From Leptolyngbya boryana PCC 6306 (lineage in GTDB: Bacteria; Cyanobacteriota; Cyanobacteriia; Leptolyngbyales; Leptolyngbyaceae), in NCBI RefSeq assembly GCF_000353285.1, contig NZ_KB731324.1:2498577-2562576 (forward strand): 64,000 nucleotides of DNA, in the 5' to 3' direction. The notes beneath the pieces were generated by a model. That model saw only the letters and a list, made by a program, of their open reading frames with translations. It searched no databases and had not been told where the DNA came from. Below are positions 1 through 64,000 of the stretch, in pieces (position 1 is the first letter of the stretch; the number at the start of each line of letters is the position of its first letter). Made by a program: the position numbers and the translations under genes.

Positions 1-110
1 GATTGCAAAAAGTGCCACCTCCACAAAATGTCAAAGAGGATCAAGTCACTACCCAACAAGCCACACCAGCAACGCCGCAAGCAAATTCCTCTACCGATAC
101 GCCACGTTAA
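1..110 (+). CDS. C-terminal end of a truncated CDS (left window edge)
   Basis: The third forward frame is open from the left edge to a TAA at 108-110 and would encode about 35 residues rich in Pro, Gln and Thr, ending TDTPR. Its composition resembles a disordered tail, and it lies 40-50 nt before the secreted protein that follows, so it may be the end of an upstream cotranscribed gene. Nothing more can be said without the sequence to the left; it could also be a chance open frame. Confidence 0.4.
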   Translation, partial: LQKVPPPQNVKEDQVTTQQATPATPQANSSTDTPR

Positions 111-152
111 ACTATCGCGATTCTTCTCACTCTGCCCCGAAACTGAGCCAGG

Positions 153-3100
153 ATGTTACCCATGTATTCCTTTCTACGATTCTTTAGAGCATTGCGTCGC
201 GCCTTTCAGAAGCAACGGCGAAACATAAAATATCGAAAAACGATTTATCCAGTATTATCACTCATTGCCTTCTTATTCTCATCATTTGCGTCAGTGGCAA
301 ATGCCCAAGTTACGCTTAACAGTACCAACGTCTATGCTGTATGGGGAAGTACTGCGGGTACTGCAAGGAATATTAGTACTCTCAATGTAACAACGGGTGC
401 ACTTTCTTCACCACCATTTACTTCATCTAGGATTACGGCTACAGCAGCAATGGCGTTTGATCCGAATGGATCTGCCTTATATTACTCCGATCGTACTACT
501 AGTCCTAATAACCTCATTCGGTACACTAGTGCTGGTGAATCAGCTAGCCTTGGAACATTTCCAGGAAGTGATAGCAATGTGCCAATCTTACGCATGGGAT
601 TTCGTGGGACAACAGGATATGCAATTTCTAGTAACAATACAATCTATACCTTTACAACAGGCACTCCATCCACAATTACAAACCTAGGAACAGTCAATTT
701 TCTTGGAACTTCTCCATCAGGAACGACAGCTAGCGGTGACATTGCTTTTGATGGTTATGGTAGAGGGTGGGCAATCTTTGGAAATTCTTTGTATCGCCTG
801 AATATGAATGTTACTCCTCCTGAAGCAATTCCGATCGGGCAAGTTTCGGTTGGGGGAACACCTCTTGCGACTAGCTTCATAACGATTGGAAGTATTGCGT
901 TCGACAGTAATGGTAACTTATTAATTGCTGGTTCCCTTACGGCAGGAGGTGCTAACGTTTACAGGGTTAGTATCAATGATGCATCGGCTGTACAAGTTGG
1001 CTCAACCTTGGTAAATATATCTCTTCCTGATTTAGCAAGCGGTAATTTTCCGCTGATTGATCCCCAGATCCAGGCGACGAAAACGGTTAGTCCTACAGGG
1101 TCAGTGCTACCGGGTGCAACATTGACTTATACGATCGAAGTCGAAAACATTGGGAGTGCGCCTGCGGTCAACCTCGACTTCATTGATCCGCTTCCTGCGG
1201 GAACCACTTATGTTGCCAACAGCGCAACTTTGAATGGCACAAACCTGAACGCGGCAACCTACCCCTTCGCAAGTGCTTATCGAATTACAGGTCGTAATGC
1301 TTCTAACGGCACCTTGAAAGTTGGTAATGCGAACCGTGCCACTCTCACATTTCAGGTTACGGTTAACACTACAAACTTGCCCTCTAGTATTACAAACCAG
1401 GGTACGATCGTTTATCTGGATAGTCCCATCAGTGGCGTTTCCACTACCAATGCCACAACAACTATTACATCGCCTGTATCTGGCTACAAGTCAGTGAGAT
1501 TAACCACCGACGCGGATGGCAGTGGTACTGTCACTCCTGGCGATACGCTGACTTGGACGATTTCTTATCGCAACAATAGTACTGCTGCCGTCTCTAACGT
1601 TCAGATCAATGATCAATTACCGACTGGCTTGACAACTGCGACGGGTTCTCAAACCGTTACCGTATCGGGTATCGGAACCAGTGCTACAAGAAACAGTGCC
1701 TACACAGGTGCCTCTGCGGGTGCGGTCAGCAACTTGCTCAACACGGGGGCAACGCTTGGCGCAAGTGGGGTGATTACGGTGAGTATTCCAACGACTGTGA
1801 ACAGCGGATTTAGCGGAACCCTTAGTAATCAGGCAAATGCAACAGGTTCTAGCATTCCGGGAAGCGGCACACTCACAGATAACGTAGATAATACGAGTTC
1901 CCTGCCTTCGGGTGTTACTGTTCCTGCTGGCAGTATTACGCAAATCCAAAATTCCACGATCGATCCTACAACCGCAACTGTTGTTACTCCTGCTGTTATT
2001 AGCATCAGCGGAACTGTTTGGAATGATGCAGATAATAGTGCAAACAATACCTTCAGTAATATCAGAACTGGGTCTGAACCTGGAACCAATGCAGGTGGAC
2101 TGAATGCAATTCTGGTAAATAGTGCCGGAAATGTCATTGCAACTACTCCCATTGCTGCCAACGGTACTTACACTTTCAACAATATTACTGGCAATCAAAG
2201 TAACGTCACGATTCGCCTGAGTACCATAGCTGGAACTGTTGGGAATACTGCTCCTACTGCATCAATTCCCGTAGGATGGACGAACACGAGTCCTTTAACC
2301 ACGGCTGCTTTTAATATTAGTGCAACCAACCTCACTGGACGCGATTTTGGGATTGAACAACTTCCAACCACCAATCCTGTGAGTGCGAGTCCCCAAATAA
2401 ATCCCGGCGGAACGAATACTGTTCAGGTTCCGACGCTTTCGGGAACAGACCCTGAAGATGGAGCTTTAGGTAGCGGCAATAACTTTAAGATTGTGACGTT
2501 ACCGAGTAATGGCACACTTTACTACGATGGAACCCAGATTACGACTTCTAACTTTGTCATCAACGCTTACGATCCGGCTAGGCTGAGGATCGATCCGAAT
2601 GATGGCACATTAACGGTGAGCTTTACCTATGTCGCGATCGATGCTGCTGGAAAGGAATCTCTCACTCCCGCAACCGTAACCATGCCCTTTACGGCTGCTC
2701 TAGTTTCGATTTCTGGTACCGTGTTTCATGATCACTCGGCAAACGTGGTTTTCGATAATGATCTGGGAAATGATATCGGAACGAATGCAGGCTCATCCAG
2801 TTTAACCGTGTATGCAGTGAATTCCTCGGGTCAGGTCGTAGATAAAGCGACCGTTGCAGCGAATGGAGCATATACGTTGAATGTTCCTCCGAATAGCACA
2901 GTCACATTGCGCCTTTCTAACAATGCAAGTATTGCGATCGGTGATCCTGCTCCAACTGCCCCCAGTCTTCCTAGCGGTTGGTATCACACAGGTGAAAACC
3001 TCAATGGCACAATCGATGCGGTCATCTCTACTTTGGGAGACATGGCGATTACAACGGCGACCAGCGCTCTGCCCAATCACAATTTTGGAATTCGTCAAGG

Positions 3101-4415
3101 CTATGTAATTGCTCCCGATCCTGCTCCTACCACTTGTAATCCTGATTACACAGGAGCTTTAACAACTGGAATCAGTTCTACGGGTGGTCAACTTTCTCCT
3201 GGAAACTTTGATCTGAACTGGTCAGTCGAGTGGCTCAATGCAAGTCTGGGAGCAATTCCCTATGCGCCTGCTCGTCCAGTTGGACCCATGCCTGCGGTTG
3301 TTGTTGGAAATTTAGCCCCAGGCGCATGGATCAATGAGCCATCGAATGCTCGATGGATTAGTTATCCGTTCCGCCTGTCGAACAATAGCAATGGTAATCA
3401 TCAAAACGCAGATCTGGATGGGATTGTCGGTGAGATTGCGACCCCCGGATCGTATACAGGCACGTCAGACACGATCCGTCTCAAGTACACAGCGAGTGTT
3501 ACTTTGCCTGCAAATGCAAACGCAATTAGCGTCTCTTTACCGATCGGGGTTTCAGTTGACAACCAATTTGTGAGCGTTAGAGTCAATGGTGTAGAAAATC
3601 TATCGCCTTTGCCAGCACAAGATCCGCAAACAGAAGATTATCGTGCGACGCGAACTGTCAATATGACCCAAGGTTGGCAGCCAGGAGTCAATATCATCGA
3701 AATCATCACAGATTCAGGATCACCTTTGACAGGGTTTTTCCTAAGAGTAGAGGCTGCGACGATTCAGGTCTGTGCTTCACCTAATGTATCTGTTGTAAAA
3801 CGCATTACAGCGATTAACGGTCAGACTAGCACTCAAGGCGGAGACAATCTGAGCTTGTATAAAGATGAGGCGAGTAATCCCTACGACGATAATACGATTA
3901 CGATTCCCACTCAGCCAAATCCCACCGATCCACCCAAAGATACGGATAAATGGCCAAATCTGAGCACTTTCCTAGTAGGAGGGACAAACGGCGGATTTAC
4001 CAAACCCGGTGATGAGCTTGAGTATACGATCTACTTCTTATCCGCAGGAGACGGAGAAGCTCAAAACGTTCTCTTCTGCGATCGCGTTCCCACGAATGTC
4101 ACATTTAATCCGACTGCATTTAACACAGGCGTGCCTGCTGATCCAAATGGAATCAGTACAGCAAATCGCGGCATTGTGGTGAATGTTGGAGGCAATAGCC
4201 TAGCACTAACAGGTGTTGCCGATGGCGATCGTGCTCGCTATTTTCCACCCGGAGTTGAACCTAGCTTGGTTCCTGAATTCAGCGGAATTAATTGTAATGG
4301 AGCCAATACTAATGGTGCAGTGGTTGTCAATTTAGGCAATTTGAACAGCGCAACGGCTCCAGGTGTCCCTGCTGATTCTTACGGGTTTGTTCGCTTTCGA
4401 GCAAGGGTGAAGTAG
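153..4415 (+). CDS. large secreted DUF11 / SdrD-B-like repeat protein
   Basis: A 1420-residue exported protein. A basic N-terminus is followed by a hydrophobic segment (about residues 30-50) ending in an ANA signal-peptidase-like site. Residues about 55-330 look like a beta-propeller-type region. Two DUF11-like domains follow (about 305-430 and 445-600, each with a PGdtltytI core and a pLPaG-type motif). Two SdrD/Cna-B-like modules beginning ISISGTVW and VSISGTVF come next, then a Cys-containing lectin-like stretch, then a third DUF11-like domain near the C-terminus. DUF11 proteins are wall or surface-associated in bacteria; the ligand is unknown. ATG 162 is an equally good start because an AGG lies better spaced before it. 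There is no sorting signal, and the ending RFRARVK is typical of such cyanobacterial proteins. Confidence 0.8.
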   Translation: MLPMYSFLRFFRALRRAFQKQRRNIKYRKTIYPVLSLIAFLFSSFASVANAQVTLNSTNVYAVWGSTAGTARNISTLNVTTGALSSPPFTSSRITATAAMAFDPNGSALYYSDRTTSPNNLIRYTSAGESASLGTFPGSDSNVPILRMGFRGTTGYAISSNNTIYTFTTGTPSTITNLGTVNFLGTSPSGTTASGDIAFDGYGRGWAIFGNSLYRLNMNVTPPEAIPIGQVSVGGTPLATSFITIGSIAFDSNGNLLIAGSLTAGGANVYRVSINDASAVQVGSTLVNISLPDLASGNFPLIDPQIQATKTVSPTGSVLPGATLTYTIEVENIGSAPAVNLDFIDPLPAGTTYVANSATLNGTNLNAATYPFASAYRITGRNASNGTLKVGNANRATLTFQVTVNTTNLPSSITNQGTIVYLDSPISGVSTTNATTTITSPVSGYKSVRLTTDADGSGTVTPGDTLTWTISYRNNSTAAVSNVQINDQLPTGLTTATGSQTVTVSGIGTSATRNSAYTGASAGAVSNLLNTGATLGASGVITVSIPTTVNSGFSGTLSNQANATGSSIPGSGTLTDNVDNTSSLPSGVTVPAGSITQIQNSTIDPTTATVVTPAVISISGTVWNDADNSANNTFSNIRTGSEPGTNAGGLNAILVNSAGNVIATTPIAANGTYTFNNITGNQSNVTIRLSTIAGTVGNTAPTASIPVGWTNTSPLTTAAFNISATNLTGRDFGIEQLPTTNPVSASPQINPGGTNTVQVPTLSGTDPEDGALGSGNNFKIVTLPSNGTLYYDGTQITTSNFVINAYDPARLRIDPNDGTLTVSFTYVAIDAAGKESLTPATVTMPFTAALVSISGTVFHDHSANVVFDNDLGNDIGTNAGSSSLTVYAVNSSGQVVDKATVAANGAYTLNVPPNSTVTLRLSNNASIAIGDPAPTAPSLPSGWYHTGENLNGTIDAVISTLGDMAITTATSALPNHNFGIRQGYVIAPDPAPTTCNPDYTGALTTGISSTGGQLSPGNFDLNWSVEWLNASLGAIPYAPARPVGPMPAVVVGNLAPGAWINEPSNARWISYPFRLSNNSNGNHQNADLDGIVGEIATPGSYTGTSDTIRLKYTASVTLPANANAISVSLPIGVSVDNQFVSVRVNGVENLSPLPAQDPQTEDYRATRTVNMTQGWQPGVNIIEIITDSGSPLTGFFLRVEAATIQVCASPNVSVVKRITAINGQTSTQGGDNLSLYKDEASNPYDDNTITIPTQPNPTDPPKDTDKWPNLSTFLVGGTNGGFTKPGDELEYTIYFLSAGDGEAQNVLFCDRVPTNVTFNPTAFNTGVPADPNGISTANRGIVVNVGGNSLALTGVADGDRARYFPPGVEPSLVPEFSGINCNGANTNGAVVVNLGNLNSATAPGVPADSYGFVRFRARVK

Positions 4416-4420
4416 GCGAA

Positions 4421-4495
4421 TCCAGCACATTTGACGGGAAGATAGGGGATAAGCTGCATCTGAGTTCTCCCCCTTCTCCACTCGAATGTGCTGGA
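4421..4495. terminator. inverted repeat between convergent genes
   Basis: TCCAGCACATT (4421-4431) pairs perfectly with AATGTGCTGGA (4485-4495). The long loop holds a further GGGGA/TCCCC pairing. It lies exactly between the stop codons of the secreted protein and kdpB, so it probably terminates both transcripts; there is no strong T-run. Confidence 0.5.
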
Positions 4496-4514
4496 CAGAT
4501 TAAATTTATAATCC

Positions 4515-6581
4515 TTAGGAAAATGGCAAGAGGAGGTCAATGATCTTAATTGCAATAAAAGGCGCAACAATGCCACCCAAGCCATAAAGCAATATATTGC
4601 GTTTGAGCAGTTGATCCGCTGTCAAAGGGCGGAATTTTACCCCTTGTAGAGCTAGTGGAATTAAAGCAGGAATAATCAGTGCGTTGTAGATCAATGCTGA
4701 CACGATCGCTGATTGTGCGCTTTTGAGTCCCATAATATTCAATGCTCCAATCCCCGCCGAAGCAAACAGTGTAGGGATAATTGCAAAATACTTGGCGATG
4801 TCATTCGCGATCGAGAACGTCGTCAATGCACCTCTAGTCATGAGAAGTTGCTTTCCGATCGTGACCAAATCGATCAACTTGGTCGGATCAGAATCCAAAT
4901 CCACCATATTTGCCGCTTCTTTTGCTGCTTGAGTTCCAGAGTTCATTGCTAAACCGACATTCGCCTGTGCTAGAGCCGGAGCATCATTTGTGCCGTCTCC
5001 TGTCATTGCAACGAGCTTTCCCTGCGATTGTTCTTCGCGAATTACATGGATTTTGTCTTCGGGCGTTGCTTCTGCAATAAAATCATCGACTCCTGCTTCT
5101 TGAGCAATCACTGAAGCCGTAATCCGATTATCTCCCGTCAGCATGATCGTTTTCACACCCATGCGGCGCAACTGATCAAACCGCTCTCGAAGTCCTGGTT
5201 TGACAATATCCTTGAGATAAATCACGCCATAGATTTCATCATCTTGGCAAACCCCGAGCGGCGTTCCGCCTAACCGTGAAACTCTTTCATAGGCTTGCTC
5301 TAGTTCCGAAGAAATCTGACCACCCCTAGAACGTACAAAGCCCCGAATCGCTTCAATCGCCCCTTTTCGGGCTTCTCGCCCATTCGGAAGATTGGTGCCA
5401 CTCATACGAGTTCGAGCCGAAAACTCTACCCCGCTTGCATTGTCCAAATCGAAGTCCAATCTTGCGCGACTTTGTTCAGCTAATTGCACAATCGATCGAC
5501 CTTCTGGCGTTTGATCAAACACGCTTGCAGCAAGAGCGACTTGAGCCATTTCCTCGATCGAATGACCATGAATTGGAATAAGCTGTGCTGCAAGGCGATT
5601 TCCTAAAGTGATTGTTCCAGTTTTATCTAGCACCAATGTATTGATATCACCGCAAGCTTCAACGGCTCGTCCTGAAGTTGCAATCACATTAAATTGAGCG
5701 ACTCGATCCATTCCCGCAATCCCGATCGCACTTAACAATCCCCCAATCGTGGTTGGAATCAAAGCAACTAACAATGAGATCAAAATTGCGACACTCGTAC
5801 CTGCTCGTAACTGATTTGCAGCAGTCACATCTTCAATGCCTCTTGCAACAGAGTGAACTAGAGGGGAGAGCGTCGAAACCACAATCAGAAAGACTAACGT
5901 CAGAACAGCGAGGAGAACAGTGAGGGCAATTTCATTCGGAGTCTTCGATCGCTCTGCACCTTCGACTAATGAGATCATACGATCGATAAATCCCTGCCCT
6001 GGATCAGAAGTAATTCTCACCACTAACTCATCCGAAAGTAGCCTTGTCCCCCCTGTTACTGAGCTTGAAATATCTGTTCCAGGTTGTTTCAGAACAGGTG
6101 CAGATTCGCCTGTAATCGCTGATTCATCAACTGATCCGAGTCCTTGAATTACTTCGCCATCTGCCGGAATCAGATCGCCTGCAACGACTCGAACTTCATC
6201 GCCTTTGCGTAAGCTCGTTGAACTCACTTCTTGCACTGTGCCGTTGATGATTTTTTTCGCAATCGTATCTGACCGCGTTGCTCTCAATGCATCTGCTTGA
6301 GCTTTCCCCCGTCCTTCTGCGATCGCTTCCGCAAAGTTAGCAAAGAGCACAGTAAAAAGCAGAATCACTGTGATCATGCCATTCAGCAATCGCTGTTGAG
6401 TCAGATCAGCTTGAATCGTTCCAAATAGATTCGGATCAAGAGTCACCAGTAAAGTCACGATCGTTCCGACCCAAACGATAAACATCACCGGATTTCGCAC
6501 CGCAACACGAGGATCGAGCTTCACAAATGCGCCTCGAATCGCTTGCTGATACATCCTTTTGCGAGCAGTATTTCTCTTCAT
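4515..6581 (-). CDS. kdpB: potassium-transporting P-type ATPase subunit B (orphan)
   Basis: A 688-residue KdpB, full family length: N-terminal membrane helices, the actuator TGES motif, the phosphorylation site DKTGT (about residue 320), the TGDN and GDGTNDAP hinge motifs, and C-terminal helices. KdpB hydrolyses ATP to drive K+ uptake through KdpA, with KdpC and KdpF as partners. No kdpA, kdpC or kdpD lies next to it: upstream is a divergent methyltransferase and downstream a convergent surface protein. All catalytic motifs are present, so it looks functional and must pair with subunits encoded elsewhere. The start ATG at 6581 gives a normal N-terminus. Confidence 0.95.
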
Positions 6582-6779
6582 GACTCATCTTTTTCCAATT
6601 TGGAACGCTTCGGCAACACATCCTAATTCCAGCCTAGAGAAGAATGCCAACGCATTGAGACTTAAAATAACACTCCTGTAAGCAAGTCTGTATCGAGGCT
6701 TCGAGGCGCATTTGTGACGTGTAGCGCTCGGCTGTTGAGCGAATGCGATAAAATCAGCAATCGTAGATGCAGCGCGTCA

Positions 6780-7778
6780 ATGCAAGTTATTTTTACCGCT
6801 TCTCCTGAGTTTGCTCAAACTGCACTGGCTGAGCTTCAGAGAATCGATCGTCAATCCAAATTTCTCCACTGGCTCGATCAAGGCATCGGATTGATCGAAC
6901 TAAATGAAGTAACTTTCTCTGCGCTCGCTTCCCAGATCACAGCAACTAAAGCTGCATTCATTCGGCATCTCTGCCCTGTAATGGAGGTATTGCCCGTCGA
7001 AAGGTTGCAAAGCGCGATCGCATCTCAGATTCCTTTGTTCGATCGCACTCAACCCCTCTCTGTTCAGATTCGCTCAAATACTAAAGCGATTAATCGCACT
7101 GAGCTAAGAAATCTTTTAGTGGACGATTTGGTAGCAGCAGGCTTAACCGTAGCAGTGAAAGATCCAGTGCAGATTATTTCAATTTTCTGCGATAGTTCCA
7201 AGTCTTATCTCGGGTTCTCCAATGCCACTGAAAATTTGAGTAATTGGGCAGGCGGAATGCATCGGTTTGCCCATGAAGATGACCAAATTTCTAGAGCAGA
7301 ATTTAAGCTACTAGAAGCGATCGCAGTATTCAATCTCACGCTCCCAACTCAGGGACTCGCGCTGGATCTAGGTGCAAGCCCTGGTGGTTGGACAAGGATT
7401 CTAAGAAAGCTCGGTTTATCCGTTGTTGCCGTTGATCCGGGAAATCTCGCTGACTCGCTGCAATCTGATCCGAAAGTTTCGCACTATCGCCAACTGGTGC
7501 AGCAGTATGTCCCAAACTGTCGCGATCGCTTTGATCTGATCGTGAATGATATGCGAATGGATGCTACGGACTCTGCAAAAAATATGATTGCTGCGAGTCC
7601 AGTTCTTAAAGCTGGAGGACTCGCAGTGATGACGCTCAAACTCCCAAGTAAAGGTGTAAAGGGAGTGATCAATCAAGCGATCGCGATTCTGGAGAACAAG
7701 TACGAGATCATCGGGATTAGAAATCTGTTTCACAATCGTCAAGAAGTTACGGTCGTGATGCAGTCTTCGGCAAAGTGA
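6780..7778 (+). CDS. RlmM/FtsJ-like SAM-dependent rRNA methyltransferase
   Basis: A 332-residue class I methyltransferase. The N-terminal half (about 1-150) resembles the THUMP-containing part of RlmM, which 2'-O-methylates C2498 of 23S rRNA. The C-terminal half has the FtsJ-type SAM motif LDLGASPGGW, a VNDMRMD segment and a TLKLP segment supplying catalytic Asp and Lys. The open frame reaches 6714, but the protein begins naturally at the ATG at 6780 (MQVIFTAS). Its 3' end overlaps the convergent histidine kinase gene by 32 bp. Exact target inferred from family. Confidence 0.8.
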   Translation: MQVIFTASPEFAQTALAELQRIDRQSKFLHWLDQGIGLIELNEVTFSALASQITATKAAFIRHLCPVMEVLPVERLQSAIASQIPLFDRTQPLSVQIRSNTKAINRTELRNLLVDDLVAAGLTVAVKDPVQIISIFCDSSKSYLGFSNATENLSNWAGGMHRFAHEDDQISRAEFKLLEAIAVFNLTLPTQGLALDLGASPGGWTRILRKLGLSVVAVDPGNLADSLQSDPKVSHYRQLVQQYVPNCRDRFDLIVNDMRMDATDSAKNMIAASPVLKAGGLAVMTLKLPSKGVKGVINQAIAILENKYEIIGIRNLFHNRQEVTVVMQSSAK

Positions 7779-9144
7779 GAATAAATGCAGTTTGATCGAT
7801 CTGACTTGAATCCAGTTTGAGATCCCCATGATGCGCTCGCACAATCTCGCGCGCCAAACTCAAGCCCAATCCAATCCCTTCGACTTTGCGAGTTCGAGCC
7901 GGATCACCACGATGAAACCGATCAAAAATGCGATCGCGATCCTGTACTGGAATCCCTTTAGAAGCATTCGCGATCGTCACTTGAATGGCAGTCTGACTTT
8001 GCCTGGCTCGAATCCGAATCCACCCCTTTTCAAGGTTGTACTTAATCGCATTACTTAAGAGATTCTGCAACACTTGTTTGAGCAAATCACGATCGCCTTG
8101 AACACTTAACCCCGGAGCAATATCAGACTGCACAGTCAAATGTGGTGCTAATAGCTCAATGTCTTCTAGCATTTCAAACAACAGTTCGGACAAATTCACT
8201 TTCACGCGATACAAGCTCATCTGCCCCGCATCAGCTAGGGAAAGTAAAAGTAACTTTCGCATGATGCTACTGAGTCGGCGTACCTCATCTAGTAAGCTAC
8301 TTAATCGCTGCTGTACTTCTGAGCCAGGTTCTACTTGCTGAAGCGATCGCTCTAATTCCCCTTGTAAAATTGTCAACGGAGTTTTGAGTTCATGAGCGGC
8401 ATCTGCACTAAATCGAGAGGCTTGCAGAAAGCTCCGCTCCAACCGTTCTAGCATTTGGTTAAAGACTTGAATCAGTTGCACAAATTCAACATCAGTTGTG
8501 CCGATGGGAATGCGTTGATCGAGTCCCGTGACAGTGACTTTCTGAATCACGCCCGTTAATTGTCGAACGGGACGAAGCGCCCGACCTGCGACAATCCACG
8601 CACCCCCTGCGACGAGAAGTAACATGCCTGGAATTGAGATCAGAAAGATATTGCGAATCCCGTCCATTTCTTGATCGATCGCGTGTAAGTTGATTGCGAT
8701 CGCGACTTGAGTCTCTGGAAAGTTAAGCGCTCCGATTCGCCAAGTTCCTGTTGGCGTTTGTCCAGTCACAAGCTGCGGGCGAGGTGGAATCGGTCGAATG
8801 GGTGGGAGTTCTCGTCTAGAAGGCGCAGGTGGCGCAAGCTGAAGATTCCGCCGTAGGAGTTGCTCTAATTTCTGATCGGACAACGCCGCACTTTGATAAC
8901 GTACGTTCCCTTCTGAATCGAGCACTAACAGTCCTATGTTTGGATCATCTTCTAAGAAGCGTTGTTCACGATCGCGCGGGCGGCTAGCTCGCATCAGTTG
9001 ATTCAGCAAATCCGCATCTAATCGATTCACTTTCGCGTTGTAAATCTGTATCCAAGAGATTGCCCCAAATCCAAGCAGTGCGATGCCTGCAAGGGTCGCT
9101 GAGAGTAACGCAATCCGCAGTCGGAAAGAACGCATTCTCATCAT
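7747..9144 (-). CDS. membrane sensor histidine kinase (HAMP-HisKA-HATPase)
   Basis: A 465-residue classical sensor kinase. One N-terminal transmembrane helix (about 8-30), a periplasmic sensing region of about 130 residues rich in Pro and Arg, a second helix (about 170-190), HAMP (about 190-245), an H-box with AAHELKTPLT (about 255), an N-box NLLSNAIKYN and a G-box GIGLGLSLA. It autophosphorylates on His and passes the phosphate to the regulator encoded just upstream; the ATG overlaps that gene's TGA (ATGA). Similar to copper/nickel-type sensors of the OmpR class, but no metal-binding motif stands out, so the signal is unknown. Confidence 0.92.
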   Translation of the reverse strand: MMRMRSFRLRIALLSATLAGIALLGFGAISWIQIYNAKVNRLDADLLNQLMRASRPRDREQRFLEDDPNIGLLVLDSEGNVRYQSAALSDQKLEQLLRRNLQLAPPAPSRRELPPIRPIPPRPQLVTGQTPTGTWRIGALNFPETQVAIAINLHAIDQEMDGIRNIFLISIPGMLLLVAGGAWIVAGRALRPVRQLTGVIQKVTVTGLDQRIPIGTTDVEFVQLIQVFNQMLERLERSFLQASRFSADAAHELKTPLTILQGELERSLQQVEPGSEVQQRLSSLLDEVRRLSSIMRKLLLLSLADAGQMSLYRVKVNLSELLFEMLEDIELLAPHLTVQSDIAPGLSVQGDRDLLKQVLQNLLSNAIKYNLEKGWIRIRARQSQTAIQVTIANASKGIPVQDRDRIFDRFHRGDPARTRKVEGIGLGLSLAREIVRAHHGDLKLDSSQIDQTAFILTLPKTASRP

Positions 9145-9815
9145 TCAGGCTTGCGAAATCGATAGCCTACACCGCGAATGCTCTCAATCCAAACGGCTTG
9201 ATCCAGCGGTTCTATCTTTCTGCGAATTCTTTGAATGCAGACATCAACCACATTTGTATTCGGATTAAAATCGTATCCCCAAACATGCTCTAAGATTTGA
9301 GTCCGAGTAAACACTTGTCCGGGAGAACGCATAAGATATTCCAGTAAATTAAACTCTCGGCTCGTTAGCTCGATCACCTGTTGATGGCAAGTTACTTCGC
9401 GTGTGATGCGATCGAGCTTTAAGGTTCCGACTGATAGTAAGTTCTGCCGTTCTCCAACGCTCCGCCTGACCACAGCATGAATTCGTGCCCCTAATTCTTC
9501 GACAAAAAATGGCTTAGCAATATAATCATCGGCTCCAAGGTTCAATCCTTGTAAGCGATCGTCGAGTTCATTCCGCGCAGTGAGTAAGATCACGGGCACA
9601 TTTCGCCCTGCACTTCGCAACTGTTTTAGAATCGCTAATCCATCTTTGCCAGGAACCATGATGTCTAGCACAATCACATCATAATCATTGTGAAGTGCCT
9701 GCATATAGCCATCATCGCCGTTGTCGAAATAGTCCACTACAAACCCTTGTTCTTTCAAACCAGCCCGAACAAAGTCAGCAATCTTGATTTCGTCTTCGAC
9801 AAATAGAACGTTCAC
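9141..9815 (-). CDS. OmpR/PhoB-family response regulator
   Basis: A 224-residue regulator: receiver domain (about 1-115) with acidic pair ED, phosphoacceptor Asp in VIVLDIMVPG, a conserved Thr in LLTAR and Lys in IAKPF; then a winged-helix DNA-binding domain (about 125-222) ending in a VRGVGYRF motif. I chose GTG at 9815 because it gives NVLFVEDE at the usual N-terminus; a longer form from TTG at 9878 is possible. It forms an operon with the kinase (4-nt overlap) and is divergent from the repeat-protein gene at 9955, with an inverted repeat between them that may be its operator. Confidence 0.92.
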   Translation of the reverse strand: MNVLFVEDEIKIADFVRAGLKEQGFVVDYFDNGDDGYMQALHNDYDVIVLDIMVPGKDGLAILKQLRSAGRNVPVILLTARNELDDRLQGLNLGADDYIAKPFFVEELGARIHAVVRRSVGERQNLLSVGTLKLDRITREVTCHQQVIELTSREFNLLEYLMRSPGQVFTRTQILEHVWGYDFNPNTNVVDVCIQRIRRKIEPLDQAVWIESIRGVGYRFRKPE

Positions 9816-9868
9816 GGGTATGTCATGTGACTCGAATCTTTTTATTCTAGGCTCAATTTCTCCAAGCA

Positions 9869-9913
9869 AAAATGACAAAACTGTAATTTAGAAAACGGGT
9901 GGTTTGTCATTTT
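9869..9913. promoter_or_regulatory. 11-bp inverted repeat, candidate operator
   Basis: AAAATGACAAA (9869-9879) and TTTGTCATTTT (9903-9913) are perfect reverse complements with a 23-bp spacer. They sit between the divergent regulator gene and the secreted repeat-protein gene, where an OmpR-type regulator would bind to control both. The role is inferred from position only. Confidence 0.45.
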
Positions 9914-9954
9914 AACGAACTGAATTAGAACAGTAACCGTTTAGAGGTAGCACG

Positions 9955-10551
9955 ATGAGCCTTCGGAAAATTTTAGCAACAACTGCAATTTCTGTTCTCG
10001 CTGGTACATTAGGGGTGAGCGCTGTGAGTTCCCTAGCAACAGCACATTCAGCCCGCCAGATCGCTCAAGCTTCCCAATCTCCCAATGGTCAGCAAGAAAG
10101 ACAGCGCCGTCCCCGAATTGATTTCGCTGCTGCTGCTGCAAAATTGAATGTAAGTGAACAGCAATTGAAAGACGCGCTCGGTGTTCCTGCCAATCCACCC
10201 GGTCAAGGACAACGTTCCCCGCGTCCTAACTTTGCTGCCGCTGCTGCAAAATTGAATGTAAGTGAACAGCAACTGAAAGATGCACTCGGTGTTCCAGCTA
10301 ACCCACCTGGTCAAGGACAACGCCCTCCACGTCCTAACTTTGCTGCTGCTGCTGCGAAATTGAATGTAAGCGAACAGCAATTGAAAGACGCGCTCGGTGT
10401 TCCAGCTAATCCGCCCAGTCCCGGACAACGCCCTCAGCGTCCTGACTTTGCTGCTGCTGCTGCGAAATTGAATGTAAGCGAACAGCAACTCAAAGACGCA
10501 CTCGGTGTACCACCTCATCACCAACACGATCGCTCTAATCAAAATCAATAA
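9955..10551 (+). CDS. secreted protein with four 36-residue repeats
   Basis: A 198-residue protein I do not recognise by name. Residues 1-30 form a signal peptide (basic start, hydrophobic core). From residue 56 a unit of exactly 36 residues recurs four times (starting at 56, 92, 128 and 164); each has a helical core FAAAAAKLNVSEQQLKDALG followed by a Pro/Gly/Gln-rich linker. The tail is His-rich (PHHQHD). The 108-bp DNA units differ at synonymous sites, so the repeat is old or under selection. It is divergent from a two-component system and probably its target; periplasmic binding or stress protection is a guess. Confidence 0.75.
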   Translation: MSLRKILATTAISVLAGTLGVSAVSSLATAHSARQIAQASQSPNGQQERQRRPRIDFAAAAAKLNVSEQQLKDALGVPANPPGQGQRSPRPNFAAAAAKLNVSEQQLKDALGVPANPPGQGQRPPRPNFAAAAAKLNVSEQQLKDALGVPANPPSPGQRPQRPDFAAAAAKLNVSEQQLKDALGVPPHHQHDRSNQNQ

Positions 10552-10561
10552 TTGATGGTGT

Positions 10562-10588
10562 AGCAGGATCTCTCATTGAGATCCTGCT
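10562..10588 (+). terminator. hairpin terminator after the repeat protein
   Basis: AGCAGGATCTC and GAGATCCTGCT form a perfect 11-bp stem with a 5-nt loop 10 bases after the stop codon; a short TTTT follows 8 nt later. Confidence 0.65.
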
Positions 10589-10624
10589 GAACATTGTTTT
10601 CTATCTACCGCTCAGATTCTACCC

Positions 10625-11323
10625 ATGCAAAGGTTTCTCAAAGCTCAATTCAGTCGTCGGACTGCCTTGATTGTTCTACGATCGACTGCTACTGCGCTTT
10701 TAGTGGGCTGTCTTCCCAGGCGAATGAGTTCTGCACAATCTTCGCCTCCGGCTTGTACGGTTCGACCGCAACAAACAGAAGGCCCCTATTTTGTCGATGA
10801 AAAGCTGAATCGCTCTGATATTCGCTCCGACTCGAAAAGTAGCGCAGTCAAAGCAGGGGTTCCCCTGCAACTAAAGCTCAATATTGTTCAGGTCAGCGAT
10901 CGCAGTTGTACGCCTATTTCAAACGCGATCGTCGATATTTGGCATTGTGATGCGAATGGCGTTTACTCGGATGTTCGTGATACGACTGGACAGAATTTTC
11001 TCCGGGGCTATCAAACCACTGATGCGGCTGGAAATGTTGAATTTCTAACGATCTATCCAGGCTGGTATCAAGGTCGAACTGTGCATATTCATTTCAAAGT
11101 TCGTACTCCAACGGGGGCAGAATTTACGTCCCAACTGTATTTTGACGATGCGCTCACGGATCAAGTTCATGCAGGGCTTCCCTATGCCAGCAGAGGACAG
11201 AGATCGATCAAAAACGCCGAAGACGGGATCTTTCAAGAGGGTGGGAATCAGCTCCTGCTGTCTCCGACTAAAACCACTCAAGGCTATGCTGCAACCTTTG
11301 AGATTGGACTACAAACTGCGTAA
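10625..11323 (+). CDS. exported intradiol ring-cleavage dioxygenase family protein
   Basis: A 232-residue relative of protocatechuate 3,4-dioxygenase and catechol 1,2-dioxygenase, Fe(III) enzymes that open catechol rings between the hydroxyls. Family iron ligands are visible: Tyr in NGVYSD, Tyr in IYPGWY, and both His in VHIHF. The N-terminus has SRRTALIVL followed by a hydrophobic stretch and LLVGC, that is a twin-arginine-like signal with a possible lipobox, so it is exported and perhaps membrane-anchored. No other aromatic catabolism genes are nearby, which argues for an extracellular phenolic substrate or a non-catabolic role. Substrate unknown. Confidence 0.85.
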   Translation: MQRFLKAQFSRRTALIVLRSTATALLVGCLPRRMSSAQSSPPACTVRPQQTEGPYFVDEKLNRSDIRSDSKSSAVKAGVPLQLKLNIVQVSDRSCTPISNAIVDIWHCDANGVYSDVRDTTGQNFLRGYQTTDAAGNVEFLTIYPGWYQGRTVHIHFKVRTPTGAEFTSQLYFDDALTDQVHAGLPYASRGQRSIKNAEDGIFQEGGNQLLLSPTKTTQGYAATFEIGLQTA

Positions 11324-11420
11324 AGCGCGACATTAGTATGGCTTGAGGACTTCCCAATCAATCGTTTATTCCGAGAATGTCGCTCGACTTAAATCCTTGA
11401 TTGAGGCATATGAATCCAAA

Positions 11421-11801
11421 ATGAGAAAGGCTTTAATTATCGCTGCCGATGCGGCTTTGGGATCGGCTCTAACAAACTGGCTCGCTTTAGATGAATTTGA
11501 GACGATAGTGGCTTGGGATAGTTTTATTGGCTTGAGACTTGCCCAGGATCACCAACCCGATCTGATTCTTTGTGATGTGAGTATGCCAGAACTCGATGGC
11601 TTTGGTATTTTGGATGAATTGCAGATCAATCCAGCAGAAAAGAAACCTTGGATTGTGCTGATTGGGCAATCTGATGATGCTTCACGGGCGTTTGCTGCCG
11701 GGGCAAATGGTTTTCTGTTCAAATCGACGGCATTGAGCAATGTGTTGCGATCGATGCAGTCATACACTTGCAAAATCCAGCAAGATTCTGAGCCAAAATA
11801 A
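11421..11801 (+). CDS. single-domain response regulator
   Basis: A 126-residue stand-alone receiver. The phosphoacceptor Asp is in LILCDVSMP (about residue 53). The N-terminal acidic pair is weak (IIAADAA), and the last conserved Lys appears as FLFKST. There is no output domain. The start at ATG 11421 gives the compact receiver; the frame extends upstream to 11343 without a good start signal. No kinase is adjacent, so the partner is unknown. A hairpin terminator follows. Confidence 0.75.
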   Translation: MRKALIIAADAALGSALTNWLALDEFETIVAWDSFIGLRLAQDHQPDLILCDVSMPELDGFGILDELQINPAEKKPWIVLIGQSDDASRAFAAGANGFLFKSTALSNVLRSMQSYTCKIQQDSEPK

Positions 11802-11806
11802 CGAAA

Positions 11807-11833
11807 CCTCCCTTGTTGACGGAACAGGGGAGG
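11807..11833. terminator. hairpin between convergent genes
   Basis: CCTCCCTTGTT (11807-11817) pairs with AACAGGGGAGG (11823-11833) with one mismatch and a 5-nt loop. It lies between the receiver gene and rpsD; T-rich sequence follows it on the minus strand, so it can serve rpsD as well. Confidence 0.55.
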
Positions 11834-11885
11834 CTGTCAAATAGATATTCAATTGCCGCGGAGAATATCGATTTTGAAAAAAATT

Positions 11886-12497
11886 CTAAGCTTGACGTGA
11901 GTAGTACTCAACGACCAGCAGTTCGTTGATCTGAAGTGCGACCCACTCCCGATCGATGACACCATTCACCTTACCCGTCATCTTGTTCTTATCGAATTCT
12001 AAGTGACTCGGTAAGTTTGACAATCCTGGATATTGCAGGTTAGCTTCGACTAATTTGCGAGAGCGATCGCGATCGCGAACTGCAACCACATCACCCGGAC
12101 GACAGTTGTAGCTTGCGATATCTACAACTTTTCCATTCACAGTGACGTGACCATGATTGACCAACTGACGTGCGCCTGGGATTGTCGGAGCCATGCCCAG
12201 ACGGAAGACGGTATTATCCAACCGCATTTCCAACAATTGCAGCAGCACTTGTCCGGTTGAACCTGCTGCACGACGCGCTTTACGCACATAGCGAAGAAGC
12301 TGCTTTTCGCTCACACCATAGTTAAAGCGGAGCTTTTGCTTCTCTTCCAAACGCACTGCATATTCAGAGCGCTTTTTACGGGCTTGCCCATGTTGTCCAG
12401 GCGGATAAGCCCGACGAGCAGATTTACGGGTTAGTCCAGGCAGTTCTGTTCCCAGACGACGAACAATTCTAAGGCGTGGACCTCGATATCGCGACAT
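11886..12497 (-). CDS. rpsD: 30S ribosomal protein S4
   Basis: A 203-residue S4, the usual cyanobacterial/chloroplast length. It starts [16 protein letters not shown], has the LPGLTRK segment, and a central S4 RNA-binding domain (about 90-155, [11 protein letters not shown] and HGHVTVNGK). It nucleates assembly of the 30S body by binding 16S rRNA. As is common in cyanobacteria it is monocistronic and away from the main ribosomal protein operon. Confidence 0.98.
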
Positions 12498-12552
12498 TGA
12501 AAGTTCCTCGTTTGACTCGAAGATTTAAACAACTTTTCTAGTATAGGTTGCC

Positions 12553-13056
12553 TCACGGCGTTTTAGATCGAATTTGTGTGACTAAATGCACAATTTCCGG
12601 CAAGATTAATTTTTCCAGGGCAAGCTTGACAGCATTGGTCGATCCGGGCAGTGAAAAAATTAATTTATTCGCAGATACACCTGCGATCGCTCTCGATGCG
12701 ATCGCTCTTGAGCCAATCTCTGCATAGCTCAGTGCCCGAAAAATTTCCCCAAATCCGGGCAGTGTCTTTTCTAATAATTGCTCGATCGCGTCGTAAGTCG
12801 TATCTCTCGGTGCGATCCCAGTTCCTCCGTTGAGAATGACGGCATCGAGTTCGGGTAAATTCGCGAGTTGATGACGGATCACATCCGGCTCATCCGGCAC
12901 GATCGCATAATGCGCGATTGTATGTCCTGCATGGGTTAAAAGCTGTTGAATCAGTTGACCACTGCGATCGGTTTCAGCAGTTCGAGTGTCGCTGACCGTG
13001 ATGACAGCACATGAGACTGCGATCCCGCCAGAGTCAGGATGAGGCTGATGAGACAT
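12553..13056 (-). CDS. moaB: molybdenum cofactor biosynthesis protein MoaB/Mog family
   Basis: A 167-residue MoaB/MogA-type domain with the signatures ITVSDTRT, LNGGTGIAPRD and SLPGSTNAV. The family binds molybdopterin; MogA adenylylates it, and cyanobacterial MoaB proteins are thought to take that role. The whole protein is one domain, with no MoeA-type fusion. No other moa genes lie in the window. Confidence 0.9.
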   Translation of the reverse strand: MSHQPHPDSGGIAVSCAVITVSDTRTAETDRSGQLIQQLLTHAGHTIAHYAIVPDEPDVIRHQLANLPELDAVILNGGTGIAPRDTTYDAIEQLLEKTLPGFGEIFRALSYAEIGSRAIASRAIAGVSANKLIFSLPGSTNAVKLALEKLILPEIVHLVTQIRSKTP

Positions 13057-13175
13057 GAAGTAAGAAAGCTAAGTTCAATCTGCCGTTAGGTTTCGACTTC
13101 GCTCAACTCCCGATCTCCGGGGGCTGAGCGTTAAACGGAGCCGAACCGTATTGGATGAGCATTTTGCCGATCGAC

Positions 13176-13511
13176 TTATGATTTGGTGAATCCTAAATCA
13201 TTTGATTCAGCGTAGCGATCCATAAACCGCATGAAGCGATCCCATGCTTCTACCGATTTCATCACATACAGGGCTTCTAAGGCAGCAGGCTGACCATTAA
13301 TAAATTTTGCTTTCACTTCACGAGTGACCAGTTCGCCTTCCTCATCAATCATGTACATGCCCGTGATGCTATCTGTATTCTCAGCCTCAAGCGCTTTCGG
13401 TTTTTCAAAGATAAAGGTTGCAGTCCCGTTTGACCCGTCTTTCGATCGAGTTAAGCGAACATCGGGAATCACTTCTTCTGCAATGCCTTTTGCAAATTGA
13501 ATTTCTGCCAT
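13176..13511 (-). CDS. psb28: photosystem II assembly factor Psb28
   Basis: A 111-residue Psb28, recognised by [10 protein letters not shown], the [12 protein letters not shown] segment, and the [11 protein letters not shown] ending. Psb28 binds transiently to CP47 and cytochrome b559 at the cytoplasmic side during PSII assembly and is absent from mature PSII. It is a soluble protein of full length, monocistronic by spacing. Confidence 0.97.
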
Positions 13512-13589
13512 GATTTTTTCGTGCGATTTACTTCTAGATAGATTTTCTCTATTCTCCCATCTTTGCGGAACGTTACAAAATCTCTCATT

Positions 13590-15131
13590 TTACCGATTGA
13601 CTCGCAACCAAATTTCTAAAGTCACGAGTAACCACAGTTTCAATCCGTAGCGATGCCAGACTTGTCCGCGATAGTCGAGCCAATCTTTGACGATCGCTTG
13701 ATTGATATACGGTGCAATTTCAGCCTTGCGGTCTAACAATAATGCTCTCGCTCGTCGTCGCCAAATGTTGCGAAACCATTGCTGCATCGACATGATCATG
13801 CCGCTTTTCGGACGATTCACAATCACATCGGGAAGCAAATCTGCCACTGCTGCTTTCAATACGGCTTTTTCTTCTGCTCCTGCCAGTTTGTACTGGGGCG
13901 GAATCTGTAAGCTCAGTTCCACCATGCGCGGATCAAACAACGGCGATCGACCTGTAATTCCCGCTGCTGCGGTTAACGCATTAACTTTGGTCAAAATGTA
14001 ATCCGCACCTTTGAACTTAAGATTGAGCAACATCAATCGATTTAAATAAGCCACAGGTGCATTCAGATCCGATTCAAACACCGAAGGAGCTTGTGCGATC
14101 GCGGCATAAACCTCCGGCTTCAACAAGGTCGGCAAGTCTGAAAAACATTTTTGAAACGAAGTCAGATAAGCCTCAACATCACGTTTACTCCCACCAGAGC
14201 CATAAAGCTGATTTAACAACATTGGCTTATTCTTCGGACCCGCGAAACAGGGATCGCCGCCTTCTCCATTCAGCACGACATTCACCGATTCTTTCGCCGC
14301 GCGCGCCAGTACCAAATTTGGAACGGTCAGCCCTTCCCCAATCGGATCATCCAAACTTGCTAACGTTTCCGGTAACATCTGCCAAATCATCTCTGGCGAA
14401 ATCTCTAAAATATGATGCTGAGTGTGACAATGTTTGGCGACGAGATTGGCAAACTCTAACTCACTGGGATACGGTGCGCCAAAGTGAATCGAGTACGTAT
14501 GCACCGCTCGATCGTGTAATTTTGCAGCAAGTGCCGTCACACAGCTTGAATCAATCCCACCCGAAAGAAATGCCCCAACTGGCTCTCCCGACGGCAACAT
14601 TTCCTCAATTAAGCCTTCGAGCAGCGATCGTACTTTTTGCCCATGCCATTCGAGCGATGCATCTAGGTTGTGAATTTGCTCTTGCGGCGACCAATAAATC
14701 GTTTCTTCTTGAAAATTCCGATACGTTCCGGGTCGTACCTCGCGCACCTGCTGCCACAAGGTCTGAGATCCAGGCACAAAGGCACAAGAAAGATAATCTC
14801 GCAGTGCGACTAAATCCAACTCACGCGAATGATAAGCATTCAGCGATCGCAATCTCGGCGAAATCCAGCGAGTTTCACCAGTTCGCGTGTAGTAAAGCGT
14901 CTTCTGACCCACACGATCGCGAATCATCCAAATTTGTTGAAGTTGGCGATCCCAGACGACAAAGGTTTTATCAAGCCGATCGAGCGATTCAAATCCTGTC
15001 CATTCGCACTCTTCACCGATCACGACATAACGTTCACCAACCGAAAAAGCTGCATCGACGATCGCAATTCCCGCTTCTTTCCAAGTGGCTTGAACCGACT
15101 CAACGTTCCCAACTGCGATCGTCCACGACAT
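13590..15131 (-). CDS. asparagine-synthase-related protein lacking the glutaminase Cys
   Basis: A 513-residue member of the asparagine synthase superfamily. The C-terminal synthase domain has the PP-loop LSGGIDSSCV (about residue 190) that adenylates a carboxylate. The N-terminal Ntn-glutaminase half is reduced, and position 2 is Ser, not the nucleophilic Cys (MSWTIAVG). The usual GEGADELF motif reads GEGGDPCF. It therefore probably cannot hydrolyse glutamine and may be an ammonia-dependent or amide-forming enzyme with another substrate. No biosynthetic cluster adjoins it; the substrate is unknown. Confidence 0.82.
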   Translation of the reverse strand: MSWTIAVGNVESVQATWKEAGIAIVDAAFSVGERYVVIGEECEWTGFESLDRLDKTFVVWDRQLQQIWMIRDRVGQKTLYYTRTGETRWISPRLRSLNAYHSRELDLVALRDYLSCAFVPGSQTLWQQVREVRPGTYRNFQEETIYWSPQEQIHNLDASLEWHGQKVRSLLEGLIEEMLPSGEPVGAFLSGGIDSSCVTALAAKLHDRAVHTYSIHFGAPYPSELEFANLVAKHCHTQHHILEISPEMIWQMLPETLASLDDPIGEGLTVPNLVLARAAKESVNVVLNGEGGDPCFAGPKNKPMLLNQLYGSGGSKRDVEAYLTSFQKCFSDLPTLLKPEVYAAIAQAPSVFESDLNAPVAYLNRLMLLNLKFKGADYILTKVNALTAAAGITGRSPLFDPRMVELSLQIPPQYKLAGAEEKAVLKAAVADLLPDVIVNRPKSGMIMSMQQWFRNIWRRRARALLLDRKAEIAPYINQAIVKDWLDYRGQVWHRYGLKLWLLVTLEIWLRVNR

Positions 15132-15144
15132 AAGCGATTCACCT

Positions 15145-15181
15145 GAAAAAATATCCCCTTTTCATGATGAAGAGGGGATAT
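15145..15181 (-). terminator. rho-independent terminator of the PEP-CTERM gene
   Basis: Read on the minus strand, ATATCCCCT pairs with AGGGGATAT (15151-15181, with inner pairing in the loop) and is followed by a run of T (A-run at 15145-15150 on the plus strand). It lies between the PEP-CTERM gene and the start of the synthase gene. Confidence 0.8.
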
Positions 15182-15262
15182 CTGAAGATTAAATCACAGT
15201 TATTCACGTTTCGAGGCTGTGATACCTCTCGGATACTCTCGACCGTTCTCGATCGCACAGCG

Positions 15263-16318
15263 TTAGTCTTTCTTGTTCTTCTTCTTAGAACGACGGCGCT
15301 GCATTAGAGCGGCAAACCCAACGGCTGCACCTGAACCCATGATGGTCAACGGTTCGGGAATCGGCTCACCGCCGCCGCCGCCACCGCCACCGCCGCCACC
15401 GCCGCCACCGACAGCACCACCACCGCCGCTGTCGCCGCTATCCCCACTCAAACCGACCGCTAAGCCCGCGATCGCACCTGCGCCTAACAAGGCTGGCAAC
15501 AAGAACGAACCGCCCGACGCAGTAGGCACAGCGGCAACAGGCAACTGACCCACAGGTGTGCCACCCGGACCGACTGGAGAAACCACTGGTGGAGGCTCAC
15601 CCCCCCCAACCGGACAAGCTGTATCCCGCATCCGCACAATGAAATCGTCATAATCTCGATCCTGTGCATCCCGGTTGCGAACAATCCTAGAGCCAGTATC
15701 ATCCCAGCCCAACGTCATGCCGCCTGATTCACACAGAGAATTGATGTTCCCCGTAAATTTTACGTGCTGTTCAGAATTGGGGTTCAAGCTATCCGTGGAA
15801 TACAAAATCCCAGTCGGTCGCCCGTTATATGAAGACTCTAGATAAAACACGTAATCATTATTCGGCTGAAACGTGTATTGCTTGCTCGGTTCAGGAACCG
15901 CATTCCCAGGAGTGCCTGGAAAATCTAACTCACTTCCCGCGTCATCAATTTTGGTCGATGGGCGGAAAATTGTGTCTGGACTATCAGCAGGCTTTGTTTC
16001 GACCAAGAGAGGAGTTTTTTCCTTCGTGGTTAGGTTGATGACACCAAAGGTAGATTGGTAAGCACCATGCGACTCAACAAATTCTGATTGCAAGGTTGTG
16101 TTTTTGTTCGCCCGAATGCCTTCGTTCCCGATCGACATATCAGCAGCGCGTGCAGGCAGCACTAAACTACTCGTCAACCAACCGAGCGAAAGACCAAATG
16201 CGATCGAGGAAATCCGGCGATGCGGACGATTCGATTTCAGGTTCTCCTCTGGAGAACAGCAGGATGAAGGCTGTCTCCTCACACACTTGCTTGAGGTGGA
16301 AATATCTTCTGGCACCAT
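15263..16318 (-). CDS. PEP-CTERM sorting-domain protein, DUF4114-like
   Basis: A 351-residue secreted protein. A signal-like hydrophobic segment ending in LPARAA lies at about 38-58, after an unusually long N-terminus; a later start is possible. The middle (about 60-235) ends in a GWDDTG...DRDYDDFIVRM stretch like DUF4114. A hydrophobic GGSFLLPALLGAGAIAGLAV segment and a run of 14 Gly follow. The C-terminus is a PEP-CTERM signal: EPIPEP, a short helix, then a basic RRRSKKKNKK tail. Exosortase would cleave it during export for surface or exopolysaccharide association. Function of the body unknown. Confidence 0.8.
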   Translation of the reverse strand: MVPEDISTSSKCVRRQPSSCCSPEENLKSNRPHRRISSIAFGLSLGWLTSSLVLPARAADMSIGNEGIRANKNTTLQSEFVESHGAYQSTFGVINLTTKEKTPLLVETKPADSPDTIFRPSTKIDDAGSELDFPGTPGNAVPEPSKQYTFQPNNDYVFYLESSYNGRPTGILYSTDSLNPNSEQHVKFTGNINSLCESGGMTLGWDDTGSRIVRNRDAQDRDYDDFIVRMRDTACPVGGGEPPPVVSPVGPGGTPVGQLPVAAVPTASGGSFLLPALLGAGAIAGLAVGLSGDSGDSGGGGAVGGGGGGGGGGGGGGEPIPEPLTIMGSGAAVGFAALMQRRRSKKKNKKD

Positions 16319-16853
16319 CTAAAGCTGAACTCTACGAAAGGACTGAATAAACTAACCTCTGGCGCACCCATTTTATTACACTCAAGCAATTTATTACACT
16401 CAAGCAATAAAACAACCGAATCTCAAAGCGATTCAGACAGAATCTCCCTAGCTTGGTTGGTGAGAGCGCAATTATTATGTTCCGCTAAGCATAAAAATCT
16501 TTGAGCAGAATCCACATCAATCCTACGGGAGATCAGATCTGATTTAAGGATTATGCCGCTGGAACTATCCAAGTCAATTCTGAGTAGTTAATAAGAACCA
16601 TGTGCCAAAACTAAGCAGAACCCAAGCTTTCTGAAACCATTTCGCCAGTTGAAATTGAACATTTCACCCTGGATCTCAATGAATTACCCCGCACTGCTTA
16701 AGTTGAGATTGGCATAGTGTCAATAGTTTAGAGAGATCCGAATGCGATCGCATCTGTCAATCGATAGGCATTGATAGATTTTTGTTGAATCGGAATCTAG
16801 TTGTGCGGGTGATAATTTGGAGAGATTACGTTTGAGGAGACGAAATTAAAATT
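16319..16853. other. 535-bp intergenic region
   Basis: This region between a minus- and a plus-strand gene holds no ORF of convincing length. It is AT-rich, carries the promoters for both neighbours, and contains a perfect 18-bp tandem duplication at 16372-16407. I see no RNA gene. Confidence 0.5.
16372..16407. repeat. two perfect tandem copies of an 18-bp unit
   Basis: The unit TTTATTACACTCAAGCAA occurs at 16372-16389 and immediately again at 16390-16407 without a mismatch, about 55 bp upstream of the PEP-CTERM gene. It may double a regulatory site or be a slippage duplication. Confidence 0.85.
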
Positions 16854-17321
16854 ATGGATAAAATTCAAGCGCAATTTGCGAAGCTGTGGAAGTTGCTGAC
16901 TGCACCTGAAACATTTGATACCTACAAGTCAGCAGTGGTCATGACTTGGACCATCATCAAAGAAACGGCATTGCTGGTTTGGCTAGTGCTTTGCCTCGTA
17001 TTAGTATTTGCGGACTGGTTCTGGAAAATTTCTGTGGGAGCCGGACGAAGTACACGCGCCTGGTTTAATGGGCTAGAAGGTTCGAGCGAACAGATTGCCT
17101 CTGAGACGGGAAGAGCACTCCTGAACGCAGGCAAGTCAAGTTTAGATTACACGCTCAATCAGGCAAGAGCACAGTTAGGATTTGAGATTCCGGCTCCTGC
17201 ACCCGCAAAGGTTGAGCCTGTCAAAACTGAACCTGTCAAAGCTGAGCCTGTCAAAGCTGAACCTGCAGTGACGGCTCCCCCTCCAGTAGTGACCAAAGCA
17301 GAAGCGATCGCAGACGAGTAG
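16854..17321 (+). CDS. unknown single-span membrane protein with Lys-Pro-Glu tail
   Basis: A 155-residue protein, not recognised by name. One strong hydrophobic helix (about 37-58, ALLVWLVLCLVLVFADWFW) divides a short amphipathic N-terminus from a soluble part. From about residue 115 the tail is a PVK(T/A)EPVKAEP-type repeat, probably extended and disordered. It ends 165 bp before apcD but probably has a separate promoter. A spacer or cell-envelope role would suit the tail, but this is inference. Confidence 0.7.
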   Translation: MDKIQAQFAKLWKLLTAPETFDTYKSAVVMTWTIIKETALLVWLVLCLVLVFADWFWKISVGAGRSTRAWFNGLEGSSEQIASETGRALLNAGKSSLDYTLNQARAQLGFEIPAPAPAKVEPVKTEPVKAEPVKAEPAVTAPPPVVTKAEAIADE

Positions 17322-17486
17322 AGGGATAGGGAGAGATAGGGAGATAGAAAGGTCATTCCTGTCTCTCCCATCCAATGTCACGACGAAGTGTAACGATTTG
17401 TCAAGCAAAATGAGAACTTCCTCTTTCGCATCGTCCCCGAAAGTCGGTACACTACAAAGTGAATTCTGAGATACCGCAATATAAAC

Positions 17487-17972
17487 ATGAGCGTAGTTAG
17501 CCAAGTTATCCTACAAGCCGACGACGAGCTTCGTTATCCAACGAGCGGCGAATTGAGTGGCATAAGAGAATTTTTTCAAACCGGAGAGCAACGGACTCGA
17601 ATCGCCGCGACTCTGTCTGAAAGTGAGAAAAAGATTGTTGAGCAAGCGAGCAAATTGTTGTGGCAGAAGCGTCCTGATTTCATTGCCCCAGGCGGCAACG
17701 CTTATGGCAATCGGGAGCGGGCGCTATGTTTACGCGATTATGGCTGGTATTTGCGATTGGTAACGTATGGGGTACTGGCCGGCAGTACTGACCCGATCGA
17801 GAAGATTGGGGTGATCGGGGCGCGGGAAATGTATAACGCGCTCGGTGTTCCGGTTCCTGGAATGGCGGAAGCAATCCGCTGTTTGAAGGAAGCTTCTCTT
17901 GGTTTGTTAAACAATGAGGATGCAGCAGCAGCAGCTCCTTATTTCGACTACATCGTTCAAGCAATGTCATAG
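17487..17972 (+). CDS. apcD: allophycocyanin alpha-B subunit
   Basis: A 161-residue phycobiliprotein. The start [18 protein letters not shown] and the segments [15 protein letters not shown] and ALGVPVPGM identify ApcD rather than ApcA or ApcF. The Cys in ALCLRDYG binds phycocyanobilin. ApcD is a terminal emitter of the phycobilisome core, passing energy mainly towards photosystem I and helping state transitions. Like most apcD genes it stands alone, away from apcABC. Confidence 0.97.
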
Positions 17973-18103
17973 AGACACTGGAAGTTTTTGAGTTCCCCGC
18001 TGTTTGCGGAGATGCGGTAGAGTTTGCGGCATTTCTGAAAACGGCGGGGAATTTGTTTTTAAATTATTCCGAAATTTTACGGAACCCATTGGGAGAAAGA
18101 TTT

Positions 18104-18661
18104 ATGAATACAGCAGAAGTGTTGCAGTTTTGGTTTGGAGAAACGCTCGAGCGGCGGGAGGCTTGGTTTAAGAAAGATCCTGCCTTTGATGCAGAGATTC
18201 GCTCCCGGTTTCTCTCACAGTATGAACAAGCGGCTTTAGGCGAATTGGAGGATTGGATGAATGCGGCTGAAAGCAGTTTAGCGTTAGTGATTGTGCTGGA
18301 TCAGTTTCCGAGAAATATGTTCCGAGGAACGCCGCGATCGTTTGCCACCGATGCAAAAGCGTTACAAGTGGCTCAATGTGCGATCGCTCAGGGATTTGAT
18401 CAGCACCTCCCACCGATGCAGCGCTTCTTTTTCTACCTGCCGCTAGAACACAGTGAAAATCTGGATGACCAAAATGAATCGGTGCGCTTATATGAGCCTT
18501 TCAGGGATATTCCTGAATTAGCAGATACGTACGACTATGCCATCCGGCATCGCGATGTGATTGCACGATTTGGACGGTTTCCCCACCGCAATCTAATCCT
18601 CAATCGACCTTCGACCCCCGAAGAACTTGAGTTCCTGAAACAGCCTGGATCGTCCTTTTAA
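18104..18661 (+). CDS. DUF924 family protein
   Basis: A 185-residue helical protein of the DUF924 (TPR-like) family, shown by VLQFWFG at the N-terminus, LVIVLDQFPRNMFRGTPRSFATD-type core (about 60-80), FFYLPLEHSE and the FGRFPHRN motif. The biochemical role of the family is not established. The start ATG at 18104 is preceded by a good GGGAGAAAG ribosome-binding site, which decides it against the longer open frame from 18053. It lies 24 bp before the hydrolase gene and is probably cotranscribed. Confidence 0.9.
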   Translation: MNTAEVLQFWFGETLERREAWFKKDPAFDAEIRSRFLSQYEQAALGELEDWMNAAESSLALVIVLDQFPRNMFRGTPRSFATDAKALQVAQCAIAQGFDQHLPPMQRFFFYLPLEHSENLDDQNESVRLYEPFRDIPELADTYDYAIRHRDVIARFGRFPHRNLILNRPSTPEELEFLKQPGSSF

Positions 18662-18685
18662 GACCTTTTCGAGTAGAGAATCTGT

Positions 18686-19858
18686 ATGAATATTGCTGCT
18701 GAAACGATCCCAACTCTTGAGCAAATTAATCAAACTAAATCTGCGATCGACGCGCATATTGCGAGCCTAAATCAGCACCCTGATCGGCGAGAAGGGGCAA
18801 TGCCGTACTATTTGTTTCATGAACCTGGAAGACCGATTCGCGGCACAGTCATGATATTCCACGGGTTCAGCGCAAGACCCCATCAAATGTGGCGTTTAGC
18901 AGATTATCTCTTTCAGAATGGCTTTAATGTATATCAGCCTTCGATCGCAGGACATGCCTTGATGTATCCCGATCGCAACTGGGCGCAAGTCGATCTCAAA
19001 CCTGAATATGCAGAGCCGCTCAAAGACAAAGTTCAGAAAGATCCGGTACTGCAAACTTTTCTCCAAAATTTTGCGCATAATCCAACGGCAACCCGTCCAG
19101 GGTTTATGCAGCAAATGGGATTGATCGCCCGCTTATTACTGATCGAACCGCAGTTGTTAGATATTGTGAAATCCTTGGAATCGAATAATGATCCTGATTT
19201 CGATCGCTATTTCACGTCTTCGCATTTGCGCTATCTGACTGAAGCTCAGGCGAGATTCGCAGAATTAGATGCGATGCCGGGAGCCATTTTCACAGTCGGT
19301 TTATCAGTGGGAGGCGCGGTGGCTCTGGGCTTGGCAGCATCGCGACCTGAGCGGGTGCGTGGAGTAGTCGCGTATGCACCGTTGCTGAAGATTTATGGAG
19401 AACAGCGGCGGCGATATGTGAATTTAGCAGGTCCTTTGGATATTAGTGAGTTGGGCTGGGATGAGAAGTTGCGGTTTCCAGTCGGCTGTTTGACGGCTGC
19501 CGATCGCTTCGGCTCTCAAGTCGTGATGAGTGATGAATCTGTGCGATCGCTGTCGAATATTCCGACGTTTTTAGTGCTGACTGAGAATGAAGATGCAGCG
19601 GATATTGAGACGAGCCAGGATTTTTATCAGCGGATTGGAGGAGAGGGAGAAGGGCATCGGTTCTTCTTATATCCGAGTGAGGATTTAGTGCCACATCCGA
19701 TGGTTGATCCAACTGAGGTCAGCCAGAACATGAGTAATCGATTTTGGCAAAGTTTGTATCAGGAGACGTTCCGATTTTTGACGACTGGGCGGGCGAATAT
19801 GACGAATCTGGGTCGGATTGAGCAAGATCCAGGTTTACCGATCGTGCCTGGGGTGTAG
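18686..19858 (+). CDS. alpha/beta hydrolase (esterase/lipase-like)
   Basis: A 390-residue alpha/beta hydrolase. An oxyanion-hole HGFSARP motif lies near residue 55, the nucleophile elbow GLSVGG near 210, and a likely catalytic His in LVPHPMVDP near 345. A helical insertion of about 100 residues between the first strands and the nucleophile suggests a lid. It has no signal peptide, so it is cytoplasmic. Substrate unknown; a lipid or ester is usual. It follows the DUF924 gene closely. Confidence 0.85.
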   Translation: MNIAAETIPTLEQINQTKSAIDAHIASLNQHPDRREGAMPYYLFHEPGRPIRGTVMIFHGFSARPHQMWRLADYLFQNGFNVYQPSIAGHALMYPDRNWAQVDLKPEYAEPLKDKVQKDPVLQTFLQNFAHNPTATRPGFMQQMGLIARLLLIEPQLLDIVKSLESNNDPDFDRYFTSSHLRYLTEAQARFAELDAMPGAIFTVGLSVGGAVALGLAASRPERVRGVVAYAPLLKIYGEQRRRYVNLAGPLDISELGWDEKLRFPVGCLTAADRFGSQVVMSDESVRSLSNIPTFLVLTENEDAADIETSQDFYQRIGGEGEGHRFFLYPSEDLVPHPMVDPTEVSQNMSNRFWQSLYQETFRFLTTGRANMTNLGRIEQDPGLPIVPGV

Positions 19859-20032
19859 CAATTCTGCGGGAATTCTTCCAGGATTGACGTTTTCTCTGAC
19901 TCAAAGATTTCTAACGGATAGGTGTCCACATTCGATCGAGTGAGTATCATGAATTACTTTCTCGTATTCCTGGAATTGTCTGTTTCGTGTTTGTTTCAGA
20001 CCCAATAGCATTTATCACAAAGCTCTGACGTT

Positions 20033-22300
20033 ATGGTTCAAGTAAGCTCCCCTGTTCTTTATGTCAATCCTGCAAGCGGCAATGATAGCGCTGCTGGAAC
20101 TCAAGCCGCTCCCCTCAAAACAATCGCCCGCGCGCTCCAACAAGCAAGATCTGGGACAACAATCCAACTTGTTCCCGGAACTTATAATGCCGCTAGCGGC
20201 GAGGTGTTTCCGCTGTTCGTTCCCGCAGGGGTGACGGTTGTCGGTAATGAATCGACAAAAGGCAAAGATATTCTCGTACAAGGCGGTGGAACTTACCTGA
20301 GTCCAACTTGGGCAGGGCAAAATGTGACTTTCCGACTCGATACCAATGCTCAGCTTCGAGGCGTGACCGTGACCAACCCGAACACTCGTGGTAGTGGAGT
20401 TTGGTCAGAATCGACTGCGCCGACGATCGCAAATTGTACGTTTACTTTATGTAAGCGAGAAGGCGTTTTTGCGACCGGAACTGCAAACCCGGTCGTATCA
20501 GATTGCGTTTTTCTGCAAAACGATGCCAACGGAATTGCAATTTCTAGAAATGCAAAAGGTGAATTGCGCCGTAACGTCTGTCAAAACACAGGCTACGGGA
20601 TTGCGGTTGGCGACAATGGCGCACCCTTGATCATTGAGAATCGATTGTTTGAAAACCGCTCTGGAATTGTTGTGAGTAATTCAGCACGTCCAGTGTTGCG
20701 TGGTAATACGATCGAGCGAAATACCGATTCTGGACTGACAATCGTGGGCAGCGGTTCGCCTAATTTAGGCAGCAGTCAAGACCCAGGCGGAAACATTATT
20801 CGCGACAATACAGAGATTGATGTCGAAAACGGAACGAATGTGTCGATCGCTTCTGTTGGCAACCAAATCAATCCCTCTAGAGTCCGAGGCGTAATTGATT
20901 TCATTGTCAGTCAAGTTCCGACTCCCACACCAACCCCGACTCCAACTCCCACACCGATACCAACTCCAACACCGACTCCCACACCAACCCCGACTCCAAC
21001 TCCCACACCGATACCAACTCCCACACCAACCCCGACTCCAACTCCCACACCGATACCAACTCCAACACCGACTCCCACACCAACCCCGACTCCCACACCA
21101 ACGCCAACGCCAACTCCCACACCAACGCCAACGGCTGGAGTTACGGATATTCGGGGGCATTGGGCTGAGGCATTTATCCAGTCATTGGTAGCTCGCAATC
21201 TGATCACGGGCTTTCCAGACAATACGTTTAAACCAGAAAGTCCGCTAACTCGTGCTCAATTTGCAGCGATCGTGGCAAAAGCATTCAATCTGCCCCTCAA
21301 GCAACCTGCCACGAATTTCTCAGACGTGCCCTCGAATTTCTGGGCGGCTGAAGCGATCGCCAAAGCAAATCGCATGGGCTTTATTACTGGCTTTCCGGAT
21401 GGAACCTTCCGTCCTGGCTTGAATTTAACCCGTACTCAAGCGCTCGTTGCATTAGTCAGCGGGCTAGGCTTTACAGGTGGAACTCCAAATACTCTGGCAC
21501 TGTATAGCGATCGCGCTCAGATTCCGAGTTTTGCGAGCGAGCGAATTGCGGCTGCAACTCAGCGGCGATTAGTCGTGAACTATCCGAATGTTTCACAATT
21601 GCGTCCATTGCAGGAGATTACGCGGGCTGAGGTCACGACTTTTATCTATCAAGCTTTAGTCGCGACAAATCAGGCACAAGCGATCGCGTCTGCTTACATC
21701 GTCAATCCTGATACTGCGACGACTGCCTTTGTTGATGTCACGAATCACTGGGCAAAGGATTTCATTTTGGGCTTATCTGGTCAGAATTTTATCCAAGGAT
21801 TTGCCGATGGCACATTCAAACCCGATGCCCCAATGACTCGCGCTCAGTATGCAACTGTCATTGCGAGAACCTTTAACCCGGCTCCGCGCCGCGATTTAGC
21901 CACTTTCCCAGATGTGCCTGGGGATTTCTGGGCAAAAAGCGCGATCGAGCAAGCGTATCGAGCAGGCTTTATTTCCGGGTTCCCAGATGGCACATTTAAG
22001 CCGAATCAGAACATTACACGGCTTCAGTTGGTGCTATCTTTGGTCAGCGGATTTAACCTCTCTCCTGCAAATCCGAATGTGCTAGCAGTGTTAGACGATC
22101 GCAATGCAATTCCACAATCGTTCCAAGATCGAGTAGCAGCAGCGGCTCAAGCAGATATGATTGTGAACTATCCGAATCAAAAGCAGTTCAATCCAAATCG
22201 TGAAGCAACACGGGCGGATGTCTCAGCCATGGTTTATCAAACCTTACTTCGAGACGGGCGAGTAGCAGCAGTAGATTCGGGGTATATCTTGACAGCCTAG
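20033..22300 (+). CDS. DUF1565 / beta-helix protein with PT linker and six SLH domains
   Basis: A 755-residue protein in three parts. Residues about 8-290 are a DUF1565/pectin-lyase-like right-handed beta-helix ([14 protein letters not shown] at the start, then parallel repeats). About 298-365 is a Pro-Thr linker ([10 protein letters not shown]). About 370-755 holds six S-layer-homology units in two groups of three ([13 protein letters not shown]-type motifs). SLH domains normally anchor proteins to cell-wall polymers. There is no obvious signal peptide, and a TAG stop lies just upstream in frame, so the start is firm. The beta-helix may bind or act on a polysaccharide. Confidence 0.85.
20917..21135. 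repeat. low-complexity Pro-Thr linker coding repeat
   Basis: About 220 bp built from CCAACTCC, ACACCGAC and close variants in 6-bp steps, with a longer unit of about 48 bp repeated imperfectly. It encodes the PT/PI linker between the beta-helix and SLH parts. It is prone to copy-number change. Confidence 0.85.
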
Positions 22301-22391
22301 AACCGCAGAGCGAATTTGATGGGGAATAGGGAGCAATCCGAGCCTGGGTTCTCCCTACTCCTTACTCCCCACTATCAATGCCGTTTAACGA

Positions 22392-23789
22392 CTAGATCGA
22401 CTTAGAAAAAGTTTGAGCTTTCCGATCGCCTAGATAGGTATCAAACACCGCTGCAATATTCCGAATGAGTAACCGTCCAACTGGCGTAATCTCAATGCCA
22501 TCACTCCAACGCTTGAGCAGTCCATCTGCTTCGAGCGCATCTAGACGTGAGAGTTCATCCGCGAAGTAATCATTGAAATCTTGATCGAATCCCAAATGAT
22601 ATTTTGCTTCTAAGTCTGCTGCTGAAAGTTGGAACTGACACATCAGTTCCATAATCACAGTGCGTCGGATCAAGTCATCTTGGCTTAAGAGCACTCCTTT
22701 CTCAATCGGAAGCTCAGAAGCATCGATCGCAGTGTAGAAGTCTCTTAACCGCTTGTGGTTCTGGATATAAACATCTTGCAACATACTGATAGAAGTAATG
22801 CCAAAGCCGAGTAAATCTGACTCAGGCTTTGTGGTGTAGCCTTGGAAATTCCGATGCAGTTGTCCGGCTTGTTGGGCGATCGCTAATTCATCATTGGGCT
22901 TCGCAAAGTGATCCATGCCAATAAACACATAGTTACTTTGTGTAAGTTGAGCGATCGTGTTTTGCAGAATCTTGAACTTTTCAACAGTACTAGGCAACGC
23001 CGATTCTGGCATCCGTTTCTGAACGGGTTTGAGCCAGGGAATGTAGGCAAAATTGAACACTGCAATGCGATCGGGATTAAGCGCTAACGTTTTCTCAACT
23101 GTTTGCTGAAACGTGGCTGAAGTTTGGAATGGTAAACCATAGATCAAATCGACGTTCACACTTTCAAATCCAGCTTCCCGAATCCAATCCATCACATCAA
23201 AAAGCATTGCTTCAGGCTGTACCCGATTGATTGCGACTTGCACTTCAGGATTGAAATCTTGAATTCCAAAGCTAATTCGGTTAAAGCCGAGTTGCCTTAG
23301 AGAATGAATGTAATGACGATCGACATAGCGCGGATTGATCTCGATCGACAGTTCGGCTGTGGCATCGAATCGAAAATAGCGATGGAAGCGATTCCAAAGA
23401 AATTCAACCTGTTGTAAGTCAAGGTAGTTTGGTGTGCCGCCACCCCAATGCAATTGATGAACTTGACGGTCAGAACTGACCGATTGAGCAACTTGGCGGA
23501 TTTGACGGGCAAGGTAACCTAAGTAGGGTTCTGCGACTTCTCTACGTTGAGTAATGATCGTATTGCAGCCACAGAAATAACAGGGTGTTTCACAGAAAGG
23601 GATGTGACAGTATAGGGATAAGGGCGTTTTTTTGTGATTGCCGAGGTCGATCGCTCGGTCGAAGAAATGAGGATCGAAGTCGGGACTAAGTTCTGTAGCA
23701 GGCGGATAGCTGGTATAACGGGGAAGGGGCAGGTTGTACTGGTTCAGGAGCGCCGCGTCAAACTCGACCGTTTGGGATAGTTGTTTCAT
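22392..23789 (-). CDS. hemN: oxygen-independent coproporphyrinogen III oxidase
   Basis: A 465-residue radical-SAM enzyme of the true HemN type. The N-terminal YTSYPPATE motif and the cluster motif CETPCYFCGC (CxxxCxxCxC) are both present, plus HWGGGTPNYL. It converts coproporphyrinogen III to protoporphyrinogen IX without oxygen. In Synechocystis it belongs to the low-oxygen chlAII-ho2-hemN operon; here acsF2 and ho2 lie just upstream on the same strand, but a 390-bp gap with a palindromic element separates ho2 from hemN. Confidence 0.95.
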   Translation of the reverse strand: MKQLSQTVEFDAALLNQYNLPLPRYTSYPPATELSPDFDPHFFDRAIDLGNHKKTPLSLYCHIPFCETPCYFCGCNTIITQRREVAEPYLGYLARQIRQVAQSVSSDRQVHQLHWGGGTPNYLDLQQVEFLWNRFHRYFRFDATAELSIEINPRYVDRHYIHSLRQLGFNRISFGIQDFNPEVQVAINRVQPEAMLFDVMDWIREAGFESVNVDLIYGLPFQTSATFQQTVEKTLALNPDRIAVFNFAYIPWLKPVQKRMPESALPSTVEKFKILQNTIAQLTQSNYVFIGMDHFAKPNDELAIAQQAGQLHRNFQGYTTKPESDLLGFGITSISMLQDVYIQNHKRLRDFYTAIDASELPIEKGVLLSQDDLIRRTVIMELMCQFQLSAADLEAKYHLGFDQDFNDYFADELSRLDALEADGLLKRWSDGIEITPVGRLLIRNIAAVFDTYLGDRKAQTFSKSI

Positions 23790-23883
23790 TGGAAAGGATT
23801 TTTAATGGGTTTGGATGGGCGAGCCGTTTTGCAGCAGCAGGGTTGAGGGACAAAATTGCCTCTGTTAGCGCGAGGTTGCGACT

Positions 23884-24147
23884 TTGCACAACAATCGTTG
23901 CGGGTTGTGCAAGTTGAGCATTTGCTTAGAGGATGCTTTAAAAGTAATCGTTGAGACGCATTCACCCGCCCCGGAATGGAATTCTAGGGCTAACGGTGCG
24001 CAGTCCTTAAAAGGACTGCATCGCTCAAACCTCTGTGTAGTCCAGTTTAGTGGACTTCGTTTTACTAGCCCTGGAATTCCATTCCGGGGCAGGAGGACAA
24101 CGTGAACGAAGAGGCTTTTTGTACTTTTAAAGCGTCCTCTTAAGCAA
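23884..24147. repeat. nested palindromic (REP/MITE-like) element
   Basis: Several inverted repeats are nested here. An outer pair 23922-23946 / 24122-24147 is about 25 bp and nearly perfect. An inner pair 23968-23992 / 24066-24090 is 25 bp with one mismatch (GCCCCGGAATGGAATTC core). Two short hairpins lie inside at 24001-24018 and 24039-24056. A separate 9-bp hairpin TTGCACAAC/GTTGTGCAA lies at 23884-23912. There is no ORF. It resembles non-autonomous palindromic repeats of cyanobacterial genomes and separates ho2 from hemN. Confidence 0.75.
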
Positions 24148-24179
24148 TCGAAACTCCACGCATCAAACAATTCTTCAAG

Positions 24180-24929
24180 TTAAGGAGCTAGGACAGGTTC
24201 ACGATCGCTACCATGAGATCGTCGTTCTGTACTTCCAGGACGATCCTGCCGAGTGAGTAAATCAAAGGTATGTTCTCCGATTGCTGCTTTCACATCGGGT
24301 TCGAGTTCATGCATCACATCTTGATTCAGCACAAAGGCAAGGTTTGCTTCGGCAACAATCCGTTCGATTGTGTTCTCGTCTACAGGCAGGCTATCTAGCA
24401 TCTGACGATAGCGCTCTTTGAATTCTCGTCTAGCTTCAGGAGTTGAGATTTGCTCAAACTCATAAAAATTCGTTCCCTGATTCGGAGGCAAAGACAATGC
24501 AGATCGAATCACATTTTTCAAACTCTGTCCTCCTGATAAATCGCCCATATAGCGGGTGTAAGCATGGGCAACCAGCAAGATTGGATCAGTAGCAGCGAGC
24601 GTTTTAATTCGAGCGCAGTATGCAATTCCCGCAGATGATGCAACGATCTGATTTTGCCAGTCTTCACCGTAGTAGAATGCGAGATCGCGCGCCAGATTCG
24701 CAGTTCGATTCAACCCTGGGAAGTAGAATGCACCAAACACTGGATCTTGAGCGTGCTGCTGTAATGCTGCTTCTAAAGTGCTGTAAACAAAGTACAAATT
24801 TGCAAACAGTTTCCGTAGAGGTTCGCGTTCTACAATACCTTTCACAAAGCATTTCATAAATGCAGTGTTTTCTGCTGTGGTGTGAGAGCGTTGGGTTCCT
24901 TCTCGTAAGCGGACAGATAAAGTACTCAT
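24180..24929 (-). CDS. ho2: heme oxygenase 2 (low-oxygen form)
   Basis: A 249-residue biliverdin-forming haem oxygenase. The proximal His is in the N-terminal RSHTTAEN, and the distal helix has YMGDLSGGQ. It opens haem to biliverdin, the bilin precursor for phycobilins, using ferredoxin. Placement 11 bp after acsF2 and before hemN identifies it as the micro-oxic isoform rather than the constitutive ho1. The C-terminal tail (about 230-249) is longer and more polar than usual. Confidence 0.95.
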   Translation of the reverse strand: MSTLSVRLREGTQRSHTTAENTAFMKCFVKGIVEREPLRKLFANLYFVYSTLEAALQQHAQDPVFGAFYFPGLNRTANLARDLAFYYGEDWQNQIVASSAGIAYCARIKTLAATDPILLVAHAYTRYMGDLSGGQSLKNVIRSALSLPPNQGTNFYEFEQISTPEARREFKERYRQMLDSLPVDENTIERIVAEANLAFVLNQDVMHELEPDVKAAIGEHTFDLLTRQDRPGSTERRSHGSDREPVLAP

Positions 24930-24940
24930 GAAATTGTTTC

Positions 24941-26017
24941 CTAATGAATGACAGGACGAGAGGCTTCTGCATCAATTGCAGGTAAGAAATAGAGGCGGAG
25001 AAGTTGCCAAATGATCACAGCAATCCAAGGCAATTTTTGAAGCGTTTGAATGAATTTCGGGCGCGACTGACTCGAAATCTCTGCTAGTTTCTGATTCGCG
25101 ATCGCGCATTTTTCGAGCCGAGGGAAGAACTCTGGATGATCCGTATCAAGCACGCTCGGAAAAGCCCGTTTCGAGGTTTCATTCGTGTTTTGAATCACCG
25201 CTTTGTTGTACTCTTGCGGATCAATGCCAATCGAGTCGTAAAACGTCGATCGTTCTAAAACAGTCAAGGTGTGAGTTGCAAAGACAGTCAGCAGAAAGAA
25301 TCTTGCCCACAGTCTTGCTTTCCAGCAATTCCAGAGTTTGGGCTGCGATCGCAAGAGTGCTTTAAAGAAATCTCCGTGTCGATTCTCATCTTGGCACCAA
25401 CTCTCAAAGTACCGAAACAGAGGATAAAACCGATGTTCTGGATGCTGTTCTAAATGGCGGTAGACCAAAATATAACGCCAGTACCCAATTTTTTCCGAGA
25501 GGTAAACGGTGTAGATCACCCATTCTGGCGGAAAGAAAGTATAGGTTCGATTTTTCGTCAGATAGCCCAGATCAAGAGTCAAGCCAAAGTCTGCCATTGC
25601 TTTATTCAAGAACCCGGCATGACGAGCTTCATCGCGCGCAAGTAAATGAAACGCTTCTGATAGTAAAGGTTGCCGATTTTTAAGCTTGCGAGAGAGTTCT
25701 TTAAAGAGCAAAAAGCCCGAAAATTCTGAAGTACAAGAGCGCTCTAGAAAATCAATAAACGCGTGCCGGGTTTCACCATCAATCTTTTCCCAATCTTGCT
25801 GAAACTCTTCATTGCGAACAAAATGGTGACGATTATAGTCTGCTCGCAATTCCGCGACGACCGCTTCTAGTTCTGCTTCATGCCCGGATAAATCCATTTG
25901 GGCAACCGCATCAAAATCAGTGATGTAAAACCGAGGAGTTAAGAGCGTTTCTTGAACAGGTTTTTTAATGCCAGGCGATTGTTCTGGCAGGTCGGATCTC
26001 GAAACTGTGCTGACCAT
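24941..26017 (-). CDS. acsF: Mg-protoporphyrin IX monomethyl ester oxidative cyclase (ChlAII)
   Basis: A 358-residue di-iron cyclase. Both iron-ligand motifs are visible: DEARHAGF (about residue 128) and DENRHGDF (about 215). It forms the isocyclic ring of chlorophyll (Mg-protoporphyrin monomethyl ester to divinyl protochlorophyllide). Linkage with ho2 and hemN marks the low-oxygen isoform chlAII. In Synechocystis this operon is induced in micro-oxic conditions by a MarR-type activator, ChlR; no such gene is seen here, but the 500-bp upstream region could hold its site. Confidence 0.94.
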   Translation of the reverse strand: MVSTVSRSDLPEQSPGIKKPVQETLLTPRFYITDFDAVAQMDLSGHEAELEAVVAELRADYNRHHFVRNEEFQQDWEKIDGETRHAFIDFLERSCTSEFSGFLLFKELSRKLKNRQPLLSEAFHLLARDEARHAGFLNKAMADFGLTLDLGYLTKNRTYTFFPPEWVIYTVYLSEKIGYWRYILVYRHLEQHPEHRFYPLFRYFESWCQDENRHGDFFKALLRSQPKLWNCWKARLWARFFLLTVFATHTLTVLERSTFYDSIGIDPQEYNKAVIQNTNETSKRAFPSVLDTDHPEFFPRLEKCAIANQKLAEISSQSRPKFIQTLQKLPWIAVIIWQLLRLYFLPAIDAEASRPVIH

Positions 26018-26515
26018 AGAGCGAATGATAACGACTGAAATTACTTTCCCCGAATCTGCGATCGCGGCACAAGTGAGTTACCTGCTCTGCTCTATAGTTA
26101 CCACAAGTAAAACATTGAGATGAGCACAAGGTTAGAGGGCTTTCTAACAAATTGTTAAAACATCCGCTGAGATTGAAGCAAGGCATCACTCCTAGAAGCC
26201 TTCCACCTTTCATCACTTAAATTTGCAAAAGATTTTGCTTTCTCTCATTCTGCTTGTCTACTCTTGCAGCAATCATTACTAGCTCAAATGAAAAGCTCGA
26301 TCGTAAGTGCTGTTTGCTTTACTAGGATGTCTACTTCGAGGTTAGAGCCAGTAGTTACTGCTCAAGTTAGTTTAGGATCTGAATCGGTTCTGTCTCGCTC
26401 CTAAACTGCAAGCTAGAACAAGACAGAACACGGATTTTTTTGCGCTCACCCTATCAAGAAGAACGAGTTCAGACGCTCAGCGAGAATTCTGGACGGTTAG
26501 CGAACCGCATTCTAC
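26018..26515. other. 498-bp intergenic region upstream of acsF
   Basis: No gene is supported; the longest plus-strand frame with an ATG (26327) is only 25 codons. The acsF-proximal part should contain the low-oxygen promoter. I see no tRNA or structured RNA. Confidence 0.5.
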
Positions 26516-26911
26516 TTATACCTTCGTATGCGTCACTTCTACTACGGTATGCACATTTCCTCGGGGCGTGTAGTCCGCCTTAATCGAGATTTCTAACGGA
26601 TCACACGCTGCCACAATGTCATCTAGAATTTGATTCGCCGCTTCTTCGTGAGAAATATAGCGATCGCGATAACTATTGATATACAGCTTAATTGCTTTCA
26701 GTTCGACGACGCGCTGATCCGGAACATAGCTCACATAGATCGTCGCAAAATCGGGATAGCCAGAAAACGGACACTTACAGGTAAACTCTGGCAGCGTAAT
26801 ATTGATCGTGTAACGCCGTCCGGGTCTAGGATTCGGGAAAGTAATTAGACTTCCCTCTTCGATCAGGCGTTCGCCATACTTTACTTCGGGATGGTCTTGC
26901 GCTTGCGTCAT
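26516..26911 (-). CDS. queF: NADPH-dependent 7-cyano-7-deazaguanine reductase
   Basis: A 131-residue type I QueF. The active-site Cys lies in KCPFSGYPDF (about residue 45), followed by the ELKAIKLYINSYR segment and an E-H motif near YISHEEA. It reduces preQ0 to preQ1 in queuosine tRNA modification. Length and motifs are normal. No other queuosine genes adjoin it. Confidence 0.97.
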   Translation of the reverse strand: MTQAQDHPEVKYGERLIEEGSLITFPNPRPGRRYTINITLPEFTCKCPFSGYPDFATIYVSYVPDQRVVELKAIKLYINSYRDRYISHEEAANQILDDIVAACDPLEISIKADYTPRGNVHTVVEVTHTKV

Positions 26912-27138
26912 AGCCTATGAAATTGAATGAACTGACTGATCTTAGCAATCGAATTTGCACGGAGGCACGATCGCGTCTCAAGTTTTTTGAGTACTTGATC
27001 TCCGCAATCCCCGAAATTCGTTCACAAAATCGTTTCTTTTTGAAAAAATCTTGACTAAAAATGCGTTGCTTGATTCAATTGCAGCTATTCTGAGGGCATC
27101 ACAATTTCTCGCTGTTTTGTCAGATTACTCTCGCTGTT

Positions 27139-27720
27139 ATGAACCCCATGATGCAGAAAACACCTAATCGATCGATCAATTTGCCGCCTCAAGCTCCTGC
27201 AACCGGATATGCCCCTTCTGTACCGATTTCAGTCTACCGCGAGGTGATTGCTGAGCTTCAAGCTACAAAGAACTCGGTGGAAGCCATGAAGATTCAAAAC
27301 CAGCAATTGGCAAAACAGAATCAGCAATTGCGGCAAGAAATTGAACGCACGGTACAAGCAGCACTCCAACTCCGCCAAGTCTCCAATGCAATGCCGGGAA
27401 TTAATCCTGCTGCACCACCCGCACCTCGTCTCGACTTGATGCCCGAAGTCGAAGCTGCATCCTTCCAAATCCCGGTCATGCCACCCCGCATCCCCGTTGC
27501 TCCCAAACCAGAACCCGTTCCATCGAGTCTCGAATTTCCTGAAGAGAAGCTGGTAATCGAAGAAGATAGCAAGCCCCGGCGCAAAATTAAGCCAGAACAA
27601 GACACTCATTTTGAACTCAGCGGTTGGATGTTGGGCTTAGTCATCGCTTTGATCGTCGTGACTGCTTTCGGCGCTGGCTTCTTGCTGGTGCGTCCTTTGC
27701 TGAGTCCTTCATCAAAATAA
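27139..27720 (+). CDS. coiled-coil protein with C-terminal membrane anchor, unknown
   Basis: A 193-residue protein, not recognised by name. An N-terminal Pro-rich segment precedes a coiled coil (about 30-80, with Gln/Leu heptads), then a Pro/Ala-rich disordered stretch, a Glu/Lys patch, and one strong helix (about 163-185, MLGLVIALIVVTAFGAGFLL). Tail-anchored topology is likely, with most of the protein in the cytoplasm. It ends 210 bp before glnB, which has its own promoter. Confidence 0.7.
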   Translation: MNPMMQKTPNRSINLPPQAPATGYAPSVPISVYREVIAELQATKNSVEAMKIQNQQLAKQNQQLRQEIERTVQAALQLRQVSNAMPGINPAAPPAPRLDLMPEVEAASFQIPVMPPRIPVAPKPEPVPSSLEFPEEKLVIEEDSKPRRKIKPEQDTHFELSGWMLGLVIALIVVTAFGAGFLLVRPLLSPSSK

Positions 27721-27840
27721 ATTCTCGAATGTAACCAATAGCAACCCGAAATTACGAATTACAACTGATGAATTCCGATTTTGAGTGGCTCATGCGACAC
27801 TCAAAAATACTATTACAATCGGCGAGGCGGGTAATGATCG

Positions 27841-27884
27841 GTAGCGATCGTTACAAAATTCTCTTCACCAGAAATGATAGATAG
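27841..27884 (+). promoter_or_regulatory. NtcA-activated promoter of glnB
   Basis: GTAGCGATCGTTAC at 27841-27854 fits the NtcA consensus GTA-N8-TAC exactly. A -10-like TAGATAGTCT stretch lies about 23 nt downstream, the spacing seen in NtcA-activated promoters. It is 76 bp before the glnB start. The core overlaps a HIP1-like GCGATCG, so chance is not excluded. Confidence 0.75.
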
Positions 27885-28268
<384 letters not shown>

Positions 28269-28320
28269 AAACACGAACCTTCCGAGTTTTTGAAACACTC
28301 AGAAGGCTTGCTTCGCTGTG

Positions 28321-28346
28321 AAGGCGATCCGAATCTGGATCGCCTT
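28321..28346. terminator. terminator between glnB and the convergent gene
   Basis: AAGGCGATCC and GGATCGCCTT form a perfect 10-bp stem with a 6-nt loop, followed by TTATATTT. A weaker hairpin (CCTTCCGAGT/ACTCAGAAGG) lies just before it. Likely bidirectional. Confidence 0.75.
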
Positions 28347-28351
28347 TATAT

Positions 28352-28786
28352 TTATTGAACGGGTTTCAGCCGAGTCAATTTCAACTTAAAGGGGCCGCCC
28401 GCCGTTTCTCCGAAAGCTTTGACTCGAACGATGTAATTCGCATTGCGCGTGATGCGAGTAAATAAGAGCGAATTCGTTGTCCCATCTGGACCATCATCAT
28501 TCTCGGCAACGGTTGTCCCTTGTGAGGTCATCAGCGTGACGATCGTATCAAAACTATCCGAAGACAAATCGATCGCCACTTGTTCTCCCGCCTGCAAAGT
28601 CACCACATAATCGCGTGCGAAATTGCCTTGCCCGGTGGGAATATCGGCATCCGTTAAGCGATCGTTAATCTCTTTTCCAGGGGCCAGCGGGATTGGCGCA
28701 TAGGAGCGAGTCGATTGAGCCATTGCGGCGGTCGTCATCAAAACCGCAATTGGAGCCGCACAAAGCCAAGCCATCCATCCTTTCAT
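28352..28786 (-). CDS. secreted PPC-domain-like protein
   Basis: A 144-residue exported protein. A signal peptide of about 23 residues ends in AMAQS. The remainder is a beta-sandwich of the bacterial prepeptidase C-terminal (PPC) type: DYVVTLQAGEQVAIDLSS, SFDTIVTLM, ENDDGPDGTTNS and NYIVRVKAF. PPC domains accompany secreted proteases, but here it stands alone. It lies 14 bp downstream of the DsbA-like gene and is probably in the same operon. Confidence 0.8.
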   Translation of the reverse strand: MKGWMAWLCAAPIAVLMTTAAMAQSTRSYAPIPLAPGKEINDRLTDADIPTGQGNFARDYVVTLQAGEQVAIDLSSDSFDTIVTLMTSQGTTVAENDDGPDGTTNSLLFTRITRNANYIVRVKAFGETAGGPFKLKLTRLKPVQ

Positions 28787-28800
28787 AACCGTTCCTTTCC

Positions 28801-29541
28801 TTACTGTGCTTGGTTTAAGTTTTTCTCTAAGGTAGCAAGATCGACTGCCCCTGAAAATGCACGACCATTCATGGCAAAGAACGGAGTACCAGAAATTCCA
28901 AGCTGTTCTGCAAGTTGAAGATCTTTTTCAATCGTGGTTTCTGCCGCTTGAGACGCGCGATCGCGATTAAACTTCGCCACATCCAACCCCAGAGTCTTGG
29001 CAATCTCTGGATAAATCGCCTCATTCAGCTGTTTCTGCTGCGCAAACAAAGCATCATGATATTGCCAGAATTTGCCCTGTTGCTGAGCCGCCCAAGCCGC
29101 TTTTGCTGCCGGTAGGGCTTGATCATGAATACTCGTCAGCGGCAAATGTTTATAAACCAGAGTGACGCGATCTTTGTACTTGTCTACAAACTGGCTCACC
29201 GTGCCTGCTGCTGCTTGGCAGTAAGGACATTGAAAATCAGAAAACTCCACCAAGACAGCCTGACCGTTGCCTTTCGTGGGAGACTGAGCGATCACCGATT
29301 TTGGATTCTGCTGGAGATCGCGGAGAAACGACTGTTGAACTTGTTGTTGTTCTTGTTGTTGTTCGCGTTGATAAGCTTGCACCGAATCCAGAATTGCCTG
29401 GGGATTTTTGCGAATCACTTGCAGGACTTGTTCTTCAAATTTTGGATCAATCTTGCTATCTGCCTGCACTGGCAAAGAGCAACTGATTAACATCAGACAC
29501 AATATAACCAAGCCCGCGAATTGTTTCAGCCTTCTCATCAC
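28801..29541 (-). CDS. DsbA-family thioredoxin-like lipoprotein
   Basis: A 246-residue thiol oxidoreductase of the DsbA/Thioredoxin_4 type. A lipobox-like LISC follows an N-terminal hydrophobic helix, so it is probably lipid-anchored in the periplasm. A Gln-rich coiled segment (about 58-80) precedes the thioredoxin fold, with CPYC in FSDFQCPYCQ (about residue 108) and the cis-Pro in ISGTPFF. It should form or shuffle disulfides in exported proteins. Downstream lies the secreted PPC-like protein, a possible client. Confidence 0.88.
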   Translation of the reverse strand: MMRRLKQFAGLVILCLMLISCSLPVQADSKIDPKFEEQVLQVIRKNPQAILDSVQAYQREQQQEQQQVQQSFLRDLQQNPKSVIAQSPTKGNGQAVLVEFSDFQCPYCQAAAGTVSQFVDKYKDRVTLVYKHLPLTSIHDQALPAAKAAWAAQQQGKFWQYHDALFAQQKQLNEAIYPEIAKTLGLDVAKFNRDRASQAAETTIEKDLQLAEQLGISGTPFFAMNGRAFSGAVDLATLEKNLNQAQ

Positions 29542-29951
29542 GATTCCGTCTCAAATCTGTCCTCGCACTATAGCTTAACTTCAGACTTCCGAGACGCATG
29601 AACCCGCAAAAGTTCGAGATTCAATGTGTCATTAGGCTCAACTTGAGTAACAATAGTAAAGGTGCGATCGCATTGGCGGTCAGGCTGTCGTGTAACTATG
29701 AGCGACGCTCGGCCTGTCAACATGTTCGTACAGGCGCTTTTCGAGACTTGAAATTCCGAATCGATTGATTTTGGTCAACTTCGGGAGTTTAACCTCATAG
29801 AGCCAATGCTAAGTGCGCAGCTTCCTATCTGTTAAAACTGGGAATCGGCTTGTTGATTAATCGGAACTGATTCGAGCTTCGGTTCCGGTGAAGTGACGAC
29901 TTCAGAGCCATTTGCACACCCCACGCAGAACACACGAGGACAAATCGCTTC
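29542..29951. other. 410-bp intergenic region upstream of RNase R
   Basis: Divergent promoter region with no ORF I can support. It contains one HIP1 site and the GAGGA ribosome-binding sequence of the RNase gene near its end. No tRNA or other RNA gene was recognised. Confidence 0.45.
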
Positions 29952-32318
29952 ATGGAATTCTCGATCGCTGAGTTACTCGCTAACTTCACAGATGATAAAT
30001 TAGTGGCTCCAAAAGCTCTCGAAAAAAAGCTGGAATGCCATGATGAACCGAGCCTAAGACGCTTACAGATCGCACTAGACGCACTCGAAAAAATCGGAGT
30101 GCTCGTGAAGGAACGGGGCAAATATCGTCGAGTGCCAGAAGAAGGCGTAGTGGAAGGAAAGTTACGCTGTTCAAGCAAGGGATTCTGCTTCGCGATTCAA
30201 GATGTCGAAGGATCAGAAGATATCTACATTCGCGAAAGCCAACTGAATCATGCTTGGAATGGCGATCGCGTTTTGGTGCGAGTGACGAAGGAAGGCAGTC
30301 GTCGTCGCAGTCCAGAAGGCGAAGTCAGATTAATTTTAGAACGGGCAAATCCCTCGGTTCTGGCACGCATTAAAAAGAGCGAAAGTGGAGAATTTCGAGC
30401 CGTTCCCCTCGACGATCGCTTATTGTTTGAACTGCAAGTCAATGAAAATGGCATCCAACTCGATAATGCGATCGATCATTTGGCACATGTGCAGGTCAAA
30501 CGCTATCCGATCGGGCAACATGCCCCCCTCGGTAAAGTCGCAAAAGTCTTAGGCGCAGATGATGACGCAGCCGATATTGATATTGTCTGCTGCAAACACG
30601 ATTTGCCGCGCGAATTTCCTGAAACGGTTTTAGCCGCAGCAAAAGAGTTGCCGACTAAATTGACCAAAGCGGAGTTGAAAAACCGCGTTGATTTACGCAA
30701 TCTGACCACGCTGACGATCAAATCTAGCGACGAAGATAGCGCCGATGATGCGATTACCTTAGAGAAGACGAAAGCAGGCGGAAACTGGCGCTTGGGCATT
30801 CATATTGCAGATGTCGCGCACTATGTTGGATCAGGAGCGCCGCTCGATCGCGAAGCTCAACGTCGAGGCGCTTCGGTCTATCTGAGTGAATTAGTCGTCC
30901 CGATGCTGCCCGAACAGATCACCGATAATCTCTGTTCGCTTCAGCCCGGAAAAGATCGACTTGCCGTTTCAGTGCTGATTACACTCGATGATCAAGGTGG
31001 CGTGCTGGAATTCGAGATTCAGCCCACAGTGATTAATGTCGATTACAAGTTGAGTTATCACCAAGCAGAAGAGATTCTCAAAGACAATCACACAGAAGAA
31101 TTGAAGCAGTTTGAGCCGATTTTTGAACTGTTGGCGCAGCTCGATAAGCTGAGTCATGCGATCAAAGACCAGCGACGACAACGAGGCGCATTTGAACTGA
31201 ACCTGCCAGAAAAAATTTATGCGCGTCCTGACGGTTCAGAATCGCCAGAAGAAACGGATAAATTTACGTTTAGCAAGTTTCACTACGATGATGAAGGCGT
31301 ATTAGGTGCAGTGGTTGTTTCTGCAACGCTCCCGATTCACTCGATGATCGTTGAACTGATGTTGCTGGCCAACCAGACCGTTGCATCTCATTTGATTGCT
31401 CTGGGAGTTCCTAGCGTTTACCGCGTGCATCCCACCCCTGATCCAGAAGAGGTGCAGGAATTGGTGAAGTTAGCAGTCAGCATGGGCATCGAACTGAAGC
31501 TAGAAAACGAAGAAGAAGTTCGCCCACAAGACTATCAGAATTTCACACATGCCTTTGCAGAATCGAATGCAGAACGAGTTTTGACTTACTTGTTGCTTTC
31601 GACCATGAAACCTGCATTCTACAGTTCTCAGCCGAAACCACATTTTGGCTTGGCATTAGAGCAAGGCTATACGCACTTTACGTCTCCCGTGCGGCGCTAT
31701 CCTGATTTGCTCGTGCATCGCGCCTTACATGCGGTCTTTGAAGCAGGACGCGATCGTCGATCTTCTCGTGTGAAAGATAGTGTTGATTTACGCCATAGCT
31801 CTTGTCATGGAGAGATCAATTGGAATGTGCTGCCGACCGATGTGCATCAAGAATTGGAAAGCCATTTCGGTGCAGTCGTTGTGCATGTGAGTGAACGCGA
31901 GAAAGTGGCTCAAGACGCAGAAAACGACCTCGAAGGCTTGAAGAAAGCCGAGTTGATGAAAGAGCGCACAGGCGAAATCTTCCACGGATTGATTACGGGT
32001 GTTCAATCATATGGATTGTTTGTCGAACTCGAAGAATTGCTCGTCGAAGGTCTCGTGCATGTGAGTTCGCTCAAAGATGATTGGTACGAGTTTCGATCGC
32101 GCCAGCAAACCCTGGTAGGACGAAAGAATCGCAAGCAGTATCGACTTGGCGATCGCATTGAAGTTCAAGTCAAGAGCGTCGATTACTACCGCCAGCAGAT
32201 TGACCTGATTGCAGTCGGCGGTGGCAGTGAGGCGACCGACGAAGAATTTGAATCCGAAGAGCGATCTGAGTTTCAACCTGAACCTGCCCTCCCCGATGAG
32301 GAGTTTAGTGAGGAATAA
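29952..32318 (+). CDS. rnr: ribonuclease R family 3'-5' exoribonuclease
   Basis: A 788-residue RNase II/R enzyme. An N-terminal winged-helix-like segment (about 1-75) and cold-shock domains (about 75-230) precede the RNB catalytic domain (about 245-600), whose TIKSSDEDSADDAITLE stretch supplies the metal-binding Asp residues. An S1 domain (about 680-755) and an acidic tail follow. It degrades structured RNA processively. Cyanobacteria commonly have one such enzyme. A terminator follows directly after the stop codon. Confidence 0.93.
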   Translation: MEFSIAELLANFTDDKLVAPKALEKKLECHDEPSLRRLQIALDALEKIGVLVKERGKYRRVPEEGVVEGKLRCSSKGFCFAIQDVEGSEDIYIRESQLNHAWNGDRVLVRVTKEGSRRRSPEGEVRLILERANPSVLARIKKSESGEFRAVPLDDRLLFELQVNENGIQLDNAIDHLAHVQVKRYPIGQHAPLGKVAKVLGADDDAADIDIVCCKHDLPREFPETVLAAAKELPTKLTKAELKNRVDLRNLTTLTIKSSDEDSADDAITLEKTKAGGNWRLGIHIADVAHYVGSGAPLDREAQRRGASVYLSELVVPMLPEQITDNLCSLQPGKDRLAVSVLITLDDQGGVLEFEIQPTVINVDYKLSYHQAEEILKDNHTEELKQFEPIFELLAQLDKLSHAIKDQRRQRGAFELNLPEKIYARPDGSESPEETDKFTFSKFHYDDEGVLGAVVVSATLPIHSMIVELMLLANQTVASHLIALGVPSVYRVHPTPDPEEVQELVKLAVSMGIELKLENEEEVRPQDYQNFTHAFAESNAERVLTYLLLSTMKPAFYSSQPKPHFGLALEQGYTHFTSPVRRYPDLLVHRALHAVFEAGRDRRSSRVKDSVDLRHSSCHGEINWNVLPTDVHQELESHFGAVVVHVSEREKVAQDAENDLEGLKKAELMKERTGEIFHGLITGVQSYGLFVELEELLVEGLVHVSSLKDDWYEFRSRQQTLVGRKNRKQYRLGDRIEVQVKSVDYYRQQIDLIAVGGGSEATDEEFESEERSEFQPEPALPDEEFSEE

Positions 32319-32324
32319 TAAGAG

Positions 32325-32348
32325 ATGCGGGCATGTCCCGCATTTTTT
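32325..32348 (+). terminator. rho-independent terminator of rnr
   Basis: ATGCGGG and CCCGCAT form a perfect 7-bp stem (loop of 5) followed at once by TTTTTT. It lies between rnr and ubiX, so ubiX probably has its own promoter or read-through. Confidence 0.85.
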
Positions 32349-32363
32349 ATTTAGGTATTCTCT

Positions 32364-32984
32364 GTGGTCAATCGTCCTATCATTCTTGGTGTTTCTGGGG
32401 CTTCAGGCTTAATTTATGCCGTCCGAGCTTTGAAGTACCTTTTGTCAGCAGATTACGCGATCGAGCTTGTCGCATCGAAAGCAACTTACATGGTGTGGCA
32501 GGAAGAAACGGGAATACGGATGCCACCAGACCCAATCCAGCAGGAGCAATTTTGGCGCGATCAAGCGGGAGTCGAAACTGCTGGAAAATTGAACTGTCAT
32601 CCTTGGGGAAATGTCGGTGCGAATATTGCCAGTGGGTCGTTTCGGACATTGGGCATGTTGGTTATGCCTTGCAGTATGAGCACCGTCGGAAAATTAGCGA
32701 CGGGGTTGAGTTCCGATTTGCTAGAACGCGCAGCCGATGTGCAGTTGAAAGAGGGACGTAAGCTAGTCATTGTGCCGAGAGAAACCCCGTTTAGTTTGAT
32801 TCATTTGCGGAATTTGACGGCTTTAGCAGAAGCAGGAGCGCGGATTGTTCCGGCAATTCCAGCTTGGTATCATCGTCCGCAGACGATCGAGGATTTAGTC
32901 GATTTTGTGGTGGCACGGGCGTTAGATCAGTTTGAGATTGATTGTGTACCACTGGAGCGGTGGAAGGAAGAGGGTGGGAAGTAG
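32364..32984 (+). CDS. ubiX: flavin prenyltransferase UbiX
   Basis: A 206-residue UbiX/Pad1 protein: ILGVSGASGLIYA nucleotide-binding start, MPCSMSTVGKLATG (about 105), and VPRETPFSLIHLRN (about 135). It attaches dimethylallyl to FMN to make prenyl-FMN, the cofactor of UbiD-type decarboxylases needed in plastoquinone-related or other pathways. The GTG start at 32364 gives the expected N-terminus. The next gene begins only a few bases after its stop. Confidence 0.95.
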   Translation: MVNRPIILGVSGASGLIYAVRALKYLLSADYAIELVASKATYMVWQEETGIRMPPDPIQQEQFWRDQAGVETAGKLNCHPWGNVGANIASGSFRTLGMLVMPCSMSTVGKLATGLSSDLLERAADVQLKEGRKLVIVPRETPFSLIHLRNLTALAEAGARIVPAIPAWYHRPQTIEDLVDFVVARALDQFEIDCVPLERWKEEGGK

Positions 32985-33005
32985 GGAGTGGGGAGTGGGG
33001 AGATT

Positions 33006-33593
33006 GTGCAAGAACAGTTAATTGTTTTCACTCGGTATCCTGAAGCGGGCAAAGCTAAAACTCGTCTCATTCCAGCACTCGGAGAAGTTGGAGCTGCTGA
33101 ACTGCATCGACAAATGACCGAAAGAACGATCGAGAAATGCCGTAGCCTCACGTGCCAGCTCTGCATTCATTTCACAGGTGGGACTTTAGAACAGATGCAA
33201 GATTGGCTTGGATATGATCTTTGCTATTACCCACAGCATTCTGGAGATTTAGGCGATCGCTTAACTCATGCATTTCAAACGGCATTTGATCAGGGTGCAA
33301 AATCAGCGATCGCGATTGGCACAGACTGTCCTAACCTCACATCCGAAATCTTAGCGCTAGCATTTTCCAATCTAAAAACTCATCCGATCACGATCGGTGG
33401 TGCAACCGATGGCGGATATTACTTGATTGGATGCAATCGGTTTGTACCTGATGTGTTTCAAAATATTCAATGGAGTACAGACATCGTATTTCAGCAAACG
33501 ATAGAAATTGTCAAACGATTGGGATTGTCGATCGCTGAACTTCCCATTTTGCACGACATCGATCGCCCCGAAGATTTGCAATATCTGACATGA
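33006..33593 (+). CDS. DUF2064 / TIGR04282-type glycosyltransferase
   Basis: A 195-residue GT-A-like nucleotidyl/glycosyl transferase. Motifs FTRYPEAGKAKTRLIPALG at the N-terminus, AIGTDCPNL and GATDGGYYLIGC (about 110-140) match the family named arsenosugar biosynthesis glycosyltransferase. I chose GTG 33006; an in-frame GTG at 32988 is possible. It overlaps the next gene by ATGA, so the two are translationally coupled. No arsenic genes are seen here, so the substrate may be another sugar. Confidence 0.88.
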   Translation: MQEQLIVFTRYPEAGKAKTRLIPALGEVGAAELHRQMTERTIEKCRSLTCQLCIHFTGGTLEQMQDWLGYDLCYYPQHSGDLGDRLTHAFQTAFDQGAKSAIAIGTDCPNLTSEILALAFSNLKTHPITIGGATDGGYYLIGCNRFVPDVFQNIQWSTDIVFQQTIEIVKRLGLSIAELPILHDIDRPEDLQYLT

Positions 33594-34267
33594 AAATCTC
33601 GATCGTCATTCCCGTTCTCAACGAAGCTCGTCACCTGCCAAACACGCTATCGATCCAAGCGACAGATATCGAAATGATTATCGTAGATGGAGGTAGTCAA
33701 GATGAAACCGTTGCCATTGCTCAATCTTTTGGGGTGAAAGTTCTCCAATCTAATCTCGGTCGTGCCACTCAAATGAACGCTGGAGCGAAGGTCGCATCGG
33801 GCGAAATTCTGCTCTTTCTCCATGCAGATACCAGGCTTCCAGATGGCTTTGATCAAATGATTCGAGACGCTTTAAAGACGGCAATTGCAGGAGCATTTCA
33901 ACTCAGCATTGATGCCCATCAACCCGGAATTCGTTGGATTGAGCAAGGCGTAAATTGGCGATCGCGTTATTTACAACTTCCTTACGGCGATCAAGCACTC
34001 TTTTTAAGAACCGAAACCTTCCACAAAATCAGCGGCTTTCCTGACCTACCCATTATGGAAGACTTTGAATTTGTCAGGACGCTGCAACAATTGGGAAAGA
34101 TTGTGATTTTGCCTAAACCTGTGATTACATCGGGACGACGCTGGCAGAAACTTGGCGTTTTCAGAACCACGATCGTCAATCAAATCGTAGTTTTTGCCTA
34201 TTTGATCGGCATTTCACCCACGCGAATTCAAGCTTGGTATCGATCCGGTCTGAGAACAATTCGCTAA
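33590..34267 (+). CDS. TIGR04283-type family 2 glycosyltransferase
   Basis: A 225-residue GT2 enzyme: SIVIPVLNEARHLP at the start, IIVDGGSQDET as the first Asp motif, FLHADTRLP as the DXD-like site (about 85) and PYGDQALF (about 130), EDFEF later. It matches the glycosyltransferase regularly paired with the DUF2064 protein. The start overlaps the upstream stop by 4 bp. Membrane association through the hydrophobic C-terminus (VVFAYLIGIS) is possible. Acceptor unknown. Confidence 0.88.
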   Translation: MKISIVIPVLNEARHLPNTLSIQATDIEMIIVDGGSQDETVAIAQSFGVKVLQSNLGRATQMNAGAKVASGEILLFLHADTRLPDGFDQMIRDALKTAIAGAFQLSIDAHQPGIRWIEQGVNWRSRYLQLPYGDQALFLRTETFHKISGFPDLPIMEDFEFVRTLQQLGKIVILPKPVITSGRRWQKLGVFRTTIVNQIVVFAYLIGISPTRIQAWYRSGLRTIR

Positions 34268-34296
34268 ACTAAGCACCAGTAGCGTTGTTTGCACCT

Positions 34297-35151
34297 ATGC
34301 CAGTTCGCAAAGATACCCTGTTTGAGCAGTACCTTGCCCCGATCGCTCGTCTCTTCATCGATGAAAAAGAGATGAAACGCCTTCACGACAGCATTGATTG
34401 GAAAGCAGGTTGCGATCGCTTGACCGATCCGAACCTGAGCTATCCCAGCTATTACAAAGACCAGAATTTTCATGGTATCGAAGGCGGCTATCTCACGATC
34501 GGTGCAGCAACCTCTTACGATCCGATAACGCAATACGCCTTACCGCCAAATGAAACCTGGGTGCGACAAGCCGCGATCGATGCGATTCAAGGCGTGCCGT
34601 CGAGAATTCTCGATCTTGGTTGCGGCACTGGCTCAACGACACTCATGCTAAAACAAGCATTTCCGACCGCAGAAGTGATTGGATTAGACCTGTCGCCCTA
34701 CATGTTAACGATCGCCGATTACAAAGCGAAACAAGCGAATTTAGACATTCAGTGGCGACATGGAAAAGCAGAAAGCACGAATTTTGCAGAGGGTTCCTTC
34801 GATCTCGTGACTGCATCGTTATTGTTCCACGAAACCCCCACGCAAATTTCCAAACGCATCTTGCAGGAATGCTTTCGATTATTGCGAACAGGTGGAGAAG
34901 TTCTGATTCTAGACGGCAGCCAGAAGACCCTGCGACAAACTGAATGGCTAACACAGATTTTTGAAGAGCCTTATATCCAAGATTTCGCAAACGACAGTAT
35001 TGAAGCATGGATGGGAGCCGCCGGATTTGAGGCAGTGCAAAGCCATGACTTCTGGTTGATCCATCAAATTACGCATGGAGTCAAACCGTTACCTCATACT
35101 GAATCTGAAAACTTCAGCGATGTTGAACAATCGGCTTGGGCGATCGCTTGA
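34297..35151 (+). CDS. class I SAM-dependent methyltransferase
   Basis: A 284-residue methyltransferase with motif I ILDLGCGTGSTT (about residue 100), motif II VIGLDLSPYML, and a post-motif FDLVTASLLFHE. The N-terminal 90 residues form a cap typical of cyanobacterial small-molecule methyltransferases. The three Cys of ArsM are not evident, so despite the neighbouring arsenosugar-type enzymes it is not an obvious arsenite methyltransferase. ATG 34297 is preferred to TTG 34285. Substrate unknown. Confidence 0.83.
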   Translation: MPVRKDTLFEQYLAPIARLFIDEKEMKRLHDSIDWKAGCDRLTDPNLSYPSYYKDQNFHGIEGGYLTIGAATSYDPITQYALPPNETWVRQAAIDAIQGVPSRILDLGCGTGSTTLMLKQAFPTAEVIGLDLSPYMLTIADYKAKQANLDIQWRHGKAESTNFAEGSFDLVTASLLFHETPTQISKRILQECFRLLRTGGEVLILDGSQKTLRQTEWLTQIFEEPYIQDFANDSIEAWMGAAGFEAVQSHDFWLIHQITHGVKPLPHTESENFSDVEQSAWAIA

Positions 35152-35198
35152 GCAAGCTTGGGTGTAAGGTAAAAGATGCGAGAATCATCTCTACGTGT

Positions 35199-35897
35199 AT
35201 GCTGAAAGCCGTTCTGTTTGATTTCAATGGAGTGATCATCAATGATGAACCACTTCACGATAAGCTTCTCGAACAAATCCTCATTGAGGAAAATCTGCGT
35301 CCTAAGTCTGGCGAATTTCGCGAATTGTGCTTGGGACGGAGCGATCGCGTGTGTATTCAAGAGTTGCTAGAACGGCGCGGACGAGTGATCACTGATGAAT
35401 ATCTCGATGAATTAGTTGCTCGTAAAGCCAAAGCTTATGTAGCGCAGATGAGTAGCTTAGAAAGGCTCCCTCTCTACTCTGGCATTGAAGATGTAATGTT
35501 CAAACTGCCCAATTGTAAGTTTGCGATCGTCAGTGGTGCTTTGCGATCTGAAATCGAGCTAGTTCTAGAACGAGCAAATTTACGATCGCGCTTCCACGTG
35601 ATTGTATCGGGCGATGATTTAACCGTGAGTAAGCCTGAACCAGATGGATATTTACTCGCGATCGAGCGCTTAAATCAGACCTTTCCTGACCTTCAATTCA
35701 CTGCAGAGAACTGTTTAGCGATCGAAGATACCTTTGCTGGAATTCAAGCAGCAAAAGCTGCAAAAATTCCAGTCGTTGGGGTGGCGAACAGCTATCCGTT
35801 TCATATGTTGCAGCGGTGTGCAAATTGGACAGTCGATTATCTGATTGATTTGGAATTCGATCGCATTCAGGAACGCTATCAAGCTGCAATGGTTTAA
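35199..35897 (+). CDS. HAD-superfamily (subfamily IA) phosphatase
   Basis: A 232-residue HAD hydrolase: the motif normally DxDGV/DxxGV reads FDFNGVIIND (about 8-17), motif II IVSGALRSE (about 110), motif III SKPEPDGYL (about 150) and IEDTFAGIQAAKAA (about 180). It resembles phosphoglycolate phosphatase / beta-phosphoglucomutase-like enzymes. The start ATG at 35199 gives the catalytic Asp at the normal place; the frame is open from 35136. Substrate not determined by sequence. Confidence 0.88.
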   Translation: MLKAVLFDFNGVIINDEPLHDKLLEQILIEENLRPKSGEFRELCLGRSDRVCIQELLERRGRVITDEYLDELVARKAKAYVAQMSSLERLPLYSGIEDVMFKLPNCKFAIVSGALRSEIELVLERANLRSRFHVIVSGDDLTVSKPEPDGYLLAIERLNQTFPDLQFTAENCLAIEDTFAGIQAAKAAKIPVVGVANSYPFHMLQRCANWTVDYLIDLEFDRIQERYQAAMV

Positions 35898-35930
35898 GGT
35901 TGATTGACTATCCCTGAAATTGTTCGGCTC

Positions 35931-37568
35931 CTAAATCGCGCAGCTTAAATCGCCTGCTCTTTGCGTAAATCGTAAATTCTCCCGATAATCGATCGGGCAA
36001 TCAATCACCGCCGGAACCTCTTGCTCTAGCGCCTCTTTCAAGGTCGGAATTAACTCCTCCGCTGATTTGATACGATAACCCTTCAATCCCATGCTCTCGG
36101 CAAATTTGACAAAATCGGGATTCCCAAACTTGATAAACGAGGAATGCCCAAAATGATTTTCCTGCTTCCACTCAATCAAGCCATAGCCCCCATCATTAAA
36201 AATGATCGTGACAAACGGAGTACCGACCCGCAGCGCTGTCTCTAACTCCTGACAGTTCATCATAAAACCGCCATCTCCCGTGACTGCTACAACCTTGCGA
36301 TCGGGATGCACCAATTTCGCCGCGATCGCACCCGGAATTGCAATCCCCATCGCTGCAAATCCATTTGAAATAATGCAAGTATTCGGACGATGACAATGAT
36401 AGTGCCGCGCCATCCACATCTTATGTGCCCCGACATCTGAGATCACGATATCTTCTGCGCCCATCACTTGCCGCAAGTCATAAATTAGCTTTTGTGGCTT
36501 AATCGGAAACTCTTGATCATCAGCATATTGCGCATAGTCACTGCGAATATCCGCCCGTAAATGCAGAGCTTGCGGTTCCGGTTTACCATCGCGATCGCAG
36601 CGATACAAAATCTCTTGCAATGAATCTGAAATATCTCCTACAACTTCCGCGATCGGCACATAGCTACTATCTACTTCAGCCGGAGTACTTCCAACATGAA
36701 TCACAGGGATCGTCCCTTCTGGATTCCATTTTTTCGGCGAATACTCGATCAGGTCATAGCCGATCGCAATCACCAAATCTGCCTGGTCAAACCCACAGCT
36801 AATATAGTCTCGCTGCTGAAGCCCTACCGCCCAGAGGGCTAAGGGATGCGGATAAGGAATCACGCCTTTTCCCATAAACGTGTTCGCGACAGGAATATTT
36901 AATCGAGTCGCAAATCGGGTGAGCATCTCACTGGCATCGCAGCGAATGGCACCATTTCCGACCAAAATTAATGGATTCTTCGCCTCATTAATGGCTGCCG
37001 CCGCCTTCTCAATACTCCGAAACGAAGCAAAGGACTTTTCAATGTTGTCAGGACGTAAGGGACTGCCCTCTACTGCCATCGCAGCAATGTTTTCAGGCAA
37101 GTCAATATGGACGGCTCCGGGCTTCTCAGTCTGAGCGATCTTGAAGGCTTTACGAACAATCTCAGCGGTATTACTCGGGCGAACAATCTGAGCATTCCAC
37201 TTGGTCACAGGCGCAAACATTGCCACCAAATCGAGATATTGATGCGATTCAATATGCATCCGATCGGTTCCCACTTGTCCCGTAATAGCGACTAAAGGAG
37301 CGCGATCGAGATTTGCATCAGCCACACCCGTCATCAAATTTGTCGCCCCTGGTCCTAACGTAGACAGGCAGACCCCCGCTCGTCCAGTCAATCGTCCATA
37401 CACGTCTGCCATGAAAGCTGCACCTTGTTCATGGCGAGTCGTGATAAACCGAATTGATGAGCCTTGTAATGCTTCTAACACATGGAGGTTTTCTTCTCCT
37501 GGCAGGCCGAAGATATATTCAACTCCTTCAGCCTCCAAACATCGAACGAGTAACTCTGCTGTATTCAC
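35931..37568 (-). CDS. ThDP enzyme, probable 2-oxoglutarate decarboxylase (acetolactate-synthase-like)
   Basis: A 545-residue thiamine-diphosphate enzyme, usually annotated as acetolactate synthase large subunit. Visible are the catalytic Glu in TTRHEQGAAFMAD, the PYR domain, a central domain, and the ThDP motif VTGDGGFMMNCQELETA (about 440). In Synechococcus PCC 7002 the homologue next to succinic semialdehyde dehydrogenase was shown to be a 2-oxoglutarate decarboxylase closing the TCA cycle. The same pairing is present here (60 bp, same strand), so this function is more likely than branched-chain synthesis. No small subunit is adjacent. Confidence 0.85.
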   Translation of the reverse strand: MNTAELLVRCLEAEGVEYIFGLPGEENLHVLEALQGSSIRFITTRHEQGAAFMADVYGRLTGRAGVCLSTLGPGATNLMTGVADANLDRAPLVAITGQVGTDRMHIESHQYLDLVAMFAPVTKWNAQIVRPSNTAEIVRKAFKIAQTEKPGAVHIDLPENIAAMAVEGSPLRPDNIEKSFASFRSIEKAAAAINEAKNPLILVGNGAIRCDASEMLTRFATRLNIPVANTFMGKGVIPYPHPLALWAVGLQQRDYISCGFDQADLVIAIGYDLIEYSPKKWNPEGTIPVIHVGSTPAEVDSSYVPIAEVVGDISDSLQEILYRCDRDGKPEPQALHLRADIRSDYAQYADDQEFPIKPQKLIYDLRQVMGAEDIVISDVGAHKMWMARHYHCHRPNTCIISNGFAAMGIAIPGAIAAKLVHPDRKVVAVTGDGGFMMNCQELETALRVGTPFVTIIFNDGGYGLIEWKQENHFGHSSFIKFGNPDFVKFAESMGLKGYRIKSAEELIPTLKEALEQEVPAVIDCPIDYRENLRFTQRAGDLSCAI

Positions 37569-37628
37569 CGATCATCCTCCTCAGTAGTTTTTGACTTGTT
37601 ATTGATAGCTCAGATTGATCGATTTAAT

Positions 37629-38996
37629 TTACTTCACCCAAACCGATTTGACATTGACAAACTCCAAGATGCCTTCGCGTCCAAGCTCCCGCCCAAAGCC
37701 CGATCGCTTAATTCCCCCAAATGGCATCCGCACATCCGATTTGACCATACCGTTGATAAACACAGCCCCCGCTTCAAGCTCTGAAATAAATCGATCTTGC
37801 TCGGTTTGATCCTGTGTCCAAGCACTCGCACCTAGCCCAAAAGGTGAATCATTTGCCCGCGCGATCGCACTCTCTAAATCCGGCACGCGAAACACCAGTG
37901 CGACGGGTCCAAAAAACTCATCATGCTCAGCCAGACAGCCTTTCGGAATCTCACTCAGAATGGTTGGCAGGTAGAAATTACCCGGTCGATCGCGCAGCGC
38001 ATGACCCCCAATCAGGACTTTTGCACCTTGTTGCACTGAAATCTCAACTTGCTGATCCAAGTCTTGCAAAATTCCAGGAGTAGCAAGCGGTCCAATGTCA
38101 GTATCCATTGACATTGGATCACCAATTTTTAGCTGCTTGTATTGTTCAACTAAGCGATCGATAAATTGATCTGCAATTTCTTCGGCAACAATAAACCGCT
38201 TGGCTGCAATACAAGACTGACCGTTATTGATCATCCGCGCCGTTACCGCAGTTTGAACCGCTTGATCCAAATCAGCACTCGGCATCACAATGAACGGATC
38301 ACTGCCCCCGAGTTCGAGAACAACTTTTTTAATTTGCTTTCCAGCAGTAGCAGCGAGACTTGCGCCAGCAGGTTCACTTCCGGTTAAAGTCGCGGCTTTC
38401 ACGCGATCGTCTTCAACAATCGCAGCAACTTTGTCAGCACCCACTAACAAAGTTTGAAACGCTCCTTCCGGGAAACCAGCACGAGTAAAAATCTCTTCGA
38501 TCGCTAAAGCTGACTGCGGCACATTAGAAGCATGTTTGAGCAGTCCCACGTTCCCAGCCATCAATGCAGGAGCCGCAAACCGAAACACTTGCCAAAATGG
38601 AAAATTCCAAGGCATGACAGCTAAAACGATACCCAACGGCTGATATTTGATCAGACTCGTTGTGGCATCAGTTTGAACCGAAACATCCGCTAAATATTGC
38701 GCCGCATGTTCCGCATAGAACCGACAGACCAGCGCGCACTTTTCTACCTCTGCAATGGCTGCCTTCAAAGGTTTTCCCATTTCTAGCGTCAGCAGTTTAC
38801 CAAAGCGATCGCGCTCTTGCTCTAAGATAGTTGCGGCTTCGGATAACCACTGCGAACGCTGACTCAATGAAATCGTTCGATACTTCAAAAATTGCGCCTG
38901 TGCCAAGCTAAGCTTCTGTTCGATCTCAATATCACTCAAGGCTTGAAATGTCTTCACTGTTTCCCCAGTGAACGGGTTAACTGTAGCGATCGCCAT
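37629..38996 (-). CDS. NAD(P)-dependent succinic semialdehyde dehydrogenase
   Basis: A 455-residue aldehyde dehydrogenase. Catalytic Cys in [11 protein letters not shown] (about 258), Glu in [10 protein letters not shown], cofactor-fold motif TLTGSEPAG and substrate-side MPWNFPFWQ are all present. It oxidises succinic semialdehyde to succinate. It is the first gene of the pair with the probable 2-oxoglutarate decarboxylase. The ATG at 38996 is preceded by GGAGGGA, a strong ribosome-binding site that decides it against the frame from 39038. An 8-bp hairpin (39011-39036) lies in the leader. Confidence 0.92.
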
Positions 38997-39010
38997 ACGT
39001 TCCCTCCTAC

Positions 39011-39036
39011 AAGTCGTGACTTCTTTTACGACTTGC
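39011..39036 (-). promoter_or_regulatory. 8-bp inverted repeat in the SSADH leader
   Basis: CAAGTCGT (39011-39018) and ACGACTTG (39029-39036) are perfect reverse complements about 15 bp before the start codon, directly beside the ribosome-binding site. It may be a protein operator or an mRNA hairpin; no family is recognised. Confidence 0.4.
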
Positions 39037-39038
39037 AC

Positions 39039-39491
39039 AACATATTCTGCTTCAGTTCTAACAGATTGATGCAGCGATAATCACTTCCGCACTGAAGAAG
39101 CTATTTATTATTCTGTGATCAGAAGCATTCTCCGATACATTAAGTTTTGTACTTATTGTTGCAAACTAAATATACTCAATCAATATAAATTTGGAATTCC
39201 CGCCAATCTAAACCTCATGTAACTAAATATTATCGTTCATGCATTTTTCGCTATCATGAGGACAGCGACAACCAGATTAATAAAGCGCCCTTTCATTGCC
39301 GCTTTAGAAATGCTTCACTCAGCGCTTAGGAATGTCTAAATCAGTAGAATTTTGCCGTGGCGTGAGTTTCGTTCAGTCGTAACTTACGAGTTTTGAGGGC
39401 TGAGCGCAGTCGCAGCCTGCTCCACCAGGATTCTCTTGAAGTGAGCTTTTCTTACGGTTACAAAAGAAACCTGAGTTGGACACCGTTTTTC
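39039..39491. other. about 450-bp intergenic region
   Basis: Divergent promoter region of the SSADH gene and a receiver gene. It is AT-rich in its first half. Near 39393-39420 it holds a GGGCTGAGCGCAGTCGCAGC stretch, similar to a fragment near 13125 and probably part of a dispersed intergenic repeat. No gene is supported. Confidence 0.45.
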
Positions 39492-39896
39492 ATGAATTCA
39501 TCAAAATTTTCCGAACAGCCGATCGTGCTTGCTGTGGATGACAGCATTGACAATCTGACTTTGATGGAGTGCCAGCTTGAAGCCGTTACGTCTTGTGCAG
39601 TCGTCACAGCCACAACAGGTCAAGCTGCCCTTCAGCTAGCACAGCATCAATTGCCTGATTTAATTCTGCTCGATATTTTACTGCCTGACCTGAGTGGGAT
39701 TGAAGTCGCTCGCCAGCTTCGTCAGTTTGCACTGACTGCTAAGATTCCGATTGTGGCGCTCACCGCCCTCGCCAGAGACGAAGATCGCGATCGTATTCTT
39801 TCCGCTGGGTGTAATGACTATCTCAGCAAACCTTATGACTTAGACGATCTCTTCGAGGTCGTTACTCGTCACTTACCCCAGCATTCTCTTCTCTAG
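39492..39896 (+). CDS. single-domain response regulator
   Basis: A 134-residue stand-alone receiver: acidic pair in VLAVDDSIDN, phosphoacceptor Asp in LILLDILLPDLSG (about 61), Thr in VALTALAR and Lys in YLSKPYD. The start ATG 39492 (MNSSKFSEQPI) fits the fold; the frame is open from 39393. Its end overlaps the convergent DUF2294 gene by 35 bp. No partner kinase is nearby. Confidence 0.88.
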   Translation: MNSSKFSEQPIVLAVDDSIDNLTLMECQLEAVTSCAVVTATTGQAALQLAQHQLPDLILLDILLPDLSGIEVARQLRQFALTAKIPIVALTALARDEDRDRILSAGCNDYLSKPYDLDDLFEVVTRHLPQHSLL

Positions 39897-40281
39897 AGCG
39901 TTTTGGCTGTGATTCTCGTAGCTGCGGAGCTTCTTCTAACACTACAATCGTGCCACTGCGCCCCGTATCAAACGTCGCATCGCTGAAGATATCCACAACT
40001 TTAATGCCAACGATCTCTTGAATCATCGTACTCAACTGCGGATGCAGTGCTTTATCGAGGTCACTTCGTACTTTTTCTGCAAGTTGCTCTTGTCCGTTTT
40101 CCATTAGCAACTGTTCAGGCTTGGTAATCGAGTCTTCTAGCACGATCGTAATTTTGCCGTCTGCGATATAACATTGGACTCGACTGGGCTGATGTCCTAA
40201 CTGAGTCCGATAAAACGCCTGAACTCGCTGCGATAGTGTCCTTTCTAACTGCCCGCGCGTCGGTAAAGCCGAAGAATTCAT
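39862..40281 (-). CDS. DUF2294 family protein
   Basis: A 139-residue protein of the DUF2294 family: TRGQLERTLSQRVQAFYRTQLGHQP at the N-terminus (helical) and IVGIKVVDIFSDATFDTGRSGTIVVLEE in the core. The family is small, soluble and of unknown function. The C-terminal 20 residues are charged. The 3' end overlaps the convergent receiver gene. Confidence 0.85.
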   Translation of the reverse strand: MNSSALPTRGQLERTLSQRVQAFYRTQLGHQPSRVQCYIADGKITIVLEDSITKPEQLLMENGQEQLAEKVRSDLDKALHPQLSTMIQEIVGIKVVDIFSDATFDTGRSGTIVVLEEAPQLRESQPKRSREENAGVSDE

Positions 40282-40367
40282 AGTTGCTAAATGTAAACGA
40301 TCAAGGTCTGCATATTAGTCATTATTCTGATCTTGATCGCTTTACTAATCTCTCTAGAGAAAGGTTC

Positions 40368-40547
40368 TTATCGAACTTCGATCAACCCATTCACGATCGT
40401 CAAAATAATCGACAGGAAAATCAGAATCCACAAAACGAATCCTGGCAAGAAGGCAAGAAGTCCAATACCGCGCAAGATCCATACGATCGCGGTCATCGCT
40501 AAAACTACGATATAGACTGTTGCTCTAGAGTTACTGGGTTGATTCAT
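40368..40547 (-). CDS. small two-helix membrane protein (59 aa)
   Basis: A short gene reading MNQPSNSRATVYIVVLAMTA and onward to VNGLIEVR, 59 residues. Two hydrophobic segments (about 11-26 and 28-55) are separated by a Gly/Pro turn (LRGIGLLAFLPG). Frame, composition and position between genes support a real membrane protein; the overlapping plus-strand frames look like shadows. Not recognised by name. Confidence 0.65.
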   Translation of the reverse strand: MNQPSNSRATVYIVVLAMTAIVWILRGIGLLAFLPGFVLWILIFLSIILTIVNGLIEVR

Positions 40548-40587
40548 CTTCGTTCGGGGGAGAATTTTTACAATCTTTATAGAGTTA

Positions 40588-41181
40588 ATGCACTTATTTT
40601 ATGCGTTGCCTGTTATCGTAACGAGTGATCGATCCTTTGGTGTGGGAGTGACGCTCATGATGACGTTAACACGCGACGTAGTTGCCCTGATGCGCGGCGA
40701 AATTTTGCTAGAGACTCGCGCTCATTCGGCTTGGGGTGGAGCGGTGACGGCACAGATGTATTTACCGATCGCATTACCTCAAGTGTGGCAGCAGGTGACT
40801 GATTATCCACGTTGGACGCAATATTTTCCGGACGTGACCCGGAGTGAGATTCGTCAAGTGTTGTCTCGCCAAGGTGTAAAACGGCTGTACCAAGTGGCAA
40901 GTAAGGCATTTATGATGTTTACGGCTCAGGTCGAGATTTCGCTGAGTGTGTTAGAAACGCAACAACAACGGATTCAGTTTTACTTAGAATCTGGTAGCTT
41001 TAGCGAGTTTCATGCCGATTTGAAACTACAGCCGCATGGAGAAGGAACGATCCTGACTTATTCAGTGCAGGCAATTCCAACGATTCCAGTTCCGAGTTTT
41101 CTGATTGAGCAAACGATTAAGCTTGATTTGCCCACAAATCTACGGCAAATGCGATCAGTCATCTGCTCAGGACAATCTTAG
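40588..41181 (+). CDS. SRPBCC (polyketide cyclase / COQ10-like) protein
   Basis: A 197-residue START-like protein. From about residue 40 it shows the pattern of the SRPBCC fold: LPIALPQVWQQVTDYPRWTQYFPDV, a central beta sheet and a long C-terminal helix with LPTNLRQMR. The fold binds hydrophobic ligands; in cyanobacteria the ligand is unknown. The N-terminal 23 residues may be non-coding, with ATG 40657 a likely alternative start. Confidence 0.8.
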   Translation: MHLFYALPVIVTSDRSFGVGVTLMMTLTRDVVALMRGEILLETRAHSAWGGAVTAQMYLPIALPQVWQQVTDYPRWTQYFPDVTRSEIRQVLSRQGVKRLYQVASKAFMMFTAQVEISLSVLETQQQRIQFYLESGSFSEFHADLKLQPHGEGTILTYSVQAIPTIPVPSFLIEQTIKLDLPTNLRQMRSVICSGQS

Positions 41182-41202
41182 AAAACATTGGCTCTGACGA
41201 AG

Positions 41203-42330
41203 TTAGGCACAAACCAGCAACCGATACAATGTATCTCTCTGTGCATAAGGTCGATCGAGAGAACGAATTGCAGTCTGCAACGTCTCTACCTCCATACAAG
41301 TCCCTCCGATCGCTCCTGCCATTGTCGTGATATGTTCCTCCATCAAAGTTCCGCCAATGTCATTACAGCCCCATCTCAGCGCCTCAACCGCTCCTGCCAG
41401 TCCTAGCTTCACCCAGCTTGGCTGATGATTCGGAATCCAGTTGCCGAGAAAAATTCGAGCAACAGCCGTCAGTAACAGCGCATCAGCAAGAATCGGCTGA
41501 TCATGTCCAACTCTGCGCCGCAAAGGTTTCGGAGCCTCTTTCCCGACAAACGGCAACAAAATAAATTCAGTGATCCCAGTCAATCCAAGCTGCTGAGCCG
41601 ACTGTTGAATCGATCGGAGTTTCTCTAAATGCTGAATCTGTTGTTCTGAAGTTTCAATGTGTCCTGATAGCATCGTGCTAGTCGTGGGAATTCCTTGCTG
41701 ATGAGTGGTTTGAACAATCTCAATCCAAGTTTCAGCATCGATCTTTTCCGGACAAAGAATCTTACGCACCTGATTATCTAGAACTTCCGCAGCAGTTCCC
41801 GGCATCGAATCGACACCCGCATCTCTCAACCCAACAATGACTTCGGCAATTGTCGATCGATCTTCTCGCGCAATAAATTGCACTTCTTGCGGCGAAAACG
41901 CATGAATGTGTAGCTCAGGAAACTCAGACTTAATCGTCTCAACTAGCTTTTGATAGTACTTTAATGAACTCTCTTGAACCTTTGCTGTCGGATTCAACCC
42001 GCCTTGCATACAGATCTCAGTCGCGCCTCGCCGGACTGCATCGGTTGCTTTTTCTAGAATCTGTGACCAATCTAGCCAGTAAGATCCTTCGTCGCTTTCA
42101 TCTCGTCGAAAAGCACAAAAGCTACAATGCTGCTCACAGATATTGGTGTAATTAATATTACGGTTGATCACATAAGTCACTGTCTCGCCTGCCTGTTTTT
42201 GTCGCAAGCGATCGCTACTCTGCCGAATCTTCTCAATCACATCCACATCTGTCTGCTTCAGCAGTAAAACCCCCTCATCCACAGACAGATCTAACCCAGA
42301 TTCTGCTTTGTCTAAAATTGCATCAATCAT
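41203..42330 (-). CDS. cofH: FO synthase subunit 2, radical SAM CofH
   Basis: A 375-residue radical-SAM enzyme. The cluster motif [10 protein letters not shown] (CxxxCxxC, about residue 63) is clear, with the family segments [17 protein letters not shown] and GTAAEVLDN. CofH joins a tyrosine-derived group to 5-amino-6-ribitylaminouracil; with CofG it forms FO, the deazaflavin used by cyanobacterial photolyases. No cofG is nearby. It overlaps the upstream KaiB-domain gene by 8 bp, which implies translational coupling. Confidence 0.94.
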
Positions 42331-43078
42331 CCTTCAGCCCTTCATTCAAAGCACCTAAAATTTTTAAAACTCGATCGACATCCTCCAAATTCCCCACAAT
42401 GCGACGAACCGGAGGCGGATATACCTTTACCAGTGTAGGCGTTGCAGAAACCTGATCAGCTTCTGCCTGCTCGGGATGCTTAAAAATATCAATCACTTTC
42501 AACGTGTAAGGATGTTCCAAGGAATCTTCTAGTAACTCATGTAAATTCTGCAAAATCCTTGCTGTTGCAGCGCTGTAGCCAGAGACAAACAAGCGCAACA
42601 CATAACCTTGCGGGTAAGGAGAAGCAGGCTGCTGCACCGTGACAGGCGGAGTGGGATCACATCGCATCACCAGATCATGATTCTCCCAAAGTTCGGGAAA
42701 CCGATGACGATACGTTTCTAAAACCATCGGATCACAAATCTCTTGAGAAGGCGCAACCTGCCAATGCAAATCACCCGCCTCGAACACCGTATTCAATAAT
42801 GCTCGATATCGAAATACAGGCGGATACGCTTCTGCAAAGATCCGAATTTGATTCGTTCTCGCATCAAACCAGCGATCGAGCGTTGCCGTATAGCAAGGAA
42901 CTAGAAAATGAGGCGGTTCCGAAAGCTCTAAAACCTCTTGCAGCGCCATACACAAGTTAAGATGCCAGCGCCCTTGCTTGTCGGGATCGATACAGTAGAG
43001 CAGATCACCGCCTGGCGTGAACAGCGCAATGCCCTTAAAAATGCTAGGAATCGATCGATGAAAGTGAGGATTCAACAC
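42323..43078 (-). CDS. protein with C-terminal KaiB-like domain
   Basis: A 251-residue protein in two parts. Residues about 1-150 are an unrecognised domain with aromatic-rich motifs ([33 protein letters not shown]). Residues about 160-245 match the thioredoxin-like KaiB fold: [44 protein letters not shown]. KaiB proper is about 100 residues and lacks the extension, so this is a KaiB-family relative rather than the clock protein. It is translationally coupled to cofH. Confidence 0.82.
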
Positions 43079-43129
43079 GAAGCCACTGATCGAGAAGATT
43101 GCCCTCAGTGTATCGCTGTTTGCCAGAAA

Positions 43130-43891
43130 TCACCATCGAATCAACTGCGCCTGTGCATTGAAGAACTTTCGCCAAATTCCGGATGTCACAAGCAAGGTAA
43201 CAAGCAGTGTCGCAAACAAAACCATAAACAGAATCACAATCTGAAATGCGATCGCTTGAATCGGTTCCGCACCGCCCAACAGTTGCCCACTCACGATCTC
43301 TGGAATCGTTGCCAAACCCACGATCGACATTGCATTGATCACAGGCAACACTCCCGCCCGAATTGAGTCTTTCCGATACGACTCAATTGCCTGTGCTGGA
43401 GTCGCCCCCAAACTCAATCGCGTCTCAATTTCTAAAGAATTCGACTTTAATGTATTGAAAAGACGTTCTCCCGAAATCGCTGCTGCATTCATTGCCTGAG
43501 ACAGCACGATCGCCCCTAACGCAATCAAAAATCTCGGTTCATACCAAACTTGAGGCTGAACCACAATCAATTGAACATACGCTACTGTAACAAGCGTTGT
43601 GATCAATAACGATCCAACAATCCCTGGCAATGGCAATTTCTGGCTAATCCGATTGCGCGTCACGATCGCGCTAATCATCACCAACACCCCCAATACAAAC
43701 AAAATCAAAATCGGACTGAGCGGTGGCGCAAAAATGACAGCCAAGACATATCCGACCACAGCAAGTTGAATCACCGCTCGTCCTGCCGCCAAAATCAGAC
43801 TGCCTTCGAGTCCTAATTTTTGCCAAGACGAGAGCGCAAATGCCGCCCCAACTAGCCCGATCGCCCAAACCGCCTGCGTCGCAAAATTCAT
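43130..43891 (-). CDS. fetB: FetB-type ABC transporter permease (UPF0014)
   Basis: A 253-residue membrane protein with about seven helices. It matches the FetB/YbbM family (VLSQAMNAAAISGERL, LSLGATPAQAIESYRKDSIRAG). FetB with the ATPase FetA exports iron in Escherichia coli; related proteins have been linked to other metals. No fetA is adjacent. The ATG at 43891, with GGGGA before it, gives the family N-terminus; the frame is open to 44011. Confidence 0.9.
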   Translation of the reverse strand: MNFATQAVWAIGLVGAAFALSSWQKLGLEGSLILAAGRAVIQLAVVGYVLAVIFAPPLSPILILFVLGVLVMISAIVTRNRISQKLPLPGIVGSLLITTLVTVAYVQLIVVQPQVWYEPRFLIALGAIVLSQAMNAAAISGERLFNTLKSNSLEIETRLSLGATPAQAIESYRKDSIRAGVLPVINAMSIVGLATIPEIVSGQLLGGAEPIQAIAFQIVILFMVLFATLLVTLLVTSGIWRKFFNAQAQLIRW

Positions 43892-44001
43892 TGCCCGATT
43901 TTCCCCTTGCCTGATATCTTTAGATCCAATTGAGAAACCAATCTCAATCCTTTCCGGTCTAAAGCATAAGACCAAATTAACTACAGGTGTGGTAAAGCTG
44001 A

Positions 44002-45114
44002 GTGAATACAATTCCCCCGTTTGATCTGTCTGAACAATTTAAAGCGATCGGTTCAGAAATTAATCAAGCTGTTTTAGAGGTGCTGGCTTCCGGTCGATAC
44101 ATTGGCGGAGCAGCGATCGAGAACTTTGAAAAATCATTTGCTCAATATATAGGCTCTGATATCGCGATCGCGTGTAATTCCGGTACAGACGCTCTATTTC
44201 TCGCACTCCGCGCGCTCGACATCGGCGCGGGCGACGAAGTAATCACCACACCTTTTACCTTTATCGCGACCGCAGAAACGATCAGCGCAGTCGGTGCAAT
44301 ACCTGTCTTTATTGATATCGATCCACAAACCTTCAATCTAGATCTCAATCAAATCGAAGCAGCCATCACTCCAAAAACGAAAGCGATCATTCCCGTACAT
44401 TTGTTTGGTCAGCCTGTAGACATGACAAAGCTGATGGCGATCGCAGATGCCCATCAACTCAAAGTCATCGAAGATTGTGCTCAATGCACTGGGGCAGAAT
44501 GGGCAGGCAAACGTGTGGGTAGCATTGGACAGATTGGCTGTTTTAGCTTTTATCCCACAAAGAATTTAGGCGCATGTGGAGATGGCGGTGCGATCACCAC
44601 GAACGATCCTGAAATTGCTTCCAAGCTAAAAATGCTTCGAGATCATGGACGCTACAGCGGTTATTACCATGAAGCACTCGGGGTGAATAGCCGTCTCGAT
44701 GCGGTTCAAGCTGTCATTCTCCAAATCAAACTTCGCTATCTCGACTCTTGGAATCAGAATCGGACGAGAATTGCCGATCGCTATTTCTCTTTCCTCTCTT
44801 CAATTCCTGGCATTACACCTCCACAAGCGCTCGCAGGTGGTCAGAGTGTTTGGAACCAATACACGATTCGAGTTCACGAAAACCGCGACCAACTCAAAGC
44901 TGATTTGCTCTCGAAAGGCGTGAATTCGATGATTTATTATCCAATCCCGCTACACTTGCAGCCCGTTTATAAATCGTTAGGCTATCAACCCGGACAACTT
45001 CCCGAATCCGATCGAGCGGCTGCCCAAGTCTTGTCACTCCCCATGTTCCCAGAACTGTCTGAAGAGCAGCAAGATCAAGTCATTTACAGTTTGAAAGACT
45101 GCTTGATTCGATAA
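44002..45114 (+). CDS. DegT/DnrJ/EryC1/StrS sugar aminotransferase
   Basis: A 370-residue PLP enzyme. Typical motifs: CNSGTDALFLALRAL (about 60), TPFTFIATAETI, EDCAQCTGAEW and the PLP Lys in FYPTKNLGACGDGG (about 193). These enzymes transaminate keto-sugar nucleotides for surface polysaccharides. The GTG start at 44002 gives the standard N-terminus. No sugar-nucleotide partner genes are adjacent, so the product is unknown. Confidence 0.92.
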   Translation: MNTIPPFDLSEQFKAIGSEINQAVLEVLASGRYIGGAAIENFEKSFAQYIGSDIAIACNSGTDALFLALRALDIGAGDEVITTPFTFIATAETISAVGAIPVFIDIDPQTFNLDLNQIEAAITPKTKAIIPVHLFGQPVDMTKLMAIADAHQLKVIEDCAQCTGAEWAGKRVGSIGQIGCFSFYPTKNLGACGDGGAITTNDPEIASKLKMLRDHGRYSGYYHEALGVNSRLDAVQAVILQIKLRYLDSWNQNRTRIADRYFSFLSSIPGITPPQALAGGQSVWNQYTIRVHENRDQLKADLLSKGVNSMIYYPIPLHLQPVYKSLGYQPGQLPESDRAAAQVLSLPMFPELSEEQQDQVIYSLKDCLIR

Positions 45115-45364
45115 CGGATGCCTGAAAAGACTACAGAATCTAGATTACAGCCGCTCACAATAATCAAATTTTGGGCTGTAAAGATGTAGTTTTGTATACT
45201 AGAATAGGAGCAAATAACAAAAATCGTAATCATCACAGGGCAGCTAAGCCAGCGGAAAATCCCGGAACTTCCAACAATTTAATGTTGTTAAGAAGCGGAA
45301 CAAAGACGATGATATTGCTGCAGGTGGTTGCGTTTCATCGATCGAATCAAGAGGCTAAAAAACT

Positions 45365-47107
45365 GTGGGTCGAACTCCGCTTTTTCAACTCAAACGTTAC
45401 GACTTCAACGCGATCGCAAATCATTACCGCTTCCGCCCCTGGCAAGTCATCTGGCGAGCACTGCAAGTCACACTGCTATTTACGGGATTTGTCTTTGGTC
45501 TGAAATGGGACGACTGGCGAGGCGTTGCAGACCGCAACAAATTTAAGCGCGCCGCTCAAATTCGGCAAATCTTGACTCAACTGGGACCCACGTTTATCAA
45601 AGTCGGTCAAGCCCTTTCGACCCGACCCGACTTAATTCGTCAAGATTACCTGGATGAACTGATCAAGTTACAAGATCAGTTGCCCCCCTTCCCGACTGAA
45701 CATGCCTTTCGCATCATCGAAACTGAACTCGATGCAGACATCGATGAAATTTTCGCGCAAATCTCTACAACTCCGGTCGCAGCAGCTTCTCTCGGTCAGG
45801 TTTATCGCGCTCACCTCAAAACAGGCGAAGAAGTTGCCGTCAAAGTTCAACGTCCCAATCTTCTCCCCACATTAACCCTAGATCTCTACATTATGCGCTG
45901 GGCTGCGGGCTGGTTAGCCCCGTGGCTCCCATTAAATCTAGGGCACGATCTCACCTTGATCGTCGATGAATTTGGAACCAAGCTCTTTGAAGAAATTGAT
46001 TATCTTAACGAAGGACGCAACGCCGAGAAATTCGCTACGAATTTCCGCAATGATCCTTCCGTCAAAGTTCCTTCAATTTATTGGCGTTATACCTCGCAGC
46101 ACGTGCTCGTCTTAGAGTGGATTAACGGCTACAAATTAACTGACGTAGAAGGCATCGAAGCGGCTGGAGCCGATCCAAACGCCATCATTCGCATCGGAGT
46201 GACATCCGGGCTGCGCCAACTCTTAGAATTTGGCTTCTTCCATGCCGATCCTCATCCTGGCAATCTGTTCGCTGTTCCTACCGAAAATGGCGGACAAATG
46301 GCATACATCGATTTCGGAATGATGGATCAGCTCGAAGAAGAAGCAAAAGAGACGCTAGTCGATGCGGTCGTTCATTTGATCAACAAAGATTATGTTGATC
46401 TCGCTCACGATTTCGTCAAACTTGGCTTTCTATCGCCTGGAACTGATATCTATCCGATCGTTCCCGCCCTTGAATCTGTACTTGGAGACATCATGGGCGA
46501 GAGTGTTGGCAATTTTAACTTCAAAACGATTACCGATCGCTTTAGCGAACTGATGTATGACTATCCCTTCCGGGTTCCAGCCAAGTTCGCATTGATTATT
46601 CGATCGCTCGTCACCCAAGAAGGCTTAGCCCTCACGCTCGACCCCAATTTCAAAATCGTTGAAATTGCCTATCCGTATGTCGCGCGCCGCTTGTTAACCG
46701 GAGAATCCCCTCGCTTACGTCGCCGCCTGATTGAAGTTCTCTTCAAAGATGGCAAGTTCCAATGGCATCGGTTAGAGAACATGATTTCTATTGCTCGATC
46801 GGATTCGAGCTTCGACATTCTTCCAACCGCCCAACTCGGTCTACAGTATTTGCTATCCGAAGAAGGACAATTCTTACGGCAGCAAATTCTAATCGCTCTC
46901 ACAGAAGACGATCGCTTACATACCGAAGAAGTTCAGCGCCTGTGGGAACTCGTCAAAGACGATATCAAACCGGCTCGAATCTGGACAGCAGCGCTAGGAG
47001 TCGGAGCAGCACTCTTGCCGAAAGCGATCGCAGACTTATCCACCGCAGGGACAGCTGCCTTAATTCCAACCGTCTCTTCTTTGACGGGCATCAAGCTAGG
47101 ACGGTAG
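45365..47107 (+). CDS. ABC1/AarF/UbiB family kinase-like protein
   Basis: A 580-residue atypical kinase. The family's KxGQ motif appears as FIKVGQALSTRPDL (about 78), the Ala-rich nucleotide loop as AAASLGQVYRAHL, the invariant Lys in EVAVKVQRP, and the metal motif as YIDFGMMD. A hydrophobic C-terminal segment suggests membrane anchoring. Plant and cyanobacterial members act in quinone and tocopherol metabolism. The GTG start at 45365 agrees with homologues. A GTA-N8-TAC motif lies at 45186. Confidence 0.92.
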   Translation: MGRTPLFQLKRYDFNAIANHYRFRPWQVIWRALQVTLLFTGFVFGLKWDDWRGVADRNKFKRAAQIRQILTQLGPTFIKVGQALSTRPDLIRQDYLDELIKLQDQLPPFPTEHAFRIIETELDADIDEIFAQISTTPVAAASLGQVYRAHLKTGEEVAVKVQRPNLLPTLTLDLYIMRWAAGWLAPWLPLNLGHDLTLIVDEFGTKLFEEIDYLNEGRNAEKFATNFRNDPSVKVPSIYWRYTSQHVLVLEWINGYKLTDVEGIEAAGADPNAIIRIGVTSGLRQLLEFGFFHADPHPGNLFAVPTENGGQMAYIDFGMMDQLEEEAKETLVDAVVHLINKDYVDLAHDFVKLGFLSPGTDIYPIVPALESVLGDIMGESVGNFNFKTITDRFSELMYDYPFRVPAKFALIIRSLVTQEGLALTLDPNFKIVEIAYPYVARRLLTGESPRLRRRLIEVLFKDGKFQWHRLENMISIARSDSSFDILPTAQLGLQYLLSEEGQFLRQQILIALTEDDRLHTEEVQRLWELVKDDIKPARIWTAALGVGAALLPKAIADLSTAGTAALIPTVSSLTGIKLGR

Positions 47108-47149
47108 GATATGGGGAATTAGCGAACTTTGAACCCGTCCTAAAAAACT

Positions 47150-47524
47150 GTGCAATACTTATTTCCCCAACCTCCTTACCTCTTATTGATCGTTGCTCTC
47201 CTAGCAAGCCTTGCTTCTGGGTCAGCCTTTCAAGCGGTTTTAAAACAATCGGTGAAAGAATGGTCAGAAAACAAATCGACTCGCAGCTTAGCGACGATGC
47301 GTGGATTATCTTTATTCACCCCGTTTCTAGGAATGGCAGGCGGTGCGTTTTTCTTTCTTTCAGCAGGTGTTGAAATCTTTGGTTTTCCAACTCGATTAGC
47401 CTATGCAATTTCGCTTCCTTTAACGATTGGAACAGCATGGCTCGTCTGGTGGCAACTCGGTAAAATTCTCACCCAAATCGAAGAAGGCGGTTCAGCCGCG
47501 CTCGACCTCGATTCTTGGGGCTAA
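47150..47524 (+). CDS. unknown membrane protein, three or four helices
   Basis: A 124-residue integral membrane protein, unrecognised by name. Hydrophobic segments at about 8-28, 52-75 and 82-105; a loop KQSVKEWSENKSTRSL and an acidic tail EEGGSAALDLDSWG. GTG start at 47150. It follows the ABC1 kinase by 42 bp and precedes a strong terminator, so both may form one transcript. Confidence 0.75.
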   Translation: MQYLFPQPPYLLLIVALLASLASGSAFQAVLKQSVKEWSENKSTRSLATMRGLSLFTPFLGMAGGAFFFLSAGVEIFGFPTRLAYAISLPLTIGTAWLVWWQLGKILTQIEEGGSAALDLDSWG

Positions 47525-47538
47525 TTTCTTCGTAATTA

Positions 47539-47578
47539 AAAAAGCGCTTGATCCAACCAACGGCATCAAGCGCTTTTT
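47539..47578. terminator. strong bidirectional rho-independent terminator
   Basis: AAAAAGCGCTTGAT (47539-47552) and ATCAAGCGCTTTTT (47565-47578) are perfect reverse complements with a 12-nt loop, giving a GC stem with A and T flanks. Confidence 0.92.
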
Positions 47579-47715
47579 CATTGAAACGATAGGATATCAA
47601 GTTTTATTACGCTACTTATTTGGTCAAGGCTATAAATCTATCTCAAGATATACTTCTACAAAATCACGCCTGTTGTAACAACATATTGCTGATTCTGTAG
47701 GAGAATAAATAACCC

Positions 47716-48087
47716 GTGCAAGATCATACTAGCTTAGACCTTGAGCAAGAATTGAGCCGTTTAGCCTGTGCATTTGCCACTCGAAATACTGAAATCGGCA
47801 AAGCAGTCATTGCGAATTTGAGGAGCCGTCTCACCCTCCGTGATGTAGCAGGAATGGTGATTGTAAGTCTGGAACGCTTAGTTTGGATCGATCCGCTTGC
47901 ATTCTGTTGGGCGATCGAGAATGTGATTCCAGGCTACGTGATGCGTGAGATTCGCCGAATTACCTCTGTAACGCTCTACCGCCGTCTGATCACTCAAGGT
48001 TATGAACCCGGACACGACTTTAGTATGGATGGTAAAGGACAAGTTCTTCTAAACGAGCAAGCAAAAAGCGCAATGTTTGCCGGATAG
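47716..48087 (+). CDS. unknown 123-aa protein
   Basis: A 123-residue soluble protein with no membrane segment and no signal peptide, starting at GTG 47716 after AGGAG. It is mostly helical by composition (LRDVAGMVIVSLERLVWIDPLAFCWAIENVIPGYVMREIRR). The regular length and clean reading frame support it as a gene. I do not recognise a family. Confidence 0.65.
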   Translation: MQDHTSLDLEQELSRLACAFATRNTEIGKAVIANLRSRLTLRDVAGMVIVSLERLVWIDPLAFCWAIENVIPGYVMREIRRITSVTLYRRLITQGYEPGHDFSMDGKGQVLLNEQAKSAMFAG

Positions 48088-48092
48088 CTTAG

Positions 48093-48131
48093 TCAAGCCA
48101 CAGTTAGTAAAATAATCTGACTGTGGCTTGA
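48093..48131. other. intergenic hairpin
   Basis: TCAAGCCACAGT (48093-48104) and ACTGTGGCTTGA (48120-48131) form a perfect 12-bp stem with a 15-nt loop, ending 14 bp before the next start codon. There is no T-run, so it may be a protection or regulatory hairpin rather than a terminator. Confidence 0.6.
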
Positions 48132-48145
48132 GCAATATCACTTCT

Positions 48146-48385
48146 ATGAATGATCAATCAACAAACATTTGGCAATACAAACCTTGGTGGTGTCAGCCTT
48201 GGTCAATTCTACTCACAGGAATGTGTATGATTGCTGGCAGTTGGTTTGTGTTCACAAAACTATGGCTGACCACTCTCGTCGCAGTTCCAATTTTAGCCTG
48301 GATAATTTTTTTCTTGATTATCTATCCTCAGCAGATGCAGGCTTACTTAAGCAAGATCAATAGCTCGGATGATAGTTCAAACTAG
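48146..48385 (+). CDS. small two-helix membrane protein, DUF6737-like
   Basis: A 79-residue protein with an NIWQYKPWWCQPWSI motif before two hydrophobic helices (about 22-38 and 42-60). This tryptophan-rich start is shared by a conserved cyanobacterial family that I believe is DUF6737. Function unknown. The ATG at 48146 is preferred to TTG at 48128, which lies inside the hairpin. Confidence 0.75.
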   Translation: MNDQSTNIWQYKPWWCQPWSILLTGMCMIAGSWFVFTKLWLTTLVAVPILAWIIFFLIIYPQQMQAYLSKINSSDDSSN

Positions 48386-48468
48386 CCTAGGCAAAAGCTT
48401 ATCCCTGTTTTTGGGCACCTTTTTGGGCACTTTAGGGATGTCATGCTTCTGAATTAGGCAAGCCCTCT

Positions 48469-49437
48469 ATGGTACGGATAGATTTTACAGTCGCGATTCG
48501 AGCGTACAATGCTGCTCAGCGTTTGCCACTTTTGCTTCAAAAATTACAATTACAGCAAAATACTGAATCAATTCGATGGGAAATTTTAGTCGTTGATAAC
48601 AATAGCACTGACAATACTGCTGAAGTCGTGCAAACTTATCAATCGCAGCTGAGCCAGCTTCGCTATATTCTTGAGACTCAGCAAGGAGCTGCGATCGCTC
48701 GAAAACGAGCCATTACTGAAGCCCAGGGTACTTGGATCGGCTTCCTTGACGATGACACCTTGCCCGCTCCAGATTGGGTTGCACAAGCTTACAAATTTGG
48801 ACAAACGCATCCGAAAGTAGGAGCGTTTGGCAGTCGAATTCTTCCTGAATATGAAATTGAGCCACCGAAGAACTTCGATCGCATTGCTCACTACATGCCC
48901 ATTATGCTTAAAACGCAGTCCTTCTGCTATGACACTCATCTCAAAGGAATGCCTGTTGGTGCAGGTCTGGTGATTCGCAAACAAGCTTGGCTCGAAAGCG
49001 CGATCGGCGACCAAATTATCCAAGGTCCAGTCAAACAAGGATTTGCCCTGAAAGGCGAAGAAACAGAAGTCCTTTGGAAAATGAAATCATTCCATTGGGA
49101 AATCTGGTACAACGCCGAAATGACAATCGCTCACAAAATCCCGCAATGGCGGCTAGAAAAAGACTATTTATTGAACTTTCTAAGTGTGATCGGACTAAGC
49201 CAGCATCGCTTTCGGATGCTTCGCTACCCAATTTGGAAACGCCCGATCGCTTTCCCTTTTCTCCTCATTAACGATTTACGCAAAGTCGTCCTCTCCTGGC
49301 ACAAACATCAGCGATCCAACGATCTGATTGATGCCTGTGAACTCCAGTTCTTTATGGGTAGACTTCTCAGCCCTTTTTATATCTGGAAGACACTTCTCCT
49401 CCAGCATCTTGCATCGAAACAAGAGCATTTATCCTAG
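48469..49437 (+). CDS. hpsE: HpsE-like hormogonium polysaccharide glycosyltransferase
   Basis: A 322-residue family 2 glycosyltransferase: FTVAIRAYNAAQRLP, VVDNNSTDNTAE, GFLDDDTLPAPDWV (DXD, about 96) and an ED-like EETEVLWK (about 203). The overall pattern matches HpsE of the hormogonium polysaccharide locus, which makes the secreted slime required for gliding. Other hps genes are not present. The C-terminal region is hydrophobic and basic. It converges on the phototaxis operon with a 9-bp overlap, consistent with a motility context. Confidence 0.78.
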   Translation: MVRIDFTVAIRAYNAAQRLPLLLQKLQLQQNTESIRWEILVVDNNSTDNTAEVVQTYQSQLSQLRYILETQQGAAIARKRAITEAQGTWIGFLDDDTLPAPDWVAQAYKFGQTHPKVGAFGSRILPEYEIEPPKNFDRIAHYMPIMLKTQSFCYDTHLKGMPVGAGLVIRKQAWLESAIGDQIIQGPVKQGFALKGEETEVLWKMKSFHWEIWYNAEMTIAHKIPQWRLEKDYLLNFLSVIGLSQHRFRMLRYPIWKRPIAFPFLLINDLRKVVLSWHKHQRSNDLIDACELQFFMGRLLSPFYIWKTLLLQHLASKQEHLS

Positions 49438-49929
49438 AGAATTTTCGGATAATGCAAGGACACGCTTCATCTCTAGTAAAAAGATGGCTAGCGTTGCCTT
49501 GCCTTGAGGTAAAACCACAACATGGCTAGCAATACTTAAGGGATGCCCCTGACGATAGGGAGCAGGCAACTGCCGAATCGCTGCCGCATCAATTTCGATC
49601 AAATCTGGGGGTGCATCGACTCGAAGCGCGCAAAGCTCCGTTTCAACCTGTGTCACCACTAAAAATTCTGCTTGCGATCGCGTGCTCACTGCCTGCGTTT
49701 GCCCTTGTGTCATACTCAACTGCGATCGCAAATTCAGCACAGTCAGAGTATACTCACCTACCGGCACCACCTCCAACATCCCAGAAGCGCTTGATTTCAA
49801 TTCTTCTGGCACATTCACAACTCGCAAAATGCTCTCCAGTGGTAGCCCGAATCGATATCCAGCAATCGTAAAAACAACCAACCGCATCATCTGCCGCGTC
49901 GTTTGAGAATGCTCTATCACTTGAGTCAT
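49429..49929 (-). CDS. CheW-like adaptor, last gene of the phototaxis operon
   Basis: A 166-residue CheW domain (about 15-155): MMRLVVFTIAGYRFGLPLESILRVV at the start and VLNLRSQL in the core. It overlaps the CheA-like gene by 4 bp. CheW couples receptors to CheA kinases. It is a second adaptor besides the PixI-like protein at the head of the operon, so two receptor inputs are possible. The segment replacing the canonical arginine-rich interface is not evident. Confidence 0.85.
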   Translation of the reverse strand: MTQVIEHSQTTRQMMRLVVFTIAGYRFGLPLESILRVVNVPEELKSSASGMLEVVPVGEYTLTVLNLRSQLSMTQGQTQAVSTRSQAEFLVVTQVETELCALRVDAPPDLIEIDAAAIRQLPAPYRQGHPLSIASHVVVLPQGKATLAIFLLEMKRVLALSENSLG

Positions 49930-52910
49930 CGCACCACCTTTCCTGCCATCAATTGATGAACGAGTTGAACTAATTGATCTGAATCAAACGGCTTCGTTAA
50001 ATAAGCTGCTGCACCCAATTGCTTTGCTAATTGTTGATGTTTCTCATTACTGCGCGAAGTCAGCATCACTACCGGAACGTGAGGAAACTGAGATTCCTGC
50101 TCATACCGCATGAGAAACTCGAACCCGTTCAAGCGTGGCATTTCTACATCACAGGTAATTAACTGAATCTCAGGATGACATTGCAATTGTGCGATCGCAT
50201 CGAGTCCATCCTGTGCCTGCACAACTTGGAATCCTGCATCTTCTAAAGTCATAGCTAATGCTTGCCGAACTGTGATCGAATCATCAATGACTAAGACTGA
50301 TTTGAGGGATGTCTCTTTTTGAGCAGGGGGCGAAATTGCAACCGGGGCTGAAAGTTTACCTTGATTCTGCTCGACTAAGGTCACAGCATCGATCGCGAGG
50401 AGTGATCGACCATCTCCCAACACACTGCAACCATACACGTATCGAGGTGCAGCGATCGTACTTCCCATCGGGCGCAACACTAATTCCTGCTCACCCAGCA
50501 CTCGATCGACCTCTAGCCCAATCCAATGCTTTTGACGACGAATGATCAGAATTGAAGTGGTCAAGGTGGGAGCAGCTCCGAAAGTTTCAGGAGATTGGGC
50601 TTGCATCCCGAACAACCAATTCGTATAAGTCACCAACTGCCCCAAGCTGTGAATCGTAATGGTGTGTTCTTCTCCTTCATATCGCCAGCGTAATGTGCGC
50701 TGGTTGCCAATCTGATCAATCTCAGCAGCATCTAATGTCACAATCCGCTCAACGTCATCTGAGGGAAATCCATACGTTGCCGAACCTGCCTGACAAATGA
50801 GCAACCGAGTACTCATCAACGTTAAAGGCAATCGCAAAGAAAATGTTGTTCCCTGGGTTGGAACTGAATCGACCGTGATCTCGCCTTTCATCGCTCTGAT
50901 TTGCGATCGCACAACATCCAACCCTACCCCTCGCCCTGACAATTCTGTCACTTGCTCGGCCGTCGAGAATCCAGGCTCAAACAAGAGATCCAGTAAGTCA
51001 GGATTAGAGATTTGGTCGATTTGGTTAGAAGACAATCGATGTTGTTCAAATCCACGTTGACAAATCTGCTCTAAATCTAACCCTCTGCCATTATCCGACA
51101 CTTCAATCAAGGTTCGATTGCCTTTCTGATAAGCTCGAATCTCAATTTCTCCAATGCCTTTTCCTTGTTGTTGGCGAATTGCGTCACGCTCAATTCCATG
51201 ATCGAAGGCATTACGCACCAGATGGAGCAATGGATCGTAAAGCTTGTCTGCCAATGCTTTATCAATCATCACCTGCGTGCCAGTCAACTTCAGATGAACT
51301 TTTTTCCCATAGGTTTCACACAGCTGCTCAACAACTGGTGGGAAGCGATTTAGAACTGTTCCGATCGCGATCATCCGCACATTCATCAAATCATCGCGCA
51401 GATTCGTCAATAATCGACCTTGTTTGCTGCGCGATAGTCGTGACTCCCTAGCTAAAAAGTCGATCGCCTCAGTCGATTCATCAATCCGTTCTGCCTGTTC
51501 TACGAGTGTTTGTAGCAGTACATGCAAGTCATTGTATCGATCCAGTTCCAGGGTATCGAAGTTCTGTTTCAAGTCGTTCTCAACAACGAGAGAACCGCTT
51601 CTTCTGGAGAATCGCTCTGGAGCGAGCAATGACCACTCACGCAACTGTGCTAGAGCACGCTGATGTTGCTCTACCTGATGCAGCAATTCTGCTAGCATCA
51701 TTTGGAGTCGCTCATCTTGCAAAAGTTGCTGGTTTTGATGAATGAGCAGTTCACTGGTGATAAAGTTGAGCGATTCCAAGTGGGTAAGCTTGACTCGAAC
51801 TGTATCCTGAGCAGGCTTTTGAGACACGTTTTGCGCTGACTCTTTCAGGTGTAAAGGCTCAGATGGTGGCTCAATCTCGGTTTCTGTAATCGGGGTATCC
51901 CATAATTCAAATCCTAGATCTGCCTTGGCTTCAGGCAATTCGGTCTGCCATGCCTCAAACTGATCCGCCAATGCTTCAATCTCAGGATCAACCGAAAACA
52001 CCGCTTTCGGTTCGTCAAAGCTTTCGGCAACTTGAGGTTCAGAGAGTTCATTTCGTGAACGCTGGAAGAAGTTTTTGATCTTTCTCCAGGCGCGATGAGA
52101 GAGTTGCTGGCTATTTTGAATCGAATTTGATTCTACAAAGCTCTGGAGTGTGGATGACACCTTTCCACCTGAGACACGATCTCCTGACAACACTGCAATT
52201 TGCCCTTGTCTAAAATCAGCTAATGCAGCTTGAGCAATGTCACGAACCTGATGAGGCTTCTGCTTCATTGCCTTTAATGCCGTGTGTGCAATTTCCCCAA
52301 ATCCCGGCAAATTAAGCGACTCTGCTAATCCCAGAAATACCTCGGACTGAGTATGTAGCGTCAGCGCGATCGTGTCGTCATCGTTTTGAGAAATTGCGAT
52401 CGCTAATTGTTCTAGTCGCTCCGTCACTCCCGTTTCAAACAGCGATTGAGCAATATCAAATCCCAAATCTGCTGAGGTTGGCAAAGCTGCACCTGGATCA
52501 AAGTGTTTGCCTAACTTGTTCCGAATTTTAGAAAAGATAATTTCAGATCGATCGAGCACTTCCGCATCCTGAGACTTTACTCCTGAGACAACAGTTGTCA
52601 AAGGTAAGCGTAAGCAATCATATCCCTCATACAGTAAGGCTTCTAACTCCGCATCAATCTCAACTTCTGGCTTGTAGAACGCCTTGAAAACATCCTCAAA
52701 TGCATGTGCCATTGATTTCATGCTATCAAACTGAACGCTGGCTGCTGCACCCTTCAAGGTATGTGCCGCACGCATCAGTTCATGCACTTTCGCCGCAGAA
52801 CGCTCTTTGCGCAGAGACAGTAAATTTTGCTCGATCGTTTGCAGCAAATCTTCAGCTTCAGCTAAAAAATAGGAATAAGTTTGTTCGCGAAGTTTAGCAT
52901 CAGAAATCAT
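49926..52910 (-). CDS. pixL: hybrid CheA-type histidine kinase (PixL-like)
   Basis: A 994-residue kinase. N-terminal HPt domain with phospho-His in RAAHTLKGAAAS (about 48), a long acidic linker, the dimerisation helices (about 370-500), HATPase with HLVRNAFDHGIERDA and GRGVGLDVV motifs (about 600-710), a CheW domain (about 720-860), and a C-terminal receiver with Asp in LITCDVEMPRLNGF (about 925). It should phosphorylate PixG/PixH-like regulators to control type IV pili. The ATG at 52910 begins the HPt fold; the frame is open to 52964. Confidence 0.93.
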   Translation of the reverse strand: MISDAKLREQTYSYFLAEAEDLLQTIEQNLLSLRKERSAAKVHELMRAAHTLKGAAASVQFDSMKSMAHAFEDVFKAFYKPEVEIDAELEALLYEGYDCLRLPLTTVVSGVKSQDAEVLDRSEIIFSKIRNKLGKHFDPGAALPTSADLGFDIAQSLFETGVTERLEQLAIAISQNDDDTIALTLHTQSEVFLGLAESLNLPGFGEIAHTALKAMKQKPHQVRDIAQAALADFRQGQIAVLSGDRVSGGKVSSTLQSFVESNSIQNSQQLSHRAWRKIKNFFQRSRNELSEPQVAESFDEPKAVFSVDPEIEALADQFEAWQTELPEAKADLGFELWDTPITETEIEPPSEPLHLKESAQNVSQKPAQDTVRVKLTHLESLNFITSELLIHQNQQLLQDERLQMMLAELLHQVEQHQRALAQLREWSLLAPERFSRRSGSLVVENDLKQNFDTLELDRYNDLHVLLQTLVEQAERIDESTEAIDFLARESRLSRSKQGRLLTNLRDDLMNVRMIAIGTVLNRFPPVVEQLCETYGKKVHLKLTGTQVMIDKALADKLYDPLLHLVRNAFDHGIERDAIRQQQGKGIGEIEIRAYQKGNRTLIEVSDNGRGLDLEQICQRGFEQHRLSSNQIDQISNPDLLDLLFEPGFSTAEQVTELSGRGVGLDVVRSQIRAMKGEITVDSVPTQGTTFSLRLPLTLMSTRLLICQAGSATYGFPSDDVERIVTLDAAEIDQIGNQRTLRWRYEGEEHTITIHSLGQLVTYTNWLFGMQAQSPETFGAAPTLTTSILIIRRQKHWIGLEVDRVLGEQELVLRPMGSTIAAPRYVYGCSVLGDGRSLLAIDAVTLVEQNQGKLSAPVAISPPAQKETSLKSVLVIDDSITVRQALAMTLEDAGFQVVQAQDGLDAIAQLQCHPEIQLITCDVEMPRLNGFEFLMRYEQESQFPHVPVVMLTSRSNEKHQQLAKQLGAAAYLTKPFDSDQLVQLVHQLMAGKVVR

Positions 52911-52999
52911 AGGGAACTCACAGAATTGCAGATGGACAAAACAATTCAAGGCATTGAGGTTCAAGCCGGATTTGGCTCAGACCTCCCACCTCATATTTC

Positions 53000-55900
53000 C
53001 TAGCTGACTTTGAATTGTCCAACACTCGTTTGCAGTTGTTGAGCTGTATTGAGTAGCTCTTGGAAAGATGCAGAGATTTGACTCGACTGAGCAGAGTTCT
53101 TACTTGCTAGTGTTGCCACGTCTGTCATTGATTGAGTCACGAGTTTCGACTGCTGCGTCTGTGCTAGCGTTGCCTGGGTAATTCCTTGTACCAGTTGGCT
53201 AATCTGCGCGGTTGCATTGATAATCTCAGTCAACTGCTGACGAGTTTCATTCACCAGCCCTGTTCCACTGACAACCTGTTGAATTCCTGTATCCATGGCT
53301 GCCGCAACAGCACTCGTTTCCGATTGAATCTCTTGTGCAAGTTTCTCAATTTCACGCGTCGCGTCTGCCGATTGTCTCGCGAGCGATCGCACTTCATCCG
53401 CAACGACTGTAAAGCCACGTCCATACTCTCCCGCACGCGTTGCCTCGATCGAAGCATTCAGCGCTAGAAGTTGCGTCTGTGTTGTAAAGCTTCCAATCAA
53501 GCTAACGACCTTAGAGATCTTCTGAGAAGATTCACTTAAGCGTTTAATCTTCTGACTGGTCTCTGCAACCGTTTCCCGAATCGCCAAGATTCCATCGACC
53601 GTCCGGTTCATAGCAGCATCTCCAGATCGAACCGTTTGATTCGCCTGCTGAAGTGCAGTTTCAACTTGACGCGCATTTGTCGCAACTGCTTGAGTTGAAC
53701 TGACCATTGCTTGGAGCTGATCCAAAGCCCGAGTGACTTCCTGCAACTGCTCTTCTGCTTGTTGTGTCAGCTTTGCGATCGCACCACTACTATTCTTAGA
53801 AGTACTTGCAACTTTGGTCGATGTCGCTTGGACTTGAGTTACAATCTTCCGCAAACTTTGAATTGTATTGTTGTAGGCATCTGCGATCGTTCCAACTTCA
53901 TTTTCTACGACTGGAACTCGGATGGTTAAATCTCCCGAGAATACAGGTTTAATTGCACCCAACAGTTGAATCACCTGCATTTGCAATTGTTCTTTCGCAG
54001 TTTTCTCACGTTGAGCCGCTTGAGCAAGCTGCTCGGACTGTGTTCTTAACTGTTCAAGTGAATCCACTTGTTCTAGGGCAACACCCAATTGTCCTGCAAT
54101 CTGATTCAGCAATACAACCTCTGCTTCTTCCCAGTGACGGGTACTTCCATTTTGGTAGACTGCCAAAATTCCCCAAAGCTCTTGGTGCTTAAAGACAGGA
54201 ACAAGCGCATAAGCTTTCGCCTCAAACTGTTCTAGAAGCTCAACGTGACAAGGGTCATGACCCGCATTGTAAATATCATCGATCGCTAAGCTTTCTCGAT
54301 TGCGATATCGTCCACCCTGGGTTTCCCGCAGATACGTATCTTTGACATTGGTACCAATTTCAGTGCCAACCAGCTTACCCCATCCACTATTAATCGATTC
54401 ATAAATGAAGTCGCCACTCCAGTCTGGATTGAACCGATAAATGGCAGCCCGATCGACTTTCAGAAGTTGCCGAATATCTTGCGTGATCACTTGGAAAACT
54501 GAACTGATGTCAGCAGATTGGCGCACAAAGTCGATCGATTGACGAATTCGATCACTTACTTTTGCCAAGACTTTCTCTCGGTCAGCTTGCCGTTGAATCT
54601 GAGAAACGTAATCAGCTTGCTGAATTGCAACCCCTAACTGTGCTGCCAACTGAGCGAGAAGATTCACTTCTGACTCTTCCCACTGACGCGGAGCCGAGTT
54701 TTGATAAGCACCCATCAATCCCCAAAGCTTCTGCCCCGAAAAAATTGGAACAATCGCATAAGCTTTAACTTGAAACTGCTCCAAAATTTCAAGGTGGCAA
54801 GGCAAATGCCCAACCTGATAAATGTCATTCACAACAAAGCGTTCATTATTTCGGTATCGCCCGCCTTGAGTCTCTTGTAGATGAGTATCGTCCCAAGCGG
54901 TTTTGACATCTGCTCCAACTAGGCGCACCCAACCTGGGGCAACTGACTCTGAAACAAATTCACCTCCCCAATCTTGATTAAAGCGGTAGATGGCAATGCG
55001 ATCGGCTTGCAAGAACTGACGAATCTGCTGAGTGGTTTGACCAAAAATCGTTTCAGTACTTTCAAACTGCCGCATCCGCTCTAGCACTGATTTATTCACC
55101 TGGTCAATCACGCGAATAAAGTTCCGTTCCCGCGCCGCTGATTTTGTCAATTGCTCAGCTTGATTCTCAACTTTCTCTAGATATTCAGCTTGCTGGATTG
55201 CAACTCCAAGCTGGGTTCCGATTTGAACCATCAAAGAAATTTCTGACTCTTCCCATCGACGCGCCTCAGAGTTTTGATAAGCTGCCAGCAGTCCCCACAG
55301 CCTATCTCCTTGCATGATGGGAACGATGATATACGCTCTTGCCTGAAACCGCTCCAGTACACCGAGATAGCAGGGAGAAAAGTTTGCTTTATAAATATCC
55401 TCAACGGCTCTAAAGGTTTCTCCTCGCGTATAGGCTCCACCTTGAGTTTGTTCCAGATACGTGTCGATCGATTTTGCAGATTTACCCATCGATCTGATGG
55501 TGCAATCGCTCGCATTCTCTCGAAAACTTGAATCGCTGAGTTGCTCTTCCATCACTGAACGCCAACCCGCTGTCACAGATTCCGCAATAAATTCGCCGCT
55601 CCAATCTTGCTCAAAGCGGTAGACCCCTACTCGATCTGTATTTAATAACTGTCGAACTTCTTGGGTCGCAGTTTTGAAGATGGTATTGAGATCCAATGAA
55701 GTGCGGATCTTTTCGATCACTCGTGCGCCTGCTCTTTCACGTTCAGTCACTTTTGCAAGTTGCGCTGTACGGGATTTCAATTGATGTAAGTTCTCAGCTT
55801 GCTGAAGTGCAACTTCTAACTGAGTTCCAATCTGCATCAGCAGGGCGATTTCTGCTTCTTGCCACTGCCGTGGACCTGAGTTTTGATAAGCTGCAAGCAA

Positions 55901-57235
55901 TCCCCAAAGCTTCTGATTCTGTAAAATTGGAATCATCACGTACGCTCTTGCTTGATATCGCTCCAGCATCTCAATGTAGCAAGGCGAAAATCCGGTTTGA
56001 TGAATATCAGTTACAGCTCTAAAATTGACGCCTTTCGCTAATCTTCCGCCTTGAGTTTGCTGCAGATAAGTATCTGTTAGCTTTCCTAGCGATCGCACAC
56101 TACATTCGCTAACATTCTCTTTCAAAACAGGATTATCAATTTGCTCTTGGAGCAGCGAAGTCCAACCTGGTGCCGTGGATTCTGCAACAAATTCACCACT
56201 CCAATCCTCTTCAAACCGATAAATGCTCACCCGATCCGCTTTCAGCAATTGTCGAATTTCTTGGGTAGTAGTACGAAAAACAACATCTAAATCCAGCGAT
56301 CGACGAATCCGATCGATAACTTTGAAAACGGCTTTTTCAGTTTCACCTTGCTGAGCCAGCCTTAATGCAAAGTCAGACTGCTGAAGATTGATCGTCAATT
56401 CTAGGCAAAGTTGATACAGTAAGTTAATTTCAACTTCTTGCCAGAGGCGCGCTCGAGAACATTGATGAACCACGAGCAATCCCCAAGCCTCACCAGCAAC
56501 ACGAATCGGTAAGCTTAAGCTCGCTTTAACTTGAAGCTGATCCAGAAGCTGATGTTGATAAGGCATCAAATCGACGCGCGTGATATCTTCGATGACGACG
56601 ACTTGATTCTTGACATAATCTTCAGGCTGATCAAAGCAAAAGCAAGTTAACGCCGGCGCTTCCCCAAGTGCTGGAGTCCATCCACGCTGAACCGATTCTG
56701 CCACGATCGAACCGCCTTCTTGTGCACCAAAGCGATAGATGATGGCTCGATCGACTTGCAAGGTTTCGCGCGCGACTTTGACAAAACCTTTGAGCAAAGC
56801 ATCTAAGTCAGGCATTTGGCGCATTTGAGCAGAGATTGCGTTTAATTGCTTCCGCTGATACCGAAGCTCACGCGATGCACCTTGCTGGTTCGTTTTTTTG
56901 GGTTGAGTCGCAGCAAATTCAGCAACTTGACGGAATAGATTTTGGACATTCGGCTTGTCCAGAAGTCCAGCCCGTTTGAGTTCTGATTTTAGACCTGTCA
57001 AAGCAGTCACAACTTGCTGAATGTCTCGCCCTGCCTCTTCAGGTTCTGAACGACTGACCCCATTACCATTGGAGTAGCCTGGAGATTCGGAAACCTCGAT
57101 CGATAAATCCGCACCGTTGCTTGATATCTCAACGGGAGTTTCTGAAAGGAAAGCAGTAAATTCCTCAAGAGTGGGTTCTGAAGACATCATAGAAGACATA
57201 TCAAGCGTGGGTTCAGTACGACGCGATGCGGACAT
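53000..57235 (-). CDS. pixJ: phototaxis receptor: five GAF domains plus MCP signalling domain (PixJ-like)
   Basis: A 1411-residue chemoreceptor without transmembrane helices. Five GAF domains run from about 125 to 1040, then a HAMP-like segment (about 1090-1150) and an MA signalling domain with the hairpin [20 protein letters not shown]. Bilin-type Cys motifs: CH in GAF4 ([11 protein letters not shown], near 54790) and GAF5 ([11 protein letters not shown], near 54240); CY in GAF2 (near 55970) and GAF3 (near 55370); GAF1 has QH and no Cys there. GAF2 and GAF3 also have a Cys in an inserted loop (SECSVRS, SDCTIRS). The ATG at 57235 follows AGGAGA. Confidence 0.9.
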
Positions 57236-57272
57236 AGGGAATCTCCTGGAGGCAATAGAAAAAGAAAATTTA

Positions 57273-57833
57273 TCAAGAATTGAAATGATGCAATTGTAAA
57301 GACGGATCTTGTACAACCGCCGCCGCATCTAAAACCAGGCTGCGATCATGCTTAAAATATCCTCTTATAAATGGAAAAAATGGGTTCGTCTGAAGATCAG
57401 CAGGAGGATTGAGCAACATTTTGGGGTTGTATTCCTCAATTTCGTAAATCTCTGGAATAACAAGACCGAGAGTGTTGTCATTAATTTGCACCACGATCGT
57501 GCTTAAGGTGGTGAGCTTTTGCATCCGATTCAAGCGAGTTTGAACTCCCAGTTGTTGTGCGAGATCAACAAGCCAGAGGGAGTCTCCGCGCCAATTTGAC
57601 ATGCCTAAAATACAAGCATTCATCTGGGGCACAGGCAGAATATCTGCGATCGCAAGGGTCTGAACAGCTGCAATACCCTCCACTGCAAGGAGCATCGATT
57701 GAGTTCGATCCAGGCGAAATCGCAGAAATTTCTGCATCGGTTCAGTGCCAGCAGGCGGACTGAGAAGAGATGCCAAACTAGTCAGTGAAGCCGTTGCAAT
57801 TGGAGTTCGCGTGAACTCAGACAATTTGGTCAT
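57273..57833 (-). CDS. pixI: CheW-like adaptor (PixI-like)
   Basis: A 186-residue CheW-domain protein: [25 protein letters not shown] and [21 protein letters not shown]. It is longer than E. coli CheW because of an N-terminal 35-residue tail. It lies 38 bp upstream of the receptor and 13 bp after the PixH-like gene, matching pixI of pixGHIJL. Its function is to link the receptor to the CheA-type kinase. Confidence 0.86.
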
Positions 57834-57846
57834 AGTTCCTCCGAGC

Positions 57847-58212
57847 CTAATTCACCATCAACTGGCGAACCGTGTTGAGGAGTTCTGTCTGATCAACGGG
57901 TTTTGGCAAATATGCATTTGCACCGAGCAAGTTGCCCCACATCATATCGACATCTGTGCCTTTGGTAGAGCAAAGGACAACTGGAATCTGGCTGGTTTTG
58001 GGGTCAGCTTTCAATTCTCGACAGAGTTCAAAACCACTCTGACCTGGCAAAATTACGTCTAATACAATCAGGTCAGGCGTTTGGGTCGAGAGTTTCGTTT
58101 GGGCTTCTTCTCCACTAGTTGCACTGACGACTGTCAGCCCAGCTTTCTGCAGATAGCCTGTGAGAAGTTGCATCTCAGTGATGCTATCTTCCACGATGAG
58201 TACGGTTTTCAT
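57847..58212 (-). CDS. pixH: CheY-like response regulator (PixH-like)
   Basis: A 121-residue receiver: VLIVEDSITE, phosphoacceptor Asp in LIVLDVILPGQSGF (about 52), Ser/Thr in VLCSTKGTD and Lys in YLPKPVD. The ATG at 58212 is preceded by GGAGGA, which settles it against the frame from 58260. In Synechocystis PixH is one of two regulators of the phototaxis pathway and is needed for positive phototaxis. Confidence 0.93.
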   Translation of the reverse strand: MKTVLIVEDSITEMQLLTGYLQKAGLTVVSATSGEEAQTKLSTQTPDLIVLDVILPGQSGFELCRELKADPKTSQIPVVLCSTKGTDVDMMWGNLLGANAYLPKPVDQTELLNTVRQLMVN

Positions 58213-58252
58213 ATGTTCCTCCGGGTTACTGAGATGAGAAGCTTTTAATGAT

Positions 58253-59464
58253 TTAGTCAAGAATCGGTAGCATCTTTCGCGCGATCGCTAACACGCGATC
58301 GGCATCGACTGGCTTTGCGAGAAACCCTGATGAACCCACAAATTTTGCGCGAACCCGATCTATGATTCCGTCGTTACTCGTCAAAATAACAATCGGAACG
58401 TCTTTGAAAGTAGACACCCGACGAATTTGGGCACAGATCTCGTAGCCATTCGCAATTGGCATAACTAGATCGAGAAAAATTAGTCCTGGCTTTTTCTCAA
58501 TGAGTGTCGGTATTGCCTGCACAGAATCTTGAACGCCGACAAACTGATACCCCGCTTCAGTCAAAATGCGTTCCATAATTTGACATTCGCGGAGACTATC
58601 ATCAATGCAAGCGACGACGGGTGCCTGATTTGAACCCGTTAAGGGGAGAGAAGGCACGATCCCAGAAACAGGTGCCCCAGAGATCGGTGGATCAGAAGTG
58701 TCAGAGATGGGAGTGCTGCTTGATCGGGATGCACCCGGAGGGGGTAAGTCAGGAATTTTAGTTAAGCCAATCAGTCCTTTCCGATACAGGGGAACGAGAA
58801 CGCGCGTCATCTGAATGAGGTCTTGCTTCATCAGCATTGCTAAATCTCGTAGAGTGCGCCGACCATCAACGAGTGATACCAGCATTTTGTAAACTTTCTC
58901 AGGCGCATACTCTGGAAGTTGTTTAGGATTGCGTAGAACTGGGGCGAGATTTGGAGAATGATCGGCAAGTCCAAGCGATCGCCAAGTATTCCACTGCTGT
59001 TGAACCTCTGCAAGGAGTTGTTCAGCATTCAGAAGCGCTAACGATGCCTCCAACATCGCTGAGGCATCCGAGCGGAAAGCAACAGGCTTAGTTTCCTCCT
59101 GTTGGATAATATCGAATAAGACATCAATAACGGTGCTCCGAATCACTGCAACTGCGTGTTCAGGGCTAATTTGCTGACGTTTTACTAAGACCGCTAAAGC
59201 ATCATAATCCTGGCATGGATTTTCATCCGAGGGAGGAAGCGTGAGCAGGTTGGGGCTGAGGTGTGGGCAGTGCTGGGTTAAATAGCGATGCCAGCGGCGG
59301 CGAGGATGAGGACCACCCGTTGCCCAAATCAGCCGACCCATATAAAGATATAAGCTCCATTGCTGTCCACGGGTCGAAACGTCCAGCCGTCCACTAAAGT
59401 GCATCCGACTACGGAGACCTAACAGACCACTAGGAGAATCGGTTGAGGAATCGTCAACTAACAT
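58253..59464 (-). CDS. pixG: PATAN-domain response regulator (PixG-like)
   Basis: A 403-residue PatA-type regulator. The N-terminal PATAN domain (about 1-250) has the typical FSGRLDVSTRGQQWSLYLYMGRLIWATGG segment. A Ser/Pro-rich linker (about 250-285) leads to a receiver (about 285-403) with Asp in LIFLDLVMPIANGYE and Lys in LAKPVD. PixG links light signals to type IV pilus activity. First gene of the operon, 40 bp before pixH. Confidence 0.92.
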   Translation of the reverse strand: MLVDDSSTDSPSGLLGLRSRMHFSGRLDVSTRGQQWSLYLYMGRLIWATGGPHPRRRWHRYLTQHCPHLSPNLLTLPPSDENPCQDYDALAVLVKRQQISPEHAVAVIRSTVIDVLFDIIQQEETKPVAFRSDASAMLEASLALLNAEQLLAEVQQQWNTWRSLGLADHSPNLAPVLRNPKQLPEYAPEKVYKMLVSLVDGRRTLRDLAMLMKQDLIQMTRVLVPLYRKGLIGLTKIPDLPPPGASRSSSTPISDTSDPPISGAPVSGIVPSLPLTGSNQAPVVACIDDSLRECQIMERILTEAGYQFVGVQDSVQAIPTLIEKKPGLIFLDLVMPIANGYEICAQIRRVSTFKDVPIVILTSNDGIIDRVRAKFVGSSGFLAKPVDADRVLAIARKMLPILD

Positions 59465-59661
59465 TTCCTAAAGTTCCTTAGATTTGGGCTTTGAGCATTT
59501 ACCCAGGTTTTTCTAAGGTTATCTTTCCCATGCCGAAATGAATCTTCACTATCTCCAAGCAAGAAATTTCATGCACGATTCAACGAATGCTGACGATTCA
59601 GCCTACCAGAATCTGATTGATGGGCTAAATTCCTAGATTGGGAAATTGATAGAGTGATCTA

Positions 59662-59716
59662 CGGGACTGACGGGGCTCGAACCCGCAACTTCCGCCGTGA
59701 CAGGGCGGTGCTCTAA
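59662..59716 (-). tRNA. 3' fragment of tRNA-Asp(GUC); probable attachment site
   Basis: On the minus strand, TTAGAGC, the anticodon stem CCGCC-CTGTCAC-GGCGG (anticodon GTC at 59699-59701), the T arm GCGGGTTCGAGCCCCG and the acceptor end TCAGTCCCG match tRNA-Asp. The acceptor 5' strand and D arm are absent: upstream (higher coordinates) the sequence is unrelated. It is not a working gene but the chromosomal 3' remnant left by integration of an element into tRNA-Asp; the restored gene should lie at the far end of the element. Confidence 0.82.
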
Positions 59717-59801
59717 ATGGCTCTAGGATTTTTGTGATAAGCCTTTCACCCCTTATTTGTCTTCAACCTGTTCGGATTTAGGACAGATTTAGGACAGGTT
59801 C

Positions 59802-60905
59802 ATGAGAAGCATAAAGCCAATTAATAATCACGGGGGAATTCAATTAAAATTTTCTATCGCTGGAAAGCGTTATAGTTTTCACCCGATTCCAGGGGGGCAA
59901 TTCGCAGACAGAAGAGATCTGGCAACTGCCCAAGCGATCGCCACGCGAATCGAGAATGCCCTTTTATCGGGGCATTTCGATCACACTCTACAAAGTTATC
60001 GACTTGCCCCTAAAACGGCTGCATCTGACCCTTCACCCGTTCTATACGGCTTAATGTTGGAATTATGGGACGCTTGGGTAAATACCCTGAGTCTCTCTGA
60101 AGAAACCAAAGCAGATCACTATGAAATGATCCGCCGCATGATCGCCAAACACTCCCCCCTGGTAACTCAAACCGATTGGTTAACCAGTGCCAAAATTGCC
60201 CCTTCCACTTTTAACAAGCGCTTAGGGTATCTCAAATCCTGCTTCAAATGGGCAATGAGCCAGGGGGGTGTAGAGAATGACCCTATGCAAGCCATCAAGA
60301 CAAGGAAAGTCACTAAACCCGAAATCAAACCCTTTTCTGCCAGGGAAATGACTCGGATTCTTCAGAGCTTCGAGCAGATTTGCCCACACTACACCCCCTT
60401 CGTCCGTTTTCTATTCCTTACAGGTTGCCGAATTAGTGAAGCGATCGGCTTGCAATGGCTCCATGTGGACTTTGAACAGAAACTTATAACCGTCTCAGAG
60501 TCCTTATCCATCGATCGAACGGGCAACGGCTATAAACGCAAGCGAAAATCCACTAAAACTGGGAATGTCCGATTACTGCCGTTCAACACCCCCCTGGAAA
60601 TCCTACTGAATCATCTAAAATCCTCAAGTTGCCAGGGGGGAGATTTAATTTTCACTACAGTGAAAGGATGTGTCATTGATGCAGGAAATTTCAGAACTCA
60701 ATATTGGATGAAGGCGCTAGAACATGCTCAAGTCCCTTATCGGAAGATTCACACATCTCGACATACCACAGCCAGTTACGCAATTTATGAAGGGATTCCA
60801 ATAACTGCGATCGCTTACCTTCTGGGTCACAAAGATCCCCGAATGGTCATGCAAACCTATGGGCACTTGATCAATAAACCGGATCTACCTGACATGCCCA
60901 TCTGA
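59802..60905 (+). CDS. int: tyrosine recombinase / integrase
   Basis: A 367-residue integrase. The N-terminal half holds a SAM-like arm and core-binding region (about 85-180). The catalytic domain has Arg in FLTGCRISEAIGLQW, His and Arg in HTSRHTTASY, His in LGHKDPRM, and the nucleophile Tyr in MQTYGHL. It lies 86 bp from the tRNA-Asp fragment, as expected for the enzyme that integrated the element there. Four CCCCCTGG-type octamers lie within or just after its coding sequence. Confidence 0.94.
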   Translation: MRSIKPINNHGGIQLKFSIAGKRYSFHPIPGGQFADRRDLATAQAIATRIENALLSGHFDHTLQSYRLAPKTAASDPSPVLYGLMLELWDAWVNTLSLSEETKADHYEMIRRMIAKHSPLVTQTDWLTSAKIAPSTFNKRLGYLKSCFKWAMSQGGVENDPMQAIKTRKVTKPEIKPFSAREMTRILQSFEQICPHYTPFVRFLFLTGCRISEAIGLQWLHVDFEQKLITVSESLSIDRTGNGYKRKRKSTKTGNVRLLPFNTPLEILLNHLKSSSCQGGDLIFTTVKGCVIDAGNFRTQYWMKALEHAQVPYRKIHTSRHTTASYAIYEGIPITAIAYLLGHKDPRMVMQTYGHLINKPDLPDMPI

Positions 60906-60989
60906 TCCCCCTGGAACCTGTTGAGAACCCTTGAACTATTCCAGGGGTGATAATCAGAAAGTGACTTTTAGCAAACCCCCTGGAAACTC

Positions 60990-61289
60990 CTAATTTCCCC
61001 TCACAACTTCTTGAAATCGGCTGATCGCATTTAAGTAAATCCCTGGGTCATTCTGGGATTTGGCAATCTGCCACATTGAGAGCATGTAACGGTTAAAGAC
61101 GATCGCGCCCATCTCGGAAGTTTGGAAGTAGACAACACCCTTTAACCATCTCCACTCATCCTGATCTCTCTGTTGGCGACTCATGAAGCTCTGAAGGGTT
61201 GGTTTTGCCCATCCTAGAAGCTTTGCAGCCTCATCTAAAGAAATCTGCTGACAAACATTTTCTAGGAGTAAAGTTGATTTCTTAGGCAT
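60990..61289 (-). CDS. small helix-turn-helix protein, possible excisionase or repressor
   Basis: A 99-residue protein. Residues about 16-40 (ISLDEAAKLLGWAKPTLQSF) look like a helix-turn-helix as found in excisionases and small repressors; the rest is Trp-rich and helical. Position after the integrase and divergent from the next gene suits a regulator or recombination directionality factor. The call is inference; no named family was recognised. Confidence 0.6.
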   Translation of the reverse strand: MPKKSTLLLENVCQQISLDEAAKLLGWAKPTLQSFMSRQQRDQDEWRWLKGVVYFQTSEMGAIVFNRYMLSMWQIAKSQNDPGIYLNAISRFQEVVRGN

Positions 61290-61318
61290 CTTGGGTTTAC
61301 CTCAGAATCATTCAGTCA

Positions 61319-61439
61319 AATCAGATTACATTAGAAACCCATAAAATCAATCAGATTCATACAAAATCTTACAAAACAAAGTAACGCTATTTTGATTATC
61401 AAATTAACTACTTTTGAACACGCATAAAAATACTTTTGA
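61319..61439. promoter_or_regulatory. direct-repeat region between divergent regulators
   Basis: AATCAGATT occurs at 61319-61327 and 61349-61357, and TACTTTTGA at 61409-61417 and 61431-61439 (22-bp period). The AT-rich stretch separates the HTH gene and the ribbon-helix-helix-like gene, so the repeats may be operators for one or both. Confidence 0.4.
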
Positions 61440-61463
61440 GATCTCTAAAACCTTCTCTATAAT
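61436..61463 (+). promoter_or_regulatory. sigma70-type promoter of the RHH-like gene
   Basis: TTGAGA at 61436-61441 and TATAAT at 61458-61463 with a 16-bp spacer, 23 bp before the start codon. The -35 box overlaps the second TACTTTTGA repeat, which would suit repression. Confidence 0.65.
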
Positions 61464-61486
61464 TGATCTAGAGAATTCCTAGACAA

Positions 61487-61813
61487 ATGCGTGATATCCA
61501 GCTAGCAACTTTCGAGATTAACTTTGAAACTTGGCAAGAATTCAAAGACAAAGCTTCTCAAAATCATCGGAGTGCTTCATCAGTGCTTCGAGAATTTGTA
61601 GATGCTTATCTCCAAGGTGATTCACATTCTAGAAGCGTCTCAGACAGTGATGAGGATTTGGTGAATCTGATCCAGGGGATGATCCGAGAGTCTTGCAGCG
61701 ATCGCATAGATGCCCTTGAAAATCGCGTAGATGCGAATGAGAAAGTCTTAGGTCAACTTGGAGATAAATTCGTAAAAATTTTGAATGTTTTGAAGATAAC
61801 TAGAGGAGCCTGA
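61487..61813 (+). CDS. ribbon-helix-helix-like protein with coiled-coil tail
   Basis: A 108-residue protein. Residues about 3-42 (IQLATFEINFETWQEFKDKA, then SASSVLREFVDAYL) read like a ribbon-helix-helix DNA-binding unit. About 60-100 is charged and heptad-like, probably a coiled coil. The stop is 2 nt before the next ATG, so the two genes are coupled. An autoregulator is plausible given the operator-like repeats upstream. Confidence 0.6.
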   Translation: MRDIQLATFEINFETWQEFKDKASQNHRSASSVLREFVDAYLQGDSHSRSVSDSDEDLVNLIQGMIRESCSDRIDALENRVDANEKVLGQLGDKFVKILNVLKITRGA

Positions 61814-61815
61814 AA

Positions 61816-62196
61816 ATGCTTGGAGCCGTTCGATCAACTGTACCCGTTTCAACCGCAACTACACCCCCCTGGATCACTGCTAATCTCCAAAACGGTTGGA
61901 CTAGCTTTACCGATCAAAACACCGTGTATCCCCCTGTGTCCTACCGAAAACACCTAAACGGTATGGTTGAGCTTCAAGGGATGGCTACTAAAAATTCTCC
62001 AGGGGGTTCAAACGTTCTTCTAAACCTACCTGGAGAATTTCGCCCGAATGTCGCAAAACGCTTTCCGGGATCTGATCCGAATCCCTTCTCACTCATCATT
62101 TATCCATCAGGGGATCTACAGTTAACCTATCTCACCGCAACCATATCGAGCATTGCTTTTATCCCCCTGGATGTGATCCAATTCTTTGCAAATTAA
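61816..62196 (+). CDS. phage tail-fibre/receptor-domain-like protein
   Basis: A 126-residue protein. The order NLQNGWTSF, YRKHLNGMVELQGMA, VLLNLPGEFRPN, then LIIYPSGDLQL matches the small beta-domain commonly found at the ends of phage tail-fibre and baseplate proteins. No tail, capsid or terminase gene accompanies it, and it has no signal peptide. It has its own AGAGGAG ribosome-binding site and is coupled to the RHH-like gene. It may be a remnant or an independent adhesion module. Confidence 0.65.
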   Translation: MLGAVRSTVPVSTATTPPWITANLQNGWTSFTDQNTVYPPVSYRKHLNGMVELQGMATKNSPGGSNVLLNLPGEFRPNVAKRFPGSDPNPFSLIIYPSGDLQLTYLTATISSIAFIPLDVIQFFAN

Positions 62197-62252
62197 TCAA
62201 AGCTCAAAAAACCGGAAAAGCTAACTGCGGAAGAGTTACAAGCAATTAAAAC

Positions 62253-62287
62253 AACCCCCTGGAACTCTTAGAAGGTTCCAGGGGGTT
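62253..62287. terminator. perfect 13-bp hairpin built from two CCCCCTGG octamers
   Basis: AACCCCCTGGAAC (62253-62265) and GTTCCAGGGGGTT (62275-62287) are perfect reverse complements with a 9-nt loop. The hairpin lies between the convergent tail-like gene and the unknown gene and probably terminates both, although T-runs are short. Confidence 0.7.
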
Positions 62288-62293
62288 AAAGTA

Positions 62294-63073
62294 TCAAGCA
62301 CCCTTTGGGTGAATCGTCAGATCCAAGGGTTTACCTCTCAGTTTTCTGTTGATGCCCTCTTGAGCGATCGCAACCATTTCTAGAAGTCCCGAATCATCAA
62401 ATCTTGCAAGCCATAAGTAACCGTCTAAATCGCTTCTACCGAGTGCTCTAAAAGCTTCTAGGAGGTTCTTACGGCAAAGCTCGGGATCACCATCACCACT
62501 CCAACCGAGAGCAGTTGAAATTAGTCCGCTTGCAACCCCCCAACTATTCAGAGTTTTGCCTTGAATGCCACTTGCCAGGGGGTGCATAAAAATTGTGGAT
62601 CGATCGACTCCAACCCCCTGGAAATTCTCAACCACTTTAATGGGTGAGTCAGAACTTGGAAAAAACTCCAGTACGGCACAAGCCCCGACAGTGAGATATA
62701 CACCACTATCCGAGACTCTTACAGCATTCTCTAAGGGCACTTTGAGGGATGTCAGCCGCTCTGCTAGTAGCGTCCCTAAAGCGTGTTGATAGTGCTTCTG
62801 AATGCCCCGATTGATATGCTTGAGAATCTTTTGAATGAGTGCTGGGTGTGCTTCGGTATGTTGGAGCAACCAAATTCCACAGTAGCGATCGCCAAACTCA
62901 TGAATCACTTTTTGGGCAACCTGTAGAGCTTGAGCAAAGTCCTTACGTTTTGCAACTCGCTGAAAGTGGTTGTTGATCCGGCTTAGAAGTTTTATGCCAG
63001 CAGGCTTAAGGGCTTTCTCGAATTTTTGATTATCTTGCTTCATCTTTTTAGGGGGTGTTGCGAGTGTTTTCAT
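62294..63073 (-). CDS. unknown 259-aa element protein
   Basis: A 259-residue protein I do not recognise. The N-terminal half is basic and helical (KKMKQDNQKFEKALKPAGIK; HQ/K-rich to about 100). The second half looks like a mixed fold (SDSGVYLTVGACAVLEFFP, ALGWSGDGDPELCRKNLLEA). No membrane segment, no signal peptide, no catalytic motif that I can name. It begins at ATG 63073 and ends just before the hairpin. Two octamers lie inside the coding sequence. Confidence 0.65.
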   Translation of the reverse strand: MKTLATPPKKMKQDNQKFEKALKPAGIKLLSRINNHFQRVAKRKDFAQALQVAQKVIHEFGDRYCGIWLLQHTEAHPALIQKILKHINRGIQKHYQHALGTLLAERLTSLKVPLENAVRVSDSGVYLTVGACAVLEFFPSSDSPIKVVENFQGVGVDRSTIFMHPLASGIQGKTLNSWGVASGLISTALGWSGDGDPELCRKNLLEAFRALGRSDLDGYLWLARFDDSGLLEMVAIAQEGINRKLRGKPLDLTIHPKGA

Positions 63074-63244
63074 GGGGTTTTGGTGATTCGCTAGTACGCG
63101 ATTATGAACGAGTTTTCAAGGGTTTCAGAGGTTTAGAGGTTGTCACTAAATGATCTGAATTTTCAAAACCCCCCTGGAGCACTTTGGAGCAATTGTGAAA
63201 GCTCGAAAGCATTGAGGGGATTTCACTTTTGATCGTTTGACCAT

Positions 63245-64000
63245 CTAGAAAATCTCTGGGAGCACTACATTAGTTTTGATAGAGGCTCCATAGTGTTCGT
63301 AGATCATCTTGATCGATGTGCGGGTCATCTTAGCGATCGTTGCGGGGTCTTCTCCCTGACTCAGCCAAAAACTAATCAGAGTAGATCGAGTACTGTAGGG
63401 TTTCCGGTACTCGATTTTTGCTTTTCTGAGGATCACTATCCAAGATTCGCGGAACGTCTGATCGCTAATTTCAGACCCTTGACGACTTGAGGGGAATACC
63501 AGGGGGTTATCAGAGCATCTTGAGAGTTTTCGACGCTTTAAGACTGCTTGTAGGTTGTTTGGTATGTTTATCCATCCGGTCTTGTCATTCTTTGTTGTGG
63601 GGCTAGTTTCACCCCTGGAGAATGACTTATGAAAGTGAATACGATCGCAATCTTCTGAAAGATCATCCCAGGTTAAACAAGCCACTTCACCAAACCTTGC
63701 ACCCGTCCCCAAAAGCACCTTCACTAAATCGGCATAGAACGAATAATAGGGGTCACTTTGGTAAGTTGCGATGACTACAGGGATCTCTTCAGGGGTCAAG
63801 GGTTTTGGCTGAGACTTTTGTTTTTTGATCGTTCTACTCGCACGTTTCCAGGGGTTTGATTTGAGGATCTTCTCATCTTCTGCCCAACTCCAACAGCTTG
63901 AGAGGATTTGTAATCGTTCTTTGATAGTCACGTTAGACAGGGGCAACCCCCTGGAGTTCTTCAGAGTCTTCAGCCAATCTCGAAACTTTGCAGCGGTTTC
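63245..64000 (-). CDS. second tyrosine recombinase, 5' end beyond the window
   Basis: The frame stays open from 63245 to the right edge (at least 251 residues), so the N-terminus is missing. Visible: a core-binding region (SNVTIKERLQILSSCWSW), the first catalytic Arg in GTGARFGEVACLTW, a second Arg in YSTRSTLISF, and the nucleophile Tyr in MIYEHYG. The usual His of HxxR is Ser and the GH motif is replaced, as in some cyanobacterial integrases. It may come from a second element or resolve the first. Confidence 0.88.
   Translation of the reverse strand, partial: ETAAKFRDWLKTLKNSRGLPLSNVTIKERLQILSSCWSWAEDEKILKSNPWKRASRTIKKQKSQPKPLTPEEIPVVIATYQSDPYYSFYADLVKVLLGTGARFGEVACLTWDDLSEDCDRIHFHKSFSRGETSPTTKNDKTGWINIPNNLQAVLKRRKLSRCSDNPLVFPSSRQGSEISDQTFRESWIVILRKAKIEYRKPYSTRSTLISFWLSQGEDPATIAKMTRTSIKMIYEHYGASIKTNVVLPEIF

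Follow-up and report, generated by a model that had tools for sequence, protein, structure and literature searches.

Why should an eight-nucleotide word crowd into the last few kilobases of a long stretch of cyanobacterial DNA, and what might recognize it there? The word, CCCCCTGG, is asymmetric and not self-complementary. In the 64,000-nucleotide stretch analyzed here (the window) a preliminary description had placed 17 copies between positions 59802 and 64000 and none in the first 59.6 kb, and had interpreted them as a replication, recombination, packaging or methylation mark of an element, an interpretation that is partly supported by what follows. Every one of the 17 copies has the position and orientation given for it, and the first octamer of the window is indeed that at 59889. 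In addition, the octamers ride on a helical sequence periodicity, a property that has no settled function in prokaryotes. A literature search did not turn up a description of this combination of octamer and wave.

Element Borders and Gene Content

The last 4.3 kb of the window belong to an element of 15,874 bp, of which they are the left end; the element is inserted in a tRNA-Asp gene and flanked by a 59-bp direct repeat. The left att site (59658..59716, minus strand) duplicates the 3' portion of tRNA-Asp, and its identical counterpart lies in the intact tRNA-Asp gene, 15,874 bp further right and ∼11.5 kb beyond the window end. The element encodes two tyrosine recombinases, ribbon-helix-helix proteins and, as replication genes, Prim-Pol and a VapE primase-helicase (Pfam), and it carries an iteron-like cluster in which 11 of its 12 GCTACCCC repeats fall within 13209-13510 of its locus (L031), further downstream. 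By its border repeat, integrase and replication genes it is a tRNA-integrated mobile element of satellite-like character, having in common with phage satellites and tRNA-integrated islands the gene set (tyrosine integrase, VapE or P4-alpha-like primase), clustered repeats and a tRNA att site. It differs in that P4, a small-capsid satellite, phage S-LBS1 and four cyanobacterial VapE plasmids, all of which we tested, lack the wave described below. One ORF of the element is tail-like.

Adjoining the left att site is int1 (59802..60905, plus strand), a tyrosine integrase of 367 aa (Pfam PF00589, E 3.9e-19; PHROG integrase) that holds five octamers. It is followed by a 99-aa ORF without a family in Pfam or PHROGs (60990..61289, minus), an Arc-like ribbon-helix-helix repressor ORF of 108 aa (61487..61813, plus; phrog_6506, E 1.3e-4) and a 126-aa ORF that resembles minor tail proteins of phages in their C-terminal part (61816..62196, plus; phrog_3285, E 3.6e-8), with three octamers. 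A 259-aa ORF (62294..63073, minus) contains two octamers and has no Pfam or PHROG family; its single PADLOC match, to a cyclase, is weak (E 0.0017). Searches with this ORF and a 363-aa ORF in plasmids gave no match. The second tyrosine recombinase (63245..64000, minus; 373 aa; PF00589, E 6.2e-10) extends past the window end and has two octamers in its visible part.

Distribution of the Octamer

Within the window octamers lie on the plus strand at 60155..60162, 60590..60597, 60907..60914, 60976..60983, 61865..61872, 62163..62170, 62255..62262, 62614..62621, 63170..63177 and 63947..63954, and on the minus strand at 59889..59896, 60260..60267, 60632..60639, 61999..62006, 62278..62285, 62575..62582 and 63499..63506. 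The copies at 62255 and 62278 are the left and right arms of an inverted pair between convergent genes (62255..62285), for which an RNA stem of 14 bp is predicted (-25.9 kcal/mol, z -5.1). The chance figure originally given was 0.13 copies for 4.2 kb; dinucleotide shuffles of the whole window yield a mean of 0.55 (maximum 4), with at least 17 copies in 0 of 100 shuffles.

These 17 copies are only the left part of an array that runs on to ∼11.2 kb beyond the window end and comprises 54 octamers (28 forward, 26 reverse), all confined between the att sites. The whole genome (7.26 Mb) holds 109 copies, 54 of them in the element, which is 0.2% of the genome, and 55 outside it; 38 pieces sampled from this genome (732 kb) contain eight, or 1.1 per 100 kb. 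The density of 3.4 per kb in the element is not comparable with that of the chromosome, the rest of the genome being ∼300 to 450 times sparser. The near matches noted earlier are real, with seven copies of ACCCCTGG and three of TCCCCTGG in the element, and so is the occurrence in coding and non-coding DNA, in mixed frames and both orientations: 28 octamers are within 15 called ORFs and 26 between ORFs, and those in ORFs occupy six of six frame-strand classes, unevenly (10, 7, 6, 2, 2, 1). Synonymous-codon shuffles of 10 CDS leave 1.6 octamers (maximum 5) where 25 are observed. The early view was right in that the signal is at nucleotide level, is bounded by the element and has a HIP1-like density.

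HIP1 (GCGATCGC) and the alternate HIPs are likewise short words over-represented in coding and non-coding DNA at similar density, and cyanobacteria with HIP1 or substitute words have a putative matching methyltransferase (PMC4390886). The octamer could accordingly be a mark of this kind, made and maintained by a methyltransferase of host or element together with linked repair, and its density and indifference to frame are what such a mark would show. Nevertheless, we regard this as quite improbable. HIP1 is palindromic, genome-wide and methyltransferase-linked, whereas the octamer is asymmetric, halts at the att sites instead of being over-represented genome-wide and is extended helically on its 3' side only, over 40 bp that a methyl mark leaves unexplained; the 11 HIP1 sites of the element anchor no wave (0.053). 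The proposal that methylation acts at a CCTGG core is disfavored, because CCTGG outside octamers is no denser than in the host (22 in 15.8 kb versus 91 in 59.6 kb) and no methyltransferase family was detected in a search confined to element ORFs (17 with Pfam, 10 with PHROGs and 7 with PADLOC). The present case shows that a HIP-like word can be private to one mobile element.

A Helical Purine/Pyrimidine Wave

From one att site to the other, purines and pyrimidines (R/Y) tend to alternate with a period of 10.5 bp, in coding and non-coding DNA alike. The left part of this wave covers 59717..64000, and the wave stops near both att sites, on the right ∼11.5 kb past the window. Using a score devised in this analysis, for a wave that was found after inspection of many loci, we obtain 1.006 for the element and 0.028 ± 0.041 for the host (the same 38 pieces, 732 kb; maximum 0.165), with 11 of 15 one-kb element windows exceeding the 99% point of the host. 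Masking the octamers with 60 bp around each leaves a score of 0.79, so that the wave is present far from octamers as well. The A/T (W) score at 10.5 bp is 0.02, so that the wave does not stem from tandem duplication. Coherence of the wave comes back at 250-340 bp.

Amphipathic-helix or coiled-coil coding, or decayed dispersed repeats, might produce such a wave as an artefact, and coding of this type does account for a signal elsewhere, that of L257, which we dismissed as due to a coiled-coil-like gene. The left flank of L446, scoring 0.36, holds a helical-repeat-like gene, and L331 may be a further case. For the present element the explanation is scarcely credible. The intergenic wave, which by itself contradicts it, is the strongest (1.21 versus a Markov maximum of 0.40), W is uncorrelated, the octamers of int1 are not insertions (see below) and the coding wave falls from 0.872 to 0.362 ± 0.035 on synonymous shuffling (maximum 0.445, n = 200). 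The ∼40% of the coding wave that remains after shuffling does count against the explanation that we favor below.

The predicted curvature of the element, 20.1 deg per 52 bp, exceeds that of Markov sequences (14.9 ± 0.3) and of the host (14.2 ± 0.5) when computed from roll and tilt. With roll alone the excess is modest (10.5 versus 8.7) and YR steps are without phasing, so bending is not certain. Curvature-related periodicity is generally absent from large phages according to one survey (PMC3431218), and some lytic phages have periodic dinucleotides according to another report (PMC7537859).

An architectural role in chromatin, in which a nucleoid protein would be positioned by wave and octamers and would silence or insulate the element in its integrated state, would fit the ends of the wave near both att sites. 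It would also fit the periodic AT2 'structural code' and transposon curvature known in cyanobacteria, which resemble the present case in their ∼11-bp periodicity, strong in two transposons (PMC4132750). That published signal is, however, based on AT tracts and transposase genes, whereas ours is an R/Y pattern without a wave in W (the score being of W rather than of tracts as such) that spans a whole tRNA-integrated element and has an anchoring octamer. We consider this role unlikely, if still worth weighing.

The Octamer as a Directional Anchor

Centering the wave on the element octamers gives an amplitude of 0.214 downstream and 0.058 upstream, a difference reached in 0 of 5000 flips, with about four turns anchored 3' of the octamers. 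The site consists of a fixed 8-bp core, after which A predominates and then A/G, with the four or so turns of wave on the 3' side; past about +13 the flanks share weak preferences, mainly R/Y. Chromosomal octamers (19 of the 55) have an amplitude of 0.034 and no wave, and ACCCCT outside octamers in the same element is symmetrical (0.085 / 0.085) and under the 99% line. When the R/Y letters are kept, 1.0 octamer is expected (maximum 3, n = 200) against 54 observed; the wave therefore does not produce the octamer, which is a directional site riding on the R/Y wave.

At the five octamer sites of int1 five homologues are without insertion and one has a one-residue gap at one site; homologues hold other residues there, from which it follows that the octamer arose there by substitution. 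A dispersed repeat of REP or MITE type does not fit, there being no peptide insertion at the five of 54 sites examined, those in int1, and only weak, mainly R/Y preferences shared among flanks.

A polar recombination or translocation mark, Chi-like or KOPS-like, would match the length of the octamer and its directional extension. The 28:26 orientation is without the strand bias of such marks and the wave would be unexplained, which makes this reading very improbable.

Similar in architecture is the Pasteurellaceae uptake sequence (USS), with a core and 3' motifs about one helical turn apart that are not insertions (PMC1626085). As with the uptake sequence of Haemophilus, transfer machinery of some kind, whether a type IV pilus, a helper capsid or another device, might favor the core and helically spaced 3' motifs, and words would accumulate by molecular drive. 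The octamer does have 3' preferences recurring about once per helical turn, but as R/Y, whereas USS flanks are AT-rich. USS are chromosomal, while the octamer belongs to one mobile element, has a four-turn wave with a background wave throughout that extends far from octamers, and is denser (3.4 versus about 1 per kb for the USS). The host chromosome is not enriched, and no uptake bias of the host is therefore acting on its own DNA. Selection for transfer is, in our estimate, unlikely, though far from negligible.

From the observed pattern we infer, with somewhat less than even confidence in the explanation as a whole, that the octamer is recognized, as a site with a direction, by an apparatus that wraps or bends the DNA of the excised element. 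A protein would bind the core, the 3' wave would let ∼40 bp bend or wrap one way from it and the remaining wave would serve the same wrapping along the entire element. The likely occasion would be the excised, replicating form, which would be compacted, protected or packaged in this way, a helper phage perhaps being involved. In other such elements the core words would be different, because the binding partner would differ. It speaks against this explanation that most integrase or VapE relatives examined, and phage P4 too, lack the wave.

Waves and Words in Other Elements

The preliminary description had named absence from homologous elements, like a comparable density in the chromosome, as grounds against its interpretation. 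By these grounds the outcome is mixed: chromosomal density is far lower, but no array is present in L200, L258, L273, L274 and L277, whose integrases are related (49-57% identical) and which hold 0 or 1 octamer each. Two further elements, L307 and L446, have one copy each within the locus. L277, L307 and L446 nevertheless combine other words with the same kind of helical wave: all three are att-bounded, with peaks of 0.84 at 11.5 bp, 0.57 at 10.5 bp and 0.62 at 10 bp, respectively, above Markov maxima of 0.23-0.27. Among the five closest int1 relatives L277 has a strong wave, L258 and L273 a weak one and L200 and L274 no clear wave; the coding wave of L258 (0.496) is inside its synonymous shuffles (maximum 0.519). 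Wave scoring took in 49 of 80 genome_contigs loci (leaving out the 31 of L341-L371), 6 of 28 viral loci (leaving out the 22 of L378-L399) and 42 of 43 VapE places, and in the last set a strong wave was found only in our element and L277.

In the other elements, words that anchor the wave are the exception. Of six examined in L277, none has it anchored downstream and CCCTAG is stronger upstream (0.144 versus 0.062), and the sole hint is in L307, where ACCCCT reaches 0.132 downstream and 0.072 upstream (random 99%, 0.091); CCCCTA there is nearly symmetrical (0.142, 0.119). By BLAST, L031 shares nothing but integrase and VapE with L277 or L307, and no candidate for a wrapping protein emerged. A 215-aa protein of L307 (model pLDDT 66) was not found in 194 relatives. 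Another protein, of L307, L446 and L277, had been labeled small-terminase-like by eye; the label was dropped, as the protein has no Pfam match, a poor model (pLDDT 55) and, for the two copies searched, no match in PHROGs.

It is possible, if doubtful, that these loci belong to a class of cyanobacterial mobile elements in which all DNA, genes included, would be written in an R/Y helical code; a wrapping machine would read the code and load at a directional octamer that is specific to the element. If true, this would amount to a bacterial counterpart of a nucleosome positioning code, restricted to selfish DNA. With R/Y periodicity far above that of its host, a defined anchor word and a direction, and with att-bounded waves in three more elements, a small, bounded element of 16 kb allows one to test what reads a helical pattern.

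Scans with a hairpin pattern matched at least 120 stretches in viral_contigs (21 with a stricter pattern) and 5 of 386 genomes, our own included, and no comparable octamer array was seen among the matches listed; the highest count, 15 copies, came from 11.9 kb of a GC-rich contig for which the expectation is 6. Octamers are over-represented in several other VapE loci, yet there they are clustered and iteron-like, and in L307 the word AGGTAACC is clustered too, 11 of its 12 copies lying within 14084-14339.

An Octamer Concentrated in an Integrated Element

The 7.26 Mb genome (5 contigs), cyanobacterial as judged from its HIP1 content, contains 109 copies of the octamer CCCCCTGG and 54 of these lie within one 15.3-kb stretch that starts in the window and ends ∼11.2 kb beyond it. 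All 17 copies that the preliminary description had placed between 59802 and 64000 are exactly in position, and the first 59.6 kb of the window contain none, as had been seen there. Its further statement, that copies fall in coding and non-coding DNA and in both orientations, holds for the full set, with 28 in the 15 called ORFs (2.6 per kb) and the other 26 in the DNA between (5.2 per kb); by orientation, 28 are forward and 26 reverse.

All 54 are enclosed by 59-bp direct repeats that delimit an element of 15,874 bp in the own-genome region L031 (window coordinates are obtained by adding 57423). The left att, L031 2235-2293 (window 59658-59716), is the 3' part of tRNA-Asp, while the right att, L031 18109-18167, lies inside an intact tRNA-Asp gene (18112-18187). 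A tyrosine integrase, int1, adjoins the left att and the element also encodes a second tyrosine recombinase, RHH proteins, a tail-like ORF and a Prim-Pol/PriCT/VapE protein of 1050 aa, with weak matches to HNH and DnaJ; by its sequence it resembles a satellite or an integrated plasmid and is putatively mobile. Clustered 3' of VapE, at L031 13209-13510 and thus outside the window, are 11 of the 12 copies of GCTACCCC, probably replication iterons. Close to each other, at L031 7233-7320 and 7374-7444, the 11-bp units GGAGCTTGTTC and CACCGAACACA are each tandemly repeated. The 114 bp right after the last octamer (L031 17790-17903) are 90% identical to G001:C10:59678-59791 from the same genus, a locus with no octamers.

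Within 10 CDS there are 25 octamers, compared with a mean of 1.6 and a maximum of 5 in 200 trials of synonymous-codon shuffling. Of the 65 CCCCCT in the element 54 continue with GG, and CCCCCA is scarce (6). Five int1 homologues aligned over 5 octamer sites show no peptide insertions (one is a residue shorter at one site) and so the words in the integrase arose by substitution. Four inverted octamer pairs give strong RNA hairpins (−25 to −29 kcal/mol, z −3.5 to −5.1); three of the four have a 23-bp spacing, and two of these three lie between convergent genes.

The preliminary description had also suggested, among other roles, a methylation mark, with CCTGG as the core. Unlike HIP words, tied to methyltransferases in PMC4390886, the octamer resides in an element where no methyltransferase was seen among the ORFs searched and where CCTGG is not enriched, occurring outside octamers at host density, so that the suggestion is disfavoured. 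The element carries HIP1 as well, with 11 sites in 15.8 kb (L031 2294-18108) vs 62 in the 59.6-kb host window.

Purine/Pyrimidine Periodicity along the Element

Alignment of the 54 octamers establishes a purine/pyrimidine (R/Y) alternation of period ∼10 bp on the 3' side, with R at +8/9, Y at +11 to 13, R at +16 to 18, Y at +21 to 24, R at +27 to 29, Y at +31 to 34 and R at +37 to 39. The amplitude is 0.214 downstream vs 0.058 upstream (99% of random places, 0.069), a difference reached in none of 5000 random arm swaps, and the asymmetry persists (0.170 vs 0.062) for the 40 octamers without a second copy within 60 bp downstream. Intergenic sites give 0.289 and genic sites 0.127; other YYYYRRRR anchors give ∼0.10 on either side, the first 19 listed of the 55 chromosomal octamers 0.034, and the 12 GCTACCCC copies little wave (0.049 and 0.084).

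The periodicity extends over the whole element. With a wave score devised for this analysis, which sums the R/Y autocorrelation weighted by a damped cosine of chosen period, the element reaches 1.006 at 10.5 bp, compared with 0.19 at 9 bp and 0.22 at 12 bp, with autocorrelations of −0.085, 0.086 and 0.066 at lags 5, 10 and 21. Control pieces of the own genome (38, 732 kb) have a mean of 0.028 (sd 0.041, maximum 0.165); 11 of 15 one-kb windows of the element exceed 0.45, the 99% point of 732 such own-genome windows (maximum 0.61). At the right att the wave falls off abruptly; from the left att it builds up more slowly. Tandem duplication is disfavoured as its source by the A/T class, which has no periodicity in the element (score 0.02).

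With 60 bp around each octamer masked the wave is still 0.79. Coding DNA scores 0.872 vs 0.362 ± 0.035 under synonymous shuffles, so that ∼40% of the coding wave is tied to amino-acid choice and the larger part is not; intergenic DNA scores 1.21 (Markov maximum 0.40). Because base choice given the R/Y string yields only 1.0 octamer (maximum 3 in 200), the octamer forms a second layer on the wave. Curvature predicted from roll and tilt step values is 20.1° per 52 bp vs 14.9° for Markov sequences and 14.2 ± 0.5° for host pieces; roll-only bending is 10.5 vs 8.7, and YR steps in the element show no phasing. The pattern is compatible with DNA bending but does not prove it.

Related Elements

Among 188 other loci of at least 4 kb the wave averages 0.03 (maximum 0.37), high scorers having mostly broad spectra; a 4.2-kb viral contig, L150, peaks at 0.63 at 11 bp. 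Three more att-bounded elements with related genes have a peaked wave, a number that gives no rate since they were picked after viewing many loci: L277 (genome G046; 9,879 bp, 55-bp att) with 0.84 at 11.5 bp and 0.06 in the right flank; L307 (Nostoc parmelioides FACHB-3921; 8,138 bp, tRNA-Cys, 51-bp att) with 0.57 and flanks of 0.00 and 0.01; and L446 (genome G293; 9,998 bp, tRNA-Cys, 33-bp att) with 0.62 at 10 bp, −0.06 in the right flank and 0.36 in the left, the site of a helical-repeat-like gene. Markov maxima are 0.23-0.27. Coding waves of 0.798, 0.462 and 0.567 for L277, L307 and L446 compare with 0.494, 0.291 and 0.322 under synonymous shuffles (maxima 0.596, 0.388 and 0.447), and intergenic pieces of L307 and L446 give 0.84 and 0.80. 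At ∼7.2-9.1 kb the L446 wave is weak, 0.18 vs 0.88 at 10 bp to the left and 0.59 to the right. This stretch includes ORFs named transposase-like by eye (8158-9011), only a possible internal control, as the drop starts ahead of them and partly recovers inside them. Weaker waves are found in L258 (0.36-0.42, its coding part within its own synonymous shuffles) and L273 (0.45 at 11 bp).

The L307 VapE retrieves 4 hits in 339 genomes (E 1e-30), three with the wave (own, G046, G293) and one without (G341). At 42 of 43 VapE places (194 genomes) a strong wave was seen only in the own element and L277, and the wave is absent from P4, S-LBS1 and four cyanobacterial VapE plasmids. L200 and L274, whose integrases are 56% and 53% identical to int1, show no clear wave; other close integrase loci from named genomes and virus contigs (L292-L301, L303, L372-L374, some repeating the same genomes) are weak overall, scoring at most ∼0.3 in those with a recorded spectrum; individual one-kb windows reach as much as 0.9.

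Of the four wave elements, three share a 213-215-aa protein of no known family, 26-31% identical (L307 12642-13289, L446 6325-6972, L277 7231-7872). In L458, a G104 contig with a VapE place, three one-kb windows at 10000-13000 reach 0.6-0.7. L331 19000-21053 (Dulcicalothrix desertica) has strong R/Y periodicity, 1.3 at 11.5 bp, perhaps from a coiled-coil or repeat gene.

CCCCCTGG occurs in the relatives as single copies only, in L258 (7793) and L446 (5823). ACCCCT is found 28 times in the L307 element and once elsewhere in that locus, with a wave of 0.132 on its 3' side vs 0.072 on its 5' side (random 99%, 0.091); outside octamers in the own element its wave is symmetrical. L277 contains 21 CCCGGG and 18 GGATCC (0.9 expected for each). 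Of six L277 words none anchors a wave on its 3' side, and one has the stronger wave on its 5' side. Mobile DNA often avoids restriction sites, the reverse of L277 1339-11272, where the palindromes CCCGGG, GGATCC and CCTAGG are strongly enriched.

Possible Function

Our best explanation, advanced tentatively and as possible rather than probable, is that the octamer serves as a directional recognition site for a putative wrapping or bending apparatus. The octamer would provide an invariant core, from which a helical arm of ∼40 bp would run on the 3' side only, and the general wave would occupy the rest of the element beyond such arms. The RHH protein at L031 8918-9232, with a basic tail that by eye we take to be AT-hook-like, is only a candidate for the protein that reads the pattern. 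That there is a class of cyanobacterial elements written in an R/Y helical code, with an element-specific octamer as loading site for a putative wrapping machine, we consider rather unlikely. Both estimates are held down by the weaker L446 control and by the lack of anchoring by L277 words.

Neither the octamer nor an R/Y wave of a mobile element is described in the literature we searched, mostly outside subscription journals. The nearest published architecture to the octamer and its 3' arm (PMC1626085) is the Haemophilus uptake signal with 3' motifs about one helical turn apart; unlike that case, the host chromosome here is not enriched in the octamer.

In most of 58 cyanobacterial genomes counted separately, CCCCCTGG clearly outnumbers its reversed control, which may itself be depleted for its own reasons; the highest count is 1488 copies, in G042.
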